Assembly (NCBI RefSeq): GCF_000511385.1 | Contig: NC_023137.1 | Location: 2,859,001-2,923,000, forward strand | Length of the DNA: 64,000 nt | Direction: 5' to 3' | Origin: Phaeobacter gallaeciensis DSM 26640 | GTDB taxonomy: Bacteria; Pseudomonadota; Alphaproteobacteria; Rhodobacterales; Rhodobacteraceae | Shown: positions 1 to 64,000 of the stretch, piece after piece | How the letters are laid out: every line of letters starts with the position of its first letter | Numbering within the stretch: position 1 is the first letter of the stretch | Program-made: the position numbers and the translations under genes | Notes under the pieces: generated by a model | The model's input: only the letters and a program-made list of their open reading frames with translations | The model's database searches: none | Told to the model about the DNA's origin: nothing

Positions 1-836
1 GGACCAATCGCATTGCCATCGGCGGCGTTGATACCCGTCGTCTGACCCGCGCAATCCGCCAGCTCGGGGCGCCGCATGTGGCGCTGGCCCATGATCCTGA
101 TGGCAACTTCGACATCGAAGCCCTGGTCGCCAAGGCCCGCGAATGGTCCGGCCTGGAAGGTCTGGATCTGGCCAAGGACGTGACTTGCACCCAAAGCTAC
201 CGTTGGGACGAGATGCGGTGGGCCTGGCCTGAGGGCTACACCCGTCAGGAAGATCCAAAGCACAAAGTTGTCGCCATCGACTACGGCGCGAAACGCAACA
301 TCCTGCGGTGCCTCGCGTCTGCAGGCTGCGACGTCACCGTGCTGCCCGCCTCCGCCACCGCAGAGGAGGTACTCGCACATAGCCCTGATGGCGTCTTTCT
401 GTCCAACGGTCCGGGCGATCCAGCCGCCACCGGGGAATATGCCGTGCCGATGATCAAGGAAATCCTCGACACAACAGATCTGCCGATGTTCGGGATCTGC
501 CTCGGCCATCAGATGCTGGCGCTGGCGCTCGGCGGTAAGACCGTCAAAATGAACCACGGTCACCATGGCGCCAATCACCCGGTAAAAGAGAACGCCACCG
601 GCAAAGTCGAAATCACGTCGATGAACCATGGCTTTGCGGTGGATGGTCAGAGCCTGCCGGACGGCGTTGAAGAGACCCATGTCTCACTATTTGACGGGTC
701 CAACTGCGGCATTCGCATCTCGGATCGTCCGGTCTATTCTGTCCAGCATCACCCGGAGGCCAGCCCCGGCCCGCAGGACAGTTTCTACCTGTTTGAGCGG
801 TTCGCCGAGGCAATGGCAGCGCGTAAATCCGCGTAA
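1..836 (+). CDS. carA: Carbamoyl-phosphate synthase small chain (partial, 5' end cut)
   Basis: Supplies ammonia from glutamine to the large subunit CarB for carbamoyl phosphate synthesis (arginine and pyrimidine pathways, cytoplasm). The reading frame is open from the window edge (codons from base 3) and reads IGGVDTRRLTRAIRQLG, a CarA N-terminal-domain signature, so the true start lies before the window. The class I glutamine amidotransferase half carries the nucleophile Cys in FGICLGHQ (Cys codon 498-500), the upstream SNGPGDP motif, and the His/Glu motif HHPEASPGP near the C-terminus. The stop is TAA at 834-836. The downstream gene is unrelated and lies 136 bp away, so carA probably ends its own transcript. 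Family assignment is secure. Confidence 0.97.
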   Translation, partial: TNRIAIGGVDTRRLTRAIRQLGAPHVALAHDPDGNFDIEALVAKAREWSGLEGLDLAKDVTCTQSYRWDEMRWAWPEGYTRQEDPKHKVVAIDYGAKRNILRCLASAGCDVTVLPASATAEEVLAHSPDGVFLSNGPGDPAATGEYAVPMIKEILDTTDLPMFGICLGHQMLALALGGKTVKMNHGHHGANHPVKENATGKVEITSMNHGFAVDGQSLPDGVEETHVSLFDGSNCGIRISDRPVYSVQHHPEASPGPQDSFYLFERFAEAMAARKSA

Positions 837-875
837 ATCGACACAGCTTTAGATAAGCCTGCGCAAAAAATACCG

Positions 876-901
876 ATCCATGGCGAGTTTTTGCCATGGA
901 T
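876..901. repeat. Perfect 9-bp inverted repeat downstream of carA
   Basis: ATCCATGGC (876-884) and GCCATGGAT (893-901) are exact reverse complements separated by 8 bases. The hairpin sits 40 bp after the carA stop. It lacks a T-run, so it is not a textbook intrinsic terminator; it could be a 3' mRNA-end hairpin or a protein-binding palindrome. Confidence 0.6.
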
Positions 902-972
902 AACAGGGATTTGGGCAGTCCCCTGACAAAAAATCTCTTGTCCGAATCCGCAACCGCATAAACTGTTCAGTT

Positions 973-2913
973 ATGGCTGAACACAACCTCAGACTGATCG
1001 AGGCCGCGCGCCCCCTGATCCGGCGAGAGCGCCAAACGTCGTTTGAACGGCGCCTGGTTGAGCATCACGCCGTCAGCAAAGACCACCTGATGCGGGCGCT
1101 GGTTCTGCGCCAGCATCAGCGTGTTCCGATTGATCACATCCTTGTTTCCGAAGGATGGGCCAGTCAGGAACAGGTTCTGGATGCGCTGTCGTCCGAGCAT
1201 GGTCTGCAACGGGTTGATCTGAGTGGTCACCGCCCCCAGGCGCGTCTGCTCGCGCGCAAACCCGCCCAGTTTTGGCTGCGTCGCTGTGCGCTGCCATATA
1301 TGCAACTGGGGCAGACACTTGTGGTGGCGATTGCGCATCCGGCCGGTCTGGCTGAACTACAGCGCGATCTTGCGGAGAGTTTTGGCGATATCCGACCGGT
1401 TATCGCCAACGAGGCCCAGATTACTGAACTTCTGACCGCTCATTTTCGCGACGATCTCGCCCGCCATGCCAGCGCCTGCGTGCCGCTGGCCTACAGTTGC
1501 CGCACCCTTGGCCAGCCGAACTGGCTCGGTCTGCCGCTCCTCATCGGGCTGGTGGCTCTCGCATTTGTCACCACCATGCCGAGGGTGGTTTTCACCCTGC
1601 TCTGCGGCCTCGCCCTTTTGACACTGCTGCTGTTTGTGCTGCTGAAATGTGCAGGGTTTTTGTCCCATCTTCAGGATCAACGCAGGCAGCGCCTGCATCA
1701 AAAGACCCGATCACAGCCCAAACCACCGCTCTGCTCCAATCAGGTATTGGGGGGAGCAGCAACACCGCAACGCCTGCCACGAATCTCCGTTCTGGTGCCC
1801 CTCTACAAGGAGGCGGAGATTGGCCGCGCGCTATTACGACGCCTGTGTAAACTCACCTACCCGCGCAGCCTGCTGGAGGTTCTACTCGTACTGGAAGAAG
1901 AGGACGAGGTGACCCGCAATGCCATCCGCTGCGCCGATCTGCCGGATTGGTTCCGGGTGATCGAGGTGCCCGCCCACGGCGGTCTCACCACCAAACCACG
2001 GGCCATGAACTACGCGCTAAACTATTGCCGCGGTGAGGTTATCGGTGTTTGGGACGCCGAGGACGCACCGAACCCTGATCAGTTGGAGCTGGTGGCGCGC
2101 GCTTTTGCCCAAGGGGACAATGATCTGGCCTGCCTGCAAGGCGCGCTGGACTACTACAATCCCGGTCAGAACTGGATATCGCGCTGTTTCACGCTTGAGT
2201 ACGCCAGCTGGTTCCGCATCGTACTGCCGGGCATTGCACGCCTCGGGCTGGTGGTCCCACTGGGCGGCACCACACTTTTCATTCGCCGCAACATACTTGA
2301 ACAACTGGGCGGCTGGGATGCCCATAACGTGACCGAGGATGCCGATCTAGGCGTCCGGCTCTGCCGCCTTGGCTACCGCACGGAGATGCTGCCCACCACC
2401 ACCTATGAGGAGGCAAACTGCCGCCCCTGGCCATGGGTCAAGCAACGGTCACGCTGGCTGAAGGGCTTCATGGTCACCTATCTGGTCCATATGCGCCGCC
2501 CCGCTGTCCTGGCGCGGCAACTGGGCTGGCGGCAATTTCTTGGCTTGCAGGCCTTCTTCCTCGGCACGGTCGGTCAGTTCCTGCTGGCCCCCTGCCTCTG
2601 GACCTTCTGGCTGATCACTCTGGGGTTCGACCACCCGAGTACGCCACTGCTGCCCGCCGGAGCGCCCTATCTGGCTGCTGCCATTCTGGTATTCTTCGAA
2701 TTGCTGGGCATCACGATCGGGATCACCGCCGCTTTCGCCAGCGGACGGCGCTGGCTGGCGCTTTGGACACCCAGCATGATCCTGTATTTCCCGATGGGTG
2801 TGATCGCCGTTTACAAGGCGCTTTATGAGCTGATCTTCAAACCGTTTTTCTGGGACAAGACCGCGCATGGGCAGTCACAGACATCCCGGAAAACACCGCT
2901 CCCCCGGACATAG
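973..2913 (+). CDS. Membrane glycosyltransferase family 2, XagB-like
   Basis: Probable processive inner-membrane glycosyltransferase for an exported polysaccharide. The 646-residue protein has three parts. Residues about 1-155 resemble the N-terminal domain of type II secretion/MshE ATPases (LVSEGWASQEQVLDALSSEHG), as in XagB-type enzymes. Two hydrophobic segments follow at about 175-225. A GT2 domain covers about 265-520 with VLVPLYKEAE, the D-x-D-like VWDAEDAP, GGTTLFIRR, the acceptor-site VTEDADLGVRL and the QRSRWLKG (QxxRW) motif. Further membrane helices close the protein. The Shine-Dalgarno sequence at this ATG is weak, but the N-terminal domain starts directly after it. No export or epimerase partner lies next to it, so the sugar product cannot be inferred. 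Confidence 0.85.
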   Translation: MAEHNLRLIEAARPLIRRERQTSFERRLVEHHAVSKDHLMRALVLRQHQRVPIDHILVSEGWASQEQVLDALSSEHGLQRVDLSGHRPQARLLARKPAQFWLRRCALPYMQLGQTLVVAIAHPAGLAELQRDLAESFGDIRPVIANEAQITELLTAHFRDDLARHASACVPLAYSCRTLGQPNWLGLPLLIGLVALAFVTTMPRVVFTLLCGLALLTLLLFVLLKCAGFLSHLQDQRRQRLHQKTRSQPKPPLCSNQVLGGAATPQRLPRISVLVPLYKEAEIGRALLRRLCKLTYPRSLLEVLLVLEEEDEVTRNAIRCADLPDWFRVIEVPAHGGLTTKPRAMNYALNYCRGEVIGVWDAEDAPNPDQLELVARAFAQGDNDLACLQGALDYYNPGQNWISRCFTLEYASWFRIVLPGIARLGLVVPLGGTTLFIRRNILEQLGGWDAHNVTEDADLGVRLCRLGYRTEMLPTTTYEEANCRPWPWVKQRSRWLKGFMVTYLVHMRRPAVLARQLGWRQFLGLQAFFLGTVGQFLLAPCLWTFWLITLGFDHPSTPLLPAGAPYLAAAILVFFELLGITIGITAAFASGRRWLALWTPSMILYFPMGVIAVYKALYELIFKPFFWDKTAHGQSQTSRKTPLPRT

Positions 2914-2932
2914 CGTGAGGGCAGCGGGCGCC

Positions 2933-3586
2933 CTACCCCTTGCTGCGATCGCCAGCGTCCTGTTTCAACCGGGTCATGAAGGCCACCGAAATATGATCCT
3001 TCAGCGCCCGACCCGCTGCCTGCTCGTCACGCTGCTCAATGGCGCTCACAATGCTCTTATGCTCTGCCTGGGCAATCCGGCCCCGCCCCTCCGCGGCCAG
3101 TGATGTGGTTGCCATCAGCGCCATGGTGCGATGCACCAGGTTCAGCTGCTGCACCAGATACCGATTGTGTGAGGCCAGATGGATTTGCTCATGAAAACGG
3201 CGGTTCGCCTTGGCCAGCTCCGTCGGATTGTCGACAAAGGCATCATCCGAGGCGACCATCTCCTGCAGCACCCGGATTTCTTCTTCGGTGGCATGCCGCG
3301 CCGCAAGGCTGGCGGCCAGCCCTTCCAGCTCGCGCCGCACCACATACAGCTCCGCCATCTGGTTGTGGTCCAGCGAGGCAACAATCAGCGACCGCCCGTC
3401 ACGTTCCAGCAAGGACTGCGTCTCAAGCCGCTGCAACGCCTCGCGGATCGGGGTGCGCGACACGCCGAACCGTTCCGCAAGGTCGCTTTCGACCAGACGG
3501 TCACCGGGGCGATAGACCCCGACATCAATGGCTTCAAGGATCAGCGCATAAGCGTCGGTCTGGCTGGTACTGCGAGGAAGGCTCAT
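2933..3586 (-). CDS. GntR-family regulator, FadR/FCD subfamily
   Basis: DNA-binding transcriptional regulator of 217 residues. The N-terminal winged helix-turn-helix is clear (YRPGDRLVESDLAERFGVSRTPIREALQRLE, residues about 20-55). The rest is an all-helical FCD effector domain with the usual scattered His/Asp residues (ELYVVRRELEGLAASLAARHA, HEQIHLASHNRYL) that often bind a metal and a carboxylate ligand. It converges on the glycosyltransferase and is divergent from the nucleotidase gene. Its target and ligand cannot be told from the context. Confidence 0.93.
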   Translation of the reverse strand: MSLPRSTSQTDAYALILEAIDVGVYRPGDRLVESDLAERFGVSRTPIREALQRLETQSLLERDGRSLIVASLDHNQMAELYVVRRELEGLAASLAARHATEEEIRVLQEMVASDDAFVDNPTELAKANRRFHEQIHLASHNRYLVQQLNLVHRTMALMATTSLAAEGRGRIAQAEHKSIVSAIEQRDEQAAGRALKDHISVAFMTRLKQDAGDRSKG

Positions 3587-3776
3587 GTCGATCCTTGGAT
3601 TGTTGCTCCCCGATGTCTACAGGCCTCGGAGCCGTGCAATCAACCCCGCCCCGGCCAAGCGGTTAAGATCGCGCGGTGTATTCCGGTCAGGGTTCGCGTT
3701 TCAGCCACATCTATTCCATCGACTATTCCACCGGCGATGCTTGCAATCGCATAGGTCGCGGCCTAGGTCCCTCGCC

Positions 3777-4418
3777 ATGGTATCGCAATCTTTCTCTCAC
3801 GTCCGCCACTGGGTGTTCGACCTCGACAACACCCTCTATCACCCGTCTGCCCGGCTGTTTGACCAGATTGAGGTCAAGATGACGGATTATGTCATGACTG
3901 CCCTTGGCGTTGACCAGCAAATGGCCAACAAGCTGCGCGACGACTATTGGCGCGAGCATGGCACCACCCTTGCGGGGCTGATGGCACATCATGATCTGGA
4001 TCCAGATCCGTTCCTGCTGGAGGTTCACGATATCAATTTCGATCAACTGGAGCCGGACACCCTGCTGGCTGAGCGGATCAGGAGCCTGCCCGGCAAACGG
4101 ATCATCTATACCAATGGCACCGCGCCTTATGCCGAACAGGTGCTGGCCGCGCGGGGACTTGAGGGCTGTTTTGACGAAATCTACGGCGTTGAACACGCCA
4201 ACTATCGCCCCAAGCCGGAGCGCCAGGCTTTTGACATCATCTTTGCCAAGGCCGACATCGACACAGCAAGGGCCGCGATGTTTGAGGATGATCCACGCAA
4301 TCTTCAGGCCCCACATGATCTGGGCATGCGGACAGTCCATGTCGCGCCCGAGGCAACACCCGGCGCGCATATCCACCATCATACCGATGATCTGACCGGG
4401 TTTCTCGGCCTGCTCTGA
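3777..4418 (+). CDS. Pyrimidine 5'-nucleotidase, HAD superfamily
   Basis: Soluble HAD phosphatase of the SDT1/pyrimidine 5'-nucleotidase type, expected to dephosphorylate nucleoside monophosphates. Starting at ATG 3777 gives 213 residues, the usual family length; the frame is open further upstream, but that extension is low-complexity and has no homology-like features. HAD motif I is FDLDNTLYHP (catalytic Asp pair), motif II is in IIYTNGTAPYAEQV, the lysine is in YRPKPERQAFD, and motif IV is FEDDPRNL. The gene stands alone, divergent from the GntR regulator. Confidence 0.9.
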   Translation: MVSQSFSHVRHWVFDLDNTLYHPSARLFDQIEVKMTDYVMTALGVDQQMANKLRDDYWREHGTTLAGLMAHHDLDPDPFLLEVHDINFDQLEPDTLLAERIRSLPGKRIIYTNGTAPYAEQVLAARGLEGCFDEIYGVEHANYRPKPERQAFDIIFAKADIDTARAAMFEDDPRNLQAPHDLGMRTVHVAPEATPGAHIHHHTDDLTGFLGLL

Positions 4419-4595
4419 GCACCGGTGCACCACACACAGCCCCGGCTGCGCATCCTGTCGCACCCCTGTGGCGCGCCGCCGCACCGCTCTTTTGCCGGGG
4501 CTGATAAGGTATATATGGCTGGCATCTTTGATGCGCGTCCGTGGCGCCCTGCTGCCACGATCCGCGCGGATTGCTCAGACCGAGGATGCCGCCCA

Positions 4596-4850
4596 ATGAA
4601 CGACATGACTTTTGACCACGCCCAGCAGCAAACGGCCCCAACGGTGGCCGCCCCCGCTACTCCATCCCCCGTGACGCCCTCTGACAGCCGCGATCAGGCC
4701 AATGCGACGAAGGCCCTGCTGGCCATTCTGCTCTATGTGCTGCTCTGGGGGCTGGCCGTCGCCATCTGGGGCCTGCCGGCGCTGTTCCTGCCTGCGGTCG
4801 CCAAAACAGCCATCATGTTCGTGATCCTGGTAAGCATCACCCGCGGCTGA
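4596..4850 (+). CDS. Small membrane protein of unknown function
   Basis: An 84-residue product if translation starts at ATG 4596, which has a GAGG about 10 bases upstream; the frame is open back to 4425, but that extension is Arg/Pro-rich and looks non-coding. The N-terminus is hydrophilic and Ala/Thr/Pro-rich. The C-terminal half is strongly hydrophobic (ATKALLAILLYVLLWGLAVAI, then ALFLPAVAKTAIMFVILVSI), predicting two membrane helices. I do not recognise a family. It lies just before the ubiH-like gene and may be co-transcribed with it. Confidence 0.6.
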   Translation: MNDMTFDHAQQQTAPTVAAPATPSPVTPSDSRDQANATKALLAILLYVLLWGLAVAIWGLPALFLPAVAKTAIMFVILVSITRG

Positions 4851-4857
4851 TCTGGGC

Positions 4858-4901
4858 AAACGCAGTCGACGGCGCCACCAAACGCAGTCGACGGCGCCAC
4901 C
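4858..4901. repeat. Exact 22-bp tandem duplication
   Basis: The 22 bases at 4858-4879 are repeated without mismatch at 4880-4901, followed by a few more matching A residues. The unit contains GTCGAC and GGCGCC, two six-base palindromes. It lies between the small membrane gene (stop 4850) and the Shine-Dalgarno of the monooxygenase gene, so it lengthens that leader by one unit. Confidence 0.95.
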
Positions 4902-4976
4902 AAAAAGGACAGTATGTCGCTTGTCATTCCGATCATCACCGGCCTATCTCAGAAGCAGAGACGAAAGGCAGGTTCT

Positions 4977-6173
4977 ATGGCTGACAGTTGCGACATTCTG
5001 ATTTCCGGTGGTGGCATCGCAGGGTTGACCGCCGCGGCGACACTGGGGGCTGCCGGGTTCACGGTGATCTGCGTCGACCCGACGCCGCCCGTGACGCTGC
5101 GCGACGATGCCGGGGCCGATCTGCGCACCACCGCAATCCTGCAACCGGCCAAGGCACTGCTGCAAGAGGCGGGGATCTGGGCGCGGCTCGACAGCCACGC
5201 CGCGCCGCTAGAGATTATGCGGATCATTGATGCAGGCGGCGCTGAGCCCGTGGCCCGCGTCACCAAGGATTTCAAATCTGCCGACATCTCCGATCAACCG
5301 TTTGGCTGGAACCTGCCCAATTGGCTGCTGCGCCGCGAACTTCTGGCGCGCCTTGACGACCTCGATACCGTGGATTTCCGCCCCGGTCTTGGTACCACTA
5401 AGCTGTTCACACGCACAAACGCCGCACAGGTCACCCTGAGTGACGGCAGCAGCGTCACCGCCCGCCTGGTGCTGGCCTGTGATGGGCGCGACAGCCCGAT
5501 GCGACGCGCGGCCGGGATCCCTGTACGAACAACCCGTTACGGGCAGAAAGCGCTGGCGTTTGCCGTCACACACGCGCAGCCGCATCAAAACGTCTCGACC
5601 GAGATCCACCGCTCCGGCGGGCCGTTCACACTGGTGCCGCTGCCGGATCACAACGGCCAGCCTTCGTCCGCCATTGTCTGGATGGAACATGGCCCGCGAG
5701 CGCAGGCGCTGCAGCGCATGGATCAGGCAGCTTTCGAGGCTGAAATGAACCGGCGCAGCTGTGGCGTTCTGGGGCAGTTGCGGTTGGCCTCCCGCCGCAG
5801 CATCTGGCCCATCATCAGCCAATCCGCCGCCCGCATGAATGGCGAACGCCTGGCCCTGATGGCAGAGGCCGCCCATGTCGTGCCGCCCATCGGGGCCCAG
5901 GGTCTGAACATGTCGCTGGGCGATCTGCGCGTACTGCTGGATTTGGCACAGGCCCGTCCCGAAGGGCTGGGTGATACGGCGATGCTCGACAGCTACCACA
6001 AAGCCCGCCATAGCGATATTCTGATGCGGGTAAAAGGAATCGACCTTTTGAACCGGACCTCCATGCTCAGCCCTCGTCCGCTGCGCGATCTGCGTGCCTT
6101 TGGCCTCAACGCGCTCTACTCCATGGCGCCGGTACGCAAGACGCTGATGCAGATGGGGCTGGGTGTCAAATAG
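4977..6173 (+). CDS. UbiH/UbiF/Coq6-family FAD-dependent hydroxylase
   Basis: Flavin monooxygenase probably hydroxylating the ubiquinone ring precursor. From ATG 4977 the protein has 398 residues and begins MADSCDILISGGGIAGLTAA, the dinucleotide-binding GxGxxG fold at the very N-terminus as is normal for the family. The ATG at 4914 is in frame but would add 21 unusual residues; the 4977 start is also preceded by AAAGGCAGG. Other signatures are ACDGRDSPMRRAAGI (FAD/NADPH motif) and AAHVVPPIGAQGLNMSLGDL (second FAD motif typical of UbiH). Its stop is two bases before the next ATG, suggesting translational coupling. No other ubi gene is visible here. Confidence 0.9.
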   Translation: MADSCDILISGGGIAGLTAAATLGAAGFTVICVDPTPPVTLRDDAGADLRTTAILQPAKALLQEAGIWARLDSHAAPLEIMRIIDAGGAEPVARVTKDFKSADISDQPFGWNLPNWLLRRELLARLDDLDTVDFRPGLGTTKLFTRTNAAQVTLSDGSSVTARLVLACDGRDSPMRRAAGIPVRTTRYGQKALAFAVTHAQPHQNVSTEIHRSGGPFTLVPLPDHNGQPSSAIVWMEHGPRAQALQRMDQAAFEAEMNRRSCGVLGQLRLASRRSIWPIISQSAARMNGERLALMAEAAHVVPPIGAQGLNMSLGDLRVLLDLAQARPEGLGDTAMLDSYHKARHSDILMRVKGIDLLNRTSMLSPRPLRDLRAFGLNALYSMAPVRKTLMQMGLGVK

Positions 6174-6174
6174 G

Positions 6175-6867
6175 ATGCCGTTCCTACGGCGCTTCATCAC
6201 AGGACATTGGCAACTGATCGGCCTGACGCTGTTGATCGTGCTGCTCTGGTCCACGCCAGCAGTGCTGCCACTGCGTATCCTGACCGTTTTCCTGCACGAA
6301 ACCTCTCATGCTATTGTCACCCTCGCCACCGGCGGTGAGGTCCTAAACCTGACCATCGATCCCTATGAAGGCGGCAGCGTGACCGCGCGGGGCGGCAACC
6401 GCTTTCTGATGCTGTCAGCCGGGTACACCGGGTCGCTGCTCATTGGGGCTGCGTTGTTTGTCATCGCTCTGCGCACCGATTGGGACCGCAAAGTCCTGAC
6501 CCTGTTTGCGGCGCTGACGCTGCTTGTTGCAGCCATATACATCCGTGATCTCTTCGCCCTCGGCTTCACTTTGGTGACAGGCGCGTTGATGTTGGCCACC
6601 GCGCGCTATCTCAGCCTTGCCGTCAATGACCTGATCCTGCGGATTATCGGCATCAGCAGCATGATCTATGCGCCGCTTGATATCTGGGACGATACAATCG
6701 CGCGCTCTTACCTGCGCTCCGACGCCCGTATGATGGCGGAGGAAATCGGCGGGACAACCGTCATTTGGGGCGCTCTCTGGCTGGTGATCAGCCTCGCGGT
6801 GATTGGCGTGACCCTTCGATACGGGCTTGGTCGATCCAGCAATATCGCGCTGCGCCGCAGCCTCTAG
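6175..6867 (+). CDS. M50-like integral membrane metallopeptidase
   Basis: A 230-residue polytopic membrane protein. An early helix ends in FLHETSHAIVTLATGG, which holds the zinc-protease HExxH motif (His-Glu-Thr-Ser-His, residues about 42-46), followed by an Asp/Glu-Gly-rich stretch and four or five further helices, as in M50-family proteins annotated in other alphaproteobacteria. Substrate unknown. ATG 6175 follows the upstream stop by one base; a GTG at 6163 is also in frame but would overlap the previous gene. A site-2-protease role is not shown, because the second zinc-ligand motif is not obvious. Confidence 0.75.
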   Translation: MPFLRRFITGHWQLIGLTLLIVLLWSTPAVLPLRILTVFLHETSHAIVTLATGGEVLNLTIDPYEGGSVTARGGNRFLMLSAGYTGSLLIGAALFVIALRTDWDRKVLTLFAALTLLVAAIYIRDLFALGFTLVTGALMLATARYLSLAVNDLILRIIGISSMIYAPLDIWDDTIARSYLRSDARMMAEEIGGTTVIWGALWLVISLAVIGVTLRYGLGRSSNIALRRSL

Positions 6868-6868
6868 G

Positions 6869-7327
6869 CTAGCCCAGCGGACCGGGCCTGCGTTCCTCGC
6901 TCAGCAGGACGTTCGCATCGACGCTGCCCACGCCGGGCAGGGTCATCACCCGTCGCCGCAGCACCCGCTCGAAATCGGCAATATCGCGAGCGGTGACCCG
7001 CAGGCGATAATCATACATGCCCAGAATATGTTCCACCGTCTGCACCTCGGGAATGGCGGACACCGCGCGTTCGAAATCCTCCAGGCTGACCCGCCCCTTG
7101 GTGGCCAGCTTGATGCCCAGGAAAACCGTCACACCAAACCCCAGCTTGCCTGCATCCAGTTCCAGTTTGCGCCCGGTGATGATGCCGGCCTCCTGCAACC
7201 GGCGAATGCGCCGCCACGTGGCGGGCTGGCTGAGCCCCAGCTCGCGCCCCAAAGCACCCGCAGACTGGGTCGCATCCTGCCCAAGCGCGCGCAACAGCGC
7301 GTGATCAATCTCATCCAGCGCAATCAT
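6869..7327 (-). CDS. Lrp/AsnC-family transcriptional regulator (second of pair)
   Basis: Amino-acid-responsive regulator of 152 residues: N-terminal helix-turn-helix (IDHALLRALGQDATQSAGALGRELGLSQPATWRRIRRL) and C-terminal RAM ligand-binding domain (VEHILGMYDYRLRVTARDIADFERVL). Its start overlaps the stop of the upstream Lrp gene by 4 bp, so the two are translated together. It is a paralogue rather than a copy of its neighbour. The ilvC gene next to the pair makes control of branched-chain amino-acid metabolism plausible, but this is inference. Confidence 0.93.
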   Translation of the reverse strand: MIALDEIDHALLRALGQDATQSAGALGRELGLSQPATWRRIRRLQEAGIITGRKLELDAGKLGFGVTVFLGIKLATKGRVSLEDFERAVSAIPEVQTVEHILGMYDYRLRVTARDIADFERVLRRRVMTLPGVGSVDANVLLSEERRPGPLG

Positions 7328-7779
7328 ATCGGCAAAGCCTCGTTCGATTTGATCCGCGCCACATGCATCAATGCCTCGATATCGGTGATATGCGGCAGGG
7401 TCAGGATCGCAGCGCGATAGATCTGCTGGTAATGCGGCATGTCCCGCGCAATCACCGAAAGCCGCACATCCACCTGCCCCAGAAAGGTCTGGATCTCCAG
7501 TACCTCAGGGATCTCCCGTGCGGCCGGAATAAACTCGTCAAAGGCCCGTGAATTGGTCTTGTCCAGCGTGATCCGCAGCGAGACCTCCACCTCATAGCCA
7601 AGCGCGCGCCAGTCAATCACTGCCCGCTGCCCCAGCAGGATCCCACCCTCGCGCAGCTTCTCCAGCCGCCGCGACAGGCGTGATGCGGTCAGGCCGAGGC
7701 GGTCCCCCAGATCAGGCAGCGACTGCTCCGGATCCGCCTGCAGGTGGCGAAGTATGCGTCGGTCGAGATCATCAAGCAT
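7324..7779 (-). CDS. Lrp/AsnC-family transcriptional regulator (first of pair)
   Basis: 151 residues beginning MLDDLDRRILRHLQADPEQSLPDLGDRLGLTASRLSRRLEKL, the typical Lrp helix-turn-helix, followed by a RAM domain (IQTFLGQVDVRLSVIARDMPHYQQIY). Paired Lrp-type genes often work as hetero-oligomers. It is transcribed away from ilvC across a 132-bp shared control region (7780-7911), which is where autoregulation and any ilvC control would act. Confidence 0.93.
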   Translation of the reverse strand: MLDDLDRRILRHLQADPEQSLPDLGDRLGLTASRLSRRLEKLREGGILLGQRAVIDWRALGYEVEVSLRITLDKTNSRAFDEFIPAAREIPEVLEIQTFLGQVDVRLSVIARDMPHYQQIYRAAILTLPHITDIEALMHVARIKSNEALPI

Positions 7780-7785
7780 GAAAAC

Positions 7786-7805
7786 TACATTATATCACTA
7801 CATGG
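7786..7805. promoter_or_regulatory. Possible Lrp operator in the lrp/ilvC divergent region
   Basis: CTACAT occurs twice (near 7786 and 7799), flanking TATATCA, in a locally AT-rich patch directly upstream of the first lrp start. AT-rich repeated half-sites suit Lrp binding and autoregulation. Assignment is by position and composition only. Confidence 0.3.
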
Positions 7806-7878
7806 AGAATAACCATTGCACATATCGCGATTTATTCACCCACATTAGGGCTACTTCGCCTGTCAATGCCCCCTATGA

Positions 7879-8934
<1,056 letters not shown>

Positions 8935-8971
8935 GGCGCTTGCGGGGAGACCCGCAGCCCAGTTTCTCTGC

Positions 8972-9000
8972 GGGGCGCTCCAGTTTGGGGCGCCCTTTTT
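8972..9000 (+). terminator. Rho-independent terminator of ilvC
   Basis: GGGCGC (8973-8978) pairs with GCGCCC (8990-8995) across an 11-base loop, followed by five Ts. It starts 38 bp after the ilvC stop. Confidence 0.85.
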
Positions 9001-9095
9001 GGTCATATACTTAAGACAATAACTCTTTTCGCCCGGCCGCTGCTTCTGACAGCTATCGCACCGGCGATGATCCATAATCTATTGAGGGATGCGAC

Positions 9096-10022
9096 ATGAC
9101 GAATTCCCCCGGCGCCACCAACTGGGCCAAGCTTCTGTTTCTTGGTGTGATCTGGGGCGCCTCCTTCATGGCGGTGTCGCTGGCACTGCGGGGCTTCCCT
9201 CCTATGACCATCGCCGCGCTCAGAATCCTGATCGGCGCGCTGTGTCTGCTCGCTGTCATCAAGGCCATGGGCATCGCCCTGCCCTCGCTGCGCACATCTG
9301 ATGGCCGGATTATCTGGGCCTGCGCCCTTGGCATGGGCTTCTTCACCAACGCCCTGCCCTTCACCTTGCTCAGCTGGGGGCAAACTTACGTGGCCAGCGG
9401 CTTTGCCGGGGTGTGCATGGCGGTGGTGCCGTTGTTTGTGCTGCCGCTGGCGCATCTTCTGGTGCCCGGCGAACATATGACCCTGCGCCGCACCATCAGC
9501 TTCCTGATCGGCTTTGCCGGAGTTGTGGTTCTGATCGGGCTGGATGCCTTCCGCTCTGCCGGTACGGATTTTGAATCGCTCGCTCGCCTCGCCTGCCTTG
9601 GTGCGTCGCTGTGCTACGCCATCGGCTCAATCATCACTCGGCTTTGCCCGCAGGTAAACATGCTGTCTCTCTCTGCCGCGGCGCTGCTGTGCGGTGCTGC
9701 GATGATGACCCCTGCCGCACTCTGGGCCGAAGGTGTGCCGGAGCTGCCCGCCATGCAGCCGCTCGCCGCCGTAATCTACCTTGGCCTGCTGCCTACGGCC
9801 CTCGCCCAAGTGCTGCTGGTTCAGGTCGCCCGCAGCGCAGGCCCGGCGTTCCTCTCAACCGTGAACTACCAGGTGCCGGTCTGGTCGGTGATCTTCGGCG
9901 CGGCTCTCTTGGGTGAAACCCTGCCGCCGCAGCTCTTTGCCGCCTTGGCGCTGATCCTCGGCGGCCTCCTTCTCAGCCGCAACCGCCGTGCGCGCGGCCT
10001 GCCCGTGAAACCACTTCGATAG
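9096..10022 (+). CDS. DMT-superfamily transporter, EamA type (copy 1)
   Basis: Inner-membrane drug/metabolite exporter of 308 residues with two EamA repeats and about ten helices (for example LGVIWGASFMAVSLALRGFPP at the start and VNYQVPVWSVIFGAALLGETLPPQ near the end). GAGGG lies at a suitable distance before ATG 9096. The cargo cannot be inferred; family members export amino acids and other small metabolites. It is followed 73 bp later by a related transporter with matching motifs, indicating an old tandem duplication. Confidence 0.92.
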   Translation: MTNSPGATNWAKLLFLGVIWGASFMAVSLALRGFPPMTIAALRILIGALCLLAVIKAMGIALPSLRTSDGRIIWACALGMGFFTNALPFTLLSWGQTYVASGFAGVCMAVVPLFVLPLAHLLVPGEHMTLRRTISFLIGFAGVVVLIGLDAFRSAGTDFESLARLACLGASLCYAIGSIITRLCPQVNMLSLSAAALLCGAAMMTPAALWAEGVPELPAMQPLAAVIYLGLLPTALAQVLLVQVARSAGPAFLSTVNYQVPVWSVIFGAALLGETLPPQLFAALALILGGLLLSRNRRARGLPVKPLR

Positions 10023-10042
10023 ATAACAAAGCAATTGCCATT

Positions 10043-10069
10043 GACCCCACCTGCCCGGCGGGGTCTTGT
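10043..10069 (+). terminator. Weak hairpin between the two EamA genes
   Basis: GACCCC (10043-10048) pairs with GGGGTC (10060-10065), followed by TTGT. The stem is short and the T-run poor, so it may only attenuate transcription into the second transporter. Confidence 0.35.
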
Positions 10070-10095
10070 CGCGCGGTGAACCGGCGGAGGACCCT

Positions 10096-11013
10096 ATGCC
10101 CAACATCGCACCGCGCTACTGGCTGATGATTGCCATCCTCGGCTTTGTCTGGGGTGGGACATTTCTGCTGATCAAGCTTGCGCTAGAGGGCACAACTCCC
10201 TTCTGGCTGGCGGCCAGTCGCATTGGGTTTGCGGCACTTCTGCTCTGTGCGATTTGGGGCATACGCGGCTTCAAGCTATTCAAAGATCAGACAAATTGGC
10301 CCTCTCTGATCCTCATCGGCGTCCTCAGCACCGCCCTGCCCTTCATGTTGATTTCCTGGGGACAGCAGCATGTCTCTTCCGGCTTCACCGGCATCAGCAT
10401 GGCGGCGATTCCGCTGATGGTGCTACCGCTGGCGCATGTCTTTATCCCGGGTGAGCAGATGACCCTGCGCCGCCTCATTGGTTTTTGCATCGGCTTTGTC
10501 GGTGTCGCTCTGCTGATCGGCGGTAAGGCGTTTACAAGCAGCGGATCAGAGTTGGAATCCTATGGCCGCGCCGCTTGCCTCTCGTCGGCAGCCTGCTATT
10601 CGGTCAGCTCGATCCTGACCCGCCGTCTGCCCCCGGTGGACCCGCTGGGGCTGGCGGCCATCCTGCTGGTCATCGGATCCACAATCATCGTTCCGGTCGC
10701 CTGGATGGCAGAGGGGCCACCGGTGGTCCCAGACAATCGCACGCTGCTGATTGCCGCCGTCCTCGGCCTGATCCCCACAGCTGCCGCCAACCTGCTGCGC
10801 GTGATCGTGGTGCGCGAGGCCGGCCCCACCTTCATGACCCTGACCAATTACCAGGTGCCCATCTGGGCCGTGGTTCTGGGCGCAGTTTTCCTGGGTGAAG
10901 AGCTACCGCCCTCCATGCTGCTGGCGATGACCCTCATCCTCGGTGGCCTTGGCCTCAGCCAGTTTGGCAGGCTAAAGCGCCTGTTCGGCGGCACGCAGGG
11001 ACATAATCCATAG
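10096..11013 (+). CDS. DMT-superfamily transporter, EamA type (copy 2)
   Basis: 305 residues from ATG 10096, which has GGAGG at an ideal distance; an in-frame extension upstream lacks such a site. Two EamA repeats, about ten membrane helices. Shared motifs with the upstream copy include SWGQ(T/Q)(Y/H)V(A/S)SGF(A/T)G, (V/L)PLAH, PGE(H/Q)MTLRR and NYQVP(V/I)W, at the same relative positions. Probably a diverged tandem paralogue exporting a different metabolite; substrate unknown. Confidence 0.92.
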   Translation: MPNIAPRYWLMIAILGFVWGGTFLLIKLALEGTTPFWLAASRIGFAALLLCAIWGIRGFKLFKDQTNWPSLILIGVLSTALPFMLISWGQQHVSSGFTGISMAAIPLMVLPLAHVFIPGEQMTLRRLIGFCIGFVGVALLIGGKAFTSSGSELESYGRAACLSSAACYSVSSILTRRLPPVDPLGLAAILLVIGSTIIVPVAWMAEGPPVVPDNRTLLIAAVLGLIPTAAANLLRVIVVREAGPTFMTLTNYQVPIWAVVLGAVFLGEELPPSMLLAMTLILGGLGLSQFGRLKRLFGGTQGHNP

Positions 11014-11086
11014 GGTAAAACGCCCACCAGCTGGCACATCAGCGGCAGGCGTTTCCAGCCAGTCACATCGCAATCCAGAGACTGCG

Positions 11087-12433
11087 TTATTCGGCGACCG
11101 CCGCCTCAACCGCAGCGACCACACTGTCCACCGCCTGCGTCAGCACCTTGGCGTCTTCACACTCAGCCATGACCCTAACCAGAGGTTCAGTGCCTGATTT
11201 GCGGATCAGCAGACGCCCCTGCCCGGCCAGCGAGGCCTCTGCCAACTTGATCGCAGCCTGCACCTGATCGGTGTCTAGTGGCGCCTGCCCCGCAGCAAAG
11301 CGGACGTTTTTCAACAGCTGCGGCACCGGCGTAAATTGCTGCGCGAGCTGGGAGGCCGGCCTATCGGCGCGCACCATCTCCGCCAGGAAATGCAAGCCCG
11401 CCATCAGCCCGTCACCGGTGGTGGCATAGTCCGTCATCACGATATGGCCGGATTGCTCACCACCAAGGTTGAACCCGCCCTCACGCATGCGCTCCACCAC
11501 ATAGCGGTCGCCGACAGCCGTACGCTCAAGACCAATGCCCCGCGCTGCAAGATGACGCTCCAACCCGAGGTTCGACATGACAGTCGACACCAGCGCCTTG
11601 CCTGCCAGCAGCCCGTCCTCCGCCCAGCGTGTCGCCAACAGCGCCATCAGCTGATCGCCGTCGGCCACCTTGCCGGTTTCATCAATCAGGATCACCCGGT
11701 CCGCATCACCATCCAGACAGATCCCGACATGGGCGCCATGGGCCACCACGGTCTCCGCCGCCGTACCCGGGTGGGTCGAGCCACACTCCCGGTTGATATT
11801 GGTGCCATCCGGCGAAACCCCTACGGGGATCACCTCCGCGCCCAGCTCCCACAGGATTTCAGGCGCGGCGCGATGGGCCGCCCCATTGGCGCAATCAATC
11901 ACAACCTTCAGCCCATCGAGGCGGATGTCGCGCGGCAGGGAGCTCTTGACCCGTTCCCCATATCGAAACCGCGCATCGTCGATCCGTTTGGCGCGACCGA
12001 TGTTTTGCGCCTGCGCAGGCTCGACCCCCGCTTCGATCAGAGCTTCCAGCTCCAACTCGACGGTGTCGGACAGTTTGAACCCATCGGGGCCGAAAAACTT
12101 GATGCCATTGTCCGCCGCCGGATTGTGGCTGGCAGAAATCATCACGCCCAGATCAGCCCGCATCGACCGTGTCATCAGCCCGACAGCTGGCGTCGGCACC
12201 GGGCCTAGCAACAGCACATTCATACCCGTAGAGGTCAGCCCCGCCGTCAGCGCGCTTTCAAACATATAACCCGACAGCCGTGTATCCTTGCCAATCACGA
12301 CCCGGTGCACGCCGGAGGCATCGCGCCGGAAATACCGGCCCACAGCAGCGCCGATGCGCAGCGCCATGTCCGCAGTCATAGGGTGGATATTGGCGGTGCC
12401 GCGCACGCCATCAGTGCCAAAGAATTTGCGCAT
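11087..12433 (-). CDS. glmM: Phosphoglucosamine mutase
   Basis: Converts glucosamine-6-phosphate to glucosamine-1-phosphate for UDP-GlcNAc and so peptidoglycan and lipopolysaccharide. 448 residues, the usual length. N-terminal [20 protein letters not shown], the phosphoserine loop [17 protein letters not shown], the metal-binding DGDADR and the sugar/phosphate-binding GGEQSGH and [12 protein letters not shown] are all present. It lies 21 bp downstream of folP on the same strand, repeating the folP-glmM arrangement known from other proteobacteria. Confidence 0.97.
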
Positions 12434-12454
12434 ATCAGCCCTTTCGGTGGGGTC

Positions 12455-13450
12455 TTATCGGACGGCCTGCCACAGGCGAACCGCCTGCGCCGTCTCAGCA
12501 ACATCATGCACCCGCAGGAATTGCACGCCTTGGGCCAGGGCCGCAAGCCCTACTGCAATGGAGCCCGGCGCGCGGGCGGCGGCATCCGGCTCATGGCCCA
12601 GTTTGCCGATGAACCCCTTGCGCGAGACCCCAAGCAGGATCGGGCAGCCAAGGCCATGAAACAGGCTGAGATTGCGCAGCAGGGTCAGGTTATGCTCCAG
12701 CGTCTTGCCAAAGCCGATGCCGGGATCGATCACGATCTGCTCACGTACCACGCCGATATCCTCCAGCCGGTCAATCTGCGCCTTGAGGAAATCATAAACA
12801 TCGAGCAATACGTTATCATAAACCGGACTGTCCTGCATGGTCGCGGGATCGCCCTGCGCATGCATGATGCAGGCAGGGACGCCGGCCTGCGCCGTCAGTG
12901 GTGCCAGCGCCGGATCAAAGGTAAAACCGGACACATCATTGGTGAGGCTTGCACCAGCGTCCAGCGCCTCAGCAAGAACAACCGCCTTTCGGGTATCGAT
13001 GGAGATCGGCACCTGTGATCTGGCCCGGATCGCGGCAATCACCGGGGCGGTACGGCGGATTTCCTCCTCTTCCGGCACCAGCTCAGCGCCGGGGCGGGTG
13101 GATTCGCCGCCGACATCAATGATGCTGGCGCCATCCGCCACCATCTGCAACGCCACCTCACAGGCGGCGCTGGCGTCATCATGCTGACCACCATCGGAAA
13201 AACTATCGGGCGTCACATTCAGGATACCCATGATCTGCGGATGGGTCATATCCAACCCGGCGATTGTCGCACGGCGCGCCGTCAGCCGGTGCCGCACATC
13301 CTCGGGCAGCAACCCCGCAGGCATCAGCCGTGGCGGCGCACCGCGATCCAAAACTTCGACTTGGGTAAACCAGAGCCCGCCACTGATCAGCGACAAAGCC
13401 CCCTCGGGGCGATTTTCCCCGTGCTGAACCAGCGGTCGGTAATAACTCAC
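12455..13450 (-). CDS. folP: Dihydropteroate synthase
   Basis: Condenses p-aminobenzoate with hydroxymethyl-dihydropterin diphosphate; target of sulfonamides. 331 residues, longer than the roughly 280 of E. coli FolP because of about 70 N-terminal residues before the barrel. Signatures are MGILNVTPDSFSDGG, GGESTRPGAELVPEEEE, the SIDTRKA strand and IDPGIGFGKT. The start codon overlaps the end of folB by 4 bp, so the genes are coupled. glmM follows. Confidence 0.96.
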   Translation of the reverse strand: MSYYRPLVQHGENRPEGALSLISGGLWFTQVEVLDRGAPPRLMPAGLLPEDVRHRLTARRATIAGLDMTHPQIMGILNVTPDSFSDGGQHDDASAACEVALQMVADGASIIDVGGESTRPGAELVPEEEEIRRTAPVIAAIRARSQVPISIDTRKAVVLAEALDAGASLTNDVSGFTFDPALAPLTAQAGVPACIMHAQGDPATMQDSPVYDNVLLDVYDFLKAQIDRLEDIGVVREQIVIDPGIGFGKTLEHNLTLLRNLSLFHGLGCPILLGVSRKGFIGKLGHEPDAAARAPGSIAVGLAALAQGVQFLRVHDVAETAQAVRLWQAVR

Positions 13451-14367
13451 AGTTGGGTCTGCTCCACATCCACAGCGCGCAGCGGCACCCCGGGATTGTC
13501 AGGCAGTGCAGCGCCAATAACGATCATCTCACCCGCCTCAAATGTGCCGGCGAACCAGGCAGCCAGCGCCACCGCTTCTGAAGGCGCTGCCGAAGGGCCA
13601 TCTACCGCATCCAAAACGATTTTTGACGGCGCCCAAACGCAAATCTGCCCGTTTTTCATGGCCCAGTCCAGCTCTGTCCGCGTGGAAACCACGACACAGC
13701 GGTCATCCTTTGCGGCCAGCCGCCAGGCGTTCTGTTCAATGGCCAGAAGATCAATCCGCCGCTGGGTCCATTTATGACCCGTTTGCGGTGCTGCCAGTTC
13801 ATGCGCGCCGACGCATAGGATGAGCGGACGCTGACGGCACTCCATCTGGTCAATCCAGCCGGTCAGTCCGTCACTGTCGATGGCGCTGTTGGACAGATAC
13901 ATTAACCGTGGGTGCGGGCGCTCTTCGCTATCGACCTCACTGGCCACCTGATCGCGCGCGCGCACAATTTCGACGCCCAGCGCACCGGGGCCACGGTCCA
14001 GCTTCTCGATCCGCACAAAGGCGCGCACCGCCTGCGGTTCAAGCAGGATCCGCTCCGCAACCCGCTCCGCAAGAGTTTCCAGCAGGTTCAGCCGCTCTTC
14101 GGACAGCTCATGCGCAATCGCCTCGGTCACACGATCATAGGACAGGATCCGGTCGACATCATCATCCAGATCCGCAGGCAGTGGGGCAATTTCCACAACC
14201 ACGTTGAAGCAGATCCGCTGAGTCGTACCCCGTTCAGCTTGAAAGGCACCAATCTCAACCTCGACCGTGTGATCGCGAAGCGAAATCCGGTCGAGCGGCC
14301 CACGGGCCGCAGTAGCCTCCGAGCGTTCCGAAGGATGCGCAAATGCGAGACGAATTTCTGACGACAT
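13447..14367 (-). CDS. folB: Dihydroneopterin aldolase with long C-terminal extension
   Basis: Splits dihydroneopterin in folate synthesis. ATG 14367 gives 306 residues beginning MSSEIRLAFAHPSERSEATAA. The FolB core (residues about 28-150) shows VEVEIGAFQAERGTTQR with the active-site Glu, a SYDRVTEAI segment with the Tyr, and VRIEKLDRGPGALGVEI with the catalytic Lys. Bacterial FolB is normally about 120 residues. Here about 150 extra residues follow (LILCVGAHELAAPQTGHKWTQRR onward, alpha/beta in appearance), which I cannot assign. It is the first gene of the folB-folP-glmM run. An upstream in-frame start at 14433 is possible. Confidence 0.88.
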   Translation of the reverse strand: MSSEIRLAFAHPSERSEATAARGPLDRISLRDHTVEVEIGAFQAERGTTQRICFNVVVEIAPLPADLDDDVDRILSYDRVTEAIAHELSEERLNLLETLAERVAERILLEPQAVRAFVRIEKLDRGPGALGVEIVRARDQVASEVDSEERPHPRLMYLSNSAIDSDGLTGWIDQMECRQRPLILCVGAHELAAPQTGHKWTQRRIDLLAIEQNAWRLAAKDDRCVVVSTRTELDWAMKNGQICVWAPSKIVLDAVDGPSAAPSEAVALAAWFAGTFEAGEMIVIGAALPDNPGVPLRAVDVEQTQL

Positions 14368-14516
14368 GACGGTCGGGCCCCTGAACTGGCTATCTGGCGG
14401 TGAGGTTCCAGCATAAACATGCGGCGCCCGCATAACAGGCCTTCATGCGCCATACCAGTGGCCGAAAACGGCGCAGCCAGAGTTTCCACCCTGCTGCGCC
14501 GAGCCAAAAACACGCC

Positions 14517-15164
14517 TTAGTTGTTGAGCGCAGTCCGGAATCGGTCATCACGATAGAACAGATGCACCCCGATCCGCGCGGTCTTGGTGAATGTCTTGCT
14601 CCAGCGCGGACGCACCGCCGTCGTATGATAGTAGGTCGCGCCATCGGTAATCCCGGTGGTCGCCCCATCCATCACCAGACGCGCCACTTTGGAAACCCGC
14701 TCGAACGCGGTCTTCTCCCGGATCACTTCCTTGTGGCCATCGCAGGTGTAGGTAAACTGGCACTGGTATTTACGACCGGTTCCCTGGTTGATCACGCCGC
14801 ACAGGCTATTGGGAAACTGCGAGGATTTCACGCGGTTCATGATCACCTCAGCCACAGCAAACTGGCCCTTCACCGTCTCACCGCGCGCCTCGAAATAAAG
14901 CGCCTCAGCCAGACAGGCGAAATTGTCGCCCCCTTTGGCAGCCGGAACACTGTCCAGCCAGTCCTTGGTGAACTTCACTTCGGTCGGCTTGGTCTTTTTT
15001 GTCGGGCGGGTAATGTTGAAGAAATTATTCAAACGCCCGTTTGGTACGGCGTTCAGGGTGGATTGCTCACGTTTGAACAGCGCGTCCAAACCGGAATCCG
15101 CATATACATCTTTGGCTGCTGCCAAGGCGGCAGCAAACACGGCAGCTACAGTCAGAATCTTCAT
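14517..15164 (-). CDS. Cell-wall hydrolase, SleB family
   Basis: Secreted peptidoglycan hydrolase of 215 residues. ATG 15164 gives a clear signal peptide (MKILTVAAVFAAALAAAKDVYA); an in-frame start at 15221 would put hydrophilic residues before it. The SleB/CwlJ catalytic domain covers residues about 90-215: LAEALYFEARGE with the catalytic Glu, AVAEVIMNRVKSSQFP, CGVINQG and YYHTTAVRPRWS. In non-sporulating alphaproteobacteria such proteins act in wall remodelling rather than germination. It is separate from the fol genes (150 bp). Confidence 0.9.
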   Translation of the reverse strand: MKILTVAAVFAAALAAAKDVYADSGLDALFKREQSTLNAVPNGRLNNFFNITRPTKKTKPTEVKFTKDWLDSVPAAKGGDNFACLAEALYFEARGETVKGQFAVAEVIMNRVKSSQFPNSLCGVINQGTGRKYQCQFTYTCDGHKEVIREKTAFERVSKVARLVMDGATTGITDGATYYHTTAVRPRWSKTFTKTARIGVHLFYRDDRFRTALNN

Positions 15165-15335
15165 CAGGGTATCCCCACTAGAAAGGTCGCGCACGGCCAT
15201 CCCAACGTCACGCGATCGCACCTCCTAGTGGAAATCCTTGCAAACGTCCAGCGACGGGACAGCGCACCCCGCTGACCGCTGGCTAGGCGTCAATCCGCCC
15301 GCATATTCTCCGACTGAGAAAGCCCCTTGTTTTCC

Positions 15336-17936
15336 TTAGGATTTTAAGAATTCACGCGGGGATTTACCGGTTTGGCTGGAAATCGCCAATTGCGCCGCAG
15401 CAAGCCGTGCGACGGGCACCCGGAACGGGGAACAGGAGACGTAATCGAACCCTGCTTCGCGACAAAAGGCAATCGATTCGGGGTTGCCGCCATGCTCCCC
15501 ACAGATCGACAGCGTGATGTCCAGGTTTTCCGCCCGCCCCCGCTGCACCCCGAGCTTCAGCAGCTCACCGACACCATCGGTGTCCAGCACGTGAAACGGG
15601 TCTTCGGGAAAAACACCCTGATTGACATAGGCCGACATGAACCGCCCAGCATCATCGCGCGACATGCCATAGGTCATTTGGGTCAAGTCATTGGTCCCGA
15701 AGCTGAGGAAGGCCGTGTGCGGCGATATCTCTCCGGCCCGTAGTGCCGCACGCGGGGTTTCCACCATGACGCCCAGCCGATAGGTGAAATCCTCGCCGCG
15801 TTCGGCCTTCACCGCCAGCGCCACCGCATCAATGCGCGCCTTCACCAGCTCCACCTCTCGCTTCGCCGACACCAGCGGGATCATGATCTCCGGCACCACC
15901 GGCTCACCTTCCTTGGACGCATCAAGCGTCGCCTCAAAGATGGCGCGCGCCTGCATGTCGTAGATCTCGGGCACGGTCACCCCCAGCCGCACGCCCCGCA
16001 GGCCGAGCATGGGGTTGTATTCCTCCATCTCCTCGACTCGCCGGGTCACATCGCTCACCGGGATGCCCAGCGCCTCAGACAGTTCACGCTGCCCCGATTT
16101 TGAGGTCGGCAGGAACTCATGCAAGGGCGGATCAAACAGCCGGATACAGACCGGCAACCCTTCCATGATGCGAAACAGCGCAAAGAAATCCTCCCGCTGC
16201 ATCGGCAACAGCCGCGCCAGCACCGCCGCCCGCCCCTCCGAGGTTTCAGCAAAGATCATCTCCCGCATCACCGTCAACCGACCGGGATCAAAGAACATAT
16301 GCTCAGTGCGGCACAACCCGATCCCTTGCGCGTTGAACTTACGCGCAGTCTCGGCATCTTCCGGCGTATCCGCATTGGCGCGGATGCCAATGTCGCGCAC
16401 CTCATCTGCCCAGGTCAGCAATGTCTGGAACGCCCCATCTTCCGCGGCCTCCAGCATCTCTGGCTGTCCGGCCAGGACTGCGCCACTGCTGCCATCAATC
16501 GTGATTGTGTCGCCACGCGTGAACACGCGCCCATCGGTCGCGATTAACTGTTTGCGTTTGCTGTGAAATTTCAGGTTTGAGGCCCCAACGATACAGGGCA
16601 AGCCCAAGCCACGCCCAATCACCGCCGCATGGCTGGTGATCCCGCCGCGCTCGGTCAGCACACCCACAGCAGCATGCATACCGCGCACATCCTCGGGCGA
16701 GGTTTCGCGCCGCACCAGAATGCACGGCTCGCCGCGCGCCGCACTGGCCTGCGCCTCCGCCGCCGTAAACACCAGCCGCCCGGTGGCCGCACCGGGGCTG
16801 GCCGCAATCCCCTCACCAATGACATCGCGGGTGGCATCCGGCGCTACCTGACGATGCAACAGCTCGGTCAGGACATGCGCATCCACCCGCATAATGGCTT
16901 CCTCGCGCGGGATGATCCCATCTTCGGCCAATGCCACCGCGATCCGCACCGCCGCCTGCGCCGAACGCATCACCCGCACCCCGTCAAGGATATGCACCGC
17001 GCCACTGACGATCACGAACTCCAGCTGCATCTCCTCGCGCAGACGCTGACGCATCAACCGCGCATGGGCTTTCAGATCAGCAAAGGCTTCCGGCGCAGAC
17101 TCCTCCAGCGAGGGCCCGCGCGGATCCCGCTCCAGAAACAGCGCCTCCGCCCCGGCCCCCAGTGCATCCCGCCCCTGGCTCTGGCTCAGATAGCGCCCGG
17201 TGATCTGCGGCTGGCCGGTCTTGGTATTGACCAGCTGCAATACGCCCGAGCCGCATTCGCCCTGACCAAACCCCGGCACCATTTCCTGCACCACCAGCCC
17301 CAGCCCCGCATCAGCAGGCGCGCCCTTGGCCTGTCGCAACAACCGCGCCGAGGTGCCTTCCCAGGCCCGCGCCATGGAGCGCAGCACCGCTGCCAGCTGC
17401 TCCGCCGGATCCTGCGGAAACGGCTCATCGGTCTCCGCCTCATAGGCATGCAGCACCTCGCTCAACGCATCCGGCCCGCCATCTTCGACATCGTCGAACA
17501 CATCCGGGTCCAGCCGCGCCACATGCACCGCATAGGACTGCACAAACCGCAGATAGAGCGCCGCCGCGCCGTCACGCCCCAGACTGTCACAGAGATCGAC
17601 ATAGCGCGCGTCATTCATGCCAATGTTCAGGATCGCGCCAGGACCGCCCCAATCGGGATCCTGCGATGACGGTCGCACGCAGAGCAGCGCATCCCCCGGA
17701 AACGCCTCAACAATCGCCGCCATATCGGGCATCTCGCCCTGGGCAATGCCATGTACCGCCTGAAACGACAGCGCCACGGTCCGCGGCACCGGAAGATCCA
17801 ACCTCACCAGCCGTTGCAGGCACTTCGCCCGCCCACCATGGGTGGAATTGGCAATTGGCGCCACCGGGGTGATCAACACTGAATCCGGCGTCTCATCGCG
17901 GGTGGGGCCTCCCATATCCTGATCATCTTTCTGCAC
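15336..17936 (-). CDS. ppdK: Pyruvate phosphate dikinase-like protein with divergent ATP-grasp domain
   Basis: 866 residues, near normal PPDK length (about 874). The central and C-terminal parts are canonical: phosphohistidine loop GGITSHAAVIGRG (His436), GIGLCRTEHMFF, SFGTNDLTQM and the catalytic-Cys motif CGEHGGNPES. So interconversion of pyruvate and PEP is the default call. The N-terminal nucleotide half is unusual: the SxRSGAxxSMPGMMDT block is replaced by CVRPSSQDPDWGGPGAI (residues 86-102), the GTGVAFTRNP-type loop by GSGVLQLVNTKTG (about 229-241), and the LQTRNGKR ATP ligand region by ILDGVRVMRS (about 316-325). This may change nucleotide use. It lies downstream of glyS on the same strand (164 bp gap). 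Confidence 0.85.
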   Translation of the reverse strand: MQKDDQDMGGPTRDETPDSVLITPVAPIANSTHGGRAKCLQRLVRLDLPVPRTVALSFQAVHGIAQGEMPDMAAIVEAFPGDALLCVRPSSQDPDWGGPGAILNIGMNDARYVDLCDSLGRDGAAALYLRFVQSYAVHVARLDPDVFDDVEDGGPDALSEVLHAYEAETDEPFPQDPAEQLAAVLRSMARAWEGTSARLLRQAKGAPADAGLGLVVQEMVPGFGQGECGSGVLQLVNTKTGQPQITGRYLSQSQGRDALGAGAEALFLERDPRGPSLEESAPEAFADLKAHARLMRQRLREEMQLEFVIVSGAVHILDGVRVMRSAQAAVRIAVALAEDGIIPREEAIMRVDAHVLTELLHRQVAPDATRDVIGEGIAASPGAATGRLVFTAAEAQASAARGEPCILVRRETSPEDVRGMHAAVGVLTERGGITSHAAVIGRGLGLPCIVGASNLKFHSKRKQLIATDGRVFTRGDTITIDGSSGAVLAGQPEMLEAAEDGAFQTLLTWADEVRDIGIRANADTPEDAETARKFNAQGIGLCRTEHMFFDPGRLTVMREMIFAETSEGRAAVLARLLPMQREDFFALFRIMEGLPVCIRLFDPPLHEFLPTSKSGQRELSEALGIPVSDVTRRVEEMEEYNPMLGLRGVRLGVTVPEIYDMQARAIFEATLDASKEGEPVVPEIMIPLVSAKREVELVKARIDAVALAVKAERGEDFTYRLGVMVETPRAALRAGEISPHTAFLSFGTNDLTQMTYGMSRDDAGRFMSAYVNQGVFPEDPFHVLDTDGVGELLKLGVQRGRAENLDITLSICGEHGGNPESIAFCREAGFDYVSCSPFRVPVARLAAAQLAISSQTGKSPREFLKS

Positions 17937-18100
17937 TGCGGCGCCTTTCCTTTGCTATGCAGCATAGACCCCTGCCCCGTTCCCGCAAGGAAAAGCAGGA
18001 GGGCCAAAAGGAGAAAACCGGGACGACCCTGCGATCGCCCCGGTTTCCAGATGTATTCCTGTCACACGCTGCGTGGTTACGTCGTGCCCTGTAGAAGAAA

Positions 18101-20215
18101 TCAGCCCTCGATCCGGGTCAGATCGGCAACCTGCCCGCAAACTTTGCGGATCTGGCTCAACAGGTTCAGACGATTGCGGCGCACCACCTCATTGTCGGAA
18201 TTCACCTGCACCGCCTCAAAGAACGCATCCACCGGTGCGCGCAGAGCCGCCATGCTGCCCATGGCAGCCGCGAAATCTTCGGCTTCGATGGCCGAAGAGA
18301 TCGCCCCCTCGCTGGCCGCCAGCGCGTCGAACAGCGCAACTTCGCTGTCATCCTCGGCGAATTTCTTGTCCGCGCCATAGGAATATTCGACGCCGTCCTT
18401 CTCCTCGGCCTGCGCCAGAATATTGTTGGCCCGCTTGAAGCCCTGCAACAGATTGGGGCCATCTTCGGATTTCATGAAATCCTCCAGCGCCCGCGCCCGT
18501 TTCACCAGCAGCGTCAGATCGTCATTGCCGTCCATGGCGATACAGGCGTCGATCACGTCATGACGGATGCCCTGATCGCGCAGGAAGACCTTGAGACGGT
18601 CGTGGAAGAAGAATAGCAAGTTCTGTTCTACAAGGATCGCGTCCCAATGCTCGGTCTTTTTCGAATCCGCGGGGAGGCTATTTTCCATTCCAGAGAAATG
18701 CAGTCCAATAGTCTCCCGCAGCCCCATCCGCACATCATTCCCCAGCACCAGCCGGATCACCCCCAGCGCGGCGCGGCGCAGGGCGAAGGGGTCTTTTGAC
18801 CCGGTGGGCTTTTCATCAATCGCCCAGAAGCCAGTGAGCGTGTCCAGCTTATCGGCCAGCGCCACAGCAACGGACACCGGTTCTGACGGTACATCATCCG
18901 ACGGACCAAGCGGTGAATAGTGCTGTTCACAGGCGTTGGCGACGTCCTGCGGCAGGCCAGCCGCCTCCGCGTAGTAGCGCCCCATCAGGCCCTGCAACTC
19001 GGGGAATTCATAGACCATTTCAGACGACAGATCGGCCTTCGCCACCCGTGCCGCCTGCTCTGCCAGATCAGCATCCGCGCCGACGACAGGCGCGATTTCG
19101 CGCGCCAGAGCGGCGATGCGGTCAATCCGCGCCGCTTGTGTGCCCAGCTTGTTGTGGAAGGTGACATTGCCCAGCTTCGCCACCCAAGGCTCAAACCCCT
19201 GCTCGGTCACCGTGCGCAGATCGTTTTCCCAAAAGAATTTCGCATCCGCCAGACGCGCCGACAGCACCTTTTGATTGCCCGCCAGAATGGTCGCGCCATT
19301 GTCCGCTGTCTCACGGTTGGCAACGGTGATGAATTTCTCAATCCGCCCGGTCTTCGGGTTGCGCACGGAGAAAAACTTCTGGTGCTCTTTCATCGAGGTC
19401 TGCAAGACCTCCGGCGGCAGCGCCAGAAACTCATCATCGATGGCGCCCATCAGGACAACGGGCCATTCCACCAGACCGGCAACCTCGGCCAGCAGCCCCT
19501 TGTCCTCGACCACCTCCAGACCGCTGGCAAAGGCCTGATTGGTGGCCTCATGCCAAATCGCCGCTTCCCGCTCAGCCGGATCCAGCACCACATGGGCGCG
19601 CTTCAGCTTGGCCGCATAATCATCAAACCCGGTGACGGTGATCTGATCGGGCGCCATGAAACGGTGACCATAGGTGGTATTGCCCGCCTGAATACCGTCG
19701 ATATCCAGCGGCACCACCTCAGCGCCGTCTTCCTTCGACAGGATGCAGAGGATCGACTGCAATGGGCGCACCCAGCGCAAGCTGCCGGTGCCCCAGCGCA
19801 TGGATTTTGACCAGGGGAAATTGCGGATGGTATCTTCCAGCACCTCGGCAATGATCTCTGCCGCCGGGCGGCCCGGCTTTTCGATGGTGGCGAAATAGAC
19901 CGCGCCCTTCGGCGTCTCGCGCTCTTCCAGCTGATCACGGGTCAGGCCCGCCCCACGCAGGAAGCCTTCGATCGCCTTGTCCGGCGCGCCCACTTTCGGC
20001 CCTTTGCGCTCCTCGCGCACGGTTGGGGAATGCTCCAGCAGCCCTTCCATGGCCAGCGTCAGACGGCGCGGCGTCGACAGCGCATGTGCGCCTGCATAGG
20101 TCAGACCTGCCTCAACCAGACCATCGGTCATACGCTTTTTCAGATCCTCAGCCGCACGCGCTTGCATACGGGCCGGGATTTCTTCGGAAAAGAGTTCAAT
20201 CAGCAGATCGGGCAT
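18101..20215 (-). CDS. glyS: Glycyl-tRNA synthetase, beta subunit
   Basis: 704 residues, full length. Opens MPDLLIELFSEEIPARMQ, the diagnostic GlyS beginning, and contains VEWPVVLMGAIDDEFLALPPEVLQTSMKEHQKFF (HD-like core) and a C-terminal anticodon-binding-like segment (NDLTLLVKRARALEDFM). Works as alpha2beta2 with GlyQ, encoded 1.9 kb upstream on the same strand; a symporter gene and a small ORF lie between them. The gap to the symporter gene is only 9 bp. Confidence 0.97.
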   Translation of the reverse strand: MPDLLIELFSEEIPARMQARAAEDLKKRMTDGLVEAGLTYAGAHALSTPRRLTLAMEGLLEHSPTVREERKGPKVGAPDKAIEGFLRGAGLTRDQLEERETPKGAVYFATIEKPGRPAAEIIAEVLEDTIRNFPWSKSMRWGTGSLRWVRPLQSILCILSKEDGAEVVPLDIDGIQAGNTTYGHRFMAPDQITVTGFDDYAAKLKRAHVVLDPAEREAAIWHEATNQAFASGLEVVEDKGLLAEVAGLVEWPVVLMGAIDDEFLALPPEVLQTSMKEHQKFFSVRNPKTGRIEKFITVANRETADNGATILAGNQKVLSARLADAKFFWENDLRTVTEQGFEPWVAKLGNVTFHNKLGTQAARIDRIAALAREIAPVVGADADLAEQAARVAKADLSSEMVYEFPELQGLMGRYYAEAAGLPQDVANACEQHYSPLGPSDDVPSEPVSVAVALADKLDTLTGFWAIDEKPTGSKDPFALRRAALGVIRLVLGNDVRMGLRETIGLHFSGMENSLPADSKKTEHWDAILVEQNLLFFFHDRLKVFLRDQGIRHDVIDACIAMDGNDDLTLLVKRARALEDFMKSEDGPNLLQGFKRANNILAQAEEKDGVEYSYGADKKFAEDDSEVALFDALAASEGAISSAIEAEDFAAAMGSMAALRAPVDAFFEAVQVNSDNEVVRRNRLNLLSQIRKVCGQVADLTRIEG

Positions 20216-20224
20216 CGGGTGTCC

Positions 20225-21433
20225 TCAGAAATTCACAATCGCCTGGATGACGATGGCATTGGCGATATCAACAAAGAAGGCGGATACAAGGGGGAGCACA
20301 ACAAAAGCAATAGGCGACGGCCCATAGCGCTTGGTCACGGCGGTCATATTTGCAATGGCCGTCGGAGTTGCACCCAGCGCAAAACCGCCAAAGCCGGCGG
20401 CAAGCACAGCGGCGCGATAGCCCCGCCCCAAGAGCGGAACCAGCACAAACAGTACAAAAGCCACGGTAAAAGCCGTCTGCGCCAGCATGATCACTGCAAT
20501 CGCCAGCCCAAGACCGGTGATGGTCCAGAGTTGCAGGCTCATCAGTGACATCGCGAGGAAGGCTCCCAGCGAAAATTCCGACACCAGCGCCAGCGCCGGT
20601 GTCCGCGCCACGGCCGGGGCCTTGGGCAGAAGTGCCATGCGCAGATTGGCCAGCAGGATACCGGCAATCAGGCAGGGGACGAACAGCGGCAGCTTCACCC
20701 CCGCAGGATCCAGCCCCAAGGAGGTGACATAGCCGATAATAATCGCGAGGTTGAGATGCAGCATGACCCGCATCAGCCCCAGATGATCAATCGTGGAGGC
20801 ATCTTCGTCATTCTGCGCCAGACCAACCGTCGGCTGCTCATCCGGGCGCGCCGGGGTCAACCCATGACGATTGATCAGGAACCGCGCAATGGGTCCACCA
20901 ACCAGCGCCGCCAACACCAAGCCCAGCGTGGCCACGGCAACCCCCAGCTCTGCGGCGCCGGCCATCCCGGTCTGTGCAGCCACCTCGGGCGACCAGGCAA
21001 TCGCGGTGCCATGCCCGCCGATCAGCGCCGCAGAGCCGAACAGCACCGACACCTGCAACGGATAGCCAAACAGCAGCGCCCCCGCCGCGCCAATCGCATT
21101 CTGGGCCAGAATGGCCAGCAAGGTCAGGATCAGCAACAGCAGCAGTGGCCGCCCGCCTGCCACCAGATCCGCGAGCCGCGCGTTCAAACCGATACCAGCA
21201 AAAAACAGAACCAGCAGATAGTCCCGCGCCGCCATCTCAAAGGTGATCGCCCATCCGCTCACGCTGTAGACGATCATGATCACCACAGCCGCAAGCAACC
21301 CACCACTGACCGGCTCCGGGATATTGAACCGCTGCAACAGCTCTACCCGCGAATTGAGCCGCGCGCCCAGCAAATAGACCGCAAACCCCAGCGTCAGGGA
21401 GATGAAGTCGGGTATATTGATCTGCGCATCCAT
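20225..21433 (-). CDS. gltS: Sodium/glutamate symporter
   Basis: Inner-membrane Na+-coupled glutamate carrier (ESS family), 402 residues, ten or more helices. Two inverted repeats with Gly-rich re-entrant loops are visible: GSAALIGGHGTAIAWSPEVAA and AGFGGFALGATPTAIANMTAV, both characteristic of GltS. It sits between the DUF6446-like gene and glyS, only 9 bp before glyS, so glyS translation probably depends on the same transcript. This placement inside the glyQ-glyS operon is unusual. Confidence 0.93.
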   Translation of the reverse strand: MDAQINIPDFISLTLGFAVYLLGARLNSRVELLQRFNIPEPVSGGLLAAVVIMIVYSVSGWAITFEMAARDYLLVLFFAGIGLNARLADLVAGGRPLLLLLILTLLAILAQNAIGAAGALLFGYPLQVSVLFGSAALIGGHGTAIAWSPEVAAQTGMAGAAELGVAVATLGLVLAALVGGPIARFLINRHGLTPARPDEQPTVGLAQNDEDASTIDHLGLMRVMLHLNLAIIIGYVTSLGLDPAGVKLPLFVPCLIAGILLANLRMALLPKAPAVARTPALALVSEFSLGAFLAMSLMSLQLWTITGLGLAIAVIMLAQTAFTVAFVLFVLVPLLGRGYRAAVLAAGFGGFALGATPTAIANMTAVTKRYGPSPIAFVVLPLVSAFFVDIANAIVIQAIVNF

Positions 21434-21557
21434 CTCAACTGCAACCGGGCCTTTCGTTGCGCCTCATCGGGTGGGCATCAGCAGCAGGCATACTGACACG
21501 TTCAATATTCTCCAGTCGTCGCCGCCAAAGCATCGCCTGTGGCAGACTTCGATGGCC

Positions 21558-22088
21558 TCAATCAGCCGCACGGCTCGGCGGTGGCGGGCATTCTTCGCCA
21601 ACCACGGTGCCGTCATAGGCTTTCTTGCCGCAGTTGTTCAGCTCATGCCAGACAAAGCCGCGCCCATCGTCGGTCACTGCCACAATCCGGTCTACGCCAT
21701 AAGAAATGTTTTTGACTGACAGGAAGCTTTCGGCGCGCCCCTCTGCCAAAGCTGCACCGATGGCTTCGGCATCGAAACAGTCAAACCAACCCGGCGCATT
21801 GCGCGGCTCCTTTTGATCCGACAGCACAAACAGCTGCGCCAACTCCTCCGGCTTCAGATCGGTGGCAAAACAGGCGCGGTAGCGAATGGGAGAGCTTTCG
21901 GCGTCAATCGCTTCAAACCCGCTGTAGCGGATCGGCAATGGCTCTCCATCGCCAAGCGGCATCAACATCACATCGCGACCCGGCTGCAGCTCGACGTCCT
22001 CGTAGAACCCGTAGACCTGAAGGTAATACATCGCCGCCCCAGCCACGAGACCAGAGAGGATCAGGATCAGCGAAAGGAACTTGCCCAT
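21558..22088 (-). CDS. Membrane-anchored protein, DUF6446-like
   Basis: 176 residues. The first 22 residues form an uncleaved signal anchor or signal peptide (MGKFLSLILILSGLVAGAAMYYLQVYGFY), followed by a soluble periplasmic domain with three or four Cys (YRACFATDL, GWFDCFDAEA, ELNNCGKKAYDGTVVGEECPPP) that could form disulfides. From memory it matches a Rhodobacteraceae family of unknown function that travels with glyQ. It is 33 bp downstream of glyQ on the same strand. Function unknown. Confidence 0.75.
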   Translation of the reverse strand: MGKFLSLILILSGLVAGAAMYYLQVYGFYEDVELQPGRDVMLMPLGDGEPLPIRYSGFEAIDAESSPIRYRACFATDLKPEELAQLFVLSDQKEPRNAPGWFDCFDAEAIGAALAEGRAESFLSVKNISYGVDRIVAVTDDGRGFVWHELNNCGKKAYDGTVVGEECPPPPSRAAD

Positions 22089-22121
22089 ATCCGTGGACTC
22101 CTCGTGAAAGCGCGGCGCGGC

Positions 22122-23051
22122 TTACGCCGCGTGGCCGCCGGCTTCGGTCTGCACAAAGGCGTCGGCGCATTGCTTGGCCAGCGCCCGGACGCGCCCGATA
22201 TAGGCCTGACGCTCGGTCACCGAAATCACGCCGCGCGCATCCAGCAGGTTGAAGACATGGCTGGCCTTGATGCATTGGTCATAGGCGGGGTGCGCCATGA
22301 TGATGCGTTTTCCGGTCTTGGGGTCGATATGCTCCTGCGCGAGGATTGCCGCGCATTCGGCTTCGGCCTCCTCAAAATGGCGCAGCAGGACTTCGGTGTT
22401 GGCCACGTCAAAGTTCCAGCGCGCGTATTCTTCCTCGGTCTGCTTGAACACATCGCCATAGCTCAACGGGATGATCGCATCCGGGTCGTTGAACGGCATA
22501 TCCATCACATGATCAACGCCGAGGATATACATCGCCAGACGTTCCAGACCATAGGTCAACTCACCCGACACGGGATGGCAGTCATGGCCGCCGACCTGTT
22601 GGAAATAGGTAAACTGGCTGACTTCCATTCCATCGCACCAGACTTCCCAGCCCAGCCCCCAGGCGCCCAATGTCGGGCTTTCCCAGTCGTCTTCGACAAA
22701 ACGGATGTCGTGCATATCCATATCGACACCGATCGCTTCCAGCGAGCCGAGATACAGCTCCTGCAAGTTCGGCGGCGAGGGTTTGATCAGCACCTGATAC
22801 TGATAGTAATGCTGCAACCGGTTGGGGTTTTCACCATAGCGCCCATCCGTCGGACGGCGCGAGGGCTGCACATAGGCCGCGGCCCAGGCCTTGGTGCCAA
22901 GCGCGCGCAGCGTGGTCGCCGGGTGAAAGGTCCCGGCACCCACCTCCATATCGTAGGGCTGTAGAATGGCACAGCCTTTCGAGGCCCAGTAATTCTGAAG
23001 CCGCAGAATAATCTCTTGGAACGAGCGCGGGGCGCCTTTGGTGTCGGTCAT
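22122..23051 (-). CDS. glyQ: Glycyl-tRNA synthetase, alpha subunit
   Basis: 309 residues. Class II catalytic subunit with the signature opening [43 protein letters not shown], the Gly[35 protein letters not shown] block and a final ATP-binding region ([22 protein letters not shown]). Complexes with GlyS. First gene of the glyQ - DUF6446 - gltS - glyS run. Confidence 0.98.
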
Positions 23052-23343
23052 GTTTCTTCCCTATGGGGGCAGCAAATCCGGGGTTCTTCCTATGCAAGCC
23101 CCGGCCTAGGGTCAACGGCGCATCGCGGCACAGGTCCGTCCAACCGCCCCGAAGCGCCCCCACCGGCCCACTTATCCCCGTTAGCAGCCAGTCAGACCAT
23201 CGGCTAACGCTCGTCAGGCCAGCATCAAAGCCCGGATTTGGCATTTACGACGTGGTTTTCCCCCTTCGATGAGGAGTTCCCTTCGCGCCGCGAAAGTGGT
23301 TATGTGCGCGGCAATGACAGATCACCCCGATAGAGGCCTATTG
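23052..23343. other. Divergent intergenic region glyQ / protease-like gene
   Basis: 292 bp holding the promoters for both directions. AGAGG lies about 10 bases before ATG 23344. No RNA gene, strong hairpin or operator is evident. Confidence 0.5.
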
Positions 23344-25131
23344 ATGAAGACTTTGATTGCTACGCTGGCGCTGTCCCTGATGGCGCTGGCATCCGCCTTC
23401 TCAGGTGCTGCCACCGCCCAACAATCCGCTCAGGACACCGTTTGGATCCAGGTCGCTGCCCGCGCCTCCCTGCGCGAAGCCCAGGCCGAGGCGCAGGAAT
23501 TCGCCGCGCGACTGCCCGATGTTTCCGGCTTTGCCCTCGGCGGTGGCTGGTACGGCATCGTGCTTGGCCCCTATGCCCGCAGCGATGCCGATCGCGTGTT
23601 GCAGGTCTACCGCGCCGAGCGCCAGATCCCCCGCGACAGCTTCATCGCCTTTGGCCGCAACCTCGGCAATCAGTTCTACCCGACAGCGGCCAGCGCAAAC
23701 ACCGAAACGCAGCCCACCGTCGAGAGCCCGGTTCTGGAGCCCATCGACCCCGCAGTAGTGACGGAGGCGCCGGCAGACCCGGCAGCCTCCGCCCAAACGC
23801 TGCTGCCCGATGAGACCCCGGCAGAGGCCCGCCGCAGCGAATCCCGCCTCACCCGCGAAGAGCGCAAGGATCTGCAAATCGCGCTCAAGGCGGCTGGTTT
23901 TTACACCTCCACCATTGACGGCGCCTTTGGTCGCGGCACCCGTGGCTCGATGTCCGACTGGCAGTCGGCGCGCGGCTATGCGCCCACGGGCGTTCTGACC
24001 ACCGCCCAGCGTCAGGCCCTTCTGGATGAATACAATGCCCCGCTGATCTCGGTTGGCATGGCACCGCTTACCGATGACAAAGCCGGTATTGCGCTGCAAA
24101 TTCCCGCTGGTGAGGTCACCTTTGATCGCTATGAATCGCCCTTCGCTCTGTTTAAGAGCAGCGGTGATCTTGGCGCCCAGGTCCTCCTGATCAGCCAGCC
24201 CGGTGACAAGCGCACGCTCTACGGTCTTTATGACATCATGCAGACGCTGAAGATCGTGCCGCTCGAAGGCCCGCGTCAGCGCAGCGGCAACAGCTTCACC
24301 CTCGAAGGGCGTGGCAATGGCATCGTCTCCTACACCGAGGCCCGGCTCGCCAACGGGGAGATCAAGGGCTTCACGCTGGTCTGGCCCATGGGTGACGATG
24401 ATCGCCGCGCCCGCGTTCTGGCCGAGATGCAAAGCAGCTTTGAACGTATCGACGGTGTGCTTGACCCGGCAGCCGGGGCCGATGCGCCGCAGAATGTCGA
24501 TCTGGTCTCGGGTCTGGACGTGCGCAAACCGCGCCTGTCGCGCTCCGGCTTCTATGTCGATGCCAAGGGCAGCGTTGTGACCACCTCTGATGTGGTTGCT
24601 GGCTGCGCCCGAGTGACTCTGGATCACGAGTATCAGGCCGAGGTTGCCTTCAACGACAGCGCCGCGGGGATTGCCGTGTTGCGCCCGGTTGACCCGCTCG
24701 CGCCGATGGCTGTTGCCAATCTCGCCAGCGCCTCTGCGCGCCTCCAGTCCGATATCGCCGTGTCCGGTTTCTCCTATGAGGGCGTTCTGGGCGCTCCGAG
24801 CCTCAGCTGGGGCAGCCTGCAGGATGTGAAAGACCTCAGCGGCAACGCCGGTGTCTCGCGTCTGCAACTGACCAGCCAACCCGGTGATGCGGGTGGTCCG
24901 GTGCTGACCACTGATGGCGCGGTCCAAGGCATGTTGCTGAGCCAGTCCAACGGCACCACCCAGCTGCCTGAAGGCGTCAGCTTCGCGGCCAATGCCGATA
25001 GCCTGCGCAGCGCGCTGAGCAGCGCCGGGGTGACCGCCAAGGACGCCAGCGCCGGTGCAACGGCCCTGCCCGTCGGGGCCCTCACTCGTCAAGCCAGCGG
25101 CATGACCGTATTGGTCAGCTGCTGGGAGTGA
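23344..25131 (+). CDS. Secreted SPOR-like / peptidoglycan-binding protein with inactive trypsin-like domain
   Basis: 595 residues from ATG 23344 (an upstream in-frame ATG at 23269 would bury the signal peptide). Order: signal peptide ending SGAATAQ; SPOR-like segment (about 30-100, VWIQVAARASLREAQAEA... WYGIVLGPY); Pro/Ala linker; peptidoglycan-binding domain (about 168-230, LQIALKAAGFYTSTIDGAFGRGTR); a beta-rich domain (about 245-385); and an HtrA/trypsin-like domain (about 395-560). In that last domain the His position reads TTSDVV (Asp416), the Asp position reads AAGIAVLR (Gly442) and the Ser motif is GDAGGP (Ala516), so all three catalytic residues are gone. Probably a periplasmic wall-binding or scaffold protein rather than a protease. 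Confidence 0.85.
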   Translation: MKTLIATLALSLMALASAFSGAATAQQSAQDTVWIQVAARASLREAQAEAQEFAARLPDVSGFALGGGWYGIVLGPYARSDADRVLQVYRAERQIPRDSFIAFGRNLGNQFYPTAASANTETQPTVESPVLEPIDPAVVTEAPADPAASAQTLLPDETPAEARRSESRLTREERKDLQIALKAAGFYTSTIDGAFGRGTRGSMSDWQSARGYAPTGVLTTAQRQALLDEYNAPLISVGMAPLTDDKAGIALQIPAGEVTFDRYESPFALFKSSGDLGAQVLLISQPGDKRTLYGLYDIMQTLKIVPLEGPRQRSGNSFTLEGRGNGIVSYTEARLANGEIKGFTLVWPMGDDDRRARVLAEMQSSFERIDGVLDPAAGADAPQNVDLVSGLDVRKPRLSRSGFYVDAKGSVVTTSDVVAGCARVTLDHEYQAEVAFNDSAAGIAVLRPVDPLAPMAVANLASASARLQSDIAVSGFSYEGVLGAPSLSWGSLQDVKDLSGNAGVSRLQLTSQPGDAGGPVLTTDGAVQGMLLSQSNGTTQLPEGVSFAANADSLRSALSSAGVTAKDASAGATALPVGALTRQASGMTVLVSCWE

Positions 25132-25160
25132 TCCCCCGCTGCCACAGCAGTCCAACAATC

Positions 25161-25195
25161 AAAAAAGGCCGGAGCGCATCTGCTCCGGCCTTTTT
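25161..25195. terminator. Strong bidirectional terminator
   Basis: GGCCGGAGC (25167-25175) and GCTCCGGCC (25182-25190) form a 9-bp GC-rich stem with a 6-base loop, flanked by six As on the left and five Ts on the right. It serves the convergent genes ending at 25131 (+) and 25239 (-). Confidence 0.95.
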
Positions 25196-25238
25196 CATAT
25201 CTCCAGACATGCCTGCACAACGACACATGCGGCAATGG

Positions 25239-25880
25239 TCAATAGGCGTGGATACGCCCGTCCCAGGTGTGAAAACACCCAGTGGTTTCCGTGCTCAGCA
25301 CATCAAATTCATGCATCAGGCCTGCAACGGATTCCTGCACCGAGATATCGCCCTCATCGCCGCCCATATCGGTGCGCACCCAACCGGGGTGGTAAATCCC
25401 GACGGCAATCCCCTCCGGCAGCAGATCGGTGGCCAGATTGCGCCCGATGTTCAGCGCTGCCGCCTTTGAGGCGCGATAGGCGTAGCTGCCGCCCGGCGCG
25501 CGGGCGTGGCTCGCCATCTGCGAGGAAATGATGGCGATCTTCGGATCAGCTGCCAGCCGCAGGTTCGGCAGCAACGCCTGCACCGTCAGGAAGACACCGG
25601 TGACATTTGCCGCCAGCGTCTTGCCCCAGACCTCAGCCGAGTAATCCTCAAGCGCCATCGACTTGTCCAGATAGACCCCGGCATTGCAAACCAGCAGATC
25701 GACCGGACGCCCCTTCAGCTGAGCTGCAAATCGCGCCTGCTGGCCGGGATCGGTCACATCCAGTCGCACACCCGAGGAATGATCTCGCGACGTCCCCGTG
25801 ACCTCGTGACCCTCTTCCCGCAGCTTGGCGACCAATTCGCGGCCAATACCCCGGCTGGTTCCTGTCACGACGACATGCAT
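25239..25880 (-). CDS. Short-chain dehydrogenase/reductase
   Basis: NAD(P)-dependent oxidoreductase of 213 residues from ATG 25880 (MHVVVTGTSRGIGRELV; a longer in-frame start at 25952 adds a Cys/Arg-rich stretch overlapping the neighbour). Classical SDR signs: TGTSRGIG cofactor loop, LVCNAGVYL, catalytic Ser in IISSQMASHA and the YRASK motif. Substrate unknown. It is 14 bp downstream of the DUF1178 gene on the same strand, so the two are probably co-transcribed. Confidence 0.92.
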   Translation of the reverse strand: MHVVVTGTSRGIGRELVAKLREEGHEVTGTSRDHSSGVRLDVTDPGQQARFAAQLKGRPVDLLVCNAGVYLDKSMALEDYSAEVWGKTLAANVTGVFLTVQALLPNLRLAADPKIAIISSQMASHARAPGGSYAYRASKAAALNIGRNLATDLLPEGIAVGIYHPGWVRTDMGGDEGDISVQESVAGLMHEFDVLSTETTGCFHTWDGRIHAY

Positions 25881-25893
25881 AAACGCTCTTCCT

Positions 25894-26433
25894 TCAATTG
25901 GTTTTTCTATTGGGCAGGAAGGGCAGCGGCAGCACCGGCACGCCCTCCTCAATCAACGCCTTGGCCTCTTCCGGCTTAGCCTCCCCGTGGATCGCCCGTT
26001 CCGGCGCATCCCCAAGATGCATGGCGCGCGCCTCACTGGCAAAATCCTTGCCAACATAATCTGAATTTTTCTCAACCCGGCGGCGCAGCTCGGCCACAGC
26101 CGCCTCGATCTCTCCCGACGGGGTACTCAGCGCGCCCGCGCCCGGCGCTACCGTAGCCGGTGTGGACGGTGCATCTACCGTGGCTGGCGCAGATGCGGGA
26201 GGCTTCGTCGCCTCCGCCGATCTGCCCTGATCCCGTTCGGCCTCCCCGACCGGGGACACGGCCTTGCGACCGGGGCGCACCCGCGGCGCCATGATCGCCT
26301 TCTCCACCTGACAGGAGCCGCATTGCGCGCAGGACACCATCCCCGCCGCTGCCAGCTTGTCAAAAGCGGCAGCCGACTGAAACCAGCTGTCAAAACGATG
26401 CCCTTCGGCGCATTTCAGAGCGTATTGTATCAT
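25894..26433 (-). CDS. DUF1178 family protein
   Basis: 179 residues from ATG 26433 (MIQYALKCAEGHRFDSWF, the standard DUF1178 opening). Residues about 5-50 contain two Cys pairs (LKCAEGH and CAQCGSCQVEKAIMAPRV) that could form a small zinc ribbon. The middle is Pro/Ala-rich and disordered; the C-terminus (YVGKDFASEARAMHLGDAPERAIHGEAKPEEAKALIEEGVPVLPLP) is strongly conserved in the family. Biochemical role unknown. In-frame ATG 26439 is an equally possible start. Confidence 0.9.
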   Translation of the reverse strand: MIQYALKCAEGHRFDSWFQSAAAFDKLAAAGMVSCAQCGSCQVEKAIMAPRVRPGRKAVSPVGEAERDQGRSAEATKPPASAPATVDAPSTPATVAPGAGALSTPSGEIEAAVAELRRRVEKNSDYVGKDFASEARAMHLGDAPERAIHGEAKPEEAKALIEEGVPVLPLPFLPNRKTN

Positions 26434-26555
26434 CACCATCACTCTTATCAGGAGGGGATGATTAAATCTTCAATCCCCTGAAGTGCAAGGGCAGAAGCGC
26501 CCGCGCCACAGTTCACGTCGCATCGGTGCCGCAGGTTCGGGCCGCGATGGGCGCC

Positions 26556-27347
26556 TTAACGCGGGGCCAGCAACCGGTCCTGCAACCGTGCAACCAGAAC
26601 CTCATGTGGTTGATCCGCCGCCACCGCAAGGCGGCGCAGGCCAAAATGCACCCGCGCCATTTCCTGATAGTAGCCTGCATAGACAAAATTGGTCGTGGCC
26701 CCAGCAACAGCCCCCAACACCGGCACGGTCTGTGCCGCCAGTTTCTGACCCAGAACCACACTGAGCCGGGGCGCCACTTGGGCAATCAGCTTTTGCACCG
26801 CGCCGCCGGTCAGCCCCAGCCGCAACGACAGAAATCCAAGATCTGCACCATCATCCGCCGCCAGCGGTCCCGCTGCGGCAAACACCCGGATACAGTCAAA
26901 GCGCACACCATCTGCCTCCGGATCAAAACCTTCTTCGGCGGCCACGCCCTGAATGCTGCGCAACAGGAAGGCCGTTGTCGCTGGAAGTTCGACCAATGCC
27001 CCCGGCAAACCGCCCATGCCACCCGCAGCACCCATCGCAGCGCTCACCGCGCGATTGACACCGGAGGGCTGGTCAGGAACCACCCGCCGCGATCCGCTGG
27101 CCCCCTGCATCGCCAATTGCAACGCTTGCTCAGTCGCGCCGTCCAATCGGCTCCGCACCGGGGCGGGCAGCTTGTCCAGAAGCCCGTCAACCGAGCCGCC
27201 CAGAAGGTTCAGGATCTGAATCCCAAGCCCACCGGCCGCGCGATAGCGCTCAGCCAACGCCGACAGCTCCGCCTCCACAGCGGCAGCGTCCAGCGGTTTG
27301 GTCAGGTCCGTATTTAGGGCCGTATCAGGGGTCAGGATCTCACTCAT
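26556..27347 (-). CDS. EcsC-family protein
   Basis: 263 residues from ATG 27347, chosen because AGAGG lies six bases upstream. Contains the EcsC domain (Gly/Ala-rich amphipathic helices such as AAMGAAGGMGGLPGALVELPATTAFLLRSIQGVAAEEGFDP and PVLGAVAGATTNFVYAGYYQEMARVHFGLRRLA). The domain is named after a Bacillus ABC-transporter operon protein, but its activity is unknown and no ABC genes are near. Likely membrane-associated. It stands alone. Confidence 0.88.
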   Translation of the reverse strand: MSEILTPDTALNTDLTKPLDAAAVEAELSALAERYRAAGGLGIQILNLLGGSVDGLLDKLPAPVRSRLDGATEQALQLAMQGASGSRRVVPDQPSGVNRAVSAAMGAAGGMGGLPGALVELPATTAFLLRSIQGVAAEEGFDPEADGVRFDCIRVFAAAGPLAADDGADLGFLSLRLGLTGGAVQKLIAQVAPRLSVVLGQKLAAQTVPVLGAVAGATTNFVYAGYYQEMARVHFGLRRLAVAADQPHEVLVARLQDRLLAPR

Positions 27348-27444
27348 GGGCACCTCTTGTTGCTGAAAATGTTTGTATTCCCGCCCCGTATTTCAAGATC
27401 CGCCGTGGTCAGGCTGACCATTGACGGCCTCAGCCCGGCGTCTG

Positions 27445-27966
27445 CTACCCGCTCCAGCGCAGCACCTGACCGCGAAGATCCGCCCAGCTTTCAGGCACCA
27501 GTTCCAGCCCCAGCACACGCTCTGGGTTGGTCGGCGGCGGCATGTCTACGCCGGTCAGGCGCGAGAACCCAAATCGCCGGTAATAAGGCGCATCGCCCAC
27601 CAGCAGCGCCCGGCTCCAGCCGCTCTCGGCCGCCTTGGCAAGACTGTCCCGGATCAACGCACCGCCCAGCCCTTCGCCCTGATGGGTTGGATGAACTGCG
27701 ACCGGCCCCAGCAGCAGCGCCGGAGCTTCGCACTCACCAATCCGCACCGGCCAGAACCGAATGGCCCCTGCCAGAATGCCATCCGCATCGCGCGCCACCT
27801 GGCTCAATCCGCTGACCGGCGGCACATCTTCGCGCAGGCGATAGGACGACAGCGCCTCGCGACCTGGGGCAAAGCACAGATCATAGAGCGCCTCGACCTC
27901 CCACCGGTCCTCGGGCTGCTCTGCCTTCAACTCAATCACGCCGCCCGTCTCCCCGCCTGTCGCCAC
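27445..27966 (-). CDS. GNAT-family N-acetyltransferase
   Basis: About 173 residues if the non-ATG start at 27966 is used. The acetyl-CoA pyrophosphate loop is VHPTHQGEGLGGALIRDSL (Q-x-x-G-x-G pattern), preceded by strand LLGPVAV and followed by ALLVGDAPYYRRFGF, the GDxxYYxRFGF block of the predicted YhbS-like subgroup. Substrate unknown. The exact start is uncertain. Confidence 0.88.
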   Translation of the reverse strand: MATGGETGGVIELKAEQPEDRWEVEALYDLCFAPGREALSSYRLREDVPPVSGLSQVARDADGILAGAIRFWPVRIGECEAPALLLGPVAVHPTHQGEGLGGALIRDSLAKAAESGWSRALLVGDAPYYRRFGFSRLTGVDMPPPTNPERVLGLELVPESWADLRGQVLRWSG

Positions 27967-28149
27967 CCCTTGCCGACACGAATGATGACTGCAGCACCTG
28001 CGGGCTTTGTCCCACAGCGCGCCGCAAACTCCCTGTGCAGGCTGGTCATCGGCCTAACACGGGCGTAAGCCTTGAGCAAACCCAAGCAGGCGGATCCGCG
28101 AGCAAAACCAGCGCGCTACCGCCGCCGCCAAGACATTGGAGACTCGCAG

Positions 28150-28755
28150 ATGTTCTACCGCCCGAAAGATGGCCACGGCCTGCCGCACAACCCGTTCAAC
28201 GCCATTGTGACCCCGCGCCCCATCGGCTGGATCTCGTCTCGCGGGGCGGATGGCAGCAACAATCTCGCGCCCTATTCCTTTTTCAACGCGGTTGCCTATG
28301 AACCACCGCAAGTGATGTTTGCCTCCACCTCCGCCAAGCCGGATCGCGACGGCACCAAGGACAGCGTCGCCAACATTGAGGAGACCGGCGTGTTCTGCGT
28401 CAATGTGGTGTCTTATGCGCTGCGCGATGCGATGAACGCCAGCTCCGCAGCGCTGCCGAAGGATATCAATGAGTTCGAACACGCGGGACTAGAGATGTCC
28501 CCTTGCGAGACTATCGACTGTGGCCGCGTCACCGCCGCCCCTGCCGCGCTGGAATGCAAACTGACGCAGATCGTGACCCTGCCCGGCGCTGCCAACAAGG
28601 TGGTCTTTGGTGAGGTGGTCGGCGTCCATCTGGATGACAGCTGTCTCAACGACGGCAGCTTTGATGTCACCCGGTTCCAGCCGCTGGCACGCCTTGGCTA
28701 TCGTGACTATTCTGTGGTCCGGGACCTGTTCTCCCTCACCCGCCCCGATCAATGA
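28150..28755 (+). CDS. Flavin reductase-like protein (FMN-binding split barrel)
   Basis: 201 residues from ATG 28150 (MFYRPKDGHGLPHNPFNAIVTPRPIGWISSRG); GGAG lies nine bases upstream, while an earlier in-frame GTG/ATG at 28072 would add a basic non-conserved stretch. TPRPIGWISS, LAPYSFFNAVAYEPP and GKT/NKVVFGEVVGVH fit the flavin reductase domain family, which uses NAD(P)H to supply reduced FMN or binds FMN directly. It is followed nine bases later by an acetyltransferase gene, likely co-transcribed. Confidence 0.9.
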   Translation: MFYRPKDGHGLPHNPFNAIVTPRPIGWISSRGADGSNNLAPYSFFNAVAYEPPQVMFASTSAKPDRDGTKDSVANIEETGVFCVNVVSYALRDAMNASSAALPKDINEFEHAGLEMSPCETIDCGRVTAAPAALECKLTQIVTLPGAANKVVFGEVVGVHLDDSCLNDGSFDVTRFQPLARLGYRDYSVVRDLFSLTRPDQ

Positions 28756-28764
28756 GGCCCGCCC

Positions 28765-29406
28765 ATGCCCCTTCCTGACCCAAGACGCCGCAACCCGATC
28801 ACCCTGCCCGACGGCTCCGAACATGCGGGCACCGTGATGCTGGCCGAGGCGATTGATCATCCGAATTTCACCATCGGCGCCTATAGCTATGCCTCCGCCT
28901 TTGAGCCGCCATCGGACTGGGCCAGCCGGTTGGCGCCCTATCTCTTTGTCGGCTCTCGCGAACGGGTGGTGATCGGTAAATTCTGCCAGATCGCCGACAG
29001 CGTGCGCATTATCACCGCCTCCGCCAATCACGCGCAGGATGGCCTCAGCTGTTACCCCTTCCCGGTGTTCGACCAGACCCAGATGGCGGGGTTTCAGCCC
29101 GATACCCGCGATACTGTCGTGGGCAATGATGTCTGGATCGGCTATGGCGCGATGATCCTGCCCGGTGCAAAAATCGGCGATGGGGCCATCATCGGCGCTG
29201 GTGCCGTGGTTCGTGGTTCTATACCGCCCTATGCCATCGTCACGGGCAACCCCGGTACCGTCCACAGCTACCGTTTCACCAAACCGCAGATCGCCCGCAT
29301 GCTTGGCCTGAAATGGTGGGACTGGCCCGCCGATCTGATCAGCCGCGCCGAACCCGCCCTGCTGGCAGGCGATCTGGATATGCTGGAGGCGCTGGCCCCG
29401 GATTGA
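28765..29406 (+). CDS. CatB-like O-acetyltransferase (left-handed beta-helix)
   Basis: 213-residue hexapeptide-repeat acetyltransferase of the xenobiotic (XAT) class. SYASAFEPPSDWASRLAPYLFVGSRERVVIGKFCQIA, the active-site His in ITASANHAQDG, and repeats NDVWIGYGAMILPGAKIGDGAIIGAGAVV followed by IVTGNPGTV are typical. Resemblance to chloramphenicol/streptogramin acetyltransferases is structural; the native substrate is unknown and no resistance should be inferred. A terminator follows. Confidence 0.9.
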   Translation: MPLPDPRRRNPITLPDGSEHAGTVMLAEAIDHPNFTIGAYSYASAFEPPSDWASRLAPYLFVGSRERVVIGKFCQIADSVRIITASANHAQDGLSCYPFPVFDQTQMAGFQPDTRDTVVGNDVWIGYGAMILPGAKIGDGAIIGAGAVVRGSIPPYAIVTGNPGTVHSYRFTKPQIARMLGLKWWDWPADLISRAEPALLAGDLDMLEALAPD

Positions 29407-29469
29407 ACCGTGATCGAACCGGGGCGGATCCCAGGTCAGGCACCCAGCCGGAACACCACCAAAAAACGA

Positions 29470-29508
29470 CAAAACCCGCGACACCAATGGGCCGCGGGTT
29501 TTGTTTTT
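29470..29508. terminator. Bidirectional terminator
   Basis: CAAAACCCGCG (29470-29480) and CGCGGGTTTTG (29493-29503) pair over 11 bp with a 12-base loop, followed by TTTTT. A-rich on one side and T-rich on the other, it can end both the acetyltransferase transcript and the convergent SulP transcript. Confidence 0.9.
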
Positions 29509-29526
29509 GATAATCCAGCGCGCGCC

Positions 29527-31167
29527 TCAGTGGCCGCCCAGGATCCCTGTCTTGACCGAGTAATCCACCGCAATCTGGTAGTCCGGATCATCATCGCTAT
29601 CGACCATCAGATGCCCCGCCTTGGTCAACAACTGATGGCAATCGCGGCTCAGGTGGCGCAGCACGACGGCCTTGCCCTCGGCTTCATATTTACCGGCCAG
29701 CACCTCAATCGCCTGCAGGGCGGATTGGTCCACAACCCGGCTGCGGGCAAAATCCACGATCACATGATCCGGGTCATTCGCCACGTCGAACAACTCGATG
29801 AACCCATCGGTGGAGCCAAAGAACAGCGGCCCTTCGATCTCGTAAACCTTGGCGCCCTTGTCGCTTTCGGACTCGCGGGTATAGGCGTGAATGCGGCGCG
29901 CATTGTTCCAGGCATAGGCCAGCGCCGAGACGATCACACCGACAACCACCGCAATCGCAAGGTCGGTCATCACTGTCACCACAGTCACCAGAACGATGAC
30001 AAAGGCATCCATCAGCGGCACTTTGGTCATCACCTTGAAGCTGTTCCAAGCAAAGGTGCCAATCACCACCATGAACATCACGCCCACCAGTGCGGCCAGC
30101 GGGATCTGCTCGATCAGCGGCGAGGCCACAACGATAAAGGCCAGCAGGAACAGCGCCGCAGCAATGCCTGCAATCCGTGTCCGGCCGCCGGACTTCACGT
30201 TGATCATCGACTGGCCGATCATCGCACAGCCGCCCATGCCGCCAAAGAAGCCTGTGACCACATTGGACGCGCCCTGCGCAATGCACTCCTGGCTTGCCCC
30301 GCCGCGCTTGCCGGTGATCTCGCCCACCAGGTTCAGCGTCAGCAAGCTCTCGATCAGGCCAATCGCCGCCAGAATGACCGCATAGGGCAGGATGATCCAC
30401 AGCGTCTCAAGCGTGAACGGCGCAAGGGCGGTGCCATAAAGCCCTTCGCCCGTGCCAAACGGATTGTGGAACGCAGGCAGCCCGCCCTTGATCGAGGCCA
30501 TATCGCCAACGGTCGGCACGTCGATATTCAGCGCAATCACCAGAACCGCCACGATCCCAATCCCCGCCAGCGGCGCCGGGATGATGCTGGTGATCTTGGG
30601 CATGCCCCAGATAATCACCATGGTCAGCGCCACCAGCCCCAGCATCATCATCAGCTGCGGCCCTGCCAGCCAGGCCTCGGTATTGCCGGGCTGTTTGAAC
30701 TGCGTCAGCTGCGCCAGGAAGATCACAATCGCCAGCCCGTTCACAAAGCCCAGCATCACCGGATGTGGCACCAGCCGGATGAACTTGCCCCAATGCATGA
30801 CACCCGCGATAATCTGCAGGATCCCCATCAGCACCACGGTGGCAAAGAGGTACTCAACCCCGTGCTGCGCGACCAAAGCCACCATGACCACCGCCAAGGC
30901 GCCGGTCGCGCCGGAGATCATGCCGGGACGGCCGCCGAATACGGCGGTGATCAGCCCCACCATGAAGGCCGCATAAAGCCCCACCAGCGGATGCACACCC
31001 GCGACAAAGGCAAAGGCCACCGCCTCAGGCACCAGCGCCAGCGCCACAGTCAGGCCCGACAACAGTTCGGTACGCACGCGGGAAACGGTAAAGCCCTCAT
31101 CCTGCATGATGGAAAGATTGGGCGGTGAAATCTGCTTGGCGAGCGTCGCCATAATGCCGCGTGTCAT
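29527..31167 (-). CDS. SulP-family anion transporter with STAS domain
   Basis: 546 residues. The SLC26/SulP membrane part (residues about 25-400) shows the sulfate-transporter opening ELLSGLTVALALVPEAVAFAFVAGVHPLVGLYAAFMVGLI, a GGRPGMISGATGA loop and FFGGMGGCAMIGQSMINVKSGGRTR. A C-terminal STAS domain (about 440-540) has VIVDFARSRVVDQSALQAIEVL. Candidate substrates are sulfate, bicarbonate or another anion; no carbonic anhydrase or sulfur gene adjoins. Either of two ATGs (31167 or 31152) may be used. Confidence 0.92.
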   Translation of the reverse strand: MTRGIMATLAKQISPPNLSIMQDEGFTVSRVRTELLSGLTVALALVPEAVAFAFVAGVHPLVGLYAAFMVGLITAVFGGRPGMISGATGALAVVMVALVAQHGVEYLFATVVLMGILQIIAGVMHWGKFIRLVPHPVMLGFVNGLAIVIFLAQLTQFKQPGNTEAWLAGPQLMMMLGLVALTMVIIWGMPKITSIIPAPLAGIGIVAVLVIALNIDVPTVGDMASIKGGLPAFHNPFGTGEGLYGTALAPFTLETLWIILPYAVILAAIGLIESLLTLNLVGEITGKRGGASQECIAQGASNVVTGFFGGMGGCAMIGQSMINVKSGGRTRIAGIAAALFLLAFIVVASPLIEQIPLAALVGVMFMVVIGTFAWNSFKVMTKVPLMDAFVIVLVTVVTVMTDLAIAVVVGVIVSALAYAWNNARRIHAYTRESESDKGAKVYEIEGPLFFGSTDGFIELFDVANDPDHVIVDFARSRVVDQSALQAIEVLAGKYEAEGKAVVLRHLSRDCHQLLTKAGHLMVDSDDDPDYQIAVDYSVKTGILGGH

Positions 31168-31453
31168 GGGGTCACCTGTGATCGGGAAAGCAATTGTTAG
31201 CGCCGCCCCTAGCGGAATTCCGCCATTGGGGCAAGGGCGCGCCCCTTTGCGCCGCTTTCCAATGAGGTTCAGACGCTGATTGGGTCAGCCCTCCTGCCCA
31301 ATTGTTTCGCACGCGAAACATTGCGGCAGTGCTGCTGACATTAAACTTAAGCGTTTAGCAACACTTAGCCACTCGCCCCGCCTTGAAATGCCCGCCGATC
31401 CAGTGAACTGTTCTGACCATTGGGATTAGGCCATTGGGGTTCGGGGGGTTGTG
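31168..31453. other. Intergenic region with operator-like palindrome
   Basis: 286 bp between the divergent SulP and beta-helix genes. It contains the 18-bp palindrome listed separately and an AT-rich patch (31338-31365). No coding frame with convincing features was seen. Confidence 0.5.
31303..31320. promoter_or_regulatory. 18-bp palindrome TGTTTCGCACGCGAAACA
   Basis: Arms TGTTTCG and CGAAACA are exact reverse complements around CACG. The outer six bases on each side equal those of the parS consensus (TGTTTC...GAAACA), but the centre is six bases rather than four. Its position between two divergent genes suits an operator for either. Confidence 0.5.
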
Positions 31454-32989
31454 ATGCAGCGGTTTAAAAGCTGGGAAGATATTGTAAAGACCATCGAAGG
31501 TGGGCCAACAGAGGCGGAGTGGAAGCTGAAGGCAGCTGTGGAGGCAGGAAAACCCTGCTGCTGCGGCCCCGATGGTATAACACCACCAGAGCCAGAGAAT
31601 TGGTCGCGCCTTCCCTCTGACCGCCATATCCGAGCCGATGTGCTGCGTTTCTTGGTGCTAGATAGGAAACAACAACATATCACGGAAGTCGGAATTCAGC
31701 TAACTGGCGCCTACGTTAGCGGAGTAGTGACGCTATTTGATTGCAAGATACCGCACAATTTTATGCTTTCAGCATGCTGTTTCGAGTTCCCGATCGTGGC
31801 AGCACGAAGCAGCTGGGGTGCAGATTTTCGACTAAATTACTGTCGCATACCATCGTTAGCGGCGTCATTATCGGAGTTCAAAGGCCAAGTTTCCTTCGAC
31901 AACGCTCACATTGGCTTTGGTCAAGGTTTCGCACTGGACTTAAGCGGTTCTAAGGTCGGCAACACTGTATTTCTCAAAAATACGAGACTCTTGCAAAGCG
32001 CCATACTCAACAAAATGCAGATTTCAGGGATGTTAATATGCACAGGAACACAGTTTCTGGGAAGCTCTCCGTTTGCATTGACCTTACAAAACACAACAAT
32101 CAACACCGCATTCATATTCAATGGCGGTGCAAGATCTAGTGGCCTCTTACATCTTCCATCTGCACACCTAGGTGATCTATCAGACGATGTCAGTTGTTGG
32201 CCTTCTAACGGCGGAATTATTTTGGACGGCTGCACATATGATCGCATCATTGGGCAAAATTGCGCTACTAACGCGTCTACTCGACTTCAGTGGTTGGCCA
32301 AAGGCGAGACTGCAAAACATCCCTTCTTCCCCCAACCCTACAAACAACTCGCCAAGGTTCTGCACGACATGGGGCATGAAGCGGATGCGCGGGAGGTGTT
32401 CTATGTTCTCGAAAAGAAACTCGGGAAAGAGCGGCGCAGAGCGTTGCGAAAAGAGATCGAAACGCTGCGCGACACATCCCCCTCCCTTGGCCGGCGCATT
32501 GCAAAACACATGCTGCTCGGCGCGGATCATGCCATCGACTGGCTACAACGCGTAACTGTCGGATACGGGCGCAAACCCTTTCGCAGTATCGGCGTGCTTG
32601 CAGGCTTGATCCTAACATTCTGGATGCTCACCGTCGCTGCATGGCACACGGGTGGCTTTGCACCTAATTCCAGCATTGTTCTGACCTCCTCCGACTGGGC
32701 GACCTATGACACGCGGAGCACACGGCCCGCGCCACGAAACCCGGCGGACCATTGGAGCGAGACAACCATACCCGGCCGCGACTGGGAAAGCTTCTCTGCC
32801 ATCGCCTATGCCGCTGACGTCGTGGTTCCGATCGTTGACCTAGGCCAGACAGACGCCTGGGCGCCCTCCACCACGCGGGGACCTGCCGGCGTGATCCTGT
32901 GGTGGGCGCGCTGGGTCTTCACGCTCTTTGGCTGGATCGTTACCGCCCTTGGCGCGGCGGCTTTGACCGGGATCATCCGGCGCGAATAA
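31454..32989 (+). CDS. Beta-helix membrane protein of unknown function, composite composition
   Basis: 511 residues from ATG 31454 (a G-run lies five bases upstream). Order: N-terminal helical part with a CCC cluster (residues about 34-36); IRADVLRFLVLDRKQ; about 200 residues of irregular pentapeptide/beta-helix-like rungs (IQLTGAYVSGVVTLFDCKI, SFDNAHIG, LDLSGSKVGNTVFLKNTRL); a helical PYKQLAKVLHDMGHEADAREVFYVLEKKL block; a first membrane helix (GVLAGLILTFWMLTVAAW); a loop with DVVVPIVDLGQTDAWAPS; and a last helix ending ALTGIIRRE. This architecture occurs in uncharacterised pentapeptide-type membrane proteins of other bacteria. By hand count, GC is about 44% at 31861-32100 but about 66% at 32761-32880, suggesting a transferred or recombined 5' part. 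Confidence 0.8.
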   Translation: MQRFKSWEDIVKTIEGGPTEAEWKLKAAVEAGKPCCCGPDGITPPEPENWSRLPSDRHIRADVLRFLVLDRKQQHITEVGIQLTGAYVSGVVTLFDCKIPHNFMLSACCFEFPIVAARSSWGADFRLNYCRIPSLAASLSEFKGQVSFDNAHIGFGQGFALDLSGSKVGNTVFLKNTRLLQSAILNKMQISGMLICTGTQFLGSSPFALTLQNTTINTAFIFNGGARSSGLLHLPSAHLGDLSDDVSCWPSNGGIILDGCTYDRIIGQNCATNASTRLQWLAKGETAKHPFFPQPYKQLAKVLHDMGHEADAREVFYVLEKKLGKERRRALRKEIETLRDTSPSLGRRIAKHMLLGADHAIDWLQRVTVGYGRKPFRSIGVLAGLILTFWMLTVAAWHTGGFAPNSSIVLTSSDWATYDTRSTRPAPRNPADHWSETTIPGRDWESFSAIAYAADVVVPIVDLGQTDAWAPSTTRGPAGVILWWARWVFTLFGWIVTALGAAALTGIIRRE

Positions 32990-33035
32990 TCGCCGCCTGT
33001 CATCTTTCCCAAAATACTCTCGCCGAAGGCCTTGA

Positions 33036-33107
33036 TGCCGCCCAATGGGCGGTATCAATCACATCCTCCCGGTGCCGCCCATTGGGCGGGATCAATCAAA
33101 TCATCCC
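33036..33107. repeat. Two 35-bp near-identical repeats with palindromic cores
   Basis: Copies at 33036-33070 and 33073-33107 differ at four positions. Each holds CCGCCCA(A/T)TGGGCGG, a 15-base inverted repeat with 6-bp arms; the cores of the two copies are reverse complements of each other. They follow the beta-helix gene and precede the mtnP ribosome-binding site by about 50 bp. No T-run follows, so termination is unlikely to be their only role. Confidence 0.85.
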
Positions 33108-33172
33108 TGACGCTTGTCAAACCGGGACCGGGTCGGGCAAAACCACAACAACACCATCAGGGGACAGATCAC

Positions 33173-34048
33173 GTGACACAGGATACAATGATTGCCGTTA
33201 TCGGCGGCTCCGGCCTTTATGAAATCGACGGGCTGCAAGATGCTGAATGGGTCGCGGTGGAGACCCCCTGGGGGGCGCCTTCGGATCAGATCCTGACCGG
33301 CAGTCTTGGTGGCGTGAAAATGGCCTTTCTGCCCCGTCACGGGCGCGGCCATGTGCATTCCCCGACCGAAGTCCCCTATCGCGCCAATATCGACGCGCTG
33401 AAACGCCTTGGCGTGACGGATGTGTTCTCCATCTCCGCCTGCGGTTCGTTTCGCGAAGAGATGGCGCCGGGAGATTTTGTCATCGTCGATCAGTTCATCG
33501 ACCGGACATTTGCCCGCGAAAAGAGCTTTTTCGGCACCGGCTGCGTCGCCCATGTGAGCGTGGCCCATCCCACCTGCGAGCGGCTCTCTGATGCGGCGGA
33601 AACAGCGGCCAGGGATGCGGGCATCAATGTGCATCGGGGCGGCACCTATCTCTGTATGGAAGGGCCGCAGTTCTCATCCATGGCGGAAAGCAAGATGTAC
33701 CGCAGCTGGGGCTGTGACGTGATTGGCATGACCAATATGCCAGAGGCAAAACTCGCCCGCGAGGCGGAACTCTGCTACGCCTCCATCGCCATGGTGACGG
33801 ATTTCGACAGCTGGCACCCTGAACATGGTGCGGTGGAGATCACCGATATTATCGCCACCCTCACCGGCAACTCCGCCAAGGGCCGCGCGCTGGTCCAGCG
33901 CCTGCCTGCGCTCTTGGGTCAGACCCGCACCGACTGCCCGCATGGCTGCGACAAAGCGCTGGAATACGCCATCATGACCGCCCCGGAAAACCGTGATCCC
34001 GCGCTGCTGGCCAAGCTGGATGCGGTCGCAGGCCGTGTTCTGGGCTAA
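33173..34048 (+). CDS. mtnP: S-methyl-5'-thioadenosine phosphorylase
   Basis: Phosphorolyses methylthioadenosine (from polyamine and homoserine-lactone synthesis) to adenine and methylthioribose-1-phosphate. GTG 33173, with AGGGGA about eight bases upstream, gives 291 residues (MTQDTMIAVIGGSGLYEIDG); the frame extends further upstream through repeats and is not coding there. Signatures are the phosphate-binding GGSGLYE, LPRHGRGHVHSPTEVPYRANIDALK, GGTYLCMEGPQFSSMAESKMYRSWGCDVIGMTNMPEA. apt follows and uses the adenine released. Confidence 0.95.
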   Translation: MTQDTMIAVIGGSGLYEIDGLQDAEWVAVETPWGAPSDQILTGSLGGVKMAFLPRHGRGHVHSPTEVPYRANIDALKRLGVTDVFSISACGSFREEMAPGDFVIVDQFIDRTFAREKSFFGTGCVAHVSVAHPTCERLSDAAETAARDAGINVHRGGTYLCMEGPQFSSMAESKMYRSWGCDVIGMTNMPEAKLAREAELCYASIAMVTDFDSWHPEHGAVEITDIIATLTGNSAKGRALVQRLPALLGQTRTDCPHGCDKALEYAIMTAPENRDPALLAKLDAVAGRVLG

Positions 34049-34234
34049 GGAAGGCTGCCCGCTCCGGTCTTGCCCCCTCTGATTGGTTCTGAAAGGCCAC
34101 AACTGCAAAAGACAGAAGACGCGGGCAAACCCCGCCCTTGTCTGCACCGCGCCCATCAGCGACATATCTCAGGTCCCGCCAACCCGTCCCGGGTGCAGGC
34201 GGCAGAACTCAGACGACCACAAAAGGGGACCGCC

Positions 34235-34774
34235 ATGGCCCGCAAGACCGATGTCAAAGACTACATCCGCACCATTGTGGACTTCCCGCACGAGGGCATC
34301 ATGTTCCGCGATGTCACCACGCTCTTTGCCGATCCACGCGGGTTTCGCATGGCCATCGACCAGATGCTGCATCCCTATGCCGGTGAACAGATCGACAAGG
34401 TAGTGGGGCTGGAAGCGCGCGGTTTCATCCTTGGCGGTGCCATTGCCCATCAGCTGAGCGTTGGTTTCGTGCCGATCCGCAAGAAGGGCAAGCTGCCCGG
34501 CACCACCATCAGTCAGGAATACAAACTGGAATATGGCGAGGCGATCATGGAGGTGCATGACGACGCCATCCAACCCGGCGAGAAAATCCTGGTGGTGGAC
34601 GACCTTCTTGCCACCGGCGGCACTGCGGCGGCGGGGATCAAGCTGATTGAGCGTCTGGGCGGCGAAATCGTCTCCTGCGCCTTTGTCATCGACCTGCCAG
34701 AGCTTGGCGGGCGCAAGGTGCTTGAAGATCTCGGCATGGACGTGACCGTGCTCTGCGAGTTCGAGGGCGCCTGA
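34235..34774 (+). CDS. apt: Adenine phosphoribosyltransferase
   Basis: Converts adenine and PRPP to AMP. 179 residues from ATG 34235, preceded by AAAAGGGGAC; earlier in-frame codons back to 34070 encode non-conserved sequence. Contains [33 protein letters not shown] and the PRPP-binding [20 protein letters not shown]. With mtnP 187 bp upstream it makes a methylthioadenosine-adenine salvage pair. Confidence 0.97.
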
Positions 34775-34882
34775 TACCGGCTATGATCATCCGCTGAACA
34801 CAGCGCAAACAGGGGCGGATCACCTGAAAATTGCAGGTACTCCCACCTTCTCAATCACATAAATGTGAGTAGAAATCCTGAT

Positions 34883-34912
34883 GGCGCGTGGCTTAGGCGG
34901 CGCGCCTTTTTT
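34883..34912 (+). terminator. Intrinsic terminator after apt
   Basis: GGCGCG (34883-34888) pairs with CGCGCC (34901-34906), loop 12 bases, then six Ts. Confidence 0.75.
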
Positions 34913-35016
34913 GTCAACTTGCGCCCGGCGAAAACCCGCCAGATCCAAATCACATCCCTCCCCGTAACAACGTCAATGCCAGCTTGGGCATGCAATCAAA
35001 ACAGAGGAATGTACTC

Positions 35017-35493
35017 ATGATCCGCAAGACACTTCTGACCGCCGCCGCAACCATGGCCCTCGCCACCTCCGCCTTGGCGGGTGGCCATTCCAAGGACATC
35101 GTCGACACCGCTGCGGGTGCTGGAGATTTCTCAACACTGGTTGCTGCGGTGCAGGCCGCTGGTCTGGTTGACACGCTGAAGGGCGACGGTCCCTTTACGG
35201 TCTTTGCGCCAACCGATGCTGCCTTTGCCGCCCTGCCCGCCGGCACCGTGGAAGAGCTGCTAAAGCCGGAAAACAAGGACAAGCTGGTCGAGATCCTGAC
35301 CTATCACGTGGTCCCCGGCAAAGTGATGTCCGGTGATCTGGTTGACGACATGAAGGCCGCAACCGTTCAGGGCAGCGAAGTCACCATTGATCTGGACAGC
35401 GGCGTGATGGTGGATGAGGCGACGGTTACAGCGGCAGATATCGAGGCTGAAAACGGCGTGATCCACGTCATCGACACCGTCATCATGCCCTGA
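35017..35493 (+). CDS. Secreted fasciclin-domain protein
   Basis: 158 residues from ATG 35017 (GAGGAA eight bases before). Signal peptide [21 protein letters not shown] with cleavage after ALA, then a single FAS1 domain: [56 protein letters not shown] and [13 protein letters not shown]. Such one-domain proteins are exported and associated with adhesion or surface matrices. The gene stands alone with its own leader. Confidence 0.95.
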
Positions 35494-35705
35494 TTTTCAG
35501 GCGGGATGGCCAGCGAAGCGGTTCGCGCGGCCACCCATCCCTGAGTGGCGCGCCTGCTCCTGCGGTCTTTTCCTTTCGGACCACGGGATAGGGGCGCGGC
35601 CACAGTCGGCGGCGACGGCCCGAGATACCGCTGCCGACACAATCTGCGGTGATTGACACCCCTGCTGTCCCTCTCCCCTCTTGGATGGGGTGATAATCAT
35701 TGCAG

Positions 35706-35737
35706 CATGTCGGCGCGTCTCATAGCGTGCCGACATG
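35706..35737. promoter_or_regulatory. 12-bp inverted repeat covering the MFS start codon
   Basis: CATGTCGGCGCG (35706-35717) and CGTGCCGACATG (35726-35737) are reverse complements with one mismatch and an 8-base spacer. The annotated ATG (35735-35737) is the end of the right arm, so it is either an operator at the promoter/start or an RNA hairpin that hides the start. Confidence 0.6.
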
Positions 35738-36955
35738 TTCACATCTGTACTCCTCGACAGCCGCTATTCCTGGACCAGGCTTCTGGTCACGCTGGCCATT
35801 GCCACGGTCGCTAACGTCGGCATGTGGGCGGTGATTGTGGTCATGCCCGCGATCGAGGTCGAATTCGGCGCGGATCGCGCTGCGGCCTCCCTCCCCTATA
35901 CATTGACGATGATCGGCTTTGCTGTTGGTAATCTGGTCATTGGGCGACTGGTTGACCGGTTTGGCATTACGCTGGCCCTTTGCGCGGCGGCGCTGCTCAG
36001 TGCTGTCAGCTACGGGTTGGCGATGCTGGCGCCGGATATGATCTGGCTGTCGGCAGCGCATCTGTTTCTGGGGCTGGGCACGGCGGCAGGCTTTGGCCCG
36101 CTGATTGCCGATATCTCCCACTGGTTTCAACGACGGCGCGGCATTGCAGTGGCACTGGTCGCCAGCGGCAATTACCTCTCTGGTGCGATCTGGCCAACGG
36201 CATTGGCCGATATGCTGGCCGAAAGCGGCTGGCGCAGCGTCTATGCTACGCTGGCTATCGTCACATTGCTGGCGGTGGTTCCCCTGTCCTTGGTCCTGCG
36301 GCGGCGGATCCCATTCGACGCGCAGGGCGACAGCGCGGCGGCTTCTGCCAGCAATGCCGCGCGTGCAGGTCTGACACCACGTCAATTGCAATGGATTTTG
36401 GGGCTGGCAGGCATCGGCTGCTGCGTCGCCATGTCGATGCCGCAGGTCCATATTGTCGCCTATTGCGTTGGTCTTGGCTATGGCCCGACGGTGGGGGCTG
36501 AGATGCTGTCGCTGATGTTACTGGGCGGCGTGGTCAGCCGAGTGATTTCCGGTCTGGTCGCGGATCGGTTCGGCGGCGTGCGCACACTGCTGGTTGGGTC
36601 CATCCTGCAATGTATCGCACTGTTTTTCTACCTGCCGTACGACGGTATGGTCTCGCTTTATCTGGTCAGCGCCATCTTCGGGCTGGCACAGGGCGGTATC
36701 GTGCCAAGCTATGCGTTGGTGGTGCGAGAATACATGCCCCCGCAGGAGGCAGGCACCCGCGTGGGTTTCGTGATGATGATGACCATCCTCGGCATGGCGC
36801 TGGGGGGCTGGATGTCGGGCTGGATCTACGACGTCAGCGGATCTTATCAACTGGCCTTTGTGAACGGGATCTTCTGGAACGGGCTCAATATCGCGATCAT
36901 GGTACTGCTGCTGATGCGCAGCCGACCCGCCCGCCCCCGGATGCAGCCGGCCTGA
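35735..36955 (+). CDS. MFS transporter
   Basis: 406 residues, about twelve helices. Cytoplasmic loop 2-3 reads NLVIGRLVDRFG, matching the MFS DRxG pattern, and the second half has GLVADRFGGVRTLLVGS. The resemblance is to monocarboxylate/oxalate-formate type porters (GLGTAAGFGPLIADISHWFQRRRGIAVALVASGNYLSG). Substrate unknown. No ribosome-binding site precedes the ATG, and the start lies in a palindrome; leaderless translation is possible. Confidence 0.9.
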   Translation: MFTSVLLDSRYSWTRLLVTLAIATVANVGMWAVIVVMPAIEVEFGADRAAASLPYTLTMIGFAVGNLVIGRLVDRFGITLALCAAALLSAVSYGLAMLAPDMIWLSAAHLFLGLGTAAGFGPLIADISHWFQRRRGIAVALVASGNYLSGAIWPTALADMLAESGWRSVYATLAIVTLLAVVPLSLVLRRRIPFDAQGDSAAASASNAARAGLTPRQLQWILGLAGIGCCVAMSMPQVHIVAYCVGLGYGPTVGAEMLSLMLLGGVVSRVISGLVADRFGGVRTLLVGSILQCIALFFYLPYDGMVSLYLVSAIFGLAQGGIVPSYALVVREYMPPQEAGTRVGFVMMMTILGMALGGWMSGWIYDVSGSYQLAFVNGIFWNGLNIAIMVLLLMRSRPARPRMQPA

Positions 36956-36981
36956 GCCACCTTACCTGTCCCGACCTGTCC

Positions 36982-38406
36982 TTAATCGGCGAGTGGCACC
37001 ACGGCACCGGGGTTCATGATGCCATGGGGATCCAGCGCCTGTTTGATCGCCCGCATCGTCGCCAGTTTCACCGGATCACCATAGCGCGCCAGATCAGCGA
37101 CCTTCAGCCGGCCCACACCGTGTTCCGCACTGACCGAACCGCCGTAATCATGGGTGAGATCATGCACGCAACGCTTCACATCGCTGCGCAGATGCTCATA
37201 GGCACTGCGGTCCTGCCCCTGCGCCGGAAAGACGTTGTAGTGCAGGTTGCCATCACCCAGATGGCCGAAACAATTGATCCGCATATCCCCCAGCGCTGCC
37301 AAACGCTTGCCGCCCTCGGCAATGAAATCGGGGATGCGTGAAATCGGGATCGAAATATCATGGCTGGAGACCGAGCCGATGCGGCGATTGCCCTCCGGGA
37401 TATGCTCGCGCACCGACCACAGCGCCTGCCGCTGCGCCTCTGACTGGGTGATCACGCCATCGGTGCAAAGCCCGGCCTCTAGGGCCGTCTCGAACACTGC
37501 CGCCAGCGCCTCTGCGGGGCTACGCCCCTTGGGCAGGCCAAGATCAATCAGCACGCACCACTCCGGTAGCTCATCAAAGGGCAGGCGCAGATCCGGCAGG
37601 GTTTCGCGCAGGAACTCAAGCCCCTGCCGGTGGATCAGTTCAAAGGCGCTGATCGTCTCGCCTAGCTGGTCGCGTGCCATCGCCAAAAGGTCAATCGCCG
37701 CCGCCGGGGAGTCCACCGTCAGGATCGCGGTGCCCTCTTCTGCCGGGATCGGCGAGAGTTTCAGCGAGGCAGCGGTGATGATGCCCAAGGTGCCCTCAGC
37801 TCCGATCAGAAGGTTGCGCAGATCATAGCCGGTGTTGTCCTTGCGCAGGCGGCTGAGACCCCGCCAGATCTCACCGTTGGGCAGCACCGCCTCCAGCCCT
37901 AGGCAAAGATCACGCGCATTCCCGTAGCGCAGAACATTGACGCCGCCAGCATTGGTCGCCAGCGTGCCGCCAATCCGCGCCGTGCCCTCAGCTGCCAGTG
38001 ACAGCGGAAACAATCGACCCGCCGCCTGCGCGGCGGCCTGCACATCGGCCAGCACCATGCCGGCCTCAACCGCGATCACGTTCTCCTGCGGATAGACCCC
38101 GCGCAGCGCGGTCATCCGCTCCAGCGAGATCACCAGCGGGGCCGGTCCCTCCGCGCCCATGATCTGTCCGCCAACAAGCCCGGTGCCGCCGCCATAGGGC
38201 ACCACCGGCACGCGCGCCGCATGGGCCGCGCGCAGCAGCGTGGCGACCTCCTCACCACAGCGTGGCAAAGCAAGGACACCGGCCTGTCCGTGATAGCGGC
38301 CGCGCGGCTCTTCCAGATAGCGGGGTTCAGGCGCACGCAGGGTCCCGTCGGGCAGCTGGGCACGCAGGTGATCGACAAATGCGGTATCCGCAGGGTTCAG
38401 GGTCAT
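36982..38406 (-). CDS. FAD-linked oxidase, D-lactate/glycolate dehydrogenase-like
   Basis: 474 residues from ATG 38406, which has AGGAGA at normal distance. The PCMH FAD-binding domain shows VPVVPYGGGTGLVGGQIM, GRLFPLSLAAEGTARIGGTLATNAGGVNVLRYGNARDLCLGLE and LLIGAEGTLGIITAA; the C-terminal cap has INCFGHLGDGNLHYNVFP and GSVSAEHGVGRLK. Probably oxidises a 2-hydroxy acid, passing electrons to quinone or a cytochrome. No partner GlcE/GlcF genes adjoin, so the D-lactate dehydrogenase type is more likely than glycolate oxidase. Confidence 0.9.
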   Translation of the reverse strand: MTLNPADTAFVDHLRAQLPDGTLRAPEPRYLEEPRGRYHGQAGVLALPRCGEEVATLLRAAHAARVPVVPYGGGTGLVGGQIMGAEGPAPLVISLERMTALRGVYPQENVIAVEAGMVLADVQAAAQAAGRLFPLSLAAEGTARIGGTLATNAGGVNVLRYGNARDLCLGLEAVLPNGEIWRGLSRLRKDNTGYDLRNLLIGAEGTLGIITAASLKLSPIPAEEGTAILTVDSPAAAIDLLAMARDQLGETISAFELIHRQGLEFLRETLPDLRLPFDELPEWCVLIDLGLPKGRSPAEALAAVFETALEAGLCTDGVITQSEAQRQALWSVREHIPEGNRRIGSVSSHDISIPISRIPDFIAEGGKRLAALGDMRINCFGHLGDGNLHYNVFPAQGQDRSAYEHLRSDVKRCVHDLTHDYGGSVSAEHGVGRLKVADLARYGDPVKLATMRAIKQALDPHGIMNPGAVVPLAD

Positions 38407-38468
38407 GCGTGTCTCTCCTCTTGCCGCGCGCGTGATCGCCCCCGGCGTTGACCGCACCCATCGTGGCG

Positions 38469-39059
38469 TCAGGCTTGCCCCACCTGCGTGCGTCCGCGTC
38501 GATCATGGCGCAACGAAGCATATAGGACATGTGTCCGCCAGCGCCCGTTGATTTGCAGATAAGATTGCGCCACGCCTTCATATTTGAAGCCAGCACTCTC
38601 CAACAGCCCGCGGGAGGCGGCGTTTTCCGGCAAACACGCTGCCTCGATCCGGCTCAGATCCAGCTTGGTGAAGGCGTGATGCACCACCGCCCCGATCGCC
38701 TCACGCATGTAACCGTGGCGGGCGAAGGGCTGGCCGGTCCAATATCCCAGCGTGCCCGCCTGAGCAGGCCCGCGCCGGATATTGTCCAGCGTGATCGCCC
38801 CGACCAGCAGCTGATCGCTGCGCCGGATCAGAAACAGCGGCAACGCCGAACCGGAGCTGACCGCCCGGCGCGCCCAGTAGACCCGGTTGGTGAAGCTCTT
38901 GCGGCTCAGATGATCTGCCGCCCAGCTTGGCTCCCACGGGGTGAGATAACCCTGGCTGTGCTGGCGCAACGCTGCCCAGTCGCGAAAATCCGCATGGATC
39001 GGCGGCCTGAGGGTCAGGCGTTCGGTCTCGATACGCACCTTGCGTCCGGTCAGCAGCAT
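38469..39059 (-). CDS. GNAT acetyltransferase, RimJ/RimL type
   Basis: 196 residues: RIETERLTLRPPIHADFRDWAALR is the typical RimJ opening, LLVGAITLDNIRRG the beta-4 strand, GYWTGQPFARHGYMREAIGAVVHHAF the acetyl-CoA loop, and EAACLPENAASRGLLESAGFKYEGVAQSYLQINGRW the C-terminal part. Possibly acetylates a ribosomal protein N-terminus. Its start overlaps the stop of the peptidase gene by one base, placing it at the end of the cta-thrC operon. Confidence 0.9.
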   Translation of the reverse strand: MLLTGRKVRIETERLTLRPPIHADFRDWAALRQHSQGYLTPWEPSWAADHLSRKSFTNRVYWARRAVSSGSALPLFLIRRSDQLLVGAITLDNIRRGPAQAGTLGYWTGQPFARHGYMREAIGAVVHHAFTKLDLSRIEAACLPENAASRGLLESAGFKYEGVAQSYLQINGRWRTHVLYASLRHDRRGRTQVGQA

Positions 39060-40321
39060 CAGGCGGCGCGCCTCTCCTGTAGGGCCGTCAGCGGGGCGGC
39101 CTCGCCCACCGGACCATAGAGCGCCAGCGCCATGGAGGCGCGATGGGCCATATCCTCGGCCATGGCGCGCACATCGGCGGTGGTCACCGCATCGATCCGC
39201 GCCACCGTGTCCTCCAAGGGGGGCACCTCGTCCCAGATTTGCACCAGACGGGCCAGCCGTTCGGCGCGGTTGGTGGGGCTTTCCAACCCCATCAGCATCC
39301 CCGCCTTCATCTGCGCGCGGGCACGATCCACCTCAGCATCGCTCATATCGCTAGCGGCGCGCTTCATCTCATCGATGGTGATCCCGGCCAGCTCATCCAG
39401 CTGCTCACCAGAGGTGCCCGCATAAAGCGTCAGCGTGCCGGTGTCAGCATAGGCACCGGTCTGGGCAAAGATCGTGTAGCACAGCCCGCGCTTTTCGCGG
39501 ACCTCCTGGAACAAGCGGCTCGACATGCCGCCGCCCAAAGCGCTGGAGTAGATCTGCGCGGTGTAGATCGCGTCATCACGGTATCCCGGTCCTTCAAAGG
39601 CCAGCGCGATATGGGCCTGTTCCAGCGCCTTCTCCTGCCGCGCCTCACCACCGGTGAAGGTTGCTGCCGCAGGCATAACCAGCGTCTTGGGGGCCATGCT
39701 GCCGAAAAGCTCCTCAGCCAGTTTCACGATAGCGTCGTGATCCACAGCACCGGAGGCGGCGAGGATCATCTGACCCGGACCGTAGTGTTCCCCGACAAAC
39801 CGCTCCAGATCCTCACGGTCGAAGGCACGCACCCGCTCAGCCGGGCCAAGGATGGTGCGGCCAATAGGCTGGTCATGATAGCTTTCTTCCTGAAGCCAGT
39901 CGAAAATCACATCATCGGGCGTGTCCAGCGCCTGACCGATTTCCTGAAGGATCACGCCGCGCTCAATCTCAATCTCGCGCGGGTCGAACACCGGGTTCAG
40001 CACGATATCGGCCACGACATCCAAGGCCAGCGGCACGTCTTCCTGCAAGACACGGGCATAATAGGCCGTCACCTCGCGGCTGGTATAGGCGTTGATATAG
40101 CCGCCCACATCTTCAATCGCCTCGGCAATCTCCAGCGCGCTGCGCCGCTTGGTGCCTTTGAACGCCATATGCTCAAGAAAATGAGCGATGCCGTTCTGTT
40201 CGATCCGCTCGTTCCGCCCGCCTGCGGTCACCCAAACGCCGATGGCTGCGGATTGCAGCCCCGGCATGGTTTCGGTGACGATTCTGAACCCGTTGGCGAG
40301 TTGGTGTTGTTGAACTGTCAA
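39059..40321 (-). CDS. M16-family zinc peptidase (mitochondrial processing peptidase-like)
   Basis: 420 residues. The inverted zinc motif HFLEH occurs in NGIAHFLEHMAFKGTKRRSA (residues about 46-50), with the downstream Glu in the following helix (INAYTSREVTAYYARVL). GGGMSSRLFQEVREKRGLCYTIFA is the conserved C-terminal signature. Bacterial homologue of the MPP beta subunit; native substrate unclear. Overlaps thrC by 4 bp upstream, so it is coupled, as is common in Rhodobacteraceae. Confidence 0.95.
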   Translation of the reverse strand: MTVQQHQLANGFRIVTETMPGLQSAAIGVWVTAGGRNERIEQNGIAHFLEHMAFKGTKRRSALEIAEAIEDVGGYINAYTSREVTAYYARVLQEDVPLALDVVADIVLNPVFDPREIEIERGVILQEIGQALDTPDDVIFDWLQEESYHDQPIGRTILGPAERVRAFDREDLERFVGEHYGPGQMILAASGAVDHDAIVKLAEELFGSMAPKTLVMPAAATFTGGEARQEKALEQAHIALAFEGPGYRDDAIYTAQIYSSALGGGMSSRLFQEVREKRGLCYTIFAQTGAYADTGTLTLYAGTSGEQLDELAGITIDEMKRAASDMSDAEVDRARAQMKAGMLMGLESPTNRAERLARLVQIWDEVPPLEDTVARIDAVTTADVRAMAEDMAHRASMALALYGPVGEAAPLTALQERRAA

Positions 40322-41706
40322 TGCGCGATGTGCTTTCTGATATGTGTCTCAAGGGTGCTCAGATCATTGGCGATCCGGGTCACCCGCTCCGATATGTCAT
40401 ACAGATCTGCCATGCGCGGGGGAAGAGGCGGATGCACGCCGCTGGCGTCCTCAACCGCCGCCGGGAATTTTGCCGGATGCGCAGTGGCGAGCGTCACCAT
40501 CGGAACCGCTGCGTCGCGCTGTTCATTGGCGACCTTCACGCCGATGGCGCTATGCGGGCACAGGAGTTCACCGGAGGACGCGCGTTCCGATTTGATGGTG
40601 GCGGAGGTTTCCGCTTCCGAGCAGCGACCGGAGACATAATGCTCCTGCAAGGCCTGCATGGCGCCCTGGCTCACCTCGAAACCACCCGACTTCAGCTCTT
40701 CCATCAGCTGGGCCACGGCGGCGCCATCCTGCCCGTAGGCATAGAACAGTGCGCGTTCAAAGTTCGACGAGACCTGAATGTCCATCGACGGCGAGATCGA
40801 CGGAATGGTTTCGCCCTTGTGGTAGCCCTGCCCGCTCAGGCAGCGGTGCAGAATATCGTTCTGATTGGTCGCCACCACCAGCTGGTCAATCGGCAGGCCC
40901 ATCTGCTTGGCGATGAAGCCTGCGAAGATGTCGCCAAAATTTCCAGTGGGCACGGTAAAGCTCACCTTGCGCTCCGGCGCGCCCAGCGACACGGCAGAGG
41001 TGAAATAGTAGACCACCTGCGCCAGCACGCGGGCAAAGTTGATGGAGTTCACGCCGGCCAGACGGACCTCATCGCGGAAGTCAAAGTCGTTGAACATATC
41101 CTTCAGCGCGGCCTGACAATCGTCAAAATCCCCATCCACCGCCAGCGCATGGACATTGGCATCGGTGGGTGTGGTCATCTGACGGCGCTGCACCTCCGAG
41201 ACGCGACCATGGGGGTAGAGGATGAAGACATTCACCGCATCCAGACCTCCAAAGGCCTGAATGGCCGCAGAGCCGGTATCGCCAGAGGTGGCCCCCACGA
41301 TGGTCACGCTTTCGCCCCGCCGCTTCAGCGCGGTTTCAAACAGCTGCCCGATCAACTGCATGGCGAAATCCTTGAACGCCAGCGTTGGGCCGTGGAACAG
41401 CTCCAGCAGGAAATGGTTCGGCGCCAGCTGCACCAGCGGCGCGCGCGCGGCATGGCCAAAGCCCTCGTAGGCGCGGGCGATGATGCCGCGAAATTCCTCA
41501 TCGGTGAAGCAATCCCCCAGAAACGGGCGCATCACGCGAAAGGCGACCTCCTCATAGGAGAGACCGGCAAGGGCCGCGATCTCATCCTTGGACATGGTCG
41601 GGATTTCTGCGGGGACATAAAGCCCGCCGTCACGGGCAAGCCCGGTCAGCATGGCGTCTTCAAAGGTCAGCTCGGGCGCCTGGCCCCGGGTCGAGATATA
41701 CTTCAT
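40318..41706 (-). CDS. thrC: Threonine synthase
   Basis: Last step of threonine synthesis from O-phosphohomoserine, PLP-dependent. 462 residues: MKYISTRGQAPELTFEDAMLTGLARDGGLYVP (diagnostic N-terminus), PLP-Lys in GPTLAFKDFAMQLIG, GATSGDTGSAAI phosphate loop, and VPTGNFGDIFAGF. It lies 4 bp after the SURF1 gene and overlaps the peptidase gene, so an amino-acid gene is transcribed as part of the oxidase cluster. Confidence 0.97.
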   Translation of the reverse strand: MKYISTRGQAPELTFEDAMLTGLARDGGLYVPAEIPTMSKDEIAALAGLSYEEVAFRVMRPFLGDCFTDEEFRGIIARAYEGFGHAARAPLVQLAPNHFLLELFHGPTLAFKDFAMQLIGQLFETALKRRGESVTIVGATSGDTGSAAIQAFGGLDAVNVFILYPHGRVSEVQRRQMTTPTDANVHALAVDGDFDDCQAALKDMFNDFDFRDEVRLAGVNSINFARVLAQVVYYFTSAVSLGAPERKVSFTVPTGNFGDIFAGFIAKQMGLPIDQLVVATNQNDILHRCLSGQGYHKGETIPSISPSMDIQVSSNFERALFYAYGQDGAAVAQLMEELKSGGFEVSQGAMQALQEHYVSGRCSEAETSATIKSERASSGELLCPHSAIGVKVANEQRDAAVPMVTLATAHPAKFPAAVEDASGVHPPLPPRMADLYDISERVTRIANDLSTLETHIRKHIAH

Positions 41707-41710
41707 CGCT

Positions 41711-42385
41711 TCAGCCTTCGGATTTTGGGCGCGAGCGCCACAGGAAATAGGTGGTCATGGCGGCCCAGATCAGGGCTAGCGAAAACCAGGTGATCGCATA
41801 TTGCAAGTGATTGTTCTGGATGCCTGCTGTCGTCACGGGCTGTGGCGTCACATCCGCATCGGCAGAGGCACTGCGGGCGACGATCAGCACCGGTTCGGTG
41901 CCCAGCCGTTCGGCCATATAGGCCACATCGCGGGCATAGAGGATATTGGTATCGACCTCAGGCGGCGGAGTGGTCCAGTCGCCCTCATCCGGCCACAGGA
42001 GATTGCCGGTGATCACGGCGGCGCCGGTGGCGCGCACGCGCTCCTTGGCGGCGGCGGGAACAAAACCCCGGTCCAACAGCACCCGTCGACCATCTTCGGT
42101 CAGAAAGGGGGCAATGATGCGGTAGCCGGTCTCAGCCGTCTTGGTGACCCAGAACACATGCAGTTCACCGGTCTCAACCGCGCCAGTGATCGACACCGCG
42201 CGGTAACGATCCTGCGCCTCAACCGGAGTCTCTGGCAGGGCAACCGGTGCCGCCGCGATCCGGGCGTCGATGGTGCGCAGCAGGTCTTCCTTCCAGGCCA
42301 GTCGCTGGATCTGCCAGATCCCCAGAGCCATCAGCGCCGCAAGGCCCAGACCGCCAACAAGGGATAGAAAGATCAACCGTCGCAT
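41711..42385 (-). CDS. SURF1-family oxidase assembly protein
   Basis: 224 residues from ATG 42385 (AAGGA nearby; a longer frame reaches 42439 through the hairpin and is not coding). Two helices at the ends (RRLIFLSLVGGLGLAALMALGIWQIQRLAWK and NNHLQYAITWFSLALIWAAMTTYFLW) enclose a periplasmic domain with RGFVPAAAKERV and GNLLWPDEG. Helps haem a insertion into aa3 oxidase; agrees with the cta genes upstream. Confidence 0.93.
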   Translation of the reverse strand: MRRLIFLSLVGGLGLAALMALGIWQIQRLAWKEDLLRTIDARIAAAPVALPETPVEAQDRYRAVSITGAVETGELHVFWVTKTAETGYRIIAPFLTEDGRRVLLDRGFVPAAAKERVRATGAAVITGNLLWPDEGDWTTPPPEVDTNILYARDVAYMAERLGTEPVLIVARSASADADVTPQPVTTAGIQNNHLQYAITWFSLALIWAAMTTYFLWRSRPKSEG

Positions 42386-42408
42386 CACGCTGTCCTTGCG
42401 AATGAGAA

Positions 42409-42435
42409 AGCGCGCGGAGCATGGCTCCGCGCGCT
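42409..42435. terminator. Very stable 12-bp hairpin between ctaE and SURF1
   Basis: AGCGCGCGGAGC (42409-42420) and GCTCCGCGCGCT (42424-42435) are perfect reverse complements around a three-base loop. Read on the minus strand it is followed by TTCTCATT, a poor T-run, so it more likely attenuates or stabilises the upstream mRNA end than stops all transcription into SURF1. Confidence 0.7.
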
Positions 42436-42503
42436 GCATGTCTTACGGGGTCAGGTCGGGATTCGAAACCACAAACCTGTACCCGTTACAATTCGGGATG
42501 CCC

Positions 42504-43319
42504 TTAGTGGGCCAGACCTGCGGTGCCCCAGACGTAAACCGCCACGAAGAGGAACAGCCAGACCACGTCAACGAAGTGCCAGTACCAGGCGGCGGCCTCG
42601 AAACCGACGTGCTGCTCGGGGGTGAAGTCACCCTTCATCGCACGGATCAGGCAGACGGTCAGGAAGATGGTGCCGATGATCACGTGGAAGCCGTGGAAGC
42701 CGGTTGCCATGAAGAAGTTCGAGTAGAACTCATCGCCGCCAAATTCCCAGCCTTCGTGCAGCAGGTGAATGTATTCATAGCCCTGCAGGAAGGTGAAGAA
42801 GACACCCAGGGCGATACCGATGGACAGACCCTGGATCAGCGCCTTGCGGTCATTGTTGTGAACCAGCGCGTGGTGCGCCCAGGTCACAGCACAGCCGGAC
42901 AGCAGCAGCACCAGCGTGTTGATCAGCGGCAGGTGGAACGCATCAACGGGATAGATGCTTGGCGCGACATATTCAGTGCCGATATAAGTCTCCATCGGGT
43001 AGATCGCGTGTTTGAAGAACGACCAGAACCAGGCGAAGAAGAACATCACTTCGGACATCACAAAGAGGATGAACCCATAGCGCAGACCGATGCGAACGAC
43101 CGGGGTGTGATCCCCTTGGCGCGCCTCGGCGACAACCTCTGCCCACCAGGCATAGGCGGAATAAAGCACCATGATGAAGCCGCCCCAGAACGCATAGGCT
43201 GTGATGCCGTGCATCCACAGAACCGCACCAAACAACATGATGAAGGTGCCGAGCGAGCTGAGCAGCGGCCAGATCGACGGCGGAAGAATATGATAGTCGT
43301 GATTTTTAGCGTGCGCCAT
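42504..43319 (-). CDS. ctaE: Cytochrome c oxidase subunit III
   Basis: 271 residues with seven helices. [38 protein letters not shown] opens the protein, [21 protein letters not shown] carries the conserved helix-III Glu, and [13 protein letters not shown] and [29 protein letters not shown] (C-terminal) are diagnostic. Part of the aa3 complex in the inner membrane. It follows ctaG on the same strand by 23 bp. Confidence 0.97.
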
Positions 43320-43342
43320 TTAAGTGTCCCTCACCTAGCGGC

Positions 43343-43930
43343 CTAGTTCGTGTTTGTGCCTGCCCCGGCTGTATCACCGGTTTCAAGGGCGGCATACCCT
43401 TCTGGCAGATCGATTTCATAGAATGTGTACGACAGCGTGATCGTATGCACGTATTTTCCATCGCGATCCTCAACAATTTCAGGATCCACGAAGAAGGTTA
43501 CGGGCATATCAACCCGCTCACCCGGTTGCAGCACCTGCTCTTCGAAGCAGAAACATGCGATCTTGTCAAAATAGCCACCGGCGGAATAAGGCGTCACATT
43601 GTAGGACGCCTGCCCTGCCACCGGGCGATCTGTGGGATTGTAGGCCTCATAGAAGGCCAGACCGGTTTCGCCGATCTTTATCTCCATCTCGCGTACCTTG
43701 GGGGTGAATTCCCAGGGCATATCGCGCTCCTTGGAGGCGTCAAATCGAACGGTGATGGTCTTGTCCAGAACCGTATCAGACCCTTTGGCAGCTACGCCCG
43801 TCACACCGCCAAAGCCGGTGACCCGGCAGAACCAGTCATAAAACGGCACCGACGCCCAGGCGAGACCGCCCATCAGGACAACAACACCAACCAGCTGTAC
43901 GACGGTTTTCTGTGGTCCCTGCAATGCCAT
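43343..43930 (-). CDS. ctaG: Cytochrome c oxidase assembly protein, Cox11-type copper chaperone
   Basis: 195 residues with one N-terminal anchor helix (TVVQLVGVVVLMGGLAWASVPFYDWFCRVTGFGG) and a periplasmic domain. The copper-binding CFCFEEQVLQPGE motif near residues 125-137 and PVTFFVDPEIVED are diagnostic of Cox11. Delivers Cu to the CuB site of subunit I. The start overlaps the preceding small gene by one base. Confidence 0.96.
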   Translation of the reverse strand: MALQGPQKTVVQLVGVVVLMGGLAWASVPFYDWFCRVTGFGGVTGVAAKGSDTVLDKTITVRFDASKERDMPWEFTPKVREMEIKIGETGLAFYEAYNPTDRPVAGQASYNVTPYSAGGYFDKIACFCFEEQVLQPGERVDMPVTFFVDPEIVEDRDGKYVHTITLSYTFYEIDLPEGYAALETGDTAGAGTNTN

Positions 43931-44112
43931 CAGTTCTGCTCCTCGGTCTGTTCCACAGCCGCGGCAGTGTTGGGGAATTTGAACCCAGCCGAGGTCACCT
44001 TGACGATGGTCAGGGCCAAAACCAGCACCACGAAGGATCCCAGCAGAACCCCAACGCCGATGTTGCGACCCTTCCGTCTCTGATGCAGCTCATGCTCTTT
44101 GCGCAGGCTCAT
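43930..44112 (-). CDS. Small single-pass membrane protein of the cox cluster (CoxF-like position)
   Basis: 60 residues from ATG 44112, with GGAGG seven bases upstream. A basic N-terminus ([17 protein letters not shown]) is followed by one helix ([25 protein letters not shown]) and a short acidic periplasmic tail. A small ORF at this position between ctaB and ctaG is common in alphaproteobacterial cox operons and is sometimes called coxF; sequence-level identity is not proven. It overlaps ctaG by one base and so is co-translated with it. Confidence 0.75.
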
Positions 44113-44113
44113 C

Positions 44114-45055
44114 TTACCAGCCTCCCAATCCATAGGGTTTCAGCACGGCCTCAGCAAGGATCGCACCGAAGTGCAAGAACAGATACAATAGCGACAGCTT
44201 GAAGAAGCTGCGCTCCACCTTGAAGTTATCCGCCTCGCTGTCGTCTTCATCGCGGCGCGAAATCTTCCAGGCCCCCTGGAGGAACAGCGCGTTCAACACC
44301 ACCGCCACGGTCAGATAGATCGGACCACCCACACCAGAGAACGCCGTGCCAACCGCCAGCAGCGCCAGCAGGACGGTGTAGATCAGAATATGTTTCCGGG
44401 TGGAGCGGCGGCCATGGGTCACGGTCAGCATCGGCACGCCTGCGTCATCGTAGTCCGAGCGCATGAACAGCGCCAGCGCCCAGAAATGCGGCGGTGTCCA
44501 CATGAAGGTCAGCGCGAACATCAGCCAGGGTTCAACCGCCATGCTACCAGTTGCAGCAATCCAGCCAATCACGGGGGGGAAGGCACCAGCGGCACCACCG
44601 ATCACGATGTTCTGCGGCGTCGCACGCTTCAGCCACATGGTATAGATCACGACATAAAAGAAGATGGTGAAGGCTAGAAATGCTCCGGCGAACACATTGG
44701 TTGCCAGCGCCAGCATGATCACGGACAGACCGGACAGGGCCAGCCCAAGCGACAGCGCCTCACCCGGCTCCACCTTACCGGCGGGGATCGGGCGGCTTTT
44801 GGTGCGTTTCATCACCTGATCGATATCGGCGTCCCACCACATGTTCAGCGCACCAGAGGCACCGCCGCCGATGGCAATAAACAAGATCGCACTGAATCCG
44901 ATGACAGGATGCACGCCAACTGGCGCGGCGAGAAGGCCAACCAGCGCCGTGAACACCACAAGGGACATCACACGCGGTTTGAGCAGGGCAAAATAATCCC
45001 CGAACTCCGCGTCCCCCTCCTGGACGGTGCTGGCGTTGATGCTTGCGTCAGTCAT
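44114..45055 (-). CDS. ctaB: Protoheme IX farnesyltransferase
   Basis: Makes haem O from haem B for oxidase assembly. 313 residues, polytopic UbiA-type prenyltransferase with the [23 protein letters not shown] motif (Asp-rich Mg/pyrophosphate site) and the second [30 protein letters not shown] block. It ends one base before the small cox ORF begins. The spacer to ctaC is 122 bp. Confidence 0.96.
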
Positions 45056-45177
45056 TGTGCTCTCTTTTGTCGTGATCTGTCTTAGCGAAAGCGGGCGCGC
45101 AGCGACTGCGCGGCCCGATCCGTTTTCACGTGATAGCTAGGTGGCACCCGCCCGGAGGCAAGCGCCAATCGTATCGC

Positions 45178-46017
45178 TCAGTTGGAGGCGACCTGATAGG
45201 ACTGGGGCAGACCCGCGTATTCTTCGATCGCGCCTTGCAGCCAGGCGTCATAGGCCTCTTGGCTCACCACTTTTACAGTGATTGGCATATAGGCATGGTC
45301 CTTGCCGCAGAGCTCGGAACACTGACCGAAGTAAATGCCTTCCTTCTCCGCCTTGAACCACAGCTCCGCCAGACGACCGGGAACGGCGTCCTGCTTCACG
45401 CCAAACGCCGGGATGGTCCAGGAGTGGATCACATCCGCACCGGTCACCTGCATCACGACGGTTTTGCCGACGGGCACAACAACGGCAGTGTCAGTCGCCA
45501 GCAGATATTCGTCTTCGGCGTAGCCGTTGTCAGCCAGGTCTTCCTTGGCCAGCATGAAGCTCTCAAAGCCGAATTCGTGGTCCACATATTCATAGCCCCA
45601 GTACCACTGGTAGCCGGTCACCTTGATGGTGATGTCACCTTCCGGGATCTCCTGCTGGCGGAACAGCTCCGGCAGCGAGAACGAACCGATAAACACCAGA
45701 ATGATGATCGGGACCACGGTCCATGCGATTTCAATCGGCGTGTTGTGGGTGAACTGTGATGCATTCGGGTTAGCACGACGGTTGAACCGCACAATCGCAT
45801 AGAGCAGCAGTGCACCAACAAATACACAGACAGCGGTGATGATCACCAGAATCATGTAGTCCAGAGAATGGATGCCTTCGGCAAGCTCGGTCGCTGCCGG
45901 CTGAAAGCCAAGGCCGCCGTCAACCGGCTTGCCAATGGTTTCCAGACCTTCTTGCGCCATAGCTGGAAGGCTCGAGAGGCCTGAGAAAAGGCCTGAAAGC
46001 ATCAAAGCGTTCTTCAT
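45178..46017 (-). CDS. ctaC: Cytochrome c oxidase subunit II
   Basis: 279 residues with signal peptide ([21 protein letters not shown]), two membrane helices ([22 protein letters not shown] and [25 protein letters not shown]) and a periplasmic cupredoxin domain. [13 protein letters not shown] is the electron-entry patch and [14 protein letters not shown] the CuA site (Cys-x3-Cys-x3-His-x2-Met). AGGA lies six bases before the ATG. First gene of the minus-strand operon; subunit I is not in the window. Confidence 0.97.
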
Positions 46018-46184
46018 GTCATGTCCTGATCAGTTGATCGGTTGATCGAGTTGTTCCTGCGCCGACGTCCTATGTCGGAACTTTGATTCCACAAAACGCG
46101 CCGGACCCGTTGTCTTTGACGCTGCTAAAAATCATATTCCATCGTGCAGTTAAAGAGGAATGCTCGCGTCAAAGCGTCGCTTTC

Positions 46185-46198
46185 TTGATTTAGATCAA
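46185..46198. promoter_or_regulatory. Perfect FNR/FnrL-type binding site
   Basis: TTGATTTAGATCAA matches TTGAT-N4-ATCAA exactly, the FNR/FnrL/FixK consensus. Its centre lies about 174 bp upstream of the ctaC start and 25 bp upstream of the tldD start, in the 199-bp divergent region. Oxygen-dependent control of the oxidase operon is the likely role; if a transcript starts between it and tldD it would block that promoter. Confidence 0.7.
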
Positions 46199-46216
46199 AA
46201 AAACCGAGGTCAAACC

Positions 46217-47638
46217 ATGGATACCGCAGCCTTCCGCCCGTTTGAAACCACCCTGCCCGAGGATGAGGCGCTGGGGGTCCTGCGCTCGGCCCTTGCCGGG
46301 GCCGATGATGGCGAGATCTTTGTCGAGCGGCGCAAGTCAGAGGCGCTCACGTTTGACGATGGCCGACTGCGCAACGCGAGCTATGACGCCGCCGAAGGGT
46401 TCGGACTGCGCGCGGTCAATGGCGAGGTCGCCGGCTATGCCCATTCCACCGATGTCTCTATTGCCGGGTTGAAGCGTGCCGCCGAAACCGCGCGCCTTGC
46501 CGTGGGCGATGGTGGCGGCACCATGGCTCCGCCACCGCCGCGCACCAACACCCGCCTCTATACAGATGATGATCCGATTGGCGCGATGCCCTTTGCCGTG
46601 AAGGTGGAGACCCTGCGCGAGATCGACGCCTTTGCCCGCGCACAGGACTCGCGGGTGGTGCAGGTCTCGGCGATGCTGGCCGCCTCCCTGCAGGAGATGG
46701 AGATCCTGCGCGCTGATGGCACCCGCGTGCGTGACGTGCGCCCGATGACCCGGCTCAACGTCTCCGTCATCGTGGAACAGGACGGCCGCCGCGAAAGCGG
46801 CTCTGCCGGTGGCGGCGGGCGCGTGGGGCTGGACGGTCTGGTCGATCCCGCCGATTGGCAGAGCAAAGTCCGCGAGGCGCTGCGGATCGCCTGCGTCAAC
46901 CTTGAGGCCGTCCCCGCCCCCGCCGGTGAGATGGACGTGGTGCTTGGCCCCGGCTGGCCCGGTATTTTGCTGCACGAAGCCATCGGCCACGGGCTGGAAG
47001 GCGATTTCAACCGCAAGGGCTCATCGGCCTTTGCCGGCCTTATGGGTCAGCAGATCGCCGCCAAGGGGGTGACGGTGCTGGATGACGGCACCATCGCCGA
47101 CCGGCGCGGCTCCATCACCGTGGATGACGAAGGCACGCCCAGCCAGAAAACCACCCTGATCGAGGATGGCAAGCTGGTCGGTTTCATGCAGGACCGCCAG
47201 AACGCGCGCCTGATGGGCGTGGAGAGCACCGGCAACGGACGTCGCCAAAGCTATGCCCACGCGCCAATGCCGCGGATGACAAATACCTATATGCTGGGCG
47301 GCGACGCCGACCCCGACGATCTGGTCACCTCCATCAAAGATGGCATCTGGGCCGTGGGCTTTGGCGGTGGTCAGGTCGACATTACCAACGGCAAATTTGT
47401 GTTCTCCTGCACCGAGGCCTACCGGGTGAAGGATGGCAAGGTCGGCGCCCCGGTCAAAGGCGCCACCCTGATCGGTGATGGCGCCACGGCGCTGAACAAG
47501 ATCCGCGCGCTTGGCAATGACATGGCGCTGGACCCCGGAATGGGAAATTGCGGCAAGCAGGGGCAATGGGTTCCCGTTGGCGTAGGACAGCCCACAGTCC
47601 TAATGGGTGGGCTTACGGTTGGCGGCTCCGCCACCTAA
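46217..47638 (+). CDS. tldD: TldD-family metalloprotease
   Basis: 473 residues from ATG 46217; the frame runs back to 46160, but that part spans the FNR site and is not conserved-looking. The metal site is in LLHEAIGHGLEGDFNRKGSSAF (HExxxH) and the C-terminal domain includes KFVFSCTEAYRVKDGK and MGNCGKQGQWVPVGVGQPTVLMGGLTVGGSAT. In other bacteria TldD works with PmbA/TldE to process peptides, such as microcin B17 and the CcdA antitoxin; the partner is not in the window. Confidence 0.96.
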   Translation: MDTAAFRPFETTLPEDEALGVLRSALAGADDGEIFVERRKSEALTFDDGRLRNASYDAAEGFGLRAVNGEVAGYAHSTDVSIAGLKRAAETARLAVGDGGGTMAPPPPRTNTRLYTDDDPIGAMPFAVKVETLREIDAFARAQDSRVVQVSAMLAASLQEMEILRADGTRVRDVRPMTRLNVSVIVEQDGRRESGSAGGGGRVGLDGLVDPADWQSKVREALRIACVNLEAVPAPAGEMDVVLGPGWPGILLHEAIGHGLEGDFNRKGSSAFAGLMGQQIAAKGVTVLDDGTIADRRGSITVDDEGTPSQKTTLIEDGKLVGFMQDRQNARLMGVESTGNGRRQSYAHAPMPRMTNTYMLGGDADPDDLVTSIKDGIWAVGFGGGQVDITNGKFVFSCTEAYRVKDGKVGAPVKGATLIGDGATALNKIRALGNDMALDPGMGNCGKQGQWVPVGVGQPTVLMGGLTVGGSAT

Positions 47639-47945
47639 GCTTTCGCGAGAGGTGGTCGCGGTCTCGCCATCAGATCCGAAGCCTCACTCACCACAAGAAT
47701 CGCCGCCGTGTCGCTAAACTGCCGACTCGGCGGCACTTTTCGGTAATTTCACGATATCCAGCCCTCATATGAAGACGTGGTGTGCGGCCTGCTTTTGGAC
47801 ACGCCCCTTAGCGGAGGCGATTTTTCGCTTACGGCATAACGAGTTAGAATTGAGTTTGTTAAAATATTTCCTTTAATTCTCCATGTTCATCACCTGTTAA
47901 CCACTCAAGAGCTAATCATAGTCCTGCAACAAGGCGGAGCGCAGG
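47639..47945. other. Intergenic region tldD-dprA
   Basis: 307 bp. The first 100 bp are GC-rich and include a hairpin candidate. The last 130 bp are AT-rich (for example TTGTTAAAATATTTCC near 47858) and likely hold the dprA promoter. No gene seen. Confidence 0.5.
47702..47739 (+). terminator. Possible terminator of tldD
   Basis: GCCGCCG (47702-47708) pairs with CGGCGGC (47728-47734), loop 19 bases, then ACTTTT. The loop is long and the T-run short. Confidence 0.4.
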
Positions 47946-49184
47946 ATGACCGAAGAAGCACATTCTTCCACTCACCCCCCACTCCCACCCACCACGGAAG
48001 ATATGCGGATTTCCTGGCTCCGTCTTTTGCGCTCAAGACGTGTTGGCGCGGTGACGTTTCACCGTCTCCTCGCGAAATATGGATCAGCGCAGAACGCGCT
48101 ATCCGCGTTGCCTGAAATGGCACGCGCCGCTGGCGTTAAAGGGTATGAAATATGCTCTGCCGATGCGGCATTGGCCGAAATAAAGGCCGCAGAAGCCGCC
48201 AATGCGCGGCTTTTGTGCTTTGGGGAGGCCGACTATCCATCCCATCTGGTCGCGCTGCGCGACGCCCCGCCCCTGCTCTGGGCGGTGGGCGATCTGGCGC
48301 ATCTGAACCAGCCGACCATCGCCATTGTCGGCGCACGCAATGCCTCCTCCCTTGGGGTGCGCATGGCCCGTGCTTTGGCCCGAGAGCTGGGAGAGGCCGG
48401 TTATTGCATCATCTCGGGGCTGGCACGCGGCATTGATACTGCCGCCCATATGGCCGCCCTGAGCACCGGCACTTGCGCCGTGATGGCGGGCGGCGTCGAT
48501 GTGATCTACCCGACCGAAAACACCCGGCTGGCCAAGGATATCGCCGATCAGGGCGTGATGATTTCCGAACACCCGATGGGCATGTCGCCCCGTGCGCGGC
48601 ATTTTCCAGCCCGTAACCGCATCATTGCCGGCGCCGCTCAGGCTGTGGTGGTGGTGGAGGGCGCTGCGAAATCGGGTTCGCTGATCACCGCGCGCGACGC
48701 GCTGGATCTGGGGCGCGATGTGCTGGCGGTGCCCGGCCACCCGTTTGATGCCCGTGCTGCGGGCTGCAATATGCTGATCCGCGACGGCGCCCAACTGGTG
48801 CGCAACGCGCAAGACGTGATCGAGGCGCTGCCGCCGATGGATCTGTCGCACCGCGTGGTGACTGAACTCTCCGACCGCCCGGTGCCCCCGCCGGAGGCCG
48901 CGGCCAGCGCTCGCCTCACGGATCTGCCCCCTCCCCCGCCGGAACAGCGCAACTTGCGAGAGACTGCGGCGCTGCACCAGCGCATCCTCGACCGGCTCGG
49001 CCCTGCCCCCACGGCGGAGGATCAGCTGGTCCGCGATCTCGCGCTGACGTCCCGCGATCTGGCCCCGGCACTCACCGATCTGGAGCTTTCCGGTGCTGTC
49101 GCCCGCGCGGCGGGTGGTCTATTGATCCGCGGCGACTTTGACGCGGCCTCAGATCCCAGAGAGACGCCCAAATCCCAGCGCTGA
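47946..49184 (+). CDS. dprA: DNA-processing protein DprA
   Basis: 412 residues, loads RecA onto incoming single-stranded DNA during natural transformation. The Rossmann-like core reads IAIVGARNASSLGVRMARALARELGEAGYCIISGLARGIDTAAHMAAL and continues GVDVIYPTENTRLAKDIADQG, RNRIIAGAAQAVVVVEGAAKSGSLITA. A Pro-rich linker (LPPPPPEQRN) leads to a C-terminal winged-helix (DMLxxxx-like LTSRDLAPALTDLELSGAVARAAGGLL). It is followed 113 bp later by topA, the usual pairing. Confidence 0.97.
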   Translation: MTEEAHSSTHPPLPPTTEDMRISWLRLLRSRRVGAVTFHRLLAKYGSAQNALSALPEMARAAGVKGYEICSADAALAEIKAAEAANARLLCFGEADYPSHLVALRDAPPLLWAVGDLAHLNQPTIAIVGARNASSLGVRMARALARELGEAGYCIISGLARGIDTAAHMAALSTGTCAVMAGGVDVIYPTENTRLAKDIADQGVMISEHPMGMSPRARHFPARNRIIAGAAQAVVVVEGAAKSGSLITARDALDLGRDVLAVPGHPFDARAAGCNMLIRDGAQLVRNAQDVIEALPPMDLSHRVVTELSDRPVPPPEAAASARLTDLPPPPPEQRNLRETAALHQRILDRLGPAPTAEDQLVRDLALTSRDLAPALTDLELSGAVARAAGGLLIRGDFDAASDPRETPKSQR

Positions 49185-49297
49185 TTGACGCAACAGCCCA
49201 TTGTCATTCGATGCCGGATTGACAATCTCCCCTTGCACCCCACATGTTGCCCCGCCATAGAGCGCCCGCAGCCCGTCCCATAGAGGTTTACGAATTT

Positions 49298-52000
49298 ATG
49301 CCCGTTGTTGTTGTAGAATCCCCAGCTAAAGCCAAGACAATTAACAAGTATCTTGGCTCCGACTACACGGTTCTGGCCTCTTACGGACATGTGCGCGACC
49401 TGCCTGCAAAGAACGGATCGGTCGAACCCGACGATGATTTCGCGATGACCTGGGAAGTCGGCGCCGACAGCCGCAAACACGTCAAGGCCATCGCCGATGC
49501 GCTGAAAGACGACAATGCATTGATCCTCGCAACTGACCCCGATCGCGAGGGCGAGGCGATCAGCTGGCACTTGCAGGAGGCGCTGACCAAGCGCCGCTCG
49601 ATCAAGAAGGACACCGCCGTCTCCCGCGTGACCTTCAACGCGATCACCAAGGAAGCCGTCACCGAGGCAATGAAGAACCCCCGTCAGGTTGACCTGCCGC
49701 TGGTGGAGGCCTATCTGGCCCGCCGCGCGCTGGACTACCTCGTCGGCTTCAACCTGTCGCCCGTGCTGTGGCGCAAACTGCCCGGTGCGCGCTCTGCCGG
49801 GCGCGTGCAATCCGTCTGCCTGCGCCTGATTGTTGAGCGTGAGATGGAGATCGAGGCGTTCAATCCGCAGGAATACTGGTCCGTGAAGGCAAGCCTCGCG
49901 ACCCCGCGCGGACAGGAGTTCGAGGCCCGCCTGACGGTTCTCGGCGGTGACAAGCTGGACAAATACGCGCTGGCCAATTCCACCGCAGCCGAGTTGGCGG
50001 TGCAGGCCGTCGCCAGCCGGTCCCTGACCGTGCAGTCGGTCGAGGCAAAACCCGCCTCCCGCAATCCATCTGCGCCCTTCATGACGTCAACCCTGCAGCA
50101 GGAAGCCAGCCGCAAATTCGGCATGGGCGCGAAGCAATGTATGAACGCCGCACAGCGCCTCTATGAGGCTGGCTACATCACCTATATGCGGACCGATGGC
50201 ATCGATATGGCGCCAGAGGCGGTGCAGGAAGCGCGCGCTGAAATCGCCAATCGCTACGGTGCTGAATATGTGCCGGGATCGCCCCGGATCTACAAAAACA
50301 AGGCCAAGAATGCGCAAGAGGCGCATGAATGTATCCGCCCAACCGACATGAGTCGCGACGCCAAGAGCCTGAAAGTCTCCGAGGACGATCAGCGCAAGCT
50401 TTATGATCTGATCTGGAAGCGGACCCTCGCCTGCCAGATGGAAGGTGCACGTTTGGAGCGGACGACCGTCGATATCGGCTCTGACGACCGTCAGGTGGTG
50501 CTGCGCGCCACCGGTCAGGTGATGTTGTTCGACGGCTTCCTGCGTGTCTACGAAGAAGGCCGCGATGATGTTGTCGACGATGACGACAAGCGCCTGCCGC
50601 AGATCATGCAGGGCGAGTCGCTGAAATTCGCAGCATCCCTGGCCGCGCAGGCGGAGAAAGCCGACGCGGGCGGCGCCATCCTGTCAGACGACAAGGCGGT
50701 TCTGGGCCTGCAGCACCACACCCAGCCGCCGCCCCGCTTTACCGAAGCGACATTGGTCAAACGCATGGAAGAGCTGGGCATCGGCCGCCCCTCCACCTAT
50801 GCCTCTGTGATCACCACGATTCAGGACCGCGAATATGTCCGCAAGGACAAGAACCGCCTGTTCCCTGAGGACAAGGGCCGGATCGTCACCATCTTCCTGC
50901 TGAATTTCTTTCGCACCTACGTGGGATATGAATTCACCGCCAATCTGGAAGGGGAGCTGGACGACGTTAGCGCCGGTGACCGCGACTACAAGGATCTGTT
51001 GAGCCGGTTCTGGCGCGATTTTTCCGCCGCGATCTCGGAGACCTCCGACCTGCGCATCACCGAAGTGCTGGATGTGCTGGATGACGCGCTGGCCCCGCAG
51101 CTGTATCCGCCGCGCGAAGATGGTGCCGATCCCCGCATCTGCCCCAAATGCGGCGCCGGTCAGCTGCATCTGAAGACCTCGCGCACCGGCGGGTTTGTCG
51201 GCTGCGGCAACTACCCCGAGTGCAACTACACCCGCCCCATTTCCGGGGAGGGCGCAGAAGGCTACGAACGTGTTCTGGGCGAGGATGATGGCGATGAGAT
51301 CCACCTGAAATCCGGTCGTTTCGGACCCTATGTGCAGCGCGGCGAAGCCACGCCCGAAAACAAGAAGCCGCCACGCTCCTCGCTGCCCAAACAGGGCAAG
51401 GATTTTCTGCCGGGTTGGGGTCCAAATGATGTGACGCTGGAACAGGCCGTCACCCTGCTGACCCTGCCCCGCGAGGTTGGTCAGCACCCCGAGGGCGGCG
51501 CGATCCAGGCCAATCTGGGCCGCTTTGGCCCCTATATTGCGCATCAGAAACCGGATGAGGAAAAGCCGGTTTACGTGAACCTCAAGGAAACGCTAGACGT
51601 CTTTGAGATCGGCATGAACCGGGCGGTGGAAATGCTGGCGGAGAAGCGCGCCAACCCCGGTCGTGGCCGCCGTGCCGCTGCCAAGGCGCTGAAAGAGCTG
51701 GGCGATCACCCCGAAAACGGCGGTGCCATCAGTATCATGGACGGGCGTTACGGGCCTTATGTGAAATGGGAAAAGGTGAACGCCACCCTGCCCAAAGACG
51801 TCGAGCCGAAGGACGTCACAGTCGAGATGGCCGTACAACTGATCACCGAGAAAGCCGGCAAATCCGGTGCCAAGAAGAAGGCTCCGGCAAAGAAGGCAGC
51901 TCCGAAAAAGGCCGCCGCCAAAAAGACAGCGGCGAAGAAACCCGCCGCGAAAAAGCCTGCAGCCAAAAAGAAGGCCGAGACCAGCAGCGACGAGGGGTAA
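49298..52000 (+). CDS. topA: DNA topoisomerase I
   Basis: Relaxes negative supercoils (type IA). 900 residues from ATG 49298 (MPVVVVESPAKAKTINKYLG); upstream in-frame codons are not conserved. TOPRIM acidic residues are in LATDPDREGEAISWHL; the catalytic Tyr lies in the YITYMRTDGIDM region; a C-terminal zinc ribbon is visible (CPKCGAGQLHLKTSRTGGFVGCGNYPECNY). Two or three Topo_C_Rpt-like repeats follow (SGRFGPYVQRGE, LGRFGPYIAHQ, DGRYGPYVKWE), then a Lys/Ala tail from residue about 860 (KAPAKKAAPKKAAAKK) that probably contacts DNA. Confidence 0.98.
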   Translation: MPVVVVESPAKAKTINKYLGSDYTVLASYGHVRDLPAKNGSVEPDDDFAMTWEVGADSRKHVKAIADALKDDNALILATDPDREGEAISWHLQEALTKRRSIKKDTAVSRVTFNAITKEAVTEAMKNPRQVDLPLVEAYLARRALDYLVGFNLSPVLWRKLPGARSAGRVQSVCLRLIVEREMEIEAFNPQEYWSVKASLATPRGQEFEARLTVLGGDKLDKYALANSTAAELAVQAVASRSLTVQSVEAKPASRNPSAPFMTSTLQQEASRKFGMGAKQCMNAAQRLYEAGYITYMRTDGIDMAPEAVQEARAEIANRYGAEYVPGSPRIYKNKAKNAQEAHECIRPTDMSRDAKSLKVSEDDQRKLYDLIWKRTLACQMEGARLERTTVDIGSDDRQVVLRATGQVMLFDGFLRVYEEGRDDVVDDDDKRLPQIMQGESLKFAASLAAQAEKADAGGAILSDDKAVLGLQHHTQPPPRFTEATLVKRMEELGIGRPSTYASVITTIQDREYVRKDKNRLFPEDKGRIVTIFLLNFFRTYVGYEFTANLEGELDDVSAGDRDYKDLLSRFWRDFSAAISETSDLRITEVLDVLDDALAPQLYPPREDGADPRICPKCGAGQLHLKTSRTGGFVGCGNYPECNYTRPISGEGAEGYERVLGEDDGDEIHLKSGRFGPYVQRGEATPENKKPPRSSLPKQGKDFLPGWGPNDVTLEQAVTLLTLPREVGQHPEGGAIQANLGRFGPYIAHQKPDEEKPVYVNLKETLDVFEIGMNRAVEMLAEKRANPGRGRRAAAKALKELGDHPENGGAISIMDGRYGPYVKWEKVNATLPKDVEPKDVTVEMAVQLITEKAGKSGAKKKAPAKKAAPKKAAAKKTAAKKPAAKKPAAKKKAETSSDEG

Positions 52001-52254
52001 TTCCCTCCGCCGCTGGCCTCCGGCCGTGTCCCCCCTAACTGCTCCCGCCCGATGAACTCCCGCCCGGTCAGCCCGGTCTTGCGACGGGCCTCGACCCGTT
52101 GGGCATGGCGCCGCTGACGCGGCGCGCTGTACCGCCCCATCCGATGCCCTGTGCCCCTGTCCGTAGAAATACGTGTCTTTCTCCGTATCGTTGACTCTGT
52201 CCCCGGCGGGCGTCAGAACTTTGCCAACCTGGCTGATGATCATGGGAGATGGAT
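52001..52254. other. Intergenic region topA-scoA
   Basis: 254 bp, GC-rich first half, promoter-length second half. No clear hairpin with a T-run, RNA gene or operator found. Confidence 0.4.
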
Positions 52255-52974
52255 ATGAAAAAGGTTTATTCCAACGCTGCCGAGGCGCTGGACGGTGTGC
52301 TGCACGATGGCATGTTCATCGCTGCAGGCGGGTTTGGGCTTTGCGGTATTCCGGAACTGCTGCTTGATGCGATCAAGGACGCAGGCACCAAGGATCTGAC
52401 CTTCGCCTCCAACAACGCGGGCGTTGATGACTTCGGCATCGGCATCCTGCTGCAGACCAAGCAGGTGAAGAAGATGATCTCCTCCTATGTGGGCGAAAAC
52501 GCCGAATTCATGCGCCAGTACCTGTCAGGTGAGCTGGAGCTGGAGTTTAATCCCCAAGGCACATTGGCCGAACGTATGCGCGCTGGTGGCGCAGGCATCC
52601 CCGGCTTCTTCACCAAGACCGGCGTGGGCACCGTCATTGCCGAGGGCAAGATGGAGAAACAGTTCCCCACCGGCGAAAACGGCGCCATGGAAGACTACAT
52701 CATGGAAGAGGGAATCTTTGCCGATCTCGCCATCGTCAAGGCCTGGAAGGCGGATGAAACCGGCAATCTGGTGTTCCGCAAGACCGCGCGCAACTTCAAC
52801 GCGCCTGCGGCCACCTGCGGCAAGATCTGCGTCGCAGAGGTTGAGGAAATCGTCCCCACCGGTTCGCTGGACCCGGATTCCATCCACCTGCCCGGCATCT
52901 ATGTGCATCGCATCATCCAAGGCGATCACGAGAAACGCATCGAACAGCGCACCACGCGCCCCGCAGCACAGTAA
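52255..52974 (+). CDS. scoA: 3-oxoacid CoA-transferase, subunit A
   Basis: Transfers CoA from succinyl-CoA to acetoacetate or a related keto-acid. 239 residues from ATG 52255, correctly spaced from GGGAG; ATG 52249 is two codons earlier and too close to it. Diagnostic segments are DGMFIAAGGFGLCGIPELLLDAI, DFGIGILLQTKQVKKMISSYVGEN and GTLAERMRAGGAGIPGFFTKTGVGT. Forms a heteromer with ScoB, 12 bp downstream. Confidence 0.95.
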   Translation: MKKVYSNAAEALDGVLHDGMFIAAGGFGLCGIPELLLDAIKDAGTKDLTFASNNAGVDDFGIGILLQTKQVKKMISSYVGENAEFMRQYLSGELELEFNPQGTLAERMRAGGAGIPGFFTKTGVGTVIAEGKMEKQFPTGENGAMEDYIMEEGIFADLAIVKAWKADETGNLVFRKTARNFNAPAATCGKICVAEVEEIVPTGSLDPDSIHLPGIYVHRIIQGDHEKRIEQRTTRPAAQ

Positions 52975-52986
52975 GGAGACCGCGAC

Positions 52987-53616
52987 ATGGCATGGGACCG
53001 CAATCAAATGGCCGCCCGCGCGGCACTGGAACTGCAGGACGGCTGGTATGTGAACCTCGGCATCGGCATTCCGACGCTGGTTAGCAACCACATCCCCGAA
53101 GGTGTCAACGTGACGCTGCAGTCGGAAAACGGCATGCTGGGCATGGGCCCCTTCCCGATTGAGGGCGAAGAGGATGCCGACCTGATCAACGCCGGCAAGC
53201 AGACCATCACCGAACTGCCCCAGACCGCCTATTTCGACAGCGCGCAATCCTTCGCGATGATCCGCGGCGGCAAAATCGCCATGGCGATCCTCGGCGCGAT
53301 GGAAGTCGCCGAAAACGGCGATCTGGCAAACTGGATGATCCCCGGCAAGCTGGTGAAGGGCATGGGCGGCGCGATGGATCTGGTGGCAGGCGTCGGCCGC
53401 GTGGTGGTGGTCATGGACCACACCAACAAGCACGGTGACAGCAAGGTGCTAACAGACTGCACCCTGCCCCTGACCGGCAAAGGCGTGGTGGATCGCATCA
53501 TCACCAACCTTGGCGTGCTGGATGTGGTCGAGGGCGGTCTGAAAATCGTTGAGACGGCCGAGGGTGTCAGCGAGGATGAGCTGCGCGCGGCAACTCAGGC
53601 GACCATCGTCAACTGA
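52987..53616 (+). CDS. scoB: 3-oxoacid CoA-transferase, subunit B
   Basis: 209 residues; carries the catalytic Glu in [16 protein letters not shown] and the [19 protein letters not shown] opening, with [36 protein letters not shown] near the end. An AAGGAG precedes the ATG. Strongly terminated downstream. Confidence 0.96.
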
Positions 53617-53639
53617 TCGCTGTAAGACACCGCAGAATT

Positions 53640-53674
53640 GAAACGGCCCGCCAGATCATCTGACGGGCCGTTTT
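53640..53674. terminator. Strong terminator after scoB, likely bidirectional
   Basis: AAACGGCCCG (53641-53650) and CGGGCCGTTT (53664-53673) are exact reverse complements, with an inner CAGA/TCTG pairing continuing the stem. It lies between the convergent scoB and the orphan minus-strand gene. Confidence 0.85.
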
Positions 53675-53678
53675 CATG

Positions 53679-54170
53679 TCACGCACCAATCAGCGGTGCC
53701 GCTGTCGCCCCTTTCGGCCGCCCTCGTGGGCGCAATGATGACCACAGCGGCAATTCCGCCGGGTTCAGTATCTCATACATATAGACGCGTTTGTCGTACC
53801 AGTTGACGCTCATCTCCCGGTCCTGCTCAAACACGATAACACAGTAATCATCACCATCCTGATCGCAGCTGTCACGGCCCAGCACGCTCACCACAACCGG
53901 ATCGACGAGATGGCGCTTGAACAGCACCTGTGCCTTCACCGTCTTGCCCGACAAATGCAGAGCCCCTGCAAACAACGCCACCGCCACCAGAATATGCCCA
54001 TAGCCGGAGAAGTTTCTGAGCGGATTGGCATTCGCCAGTCCCGGGCCAAAGGCAACAAAGATCAGCCGCCCGAAAAAGCCAACAAATGCGATGGTGCCAA
54101 ACATGATAATATTGTCAGTCGCCGCATGTGACCCCGCGGCCAAAGCCGTCGGATCGATCCCTAAATCCAA
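53679..54170 (-). CDS. Uncharacterised membrane protein
   Basis: 163 residues, possibly from an alternative start at 54170. An N-terminal segment HAATDNIIMFGTIAFVGFFGRLIFVAFGPGLA and a second GHILVAVALFAGALHLSG predict two membrane helices, followed by a soluble part with two Cys (SVLGRDSCDQDGDDYCVIVFE) and a basic C-terminus. I recognise no family. Its 3' end faces scoB across the terminator. Confidence 0.6.
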   Translation of the reverse strand: MDLGIDPTALAAGSHAATDNIIMFGTIAFVGFFGRLIFVAFGPGLANANPLRNFSGYGHILVAVALFAGALHLSGKTVKAQVLFKRHLVDPVVVSVLGRDSCDQDGDDYCVIVFEQDREMSVNWYDKRVYMYEILNPAELPLWSSLRPRGRPKGATAAPLIGA

Positions 54171-54307
54171 TGCCTGTCTCCAAAATTACTTCAGGTAGAA
54201 TATCCCTGCTGTAAATCAGCCAAATCGGGCGAAAAAATGATCCCGGTAGCCAGGTCGCAACAATTTTCCAAAAAACCGAGAGAGCCTGCGCTCGCCCAAA
54301 TCAGCGT

Positions 54308-55237
54308 CTACTTCATCTGGCGAAAGACACAGCCGTCGGTGATCAGTTCCGGTGGTGTCATACAGAGACCGCGCGCCACCTGAAACGCCGCCAGAACCTT
54401 GGGCACGTAATCACGCGTCTCGGCAAACGGCGGCACCCCCGCGTGGCTGCGCACAGTGCCTTCGCCTGCATTATATCCCGCGAGCACCAGAATCGGATCG
54501 CGGTTGAACTCTCCCATCAGCCAGTTGAGGTATTTCACCCCGCCCGCTATGTTCTCGCCACTGTCCAGGGCGTCACCAACCCCGAACCGCGCCGCGGTAT
54601 CCGGCATCAACTGCATCAATCCTTGCGCGCCAGCACTGCTAACCGCCTCAGCCTTGCCTGCCGATTCCACTGCAATCACCGCCAGCACCAATGCGGGAGA
54701 CACATCCGTCCCCACACTGGCCGTCAGAATCTGCACGCCGCGTTCGCCCGCGATATCCTGCAGCAGTTGCAGACGGGGCGCCGCCACCGGCGTGTCCCCA
54801 TCCAGCGCCCGCAACGCCTTGCCCAGGCGACCGGGACCGCCGTCTGCCAAACTGTCAGAGATCTCTGCCCAGAACCCGGTATAGCGCCCCTTATGCGGTG
54901 CTGCAGGTGCGCCCGCCTCCGTGGCTGCGGGCGGCGCGGGGATATTGGCGGGCGTCTCGATCTGTATCTTGATCCGCTGTTTGGTGCCGGGCTTGGGCGG
55001 GCGCACGCGCTTGGCTTCAAACTTAGGAAAAGGCGCCGGTGCGGCTTTCTCAACCGCCTGCGCTCCGCTCTCGCCGCCGCTGGTGGTCCAGATCACAGCC
55101 CAGGCCACAAGTGTTGCGGCAGCCCTGCGCAACCAACAGCCCACATGCCCACCATTGCCCCCAATACCGGGAAACCTGCGCCGACTCGTCGACGTATTGG
55201 CCGCCAAACGGCCAGAAATGGATCGCCAAAGACTCAT
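54308..55237 (-). CDS. Lytic transglycosylase, SLT type
   Basis: Cleaves glycan strands with anhydro-muramyl products. Starting at ATG 55237 gives 309 residues (MSLWRSISGRLAANTSTSRRRFPG); alternatives at 55330 (ATG) and 55402 (TTG) lack Shine-Dalgarno sites. A hydrophobic segment (LRRAAATLVAWAVIWTTSGG) may be a signal peptide or anchor, then a Pro/Lys linker. The SLT domain has the catalytic Glu in VIAVESAGKAEAVSSAGAQGLMQLMPDTAARFG and the GYNAGEGTVRSHAGVPPFAETRDYVPKVL motif. It is divergent from the Tad pilus genes and could make room for the pilus in the wall. Confidence 0.87.
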   Translation of the reverse strand: MSLWRSISGRLAANTSTSRRRFPGIGGNGGHVGCWLRRAAATLVAWAVIWTTSGGESGAQAVEKAAPAPFPKFEAKRVRPPKPGTKQRIKIQIETPANIPAPPAATEAGAPAAPHKGRYTGFWAEISDSLADGGPGRLGKALRALDGDTPVAAPRLQLLQDIAGERGVQILTASVGTDVSPALVLAVIAVESAGKAEAVSSAGAQGLMQLMPDTAARFGVGDALDSGENIAGGVKYLNWLMGEFNRDPILVLAGYNAGEGTVRSHAGVPPFAETRDYVPKVLAAFQVARGLCMTPPELITDGCVFRQMK

Positions 55238-55591
55238 GGGGCTGCTCTGCCTCTGTTTTTCGCCGCTAAGACTCGCTGAAGCGCTGGTAAAAATCCAGTT
55301 CCGCACCCCAGATTCTGGCAGATTTGCCATATTTACCAAGATCTGCCGCCCCTGAGCCACGGATATTGACAAGAAGTAAAAATAATACCCCTTCAAAATC
55401 AAATACTTAAATGGATCACTGGCGAAAAGTTAAAGTAGGGCAAATGAGTCCGCGTTTCAGCCCAAATCCTGCCACGCTCCGCTGGCTATATAGCTTCACA
55501 CCAAGTCGAACAGAGCCGAGCAGGAGAGAGCAGGCTCACAAACGTACGGCAAGGTTGAAACACACTTTTAGATCCTTTGGAGGGACGAACC
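55238..55591. other. Divergent control region of the Tad cluster
   Basis: 354 bp between the transglycosylase start and flp1. It is AT-richer than its surroundings (for instance 55363-55420) and includes TTGACA at about 55365 and CTATATAG near 55487, both possible promoter elements for a highly expressed pilin, but with no convincing 17-bp-spaced pair. No gene beyond the possible N-terminal extension of the minus-strand gene. Confidence 0.45.
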
Positions 55592-55777
55592 ATGATCAAA
55601 TTCATCAAAAACTTCCGTAAAGACGACTCTGGCGCCGTGACCGTTGACTGGGTTGTTCTGACCGCCGCTGTGGCCGCTCTGGCAGGTGTTGTTTACACCT
55701 CGATCGAAAACGGCGCGTCGAACCTGACATCCGCGACCGGCTCCTACCTGGGCACCAAAGGTCCGTCCGACTCCTAA
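55592..55777 (+). CDS. flp: Flp-type (type IVb) pilin 1
   Basis: 61 residues. GGAGG lies nine bases upstream of ATG 55592. Basic/acidic leader MIKFIKNFRKDDSG, then AVTVDWVVLTAAVAALAGVVYTSIENGASNL. The prepilin cleavage site is expected after the Gly, giving a mature start AVTVDW with Asp at +5 and Trp at +6, in place of the usual Glu-Tyr of Flp pilins. The polar tail ends LGTKGPSDS. First gene of the cluster; a hairpin follows. Confidence 0.95.
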   Translation: MIKFIKNFRKDDSGAVTVDWVVLTAAVAALAGVVYTSIENGASNLTSATGSYLGTKGPSDS

Positions 55778-55802
55778 GTCGCTTTTGACCTGACGAGTTT
55801 GA

Positions 55803-55835
55803 GGGCCGCGCCTTTTGCCTAAGGCGCGGCCCTTT
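55803..55835 (+). terminator. 12-bp hairpin after flp1 (attenuator)
   Basis: GGGCCGCGCCTT (55803-55814) and AAGGCGCGGCCC (55821-55832) are perfect reverse complements with a six-base loop, followed by TTT then G. It would reduce read-through into flp2 and cpaB so that the main pilin is made in excess. Confidence 0.8.
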
Positions 55836-55867
55836 GCCCAAGGAACCTTCGGTTAGCGAGGTCCAGT

Positions 55868-56044
55868 ATGAACAGGTTCAAGCAATTCATTGCCAAAGAT
55901 GACGGCGCAGTCACCGTTGACTGGGTGGTTCTGACCGCTGCGATCGTTGGGTTGGTTGTGCTCATCGCCGCCTCAATGGAGGATGGCGCATTGGGACTGG
56001 CCGACCTGCTGGCAGCCTATATGACCAATTGGTCGTTTAGCTGA
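55868..56044 (+). CDS. Flp-type pilin 2 (58 codons)
   Basis: A second pilin gene, short enough to be missed by length cut-offs. It reads MNRFKQFIAKDDGAVTVDWVV then LTAAIVGLVVLIAASMEDG and ends AYMTNWSFS. The GAVTVDWVVLTAA stretch is identical to that of Flp1, with the same Gly cleavage site and DW at +5/+6, but the mature tail is different and more hydrophobic. It starts 90 bp after flp1, beyond the hairpin, and precedes cpaB by 150 bp. A minor or alternative pilin is likely. Confidence 0.9.
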   Translation: MNRFKQFIAKDDGAVTVDWVVLTAAIVGLVVLIAASMEDGALGLADLLAAYMTNWSFS

Positions 56045-56194
56045 TCGGGGCGCGGCAACGCGTCTTGTCCGCCGGTGGCGATTGGCATCGGCGGCAGCAC
56101 TGGGACAGAACGCCCGGTTCAGGCAACGGTTTGACCGACCCAGGCGCCGGTGTTGCACCTGCAACCCCGGCAGCCCTTGATGAGAGGTACCACC

Positions 56195-57055
56195 ATGCGT
56201 GCAGTATTCGGACTTGTCCTCATTGTCGGAGTCGCCCTCGCCGGGGGGGCTGTGATGATGGCCAAGAATTATATCACCGCTTACCAAAACGAACTCGCCC
56301 GTGAGCGCGCCTCGCGGGGAGAGAACATTCCGTTGGTCGATGTCTTTATCGCCAACACGCAACTGAAATACGGCGAACGGCTGACCAAGGAGCATATCCG
56401 CTCCGTCCGCTGGCCCGAGAACGCCATTCCCGAAGGCGCCTTCTTGACCATGGATGCGCTGTTCCCGCCGCAATACCCCGATGATCATCGCGTGGTGCTG
56501 CGCCGCATGGAAAAGGATGAGGCGATTCTGGCGGTCAAGGTCACCAAACCCGGTGAAGACGCGGGCATCACCTCCCGCCTGTCCAAAGGCATGCGCGCCT
56601 TTGCGATCCGGGTTGATGTATCCTCCGGCGTGTCCGGTTTTCTGCGCCCCGGTGACCATGTGGACGTCTACTGGACTGGGTCGCTCAATGATCAGAATGG
56701 TGGTCGGAATGGCGAATTCACCCGCCTGATCCAGACCAATATCGAACTGATCGCCGTTGATCAGACTGCCGGTGGTGATCTGGATGGCGCCGTGATCGCG
56801 CGCACCGTAACTGCCGCCGTGCGCCCCGAACAGGTTGCCGCACTGGCGCAGGCACAATCCACCGGCCGCCTGTCTCTGTCGCTTGTGGGTGCTGGGGATG
56901 ACACCGTCGCCTCCGTGATCGAGGTCGACCAGCGCAGCCTGCTGGGTCTCGGCGCGATCGAGGCACCGCAGCAGGCCGAACAGGAAAAGGTTTGCACCAT
57001 TCGTACCCGTCGCGGTGCTGAGGTGGTCGAGATCCCGATTCCCTGCACCAACTGA
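56195..57055 (+). CDS. cpaB: Tad pilus periplasmic assembly protein CpaB (RcpC)
   Basis: 286 residues from ATG 56195 with GAGAGG upstream. One N-terminal helix (MRAVFGLVLIVGVALAGGAVMMAKNYI), then a SAF domain (PLVDVFIANTQLKYGERLTKEHIRSVRWPENAIPEGAF) and the RcpC core (GMRAFAIRVDVSSGVSGFLRPGDHVDVYWTG) that binds the secretin. The C-terminal CTIRTRRGAEVVEIPIPCTN ends with two Cys, possibly a disulfide. Confidence 0.94.
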   Translation: MRAVFGLVLIVGVALAGGAVMMAKNYITAYQNELARERASRGENIPLVDVFIANTQLKYGERLTKEHIRSVRWPENAIPEGAFLTMDALFPPQYPDDHRVVLRRMEKDEAILAVKVTKPGEDAGITSRLSKGMRAFAIRVDVSSGVSGFLRPGDHVDVYWTGSLNDQNGGRNGEFTRLIQTNIELIAVDQTAGGDLDGAVIARTVTAAVRPEQVAALAQAQSTGRLSLSLVGAGDDTVASVIEVDQRSLLGLGAIEAPQQAEQEKVCTIRTRRGAEVVEIPIPCTN

Positions 57056-57102
57056 ACCGCGACCGCGCATTCCTGCAAAGGTATCAGATGGATAACATAT
57101 CA

Positions 57103-57132
57103 AACACCGTCCCTCCTCGGGCGGTGTTTTTA
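57103..57132 (+). terminator. Terminator between cpaB and cpaC
   Basis: AACACCG (57103-57109) and CGGTGTT (57122-57128) continue inward by a wobble pair and two G-C pairs, then TTTTA. It implies cpaC starts from its own promoter in 57130-57270 as well as by read-through. Confidence 0.8.
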
Positions 57133-57282
57133 TGTGATTGTTGCCGACACTCCACAGGTCAGCCACTGTAGCTGCACCCCGGAAGTCTTTGATTCTTGCA
57201 AAAATTCGCCGATGCGCGCAGAGTGTCGCAAACAATGGGCAAAAAGACCCTGTATTGAGGCGTGATCGGAAAGGCAGGTCAC

Positions 57283-58689
57283 ATGGCTTTTAGACGGTAT
57301 GTTGCGGCGGCCCTGACGGGGCTTTCGCTGGTGTGTTTCCCGGTTGCAGATGCTGCCTGGGCGAATGGCTTGCGCGTGGTCAAAAAGGGCACCGCCGCCA
57401 ATCTTGAGGTGCCGATGAACCGGGCGGTGGTGGTCGAAAGCGACGTGCCCTTCTCCGAACTCAGCATCGCAAACCCCAGCATCGCCGATATTTCCTCACT
57501 GTCGGATCGCACAATCTACGTTCTGGGCAAGTCACCGGGCCTGACGACGTTGACCCTGCTGGATGCCTCTGGCCGCCTGATCACCAACGTCGATGTCCGC
57601 GTGGCCGCCGATGTCAGCGAGTTCAAGGAACGGCTGCGCCAGATCCTGCCCGGCGAAAAGATCGAAGTCCGCACCGCCAACGATGGCATCGTTCTGTCCG
57701 GCGTTGTGTCCAGTTCTGCCCGTTTGCAGCGGGCGCTGGATCTGGCCGAACGCTATGCGCCTGAGCGGGTCAGCAACCTAATGTCTGTCGGAGGCGTGCA
57801 GCAGGTCATGCTGAAGGTGCGTTTTGCCGAAATGCAGCGCACCGTCTCCAAATCCCTCAGCGCCTCGCTCGGCGTGAAGGGCGGCAACAGTGTCGGCGTC
57901 AACGGTGGTACCAGCACCCTCAACACCCAGGGCGCGCTGACCAACAGCCTGTCCGGCAACATCCCGGCCGCCAATGACAACACAGGCGCCTTTGTCTTCG
58001 GCTTCAATGCCGGTGCCTTCCAGGTGAACCTCCTGCTGGAGGCGCTGGAGCAGAAAGGCGTCGTCCGCACCTTGGCAGAACCCAATCTCTCTGCCCTCTC
58101 GGGGCAGGAGGCCAAATTTCTCGCCGGGGGCGAATACCCCATTCCCGTCGCCCAGGAAGACGGTATCATTACAATTGAATTCAAACCCTTCGGGATTGAG
58201 CTGAACTTCATTCCCCGCGTGGTAGATGCGGATGTGATCAATCTGGAAATGAAGGCCGCTGTCTCCGCCATTGATCCCACCAATTCGATTGAGCTGAACG
58301 GTCTCAGCATCGCGGCCTTCTCGCGCCGGGAAAGCGTGACGACGGTCGAAATGCGCGATGGTGAGAGCTTTGCCATTGCCGGCCTGATCCGCGATGAATT
58401 CCGCGACAACTCCTCGCAGCTGCCCTGGATCGGCGATGTTCCCGTCCTCGGCTCGCTGTTCCGCAGCGCCAACTATCAGCGCGCACAGACCGAACTGGTG
58501 ATCATCGTTAGCGCCCATCTGGTGACCCCGACACGCGGCGAGGCGTTGAGCCTGCCGACTGATCGCATTCGCCCGCCAAGTGAGAGTGAACTGTTCCTGA
58601 TGGGTCGGGTGGCCAAGGGCCAGAAAGGCCCCGCCAGCGAAGTGGCCAAGCAGGACTTCAACGGCTCTTACGGCTATGTGATGGATTAA
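57283..58689 (+). CDS. cpaC: Tad pilus outer-membrane secretin CpaC (RcpA)
   Basis: 468 residues from ATG 57283 with AAAGGCAGG in place. Signal peptide MAFRRYVAAALTGLSLVCFPVADAAWA; BON/N-domain region (VPMNRAVVVESDVPFSELSIANPSIADI, GKSPGLTTLTLLDASGRLI); secretin core with QVNLLLEALEQKGVVRTLAEPNLSALSGQEAKFLAGGEYP and RESVTTVEMRDGESFAIAGLIRDEFRDNSSQLPWIGDVPVLGSLFRS. Multimerises into the pilus exit channel. Confidence 0.96.
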   Translation: MAFRRYVAAALTGLSLVCFPVADAAWANGLRVVKKGTAANLEVPMNRAVVVESDVPFSELSIANPSIADISSLSDRTIYVLGKSPGLTTLTLLDASGRLITNVDVRVAADVSEFKERLRQILPGEKIEVRTANDGIVLSGVVSSSARLQRALDLAERYAPERVSNLMSVGGVQQVMLKVRFAEMQRTVSKSLSASLGVKGGNSVGVNGGTSTLNTQGALTNSLSGNIPAANDNTGAFVFGFNAGAFQVNLLLEALEQKGVVRTLAEPNLSALSGQEAKFLAGGEYPIPVAQEDGIITIEFKPFGIELNFIPRVVDADVINLEMKAAVSAIDPTNSIELNGLSIAAFSRRESVTTVEMRDGESFAIAGLIRDEFRDNSSQLPWIGDVPVLGSLFRSANYQRAQTELVIIVSAHLVTPTRGEALSLPTDRIRPPSESELFLMGRVAKGQKGPASEVAKQDFNGSYGYVMD

Positions 58690-58708
58690 GCAGAGGGATA
58701 TGGGGCAG

Positions 58709-59335
58709 ATGATCAGATATGCAGCACTCTTTGGCCTATCCCTGACAGTGGCCGCCTGTGAATATGAAGCGGGCGAACCGCTGGACCGTTCGGTCTTTGG
58801 TAATGCCACCAATTCCAACGCCGCCGTGATGGCCGGGGAACGCGATTTCGCAATCCAGCTCGCCACCCGCTTTGCCGAAGAGGTGCCGACCACCATCACC
58901 TTCGCCTTTGACAGCGCCCAGCTTGATGGAAATGCCCGCGCGGTGCTGGATCAGCAGGCCCATTGGATCCGGCAATTCCCCGAGGTGCGATTCCGGGTCT
59001 TCGGGCATACCGATGCCGTCGGCTCCGCCAGCTACAACAAGGCCCTTGGCCTGCGCCGCGCGCGCGCTGCTGTGAACTATCTTGTCGGGCGCGGGATCAG
59101 CCGCAGCCGATTGCAGGCCGTGGTCTCCTTCGGTGAGACACAGCCTCTGATCCCGACCTCAGACCGCGAGCGTCGCAACCGCCGCACCGTCACTGAAGTC
59201 AGCGGCTTCCTTAAGCGCCATCCCACTGTTCTTGATGGTAAATACGCGCAGATCATCTACCGAGAGTACATTGAAAGCGCGGTGCCACGCACCTCACTGA
59301 CCAGCGAACGCTCAATCAAAACCACTCTGGAATAA
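58709..59335 (+). CDS. OmpA-family lipoprotein of the Tad cluster
   Basis: 208 residues from ATG 58709 (58700 is the in-frame alternative). Lipobox LTVAAC near residue 17 gives an N-terminal lipidated Cys. The OmpA/MotB-like peptidoglycan-binding domain covers about 75-180: TITFAFDSAQLDGNARAVLDQQ, VFGHTDAVGSASYNKALGLRRARAAVNYLVGRGI and SFGETQPLIPTSDRERRNRRTV. Such genes sit next to the secretin in many Tad clusters and probably anchor the machine to the wall. A hairpin follows. Confidence 0.92.
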   Translation: MIRYAALFGLSLTVAACEYEAGEPLDRSVFGNATNSNAAVMAGERDFAIQLATRFAEEVPTTITFAFDSAQLDGNARAVLDQQAHWIRQFPEVRFRVFGHTDAVGSASYNKALGLRRARAAVNYLVGRGISRSRLQAVVSFGETQPLIPTSDRERRNRRTVTEVSGFLKRHPTVLDGKYAQIIYREYIESAVPRTSLTSERSIKTTLE

Positions 59336-59344
59336 GCGTGGCTG

Positions 59345-59372
59345 AACAGGGTTGGCAGCGGTTAACCCTGTT
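59345..59372. repeat. 9-bp inverted repeat after the OmpA lipoprotein gene
   Basis: AACAGGGTT (59345-59353) and AACCCTGTT (59364-59372) pair exactly around a ten-base loop. No T-run follows; possible mRNA-end hairpin or operator for the downstream cpaE promoter. Confidence 0.5.
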
Positions 59373-59539
59373 TAGACCTCATTAAGAATACCCCAGAAAT
59401 GGGCGGCCTTGGCCCCAATCTCGCCCAGATCTTCCCCGACATTGTTCTCAAGAGGTAATGTGCGTCCATCAGTCGGATGCGCGTGCTAGCGTAGTCCGGC
59501 CAATATGGCGCGACACGCCCCGAGAGAAGGATAACGGTG

Positions 59540-60772
59540 ATGAGCAGCGGTATGCCGCAGACAGAAGCGAATGCGATTGTTGCCTGTACGATCAGTCGGG
59601 ACGTGCAGAACTTCGACCTGCTGATCGAAGACATGGAAGCGACCATGGGCGAATCCTGGGGTGACCTCGGTTTCACTGAAGCTCTGGCCTTCTTCAATCA
59701 AAGCGAAGCCGAAGCGCTGGAATTTGTCGCCCTCGCACTGGACAGCGGCGACGAAGACAACCTGCCGCTGATGGGCACCATCATCACCGAGGCAAAGGCC
59801 CGCAATATCAAGGTGATCCTGATCGCCGAGGATGTCACCCCTGCCGCGCTGCACAACCTGCTGCGTCAGGGCGCTGATGAATTCATCCCCTACCCTCTGC
59901 CGGAAGGGGAACTGCAAGCCGCCATCGAACGGTTGCGTCTGGCCGATGCGGAGCGCAATGCCGAACCCCAGCATACGTTGAAGACCGGCAGCCAGCGCGA
60001 TGGCGCTGTCATCGTCTGCCATGGTTTGGCTGGTGGCAGCGGGTCGACCACGCTTGCGGTCAATCTCGCCTGGGAGCTGGCACAGCTCTCCACCTCCGAG
60101 ACCCCGCGGGTCTGCCTGCTGGATTTCGATCTGCAATACGGCTCGGCTGCAACCTATCTCGATCTGCCCCGCCGCGAGGTGGTGATGGAGATGTTCAGCG
60201 ACACTGAAAATCTCGACGAAGATGTCTTTGGTCAGGCGCTGGTCACCTATGAGGACAAGCTGCAAGTGCTGACCGCGCCGGTGGATATGATCCCGCTGGA
60301 GTTCATCACCCCCGAAGACATCGAACGGGTGGTAACGCTAGCGCGCAGTCACTTCGATTTTGTGGTCATCGACATGCCGCACACGCTGGTGCAGTGGTCG
60401 GAAACCATTCTCAATATGGCGCATGTCTATTTCTCCATGGTGGAGCTGGACATGCGGTCGGCGCAGAACGCGCTGCGCCTGAAACGGGCGCTGCAATCCG
60501 AGGACCTGCCGTTTGAAAAACTGCGGTTTGCGCTGAACCGGGCTCCGAAATTCACGGACCTGAGTGGCAAGAGCCGCGTGAAACGCATGGCGGAATCCTT
60601 GGGCATTTCCATCGACCTGCAACTGCCCGATGGCGGCAAGCAGGTGGCGCAGGCCTGCGATCATGGCACCCCATTGGCCAGCTCGGCGGCCAAGAACCCA
60701 CTGCGCAAGGAAATTCTGAAACTGGCCCAATCGCTGCATGACCTCGGTCAAAGCGACGCTGCGGCGGCCTGA
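59540..60772 (+). CDS. cpaE: Tad pilus localisation ATPase CpaE (TadZ)
   Basis: 410 residues, preceded by AAGGA nine bases before ATG 59540. A receiver-like N-terminal domain (about 15-140) is followed by a MinD/ParA-like ATPase. The P-loop reads HGLAGGSGSTTLAVNLAWELA: the deviant Walker A Lys and the Walker A GKT Lys are both absent, as in other CpaE proteins (GGxGSS/TT). LLDFDLQYGSAATYLD (switch) and DFVVIDMPHTL (Walker B) remain. Positions the pilus machine at the pole. Confidence 0.94.
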   Translation: MSSGMPQTEANAIVACTISRDVQNFDLLIEDMEATMGESWGDLGFTEALAFFNQSEAEALEFVALALDSGDEDNLPLMGTIITEAKARNIKVILIAEDVTPAALHNLLRQGADEFIPYPLPEGELQAAIERLRLADAERNAEPQHTLKTGSQRDGAVIVCHGLAGGSGSTTLAVNLAWELAQLSTSETPRVCLLDFDLQYGSAATYLDLPRREVVMEMFSDTENLDEDVFGQALVTYEDKLQVLTAPVDMIPLEFITPEDIERVVTLARSHFDFVVIDMPHTLVQWSETILNMAHVYFSMVELDMRSAQNALRLKRALQSEDLPFEKLRFALNRAPKFTDLSGKSRVKRMAESLGISIDLQLPDGGKQVAQACDHGTPLASSAAKNPLRKEILKLAQSLHDLGQSDAAAA

Positions 60773-60801
60773 ACCCAGATTTAACCAGGGGCGTTCTTTC
60801 C

Positions 60802-62241
60802 ATGTTCTCCAAGTACAAAAAACAGTCTGCCACACCACGCGCCGCCGCGCAGCCGGCCCCTGCGGCCGCACCGCAAAAGGCCCCCGCCCCGGCCGCCAGC
60901 ATGCGCAAACCCATGGCCCGCAAGGCGGCTGAGGCAACACCGGCGGACAAGGAACGCAAGCGCAAGGAGCGGATGGGCGAGATCAAGATCCAGCTGCACC
61001 GCGAACTGCTGGACAACCTCAACCTCGCCGCGCTGGAGCGTGCCAGCGAGGCCGAGCTGCGCGCTGAAATCTCCTCTATCGCCACTGAGATCCTTGAGGA
61101 AAAAGGCATCGTTCTCAACCGTGAGGACCGCCAGACCCTGACCAAGGAGCTTTATGACGAGGTCACAGGCCTTGGCCCACTGGAAACCCTGCTTCAGGAC
61201 GACACCGTCAACGATATTCTGGTCAACGGCCCGCAGCAGGTCTTTGTCGAACGCGATGGCAAACTCCAGCTCAGCGATGTGACTTTCAAGGATGAAAAGC
61301 ACCTGATGCGGATCATCGACAAGATCGTCTCCGCCGTGGGTCGCCGTGTCGATGAAAGCAACCCTTACGTGGACGCCCGTCTCGCCGATGGCTCGCGTTT
61401 CAACGCCATGGTGCCGCCAGTGGCCGTGGATGGCTCGCTGGTCTCGATCCGTAAATTCAAGAAGGACAAGCTGGGCATCGACGATCTGGTCAACTTCGGC
61501 GCCTTCACCGAGGAAATGGCCGCCTATCTTCAGGCCGCTGTCTCCACCCGTCTCAACGTCATCGTCTCCGGCGGTACCGGCTCCGGTAAAACCACCACCC
61601 TCAACGCGCTGTCATCCTTCATCGACAATGCCGAACGCATCCTCACCATTGAGGATACGGCGGAACTTCAGCTGCAACAGACCCATGTGGGCCGGATGGA
61701 AAGCCGCCCGCCCAACGTCGAGGGGCGCGGTGAGGTCTCGCCCCGCGACTGTCTCAAAAACGCCCTGCGGATGCGCCCGGACCGGATCATCGTGGGCGAA
61801 ACCCGCGGCGAAGAGGTCATCGACATGTTGCAGGCAATGAACACCGGCCACGACGGGTCCATGACCACGATCCACGCCAACTCTGCCCGCGACGGCATCT
61901 CACGTCTGGAAAACATGATCGCCATGGCCGGCATCGAAATGCCGATCAAGGCGGTGCGCAGCCAGATCGCCTCAGCGGTTAACATCATTGTGCAGGCCTC
62001 GCGTCTGCAGGACGGCTCCCGCCGCATGACCTCCATCACCGAAATCACCGGTATGGAAGGCGATGTGATCTCCATGCAGGAAATCTTCCGCTTCCAGCGC
62101 GTCGGCCTCACGCCGGAGAACAAGATCATCGGCCATTTCACCGCCACCGGCGTGCGCAGCCACTACTCCGAGCGGTTCCGCCTCTGGGGCTACGACCTGC
62201 CGTCCGCGATCTATGAACCTACCGTGATGGAGGCGCGCTGA
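60802..62241 (+). CDS. cpaF: Tad secretion ATPase CpaF (TadA)
   Basis: 479 residues. An Ala/Pro-rich N-terminus ([19 protein letters not shown]) is followed by the GspE/PilT-like ATPase: Walker [18 protein letters not shown], Asp box [12 protein letters not shown], Walker [41 protein letters not shown]. Powers pilin assembly and retraction. The last base of its stop is the first of the tadB ATG, so they are coupled. Confidence 0.97.
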
Positions 62242-63209
62242 TGCAACTGAGTGCAGAACCAATCATCTATGGTCTGATCTTCATCGGCGTTCTGGTGCTG
62301 GTCGAAGGTCTCTATCTGGTGACATTTGGCAAATCCATCAGCCTCAACAGCCGCGTCAACCGCCGCCTGGAGATGATGGACAAGGGCGGCAACCGCGAAC
62401 AGGTGCTGGAACAGCTGCGCAAGGAAATGCGCCAGCACATGAGCGCAAAGTCGATCCCGCTCTATTCGCTGCTGGCCGAGCGTGCACAAAAGGCAGCGAT
62501 TGCCTTCTCACCGCGTCAGCTGATCCTGATCATGGGCGGCGTCGCCGCCATCGCCTTCGTTGGCCTCAGCGTTGGCACCAGCGCCGAACTGCCGCTGCGC
62601 CTGCTGGCCTCGGTCATCATCGGCGTCGGCGCCGTGTTCTTCTGGGTCAATAAAAAAGCCGCCAAACGCATGGCCATGATCGAAGAGCAGCTGCCCGATG
62701 CCGTCGAACTGATGGTGCGGTCCCTGCGCGTTGGCCATCCGTTTTCCTCTGCTGTGCAGATCGTCGCCAATGAGGTCGAAGATCCGCTGGCCACCGAATT
62801 CGGCGTCATCGCCGACGAAAGCGCCTATGGCCGCGATGTGGGCGAGGCGTTGAAGGAAATGGCCGAACGCCTGGACATGCAAGACATGCGCTTCCTCGCC
62901 GTGGCTGTGACCATCCAGCAGCAATCGGGTGGTAACCTCGCTGAGGTGCTGGCCGGTCTGGCCAAGGTGATCCGCGCCCGCTTCCGCCTGTTCCGCCGTG
63001 TGAAAGCCATCACCGCCGAGGCGCAATGGTCCGGCAAATTCCTCTCCGGCTTCCCGCTGTTCTGTCTGGGCGGCATTCTGGCCAAGGATCCCGGCTATTA
63101 TGACAGCGTGATCGACCACCCCTGGTTCATCCCCGCCTGTTTCGTCGTTGGCGCCATGCTGACCGTCAATCTCTTCGTTATGCGCATGCTGACGAACATC
63201 AAGGTGTGA
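62241..63209 (+). CDS. tadB: Tad inner-membrane platform protein TadB
   Basis: 322 residues. T2SF domain with MEEQLPDAVELMVRSLRVGHPFSSAVQIVANEVEDPLATEFGVIADESAYGRDVGEALKEMAERLDMQDMRFLAVAVTIQQQSGGNLAEVLAGL, two N-terminal helices and two C-terminal helices. Works with TadC as the inner-membrane core. Confidence 0.94.
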   Translation: MQLSAEPIIYGLIFIGVLVLVEGLYLVTFGKSISLNSRVNRRLEMMDKGGNREQVLEQLRKEMRQHMSAKSIPLYSLLAERAQKAAIAFSPRQLILIMGGVAAIAFVGLSVGTSAELPLRLLASVIIGVGAVFFWVNKKAAKRMAMIEEQLPDAVELMVRSLRVGHPFSSAVQIVANEVEDPLATEFGVIADESAYGRDVGEALKEMAERLDMQDMRFLAVAVTIQQQSGGNLAEVLAGLAKVIRARFRLFRRVKAITAEAQWSGKFLSGFPLFCLGGILAKDPGYYDSVIDHPWFIPACFVVGAMLTVNLFVMRMLTNIKV

Positions 63210-63219
63210 GGCAAAACCC

Positions 63220-64000
63220 ATGACATCCCTGAGCGATATCAATGACCTGCTGGTGACACATCTCGGCCCCTTCGGCCCGCTTCTGGTGGTTGGGCTGATC
63301 GGCCTCTTCATGATCCTGCTGGCGATCCCGCTGCTGCTGAACCAGCCCGAGGATCCGCTGAAGAAGCTGCAAAAAAGCATGTCGGCCAGCACCCAGACCA
63401 AACCCAAGAAGGAACGCCTGCGGCAGGCCGATCGCAACGAACAGCTGCAGAAATTCGCCTCCTTTCTGGAACCCCAGGACGCCGCCGAACTCTCCAAGAT
63501 GGAGCTGAAGCTGCGTCAGGCCGGCTACCAGTCCAAGGATTCGGTGCGCTTCTTCCACTTCGCCCAGTTCGCATTGGGGCTGATCGGCCTCGCTTTGGGC
63601 CTGTTCTATGTCTACGTGCTGAATGGCGATGTGGAATACGACGGCCAGCAAATGGTCATCCGCATCATCGGCCCCGGTGCCGCCGCCTATATGCTGCCGA
63701 AATACTGGATCACCCGCCGCATCGAAGAGCGCAAACAAGAGATCACCTCCGGTTTCCCCGATGCACTCGACATGATGCTGGTCTGTGTTGAGGCCGGCCA
63801 GTCGCTGGATCAGGCCATCGTGCGCGTCGCCAAGGAGCTCCATGCCTCCTACCCTGCGCTGGCCGAAGAATTCGACGTCGTCGCCCAGGAGATGAAAGCC
63901 GGTAAGGACAAAGACAAGGTCATGCGCGACATGGGCACCCGTTGCGGGGTGCAGGATGTCTCCTCCTTTGTCACCGTGATGATCCAATCGGCCACCTTTG
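63220..64000 (+). CDS. tadC: Tad inner-membrane platform protein TadC (partial, 3' end cut)
   Basis: About 260 codons visible, still open at the window edge. Begins MTSLSDINDLLVTHLGPFGP ten bases after tadB. Helices at LLVVGLIGLFMILLAIPLLL and FAQFALGLIGLALGLFYVYVL; the T2SF motif ITSGFPDALDMMLVCVEAGQSLDQAIVRVAKEL is intact. Paralogue of TadB. Later Tad genes (tadD, a pre-pilin peptidase and tadE/F) probably lie beyond the edge. Confidence 0.93.
   Translation, partial: MTSLSDINDLLVTHLGPFGPLLVVGLIGLFMILLAIPLLLNQPEDPLKKLQKSMSASTQTKPKKERLRQADRNEQLQKFASFLEPQDAAELSKMELKLRQAGYQSKDSVRFFHFAQFALGLIGLALGLFYVYVLNGDVEYDGQQMVIRIIGPGAAAYMLPKYWITRRIEERKQEITSGFPDALDMMLVCVEAGQSLDQAIVRVAKELHASYPALAEEFDVVAQEMKAGKDKDKVMRDMGTRCGVQDVSSFVTVMIQSATF

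Follow-up and report, generated by a model that had tools for sequence, protein, structure and literature searches.

The gene at positions 31454..32989 (+ strand) of the window, by which we mean the whole 64,000-nucleotide stretch of Phaeobacter gallaeciensis DSM 26640 DNA that was analysed, encodes a hypervariable mosaic membrane protein of 511 aa plus stop, found in Phaeobacter as one allele per genome at an old address. Two blocks of this protein, a beta-helix and a segment made of a stalk, the first transmembrane helix (TM1) and an outer loop, are each swapped independently of the other around joints that are conserved.

Gene structure and base composition

The open reading frame (ORF) starts at GTG 31451 or ATG 31454, the 511 aa being counted from the ATG, and is single copy in its own genome. 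A moderately conserved N-terminal segment (residues 1-80, 31454..31693, +) is followed by the beta-helix of low GC content (residues about 81-270, 31694..32263, +), which forms the first swapped block. Beyond a joint found conserved by blastn (PQPYKQLAKVLHDMGHEADAR, 32324..32388, +) lies the second swapped block (residues about 326-441, 32429..32776, +) with the helical stalk, TM1 (376-399) and the outer loop. The protein ends in a conserved base (residues 442-511, 32777..32986, +), in which a short pore-helix-like segment (449-457), the PIVDLGQTDAWAPST loop and a second transmembrane helix (TM2, 477-505) could be distinguished.

The first-pass annotation of this DNA had described a GC-poor 5' half and a GC-rich 3' end in GC-rich surroundings, and the composition in 200-bp windows agrees with this description. 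GC content is 43.5-50% over 31600-32300, with a minimum of 43.5% at 31900-32199, and reaches its maximum of 67% at 32700-32999, while the flanking sequence is mostly 58-67%. The rise from about 32200 to about 32700 is gradual, with no single sharp step, and GC3 of the window allele is 39-51% at residues 61-290 and 78% at residues 447-511. Compared with the other members of a set of 53 non-overlapping window ORFs of at least 120 aa, which were picked mechanically and some of which are surely not genes, the ORF showed the lowest GC (54%, the runner-up having 57%) and the second-lowest GC3 (58%). Its identity of 46% to each of the congeneric genomes G004 and G005 was also the lowest, the remaining ORFs showing 68-100% identity in G004 and 48-98% in G005. 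A 402-aa ORF elsewhere in the window (20225-21433, - strand) is 88% identical in G005 and was not found in the stretch of G004 compared. In G004, G005 and G006 the full-length alleles carry the same GC gradient in a weaker form, so that low GC is partly a module trait and not just the mark of one import. Chance is ruled out more by the modular divergence described below than by GC.

Divergence and exchange of blocks among alleles

In blastn comparisons across the address, the flanks showed about 80-90% identity between genomes of the genus. Inside the gene, matches, where present, covered the 5' end, the interval 32324-32388 and the 3' end, the last of these beginning at 32735-32774; the match of G006 was unbroken from 32324. 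The interval 32324-32388 was conserved in four of the six congeners, in three of them as an isolated island, and the boundary that had been placed at PQPYKQLAKVL is therefore real. Between the window and G004, flanking proteins have a mean identity of 96% and residues 442-511 one of 83%, against 27% at residues 121-180 and 14% at residues 326-376. The 27% versus 83% contrast supports the earlier proposal of a conserved membrane base onto which variable beta-helices are swapped, but the membrane half is itself composite and holds the second swapped block. Among the 60 relatives listed, identity to each was 16-43% at residues 121-180 (P0002 excepted), from 21 to 93% at residues 341-400, and mostly 66-96% at residues 461-511. 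P0002, the nearest database protein, labelled Phaeobacter piscinae, is 97% identical to the window protein. Uniform divergence among relatives, which had been named beforehand as evidence to the contrary, was looked for and not seen.

Direct cases of reassortment were found among the relatives. P0122 (P. gallaeciensis) has a beta-helix 73-92% identical (residues 121-243) to those of P0011 (Phaeobacter sp. JH18-32) and P0082 (P. italicus), despite stalks of 21-27% identity to the two. In a block comparison of 19 chosen proteins, P0011 and P0082, with their beta-helix in common, shared 33% in the stalk, and P0052 (labelled P. piscinae) and P0091 (P. italicus) shared 92-96% over stalk and TM1 and 17-23% in the beta-helix. 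Clustering at 70% identity of 151 out of 158 proteins, seven being left out for want of a module, gave 95 clusters for the beta-helix and 83 for the membrane part. Of the 20 multi-member beta-helix clusters, 11 included at least two membrane types, and the converse was true for 11 of 17. Out of 11,325 pairs, 35 combined a common beta-helix with unlike membrane blocks, 86 showed the reverse and 85 had both in common. Under each of the labels P. piscinae, P. italicus, T. scottomollicae and E. ulvae four versions occur, not all of them complete; these labels are those of the source databases, and some versions may be paralogues, address or one-copy status having been seen for a minority of the proteins.

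The divergence of the swapped blocks is largely independent of that of their surroundings. For 34 of 40 same-address loci (L042, L050, L083, L101, L110 and L130 being omitted as short, empty or split), beta-helix and stalk identity barely followed flank identity (Spearman 0.06-0.12), the C-terminal block doing so more (0.36). The 34 pairs with 90-99% flank identity had median identities of 38% in the stalk, 59-65% in the beta-helix and 83% in the C-terminal block. Between loci L072 and L074 dN is 0.070 in the gene but 0.003 and 0.004 in the flanks, a roughly twentyfold difference, with dS broadly alike. For L063 and L069 the dS of the gene (0.05) lies below that of the flanks (0.26-0.32), which indicates recent allele transfer. 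Because dN/dS is mostly below 1, positive selection is not claimed. Sequences hardly vary in one beta-helix cluster of ten proteins, and lag-5 periodicity of variation was absent in three beta-helix clusters (shuffle p 0.83, 0.12 and 0.51), so that variation confined to the surface is not claimed either.

The chromosomal address and distant relatives

The gene is flanked on the left by a SulP-type sulfate permease (29527..31167, -) and on the right by an MTAP-like phosphorylase (MTA phosphorylase, PF01048; 33173..34048, +). The MTAP flank is present in all seven genomes of the genus sample and the gene sits between SulP and MTAP in five of them (G000, G003, G004, G005 and G006). In G003, whose copy is the same locus as that of Phaeobacter italicus CECT 7645 (L083), a frame change splits the gene; G001 has a 201-aa ORF fusing N- and C-terminal remains, a deletion remnant, and in G002 the family gene was not found at the SulP-MTAP address. 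Four same-address copies (L083, L101, L110 and L130) are split into two ORFs, each at a different point, and internal stop codons lie within the match in three of 46 genomes carrying a family member. Recurrent decay of the family gene is shown. Phase variation was considered for the four split copies; given their dissimilar break sites and the lack of a common repeat visible by eye, decay is the simpler reading.

The same address is occupied by the family gene in many other Rhodobacteraceae genera. A named genome collection yielded 112 family loci, of which 80 were kept; SulP and MTAP both occur in the sequence examined at 35 of these 80, and SulP, MTAP or APRT at 43. At L065, L066 and L070 the gene lies between MTAP and APRT, not SulP and MTAP. 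In a draw of 120 genomes of the bacterial family, SulP was present in 61 and MTAP in 107, and the two adjoin on one contig in 46, as judged from places read by hand. The gap between them is shorter than 500 bp in 29 of these 46 genomes and 740-950 bp in six; in eight it holds 1.5-2.7 kb of other sequence and in three (G000, G005 and G011) the family gene. None of the ORFs in the 14 gaps of 740-950 bp and 1.5-2.7 kb matched the family. It follows from this survey that the address is old yet mostly empty across the bacterial family at large. A family member at any position was present in 46 of 248 genomes of the bacterial family, and a search with the membrane part found one in nine of 398 genomes of the phylum.

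A Pfam scan of the ten neighbouring ORFs in the window found all of them ordinary, with no nucleotidyltransferase, HalB-like, toxin, immunity, secretion or restriction gene. A linked partner gene was also sought in translations at other loci, and rejected: extra genes at or near the address vary by genus and look ordinary. In another genus the SulP-MTAP site (L135, genome G058, 1939-3657) holds an ORF that by eye resembles an SMC/OLD-type ATPase. Locus L167 (G349:C3:494000-502000) carries tandem family members (1828-3555 and 3598-5523), the second with an additional insertion in the stalk block.

Distant relatives were found in 20 plasmid records, six places being inspected and three of them for context; none of the phage records contains a relative. 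On Acaryochloris plasmid pMB04 (L147, 1265-10894), a family member spread over two ORFs is accompanied by a CU044_2847-family gene, a large caspase-like/ATPase/pentapeptide protein, whose domains were assigned by reading, and a caspase-family gene. We take CU044_2847 to be a trypsin-co-occurring domain of the conflict systems covered in PMC7159879. The Shinella and Streptomyces plasmid contexts contain no CU044_2847-family or caspase-type genes.

Predicted fold and possible function

The AlphaFold models show a beta-helix of pentapeptide type, together with a stalk and a TM-loop-TM unit, and the predicted structure contains the quadrilateral beta-helix fold of the pentapeptide-repeat family. 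In Foldseek, the top match of the full model was HalA (PDB 9nyi, E 3.3e-4), followed by Kir/Kv channels with weak E-values, and the membrane part, stalk included, aligned structurally with HalA over 157 residues. HalA is said to have been described by Tan et al. in 2025 (Nature 643:794) as the effector of the Hailong anti-phage defence. HalA is described as an ion channel that poly-dA blocks (PMC13275509), and Hailong as sensing anti-defence activity via single-stranded DNA (PMC12657218; PMC12657230); 'Hailong' is not mentioned in PMC9122126.

The window protein had no match in Pfam or NCBIfam at E up to 1; with E up to 0.1, PF13576 was detected in 47 of 69 relatives. HalA was not listed by the PDB sequence searches (query A1 with an E limit of 1, queries A2 and A3 with one of 10), a result that holds only if its chain is in the searched set, and the membrane part had no PDB sequence match. 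Ion_trans was absent from the Pfam matches of the 69 members and of 14 members scanned separately, the latter giving one MS_channel_1st_1 match (E 0.074). PADLOC-DB 2023, which has no family named HalB, gave no match for P0001 at E up to 1, and just three families matched in the 69 members (best E 0.02-0.05). Among the literature matches listed, none concerned the locus or hypervariable pentapeptide membrane proteins.

HalA is the closest structural match to a protein with no detectable sequence homology to it, and the window family differs from it by a long variable beta-helix and by module swapping; in contrast to Hailong, no HalB-like gene stands among the ten neighbours scanned. Unlike pentapeptide-repeat proteins (PF13576; Qnr, MfpA, HetL and AlbG structures), the window protein has a membrane base, hypervariability and no Pfam match. 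In pore-loop cation channels (Kir, KATP, Kv, KcsA) a TVGYG-type motif forms the selectivity filter, which in the window protein is replaced by a PIVDLGQ loop. In HsdS specificity subunits of type I restriction, two variable blocks are likewise swapped between conserved joints. This likeness is evolutionary only, as the window family is unrelated, membrane-bound and without a restriction gene among the neighbours scanned.

Shuffled modules on a constant tail are the pattern expected of an arms-race gene. The reading we tentatively prefer, at somewhat less than even chances, is that of a stand-alone HalA-like channel effector with an allele-specific beta-helix gate, acting in immunity or another conflict. 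A conflict role is preferred on two grounds: housekeeping channels do not usually swap blocks on a constant tail, and the closest fold belongs to an anti-phage effector. Weighing against such a role, phage records contain no relative, the ten neighbours scanned are ordinary, and the distant relatives on plasmids were inspected at just six places. The predicted cytoplasmic beta-helix would sit on the stalk and on a TM-pore loop-TM unit resembling that of HalA, which may oligomerise into a channel, and beta-helix and stalk would act as an allele-specific sensor or lock. When a trigger derived from an invader or rival is met, or a host ligand is lost, the channel would open and the cell arrest; arms-race selection would hold many alleles in circulation and permit recurrent loss. 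It is possible, if doubtful, that the protein is a hitherto undescribed bacterial receptor for immunity or recognition, encoded by one gene. Shuffling of its sensor and stalk modules through populations would give a large allele repertoire at a single locus. Such a receptor might, with similar reservation, follow a logic like that of restriction-specificity or histocompatibility loci, but via membrane permeability.

The many alleles under the same species label, and the variability of presumed cytoplasmic and presumed outer segments alike, would also suit kin discrimination or competition, in which the variable blocks would be surfaces that recognise, or are targeted by, the toxins or contact signals of neighbours, and selection would favour rare alleles. 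We regard this as unlikely, as the neighbours scanned lack toxin, immunity and secretion genes and the beta-helix is predicted to be intracellular. An ordinary ligand- or stress-gated channel, the regulatory parts of which diversify by niche and import without conflict, is decidedly unlikely: the channel-like predicted base, the mostly purifying codon ratios, the old address common to many genera and the absence of defence context among the ten window neighbours agree with it, but blocks swapped between same-label strains and recurrent decay are atypical of housekeeping channels. A membrane-tethered nucleic-acid mimic acting on DNA-binding enzymes as Qnr or MfpA do is improbable, leaving the conserved TM-loop-TM base and the swapped stalk unexplained. 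That the protein belongs to a Hailong system as a genuine HalA, with HalB-made DNA as its repressor, is very improbable despite the best structural match of the full model, since the neighbours scanned include no nucleotidyltransferase and the PDB sequence search gave no match. We give least credence to a one-off fusion, in which a single foreign 5' half was lately imported onto a host gene. The intragenic GC step speaks for it, but full-length relatives with varied 5' halves stand at the same address in many genera and P0002 carries the same combination; instead of one foreign 5' half on a host gene there is a many-allele locus at an old address.

Returning to the conflict reading, reassorting modules at an old address, common across species and joined to an anti-phage-like predicted base, suggest that a conflict gene has gone unrecognised in many Rhodobacteraceae. 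The locus is a natural allele library, from which it may be learned what a pentapeptide beta-helix senses and how a membrane protein is gated by it. If this reading is true, HalA-like channel effectors would include, besides a two-gene system gated by DNA, a stand-alone one coded by allele.
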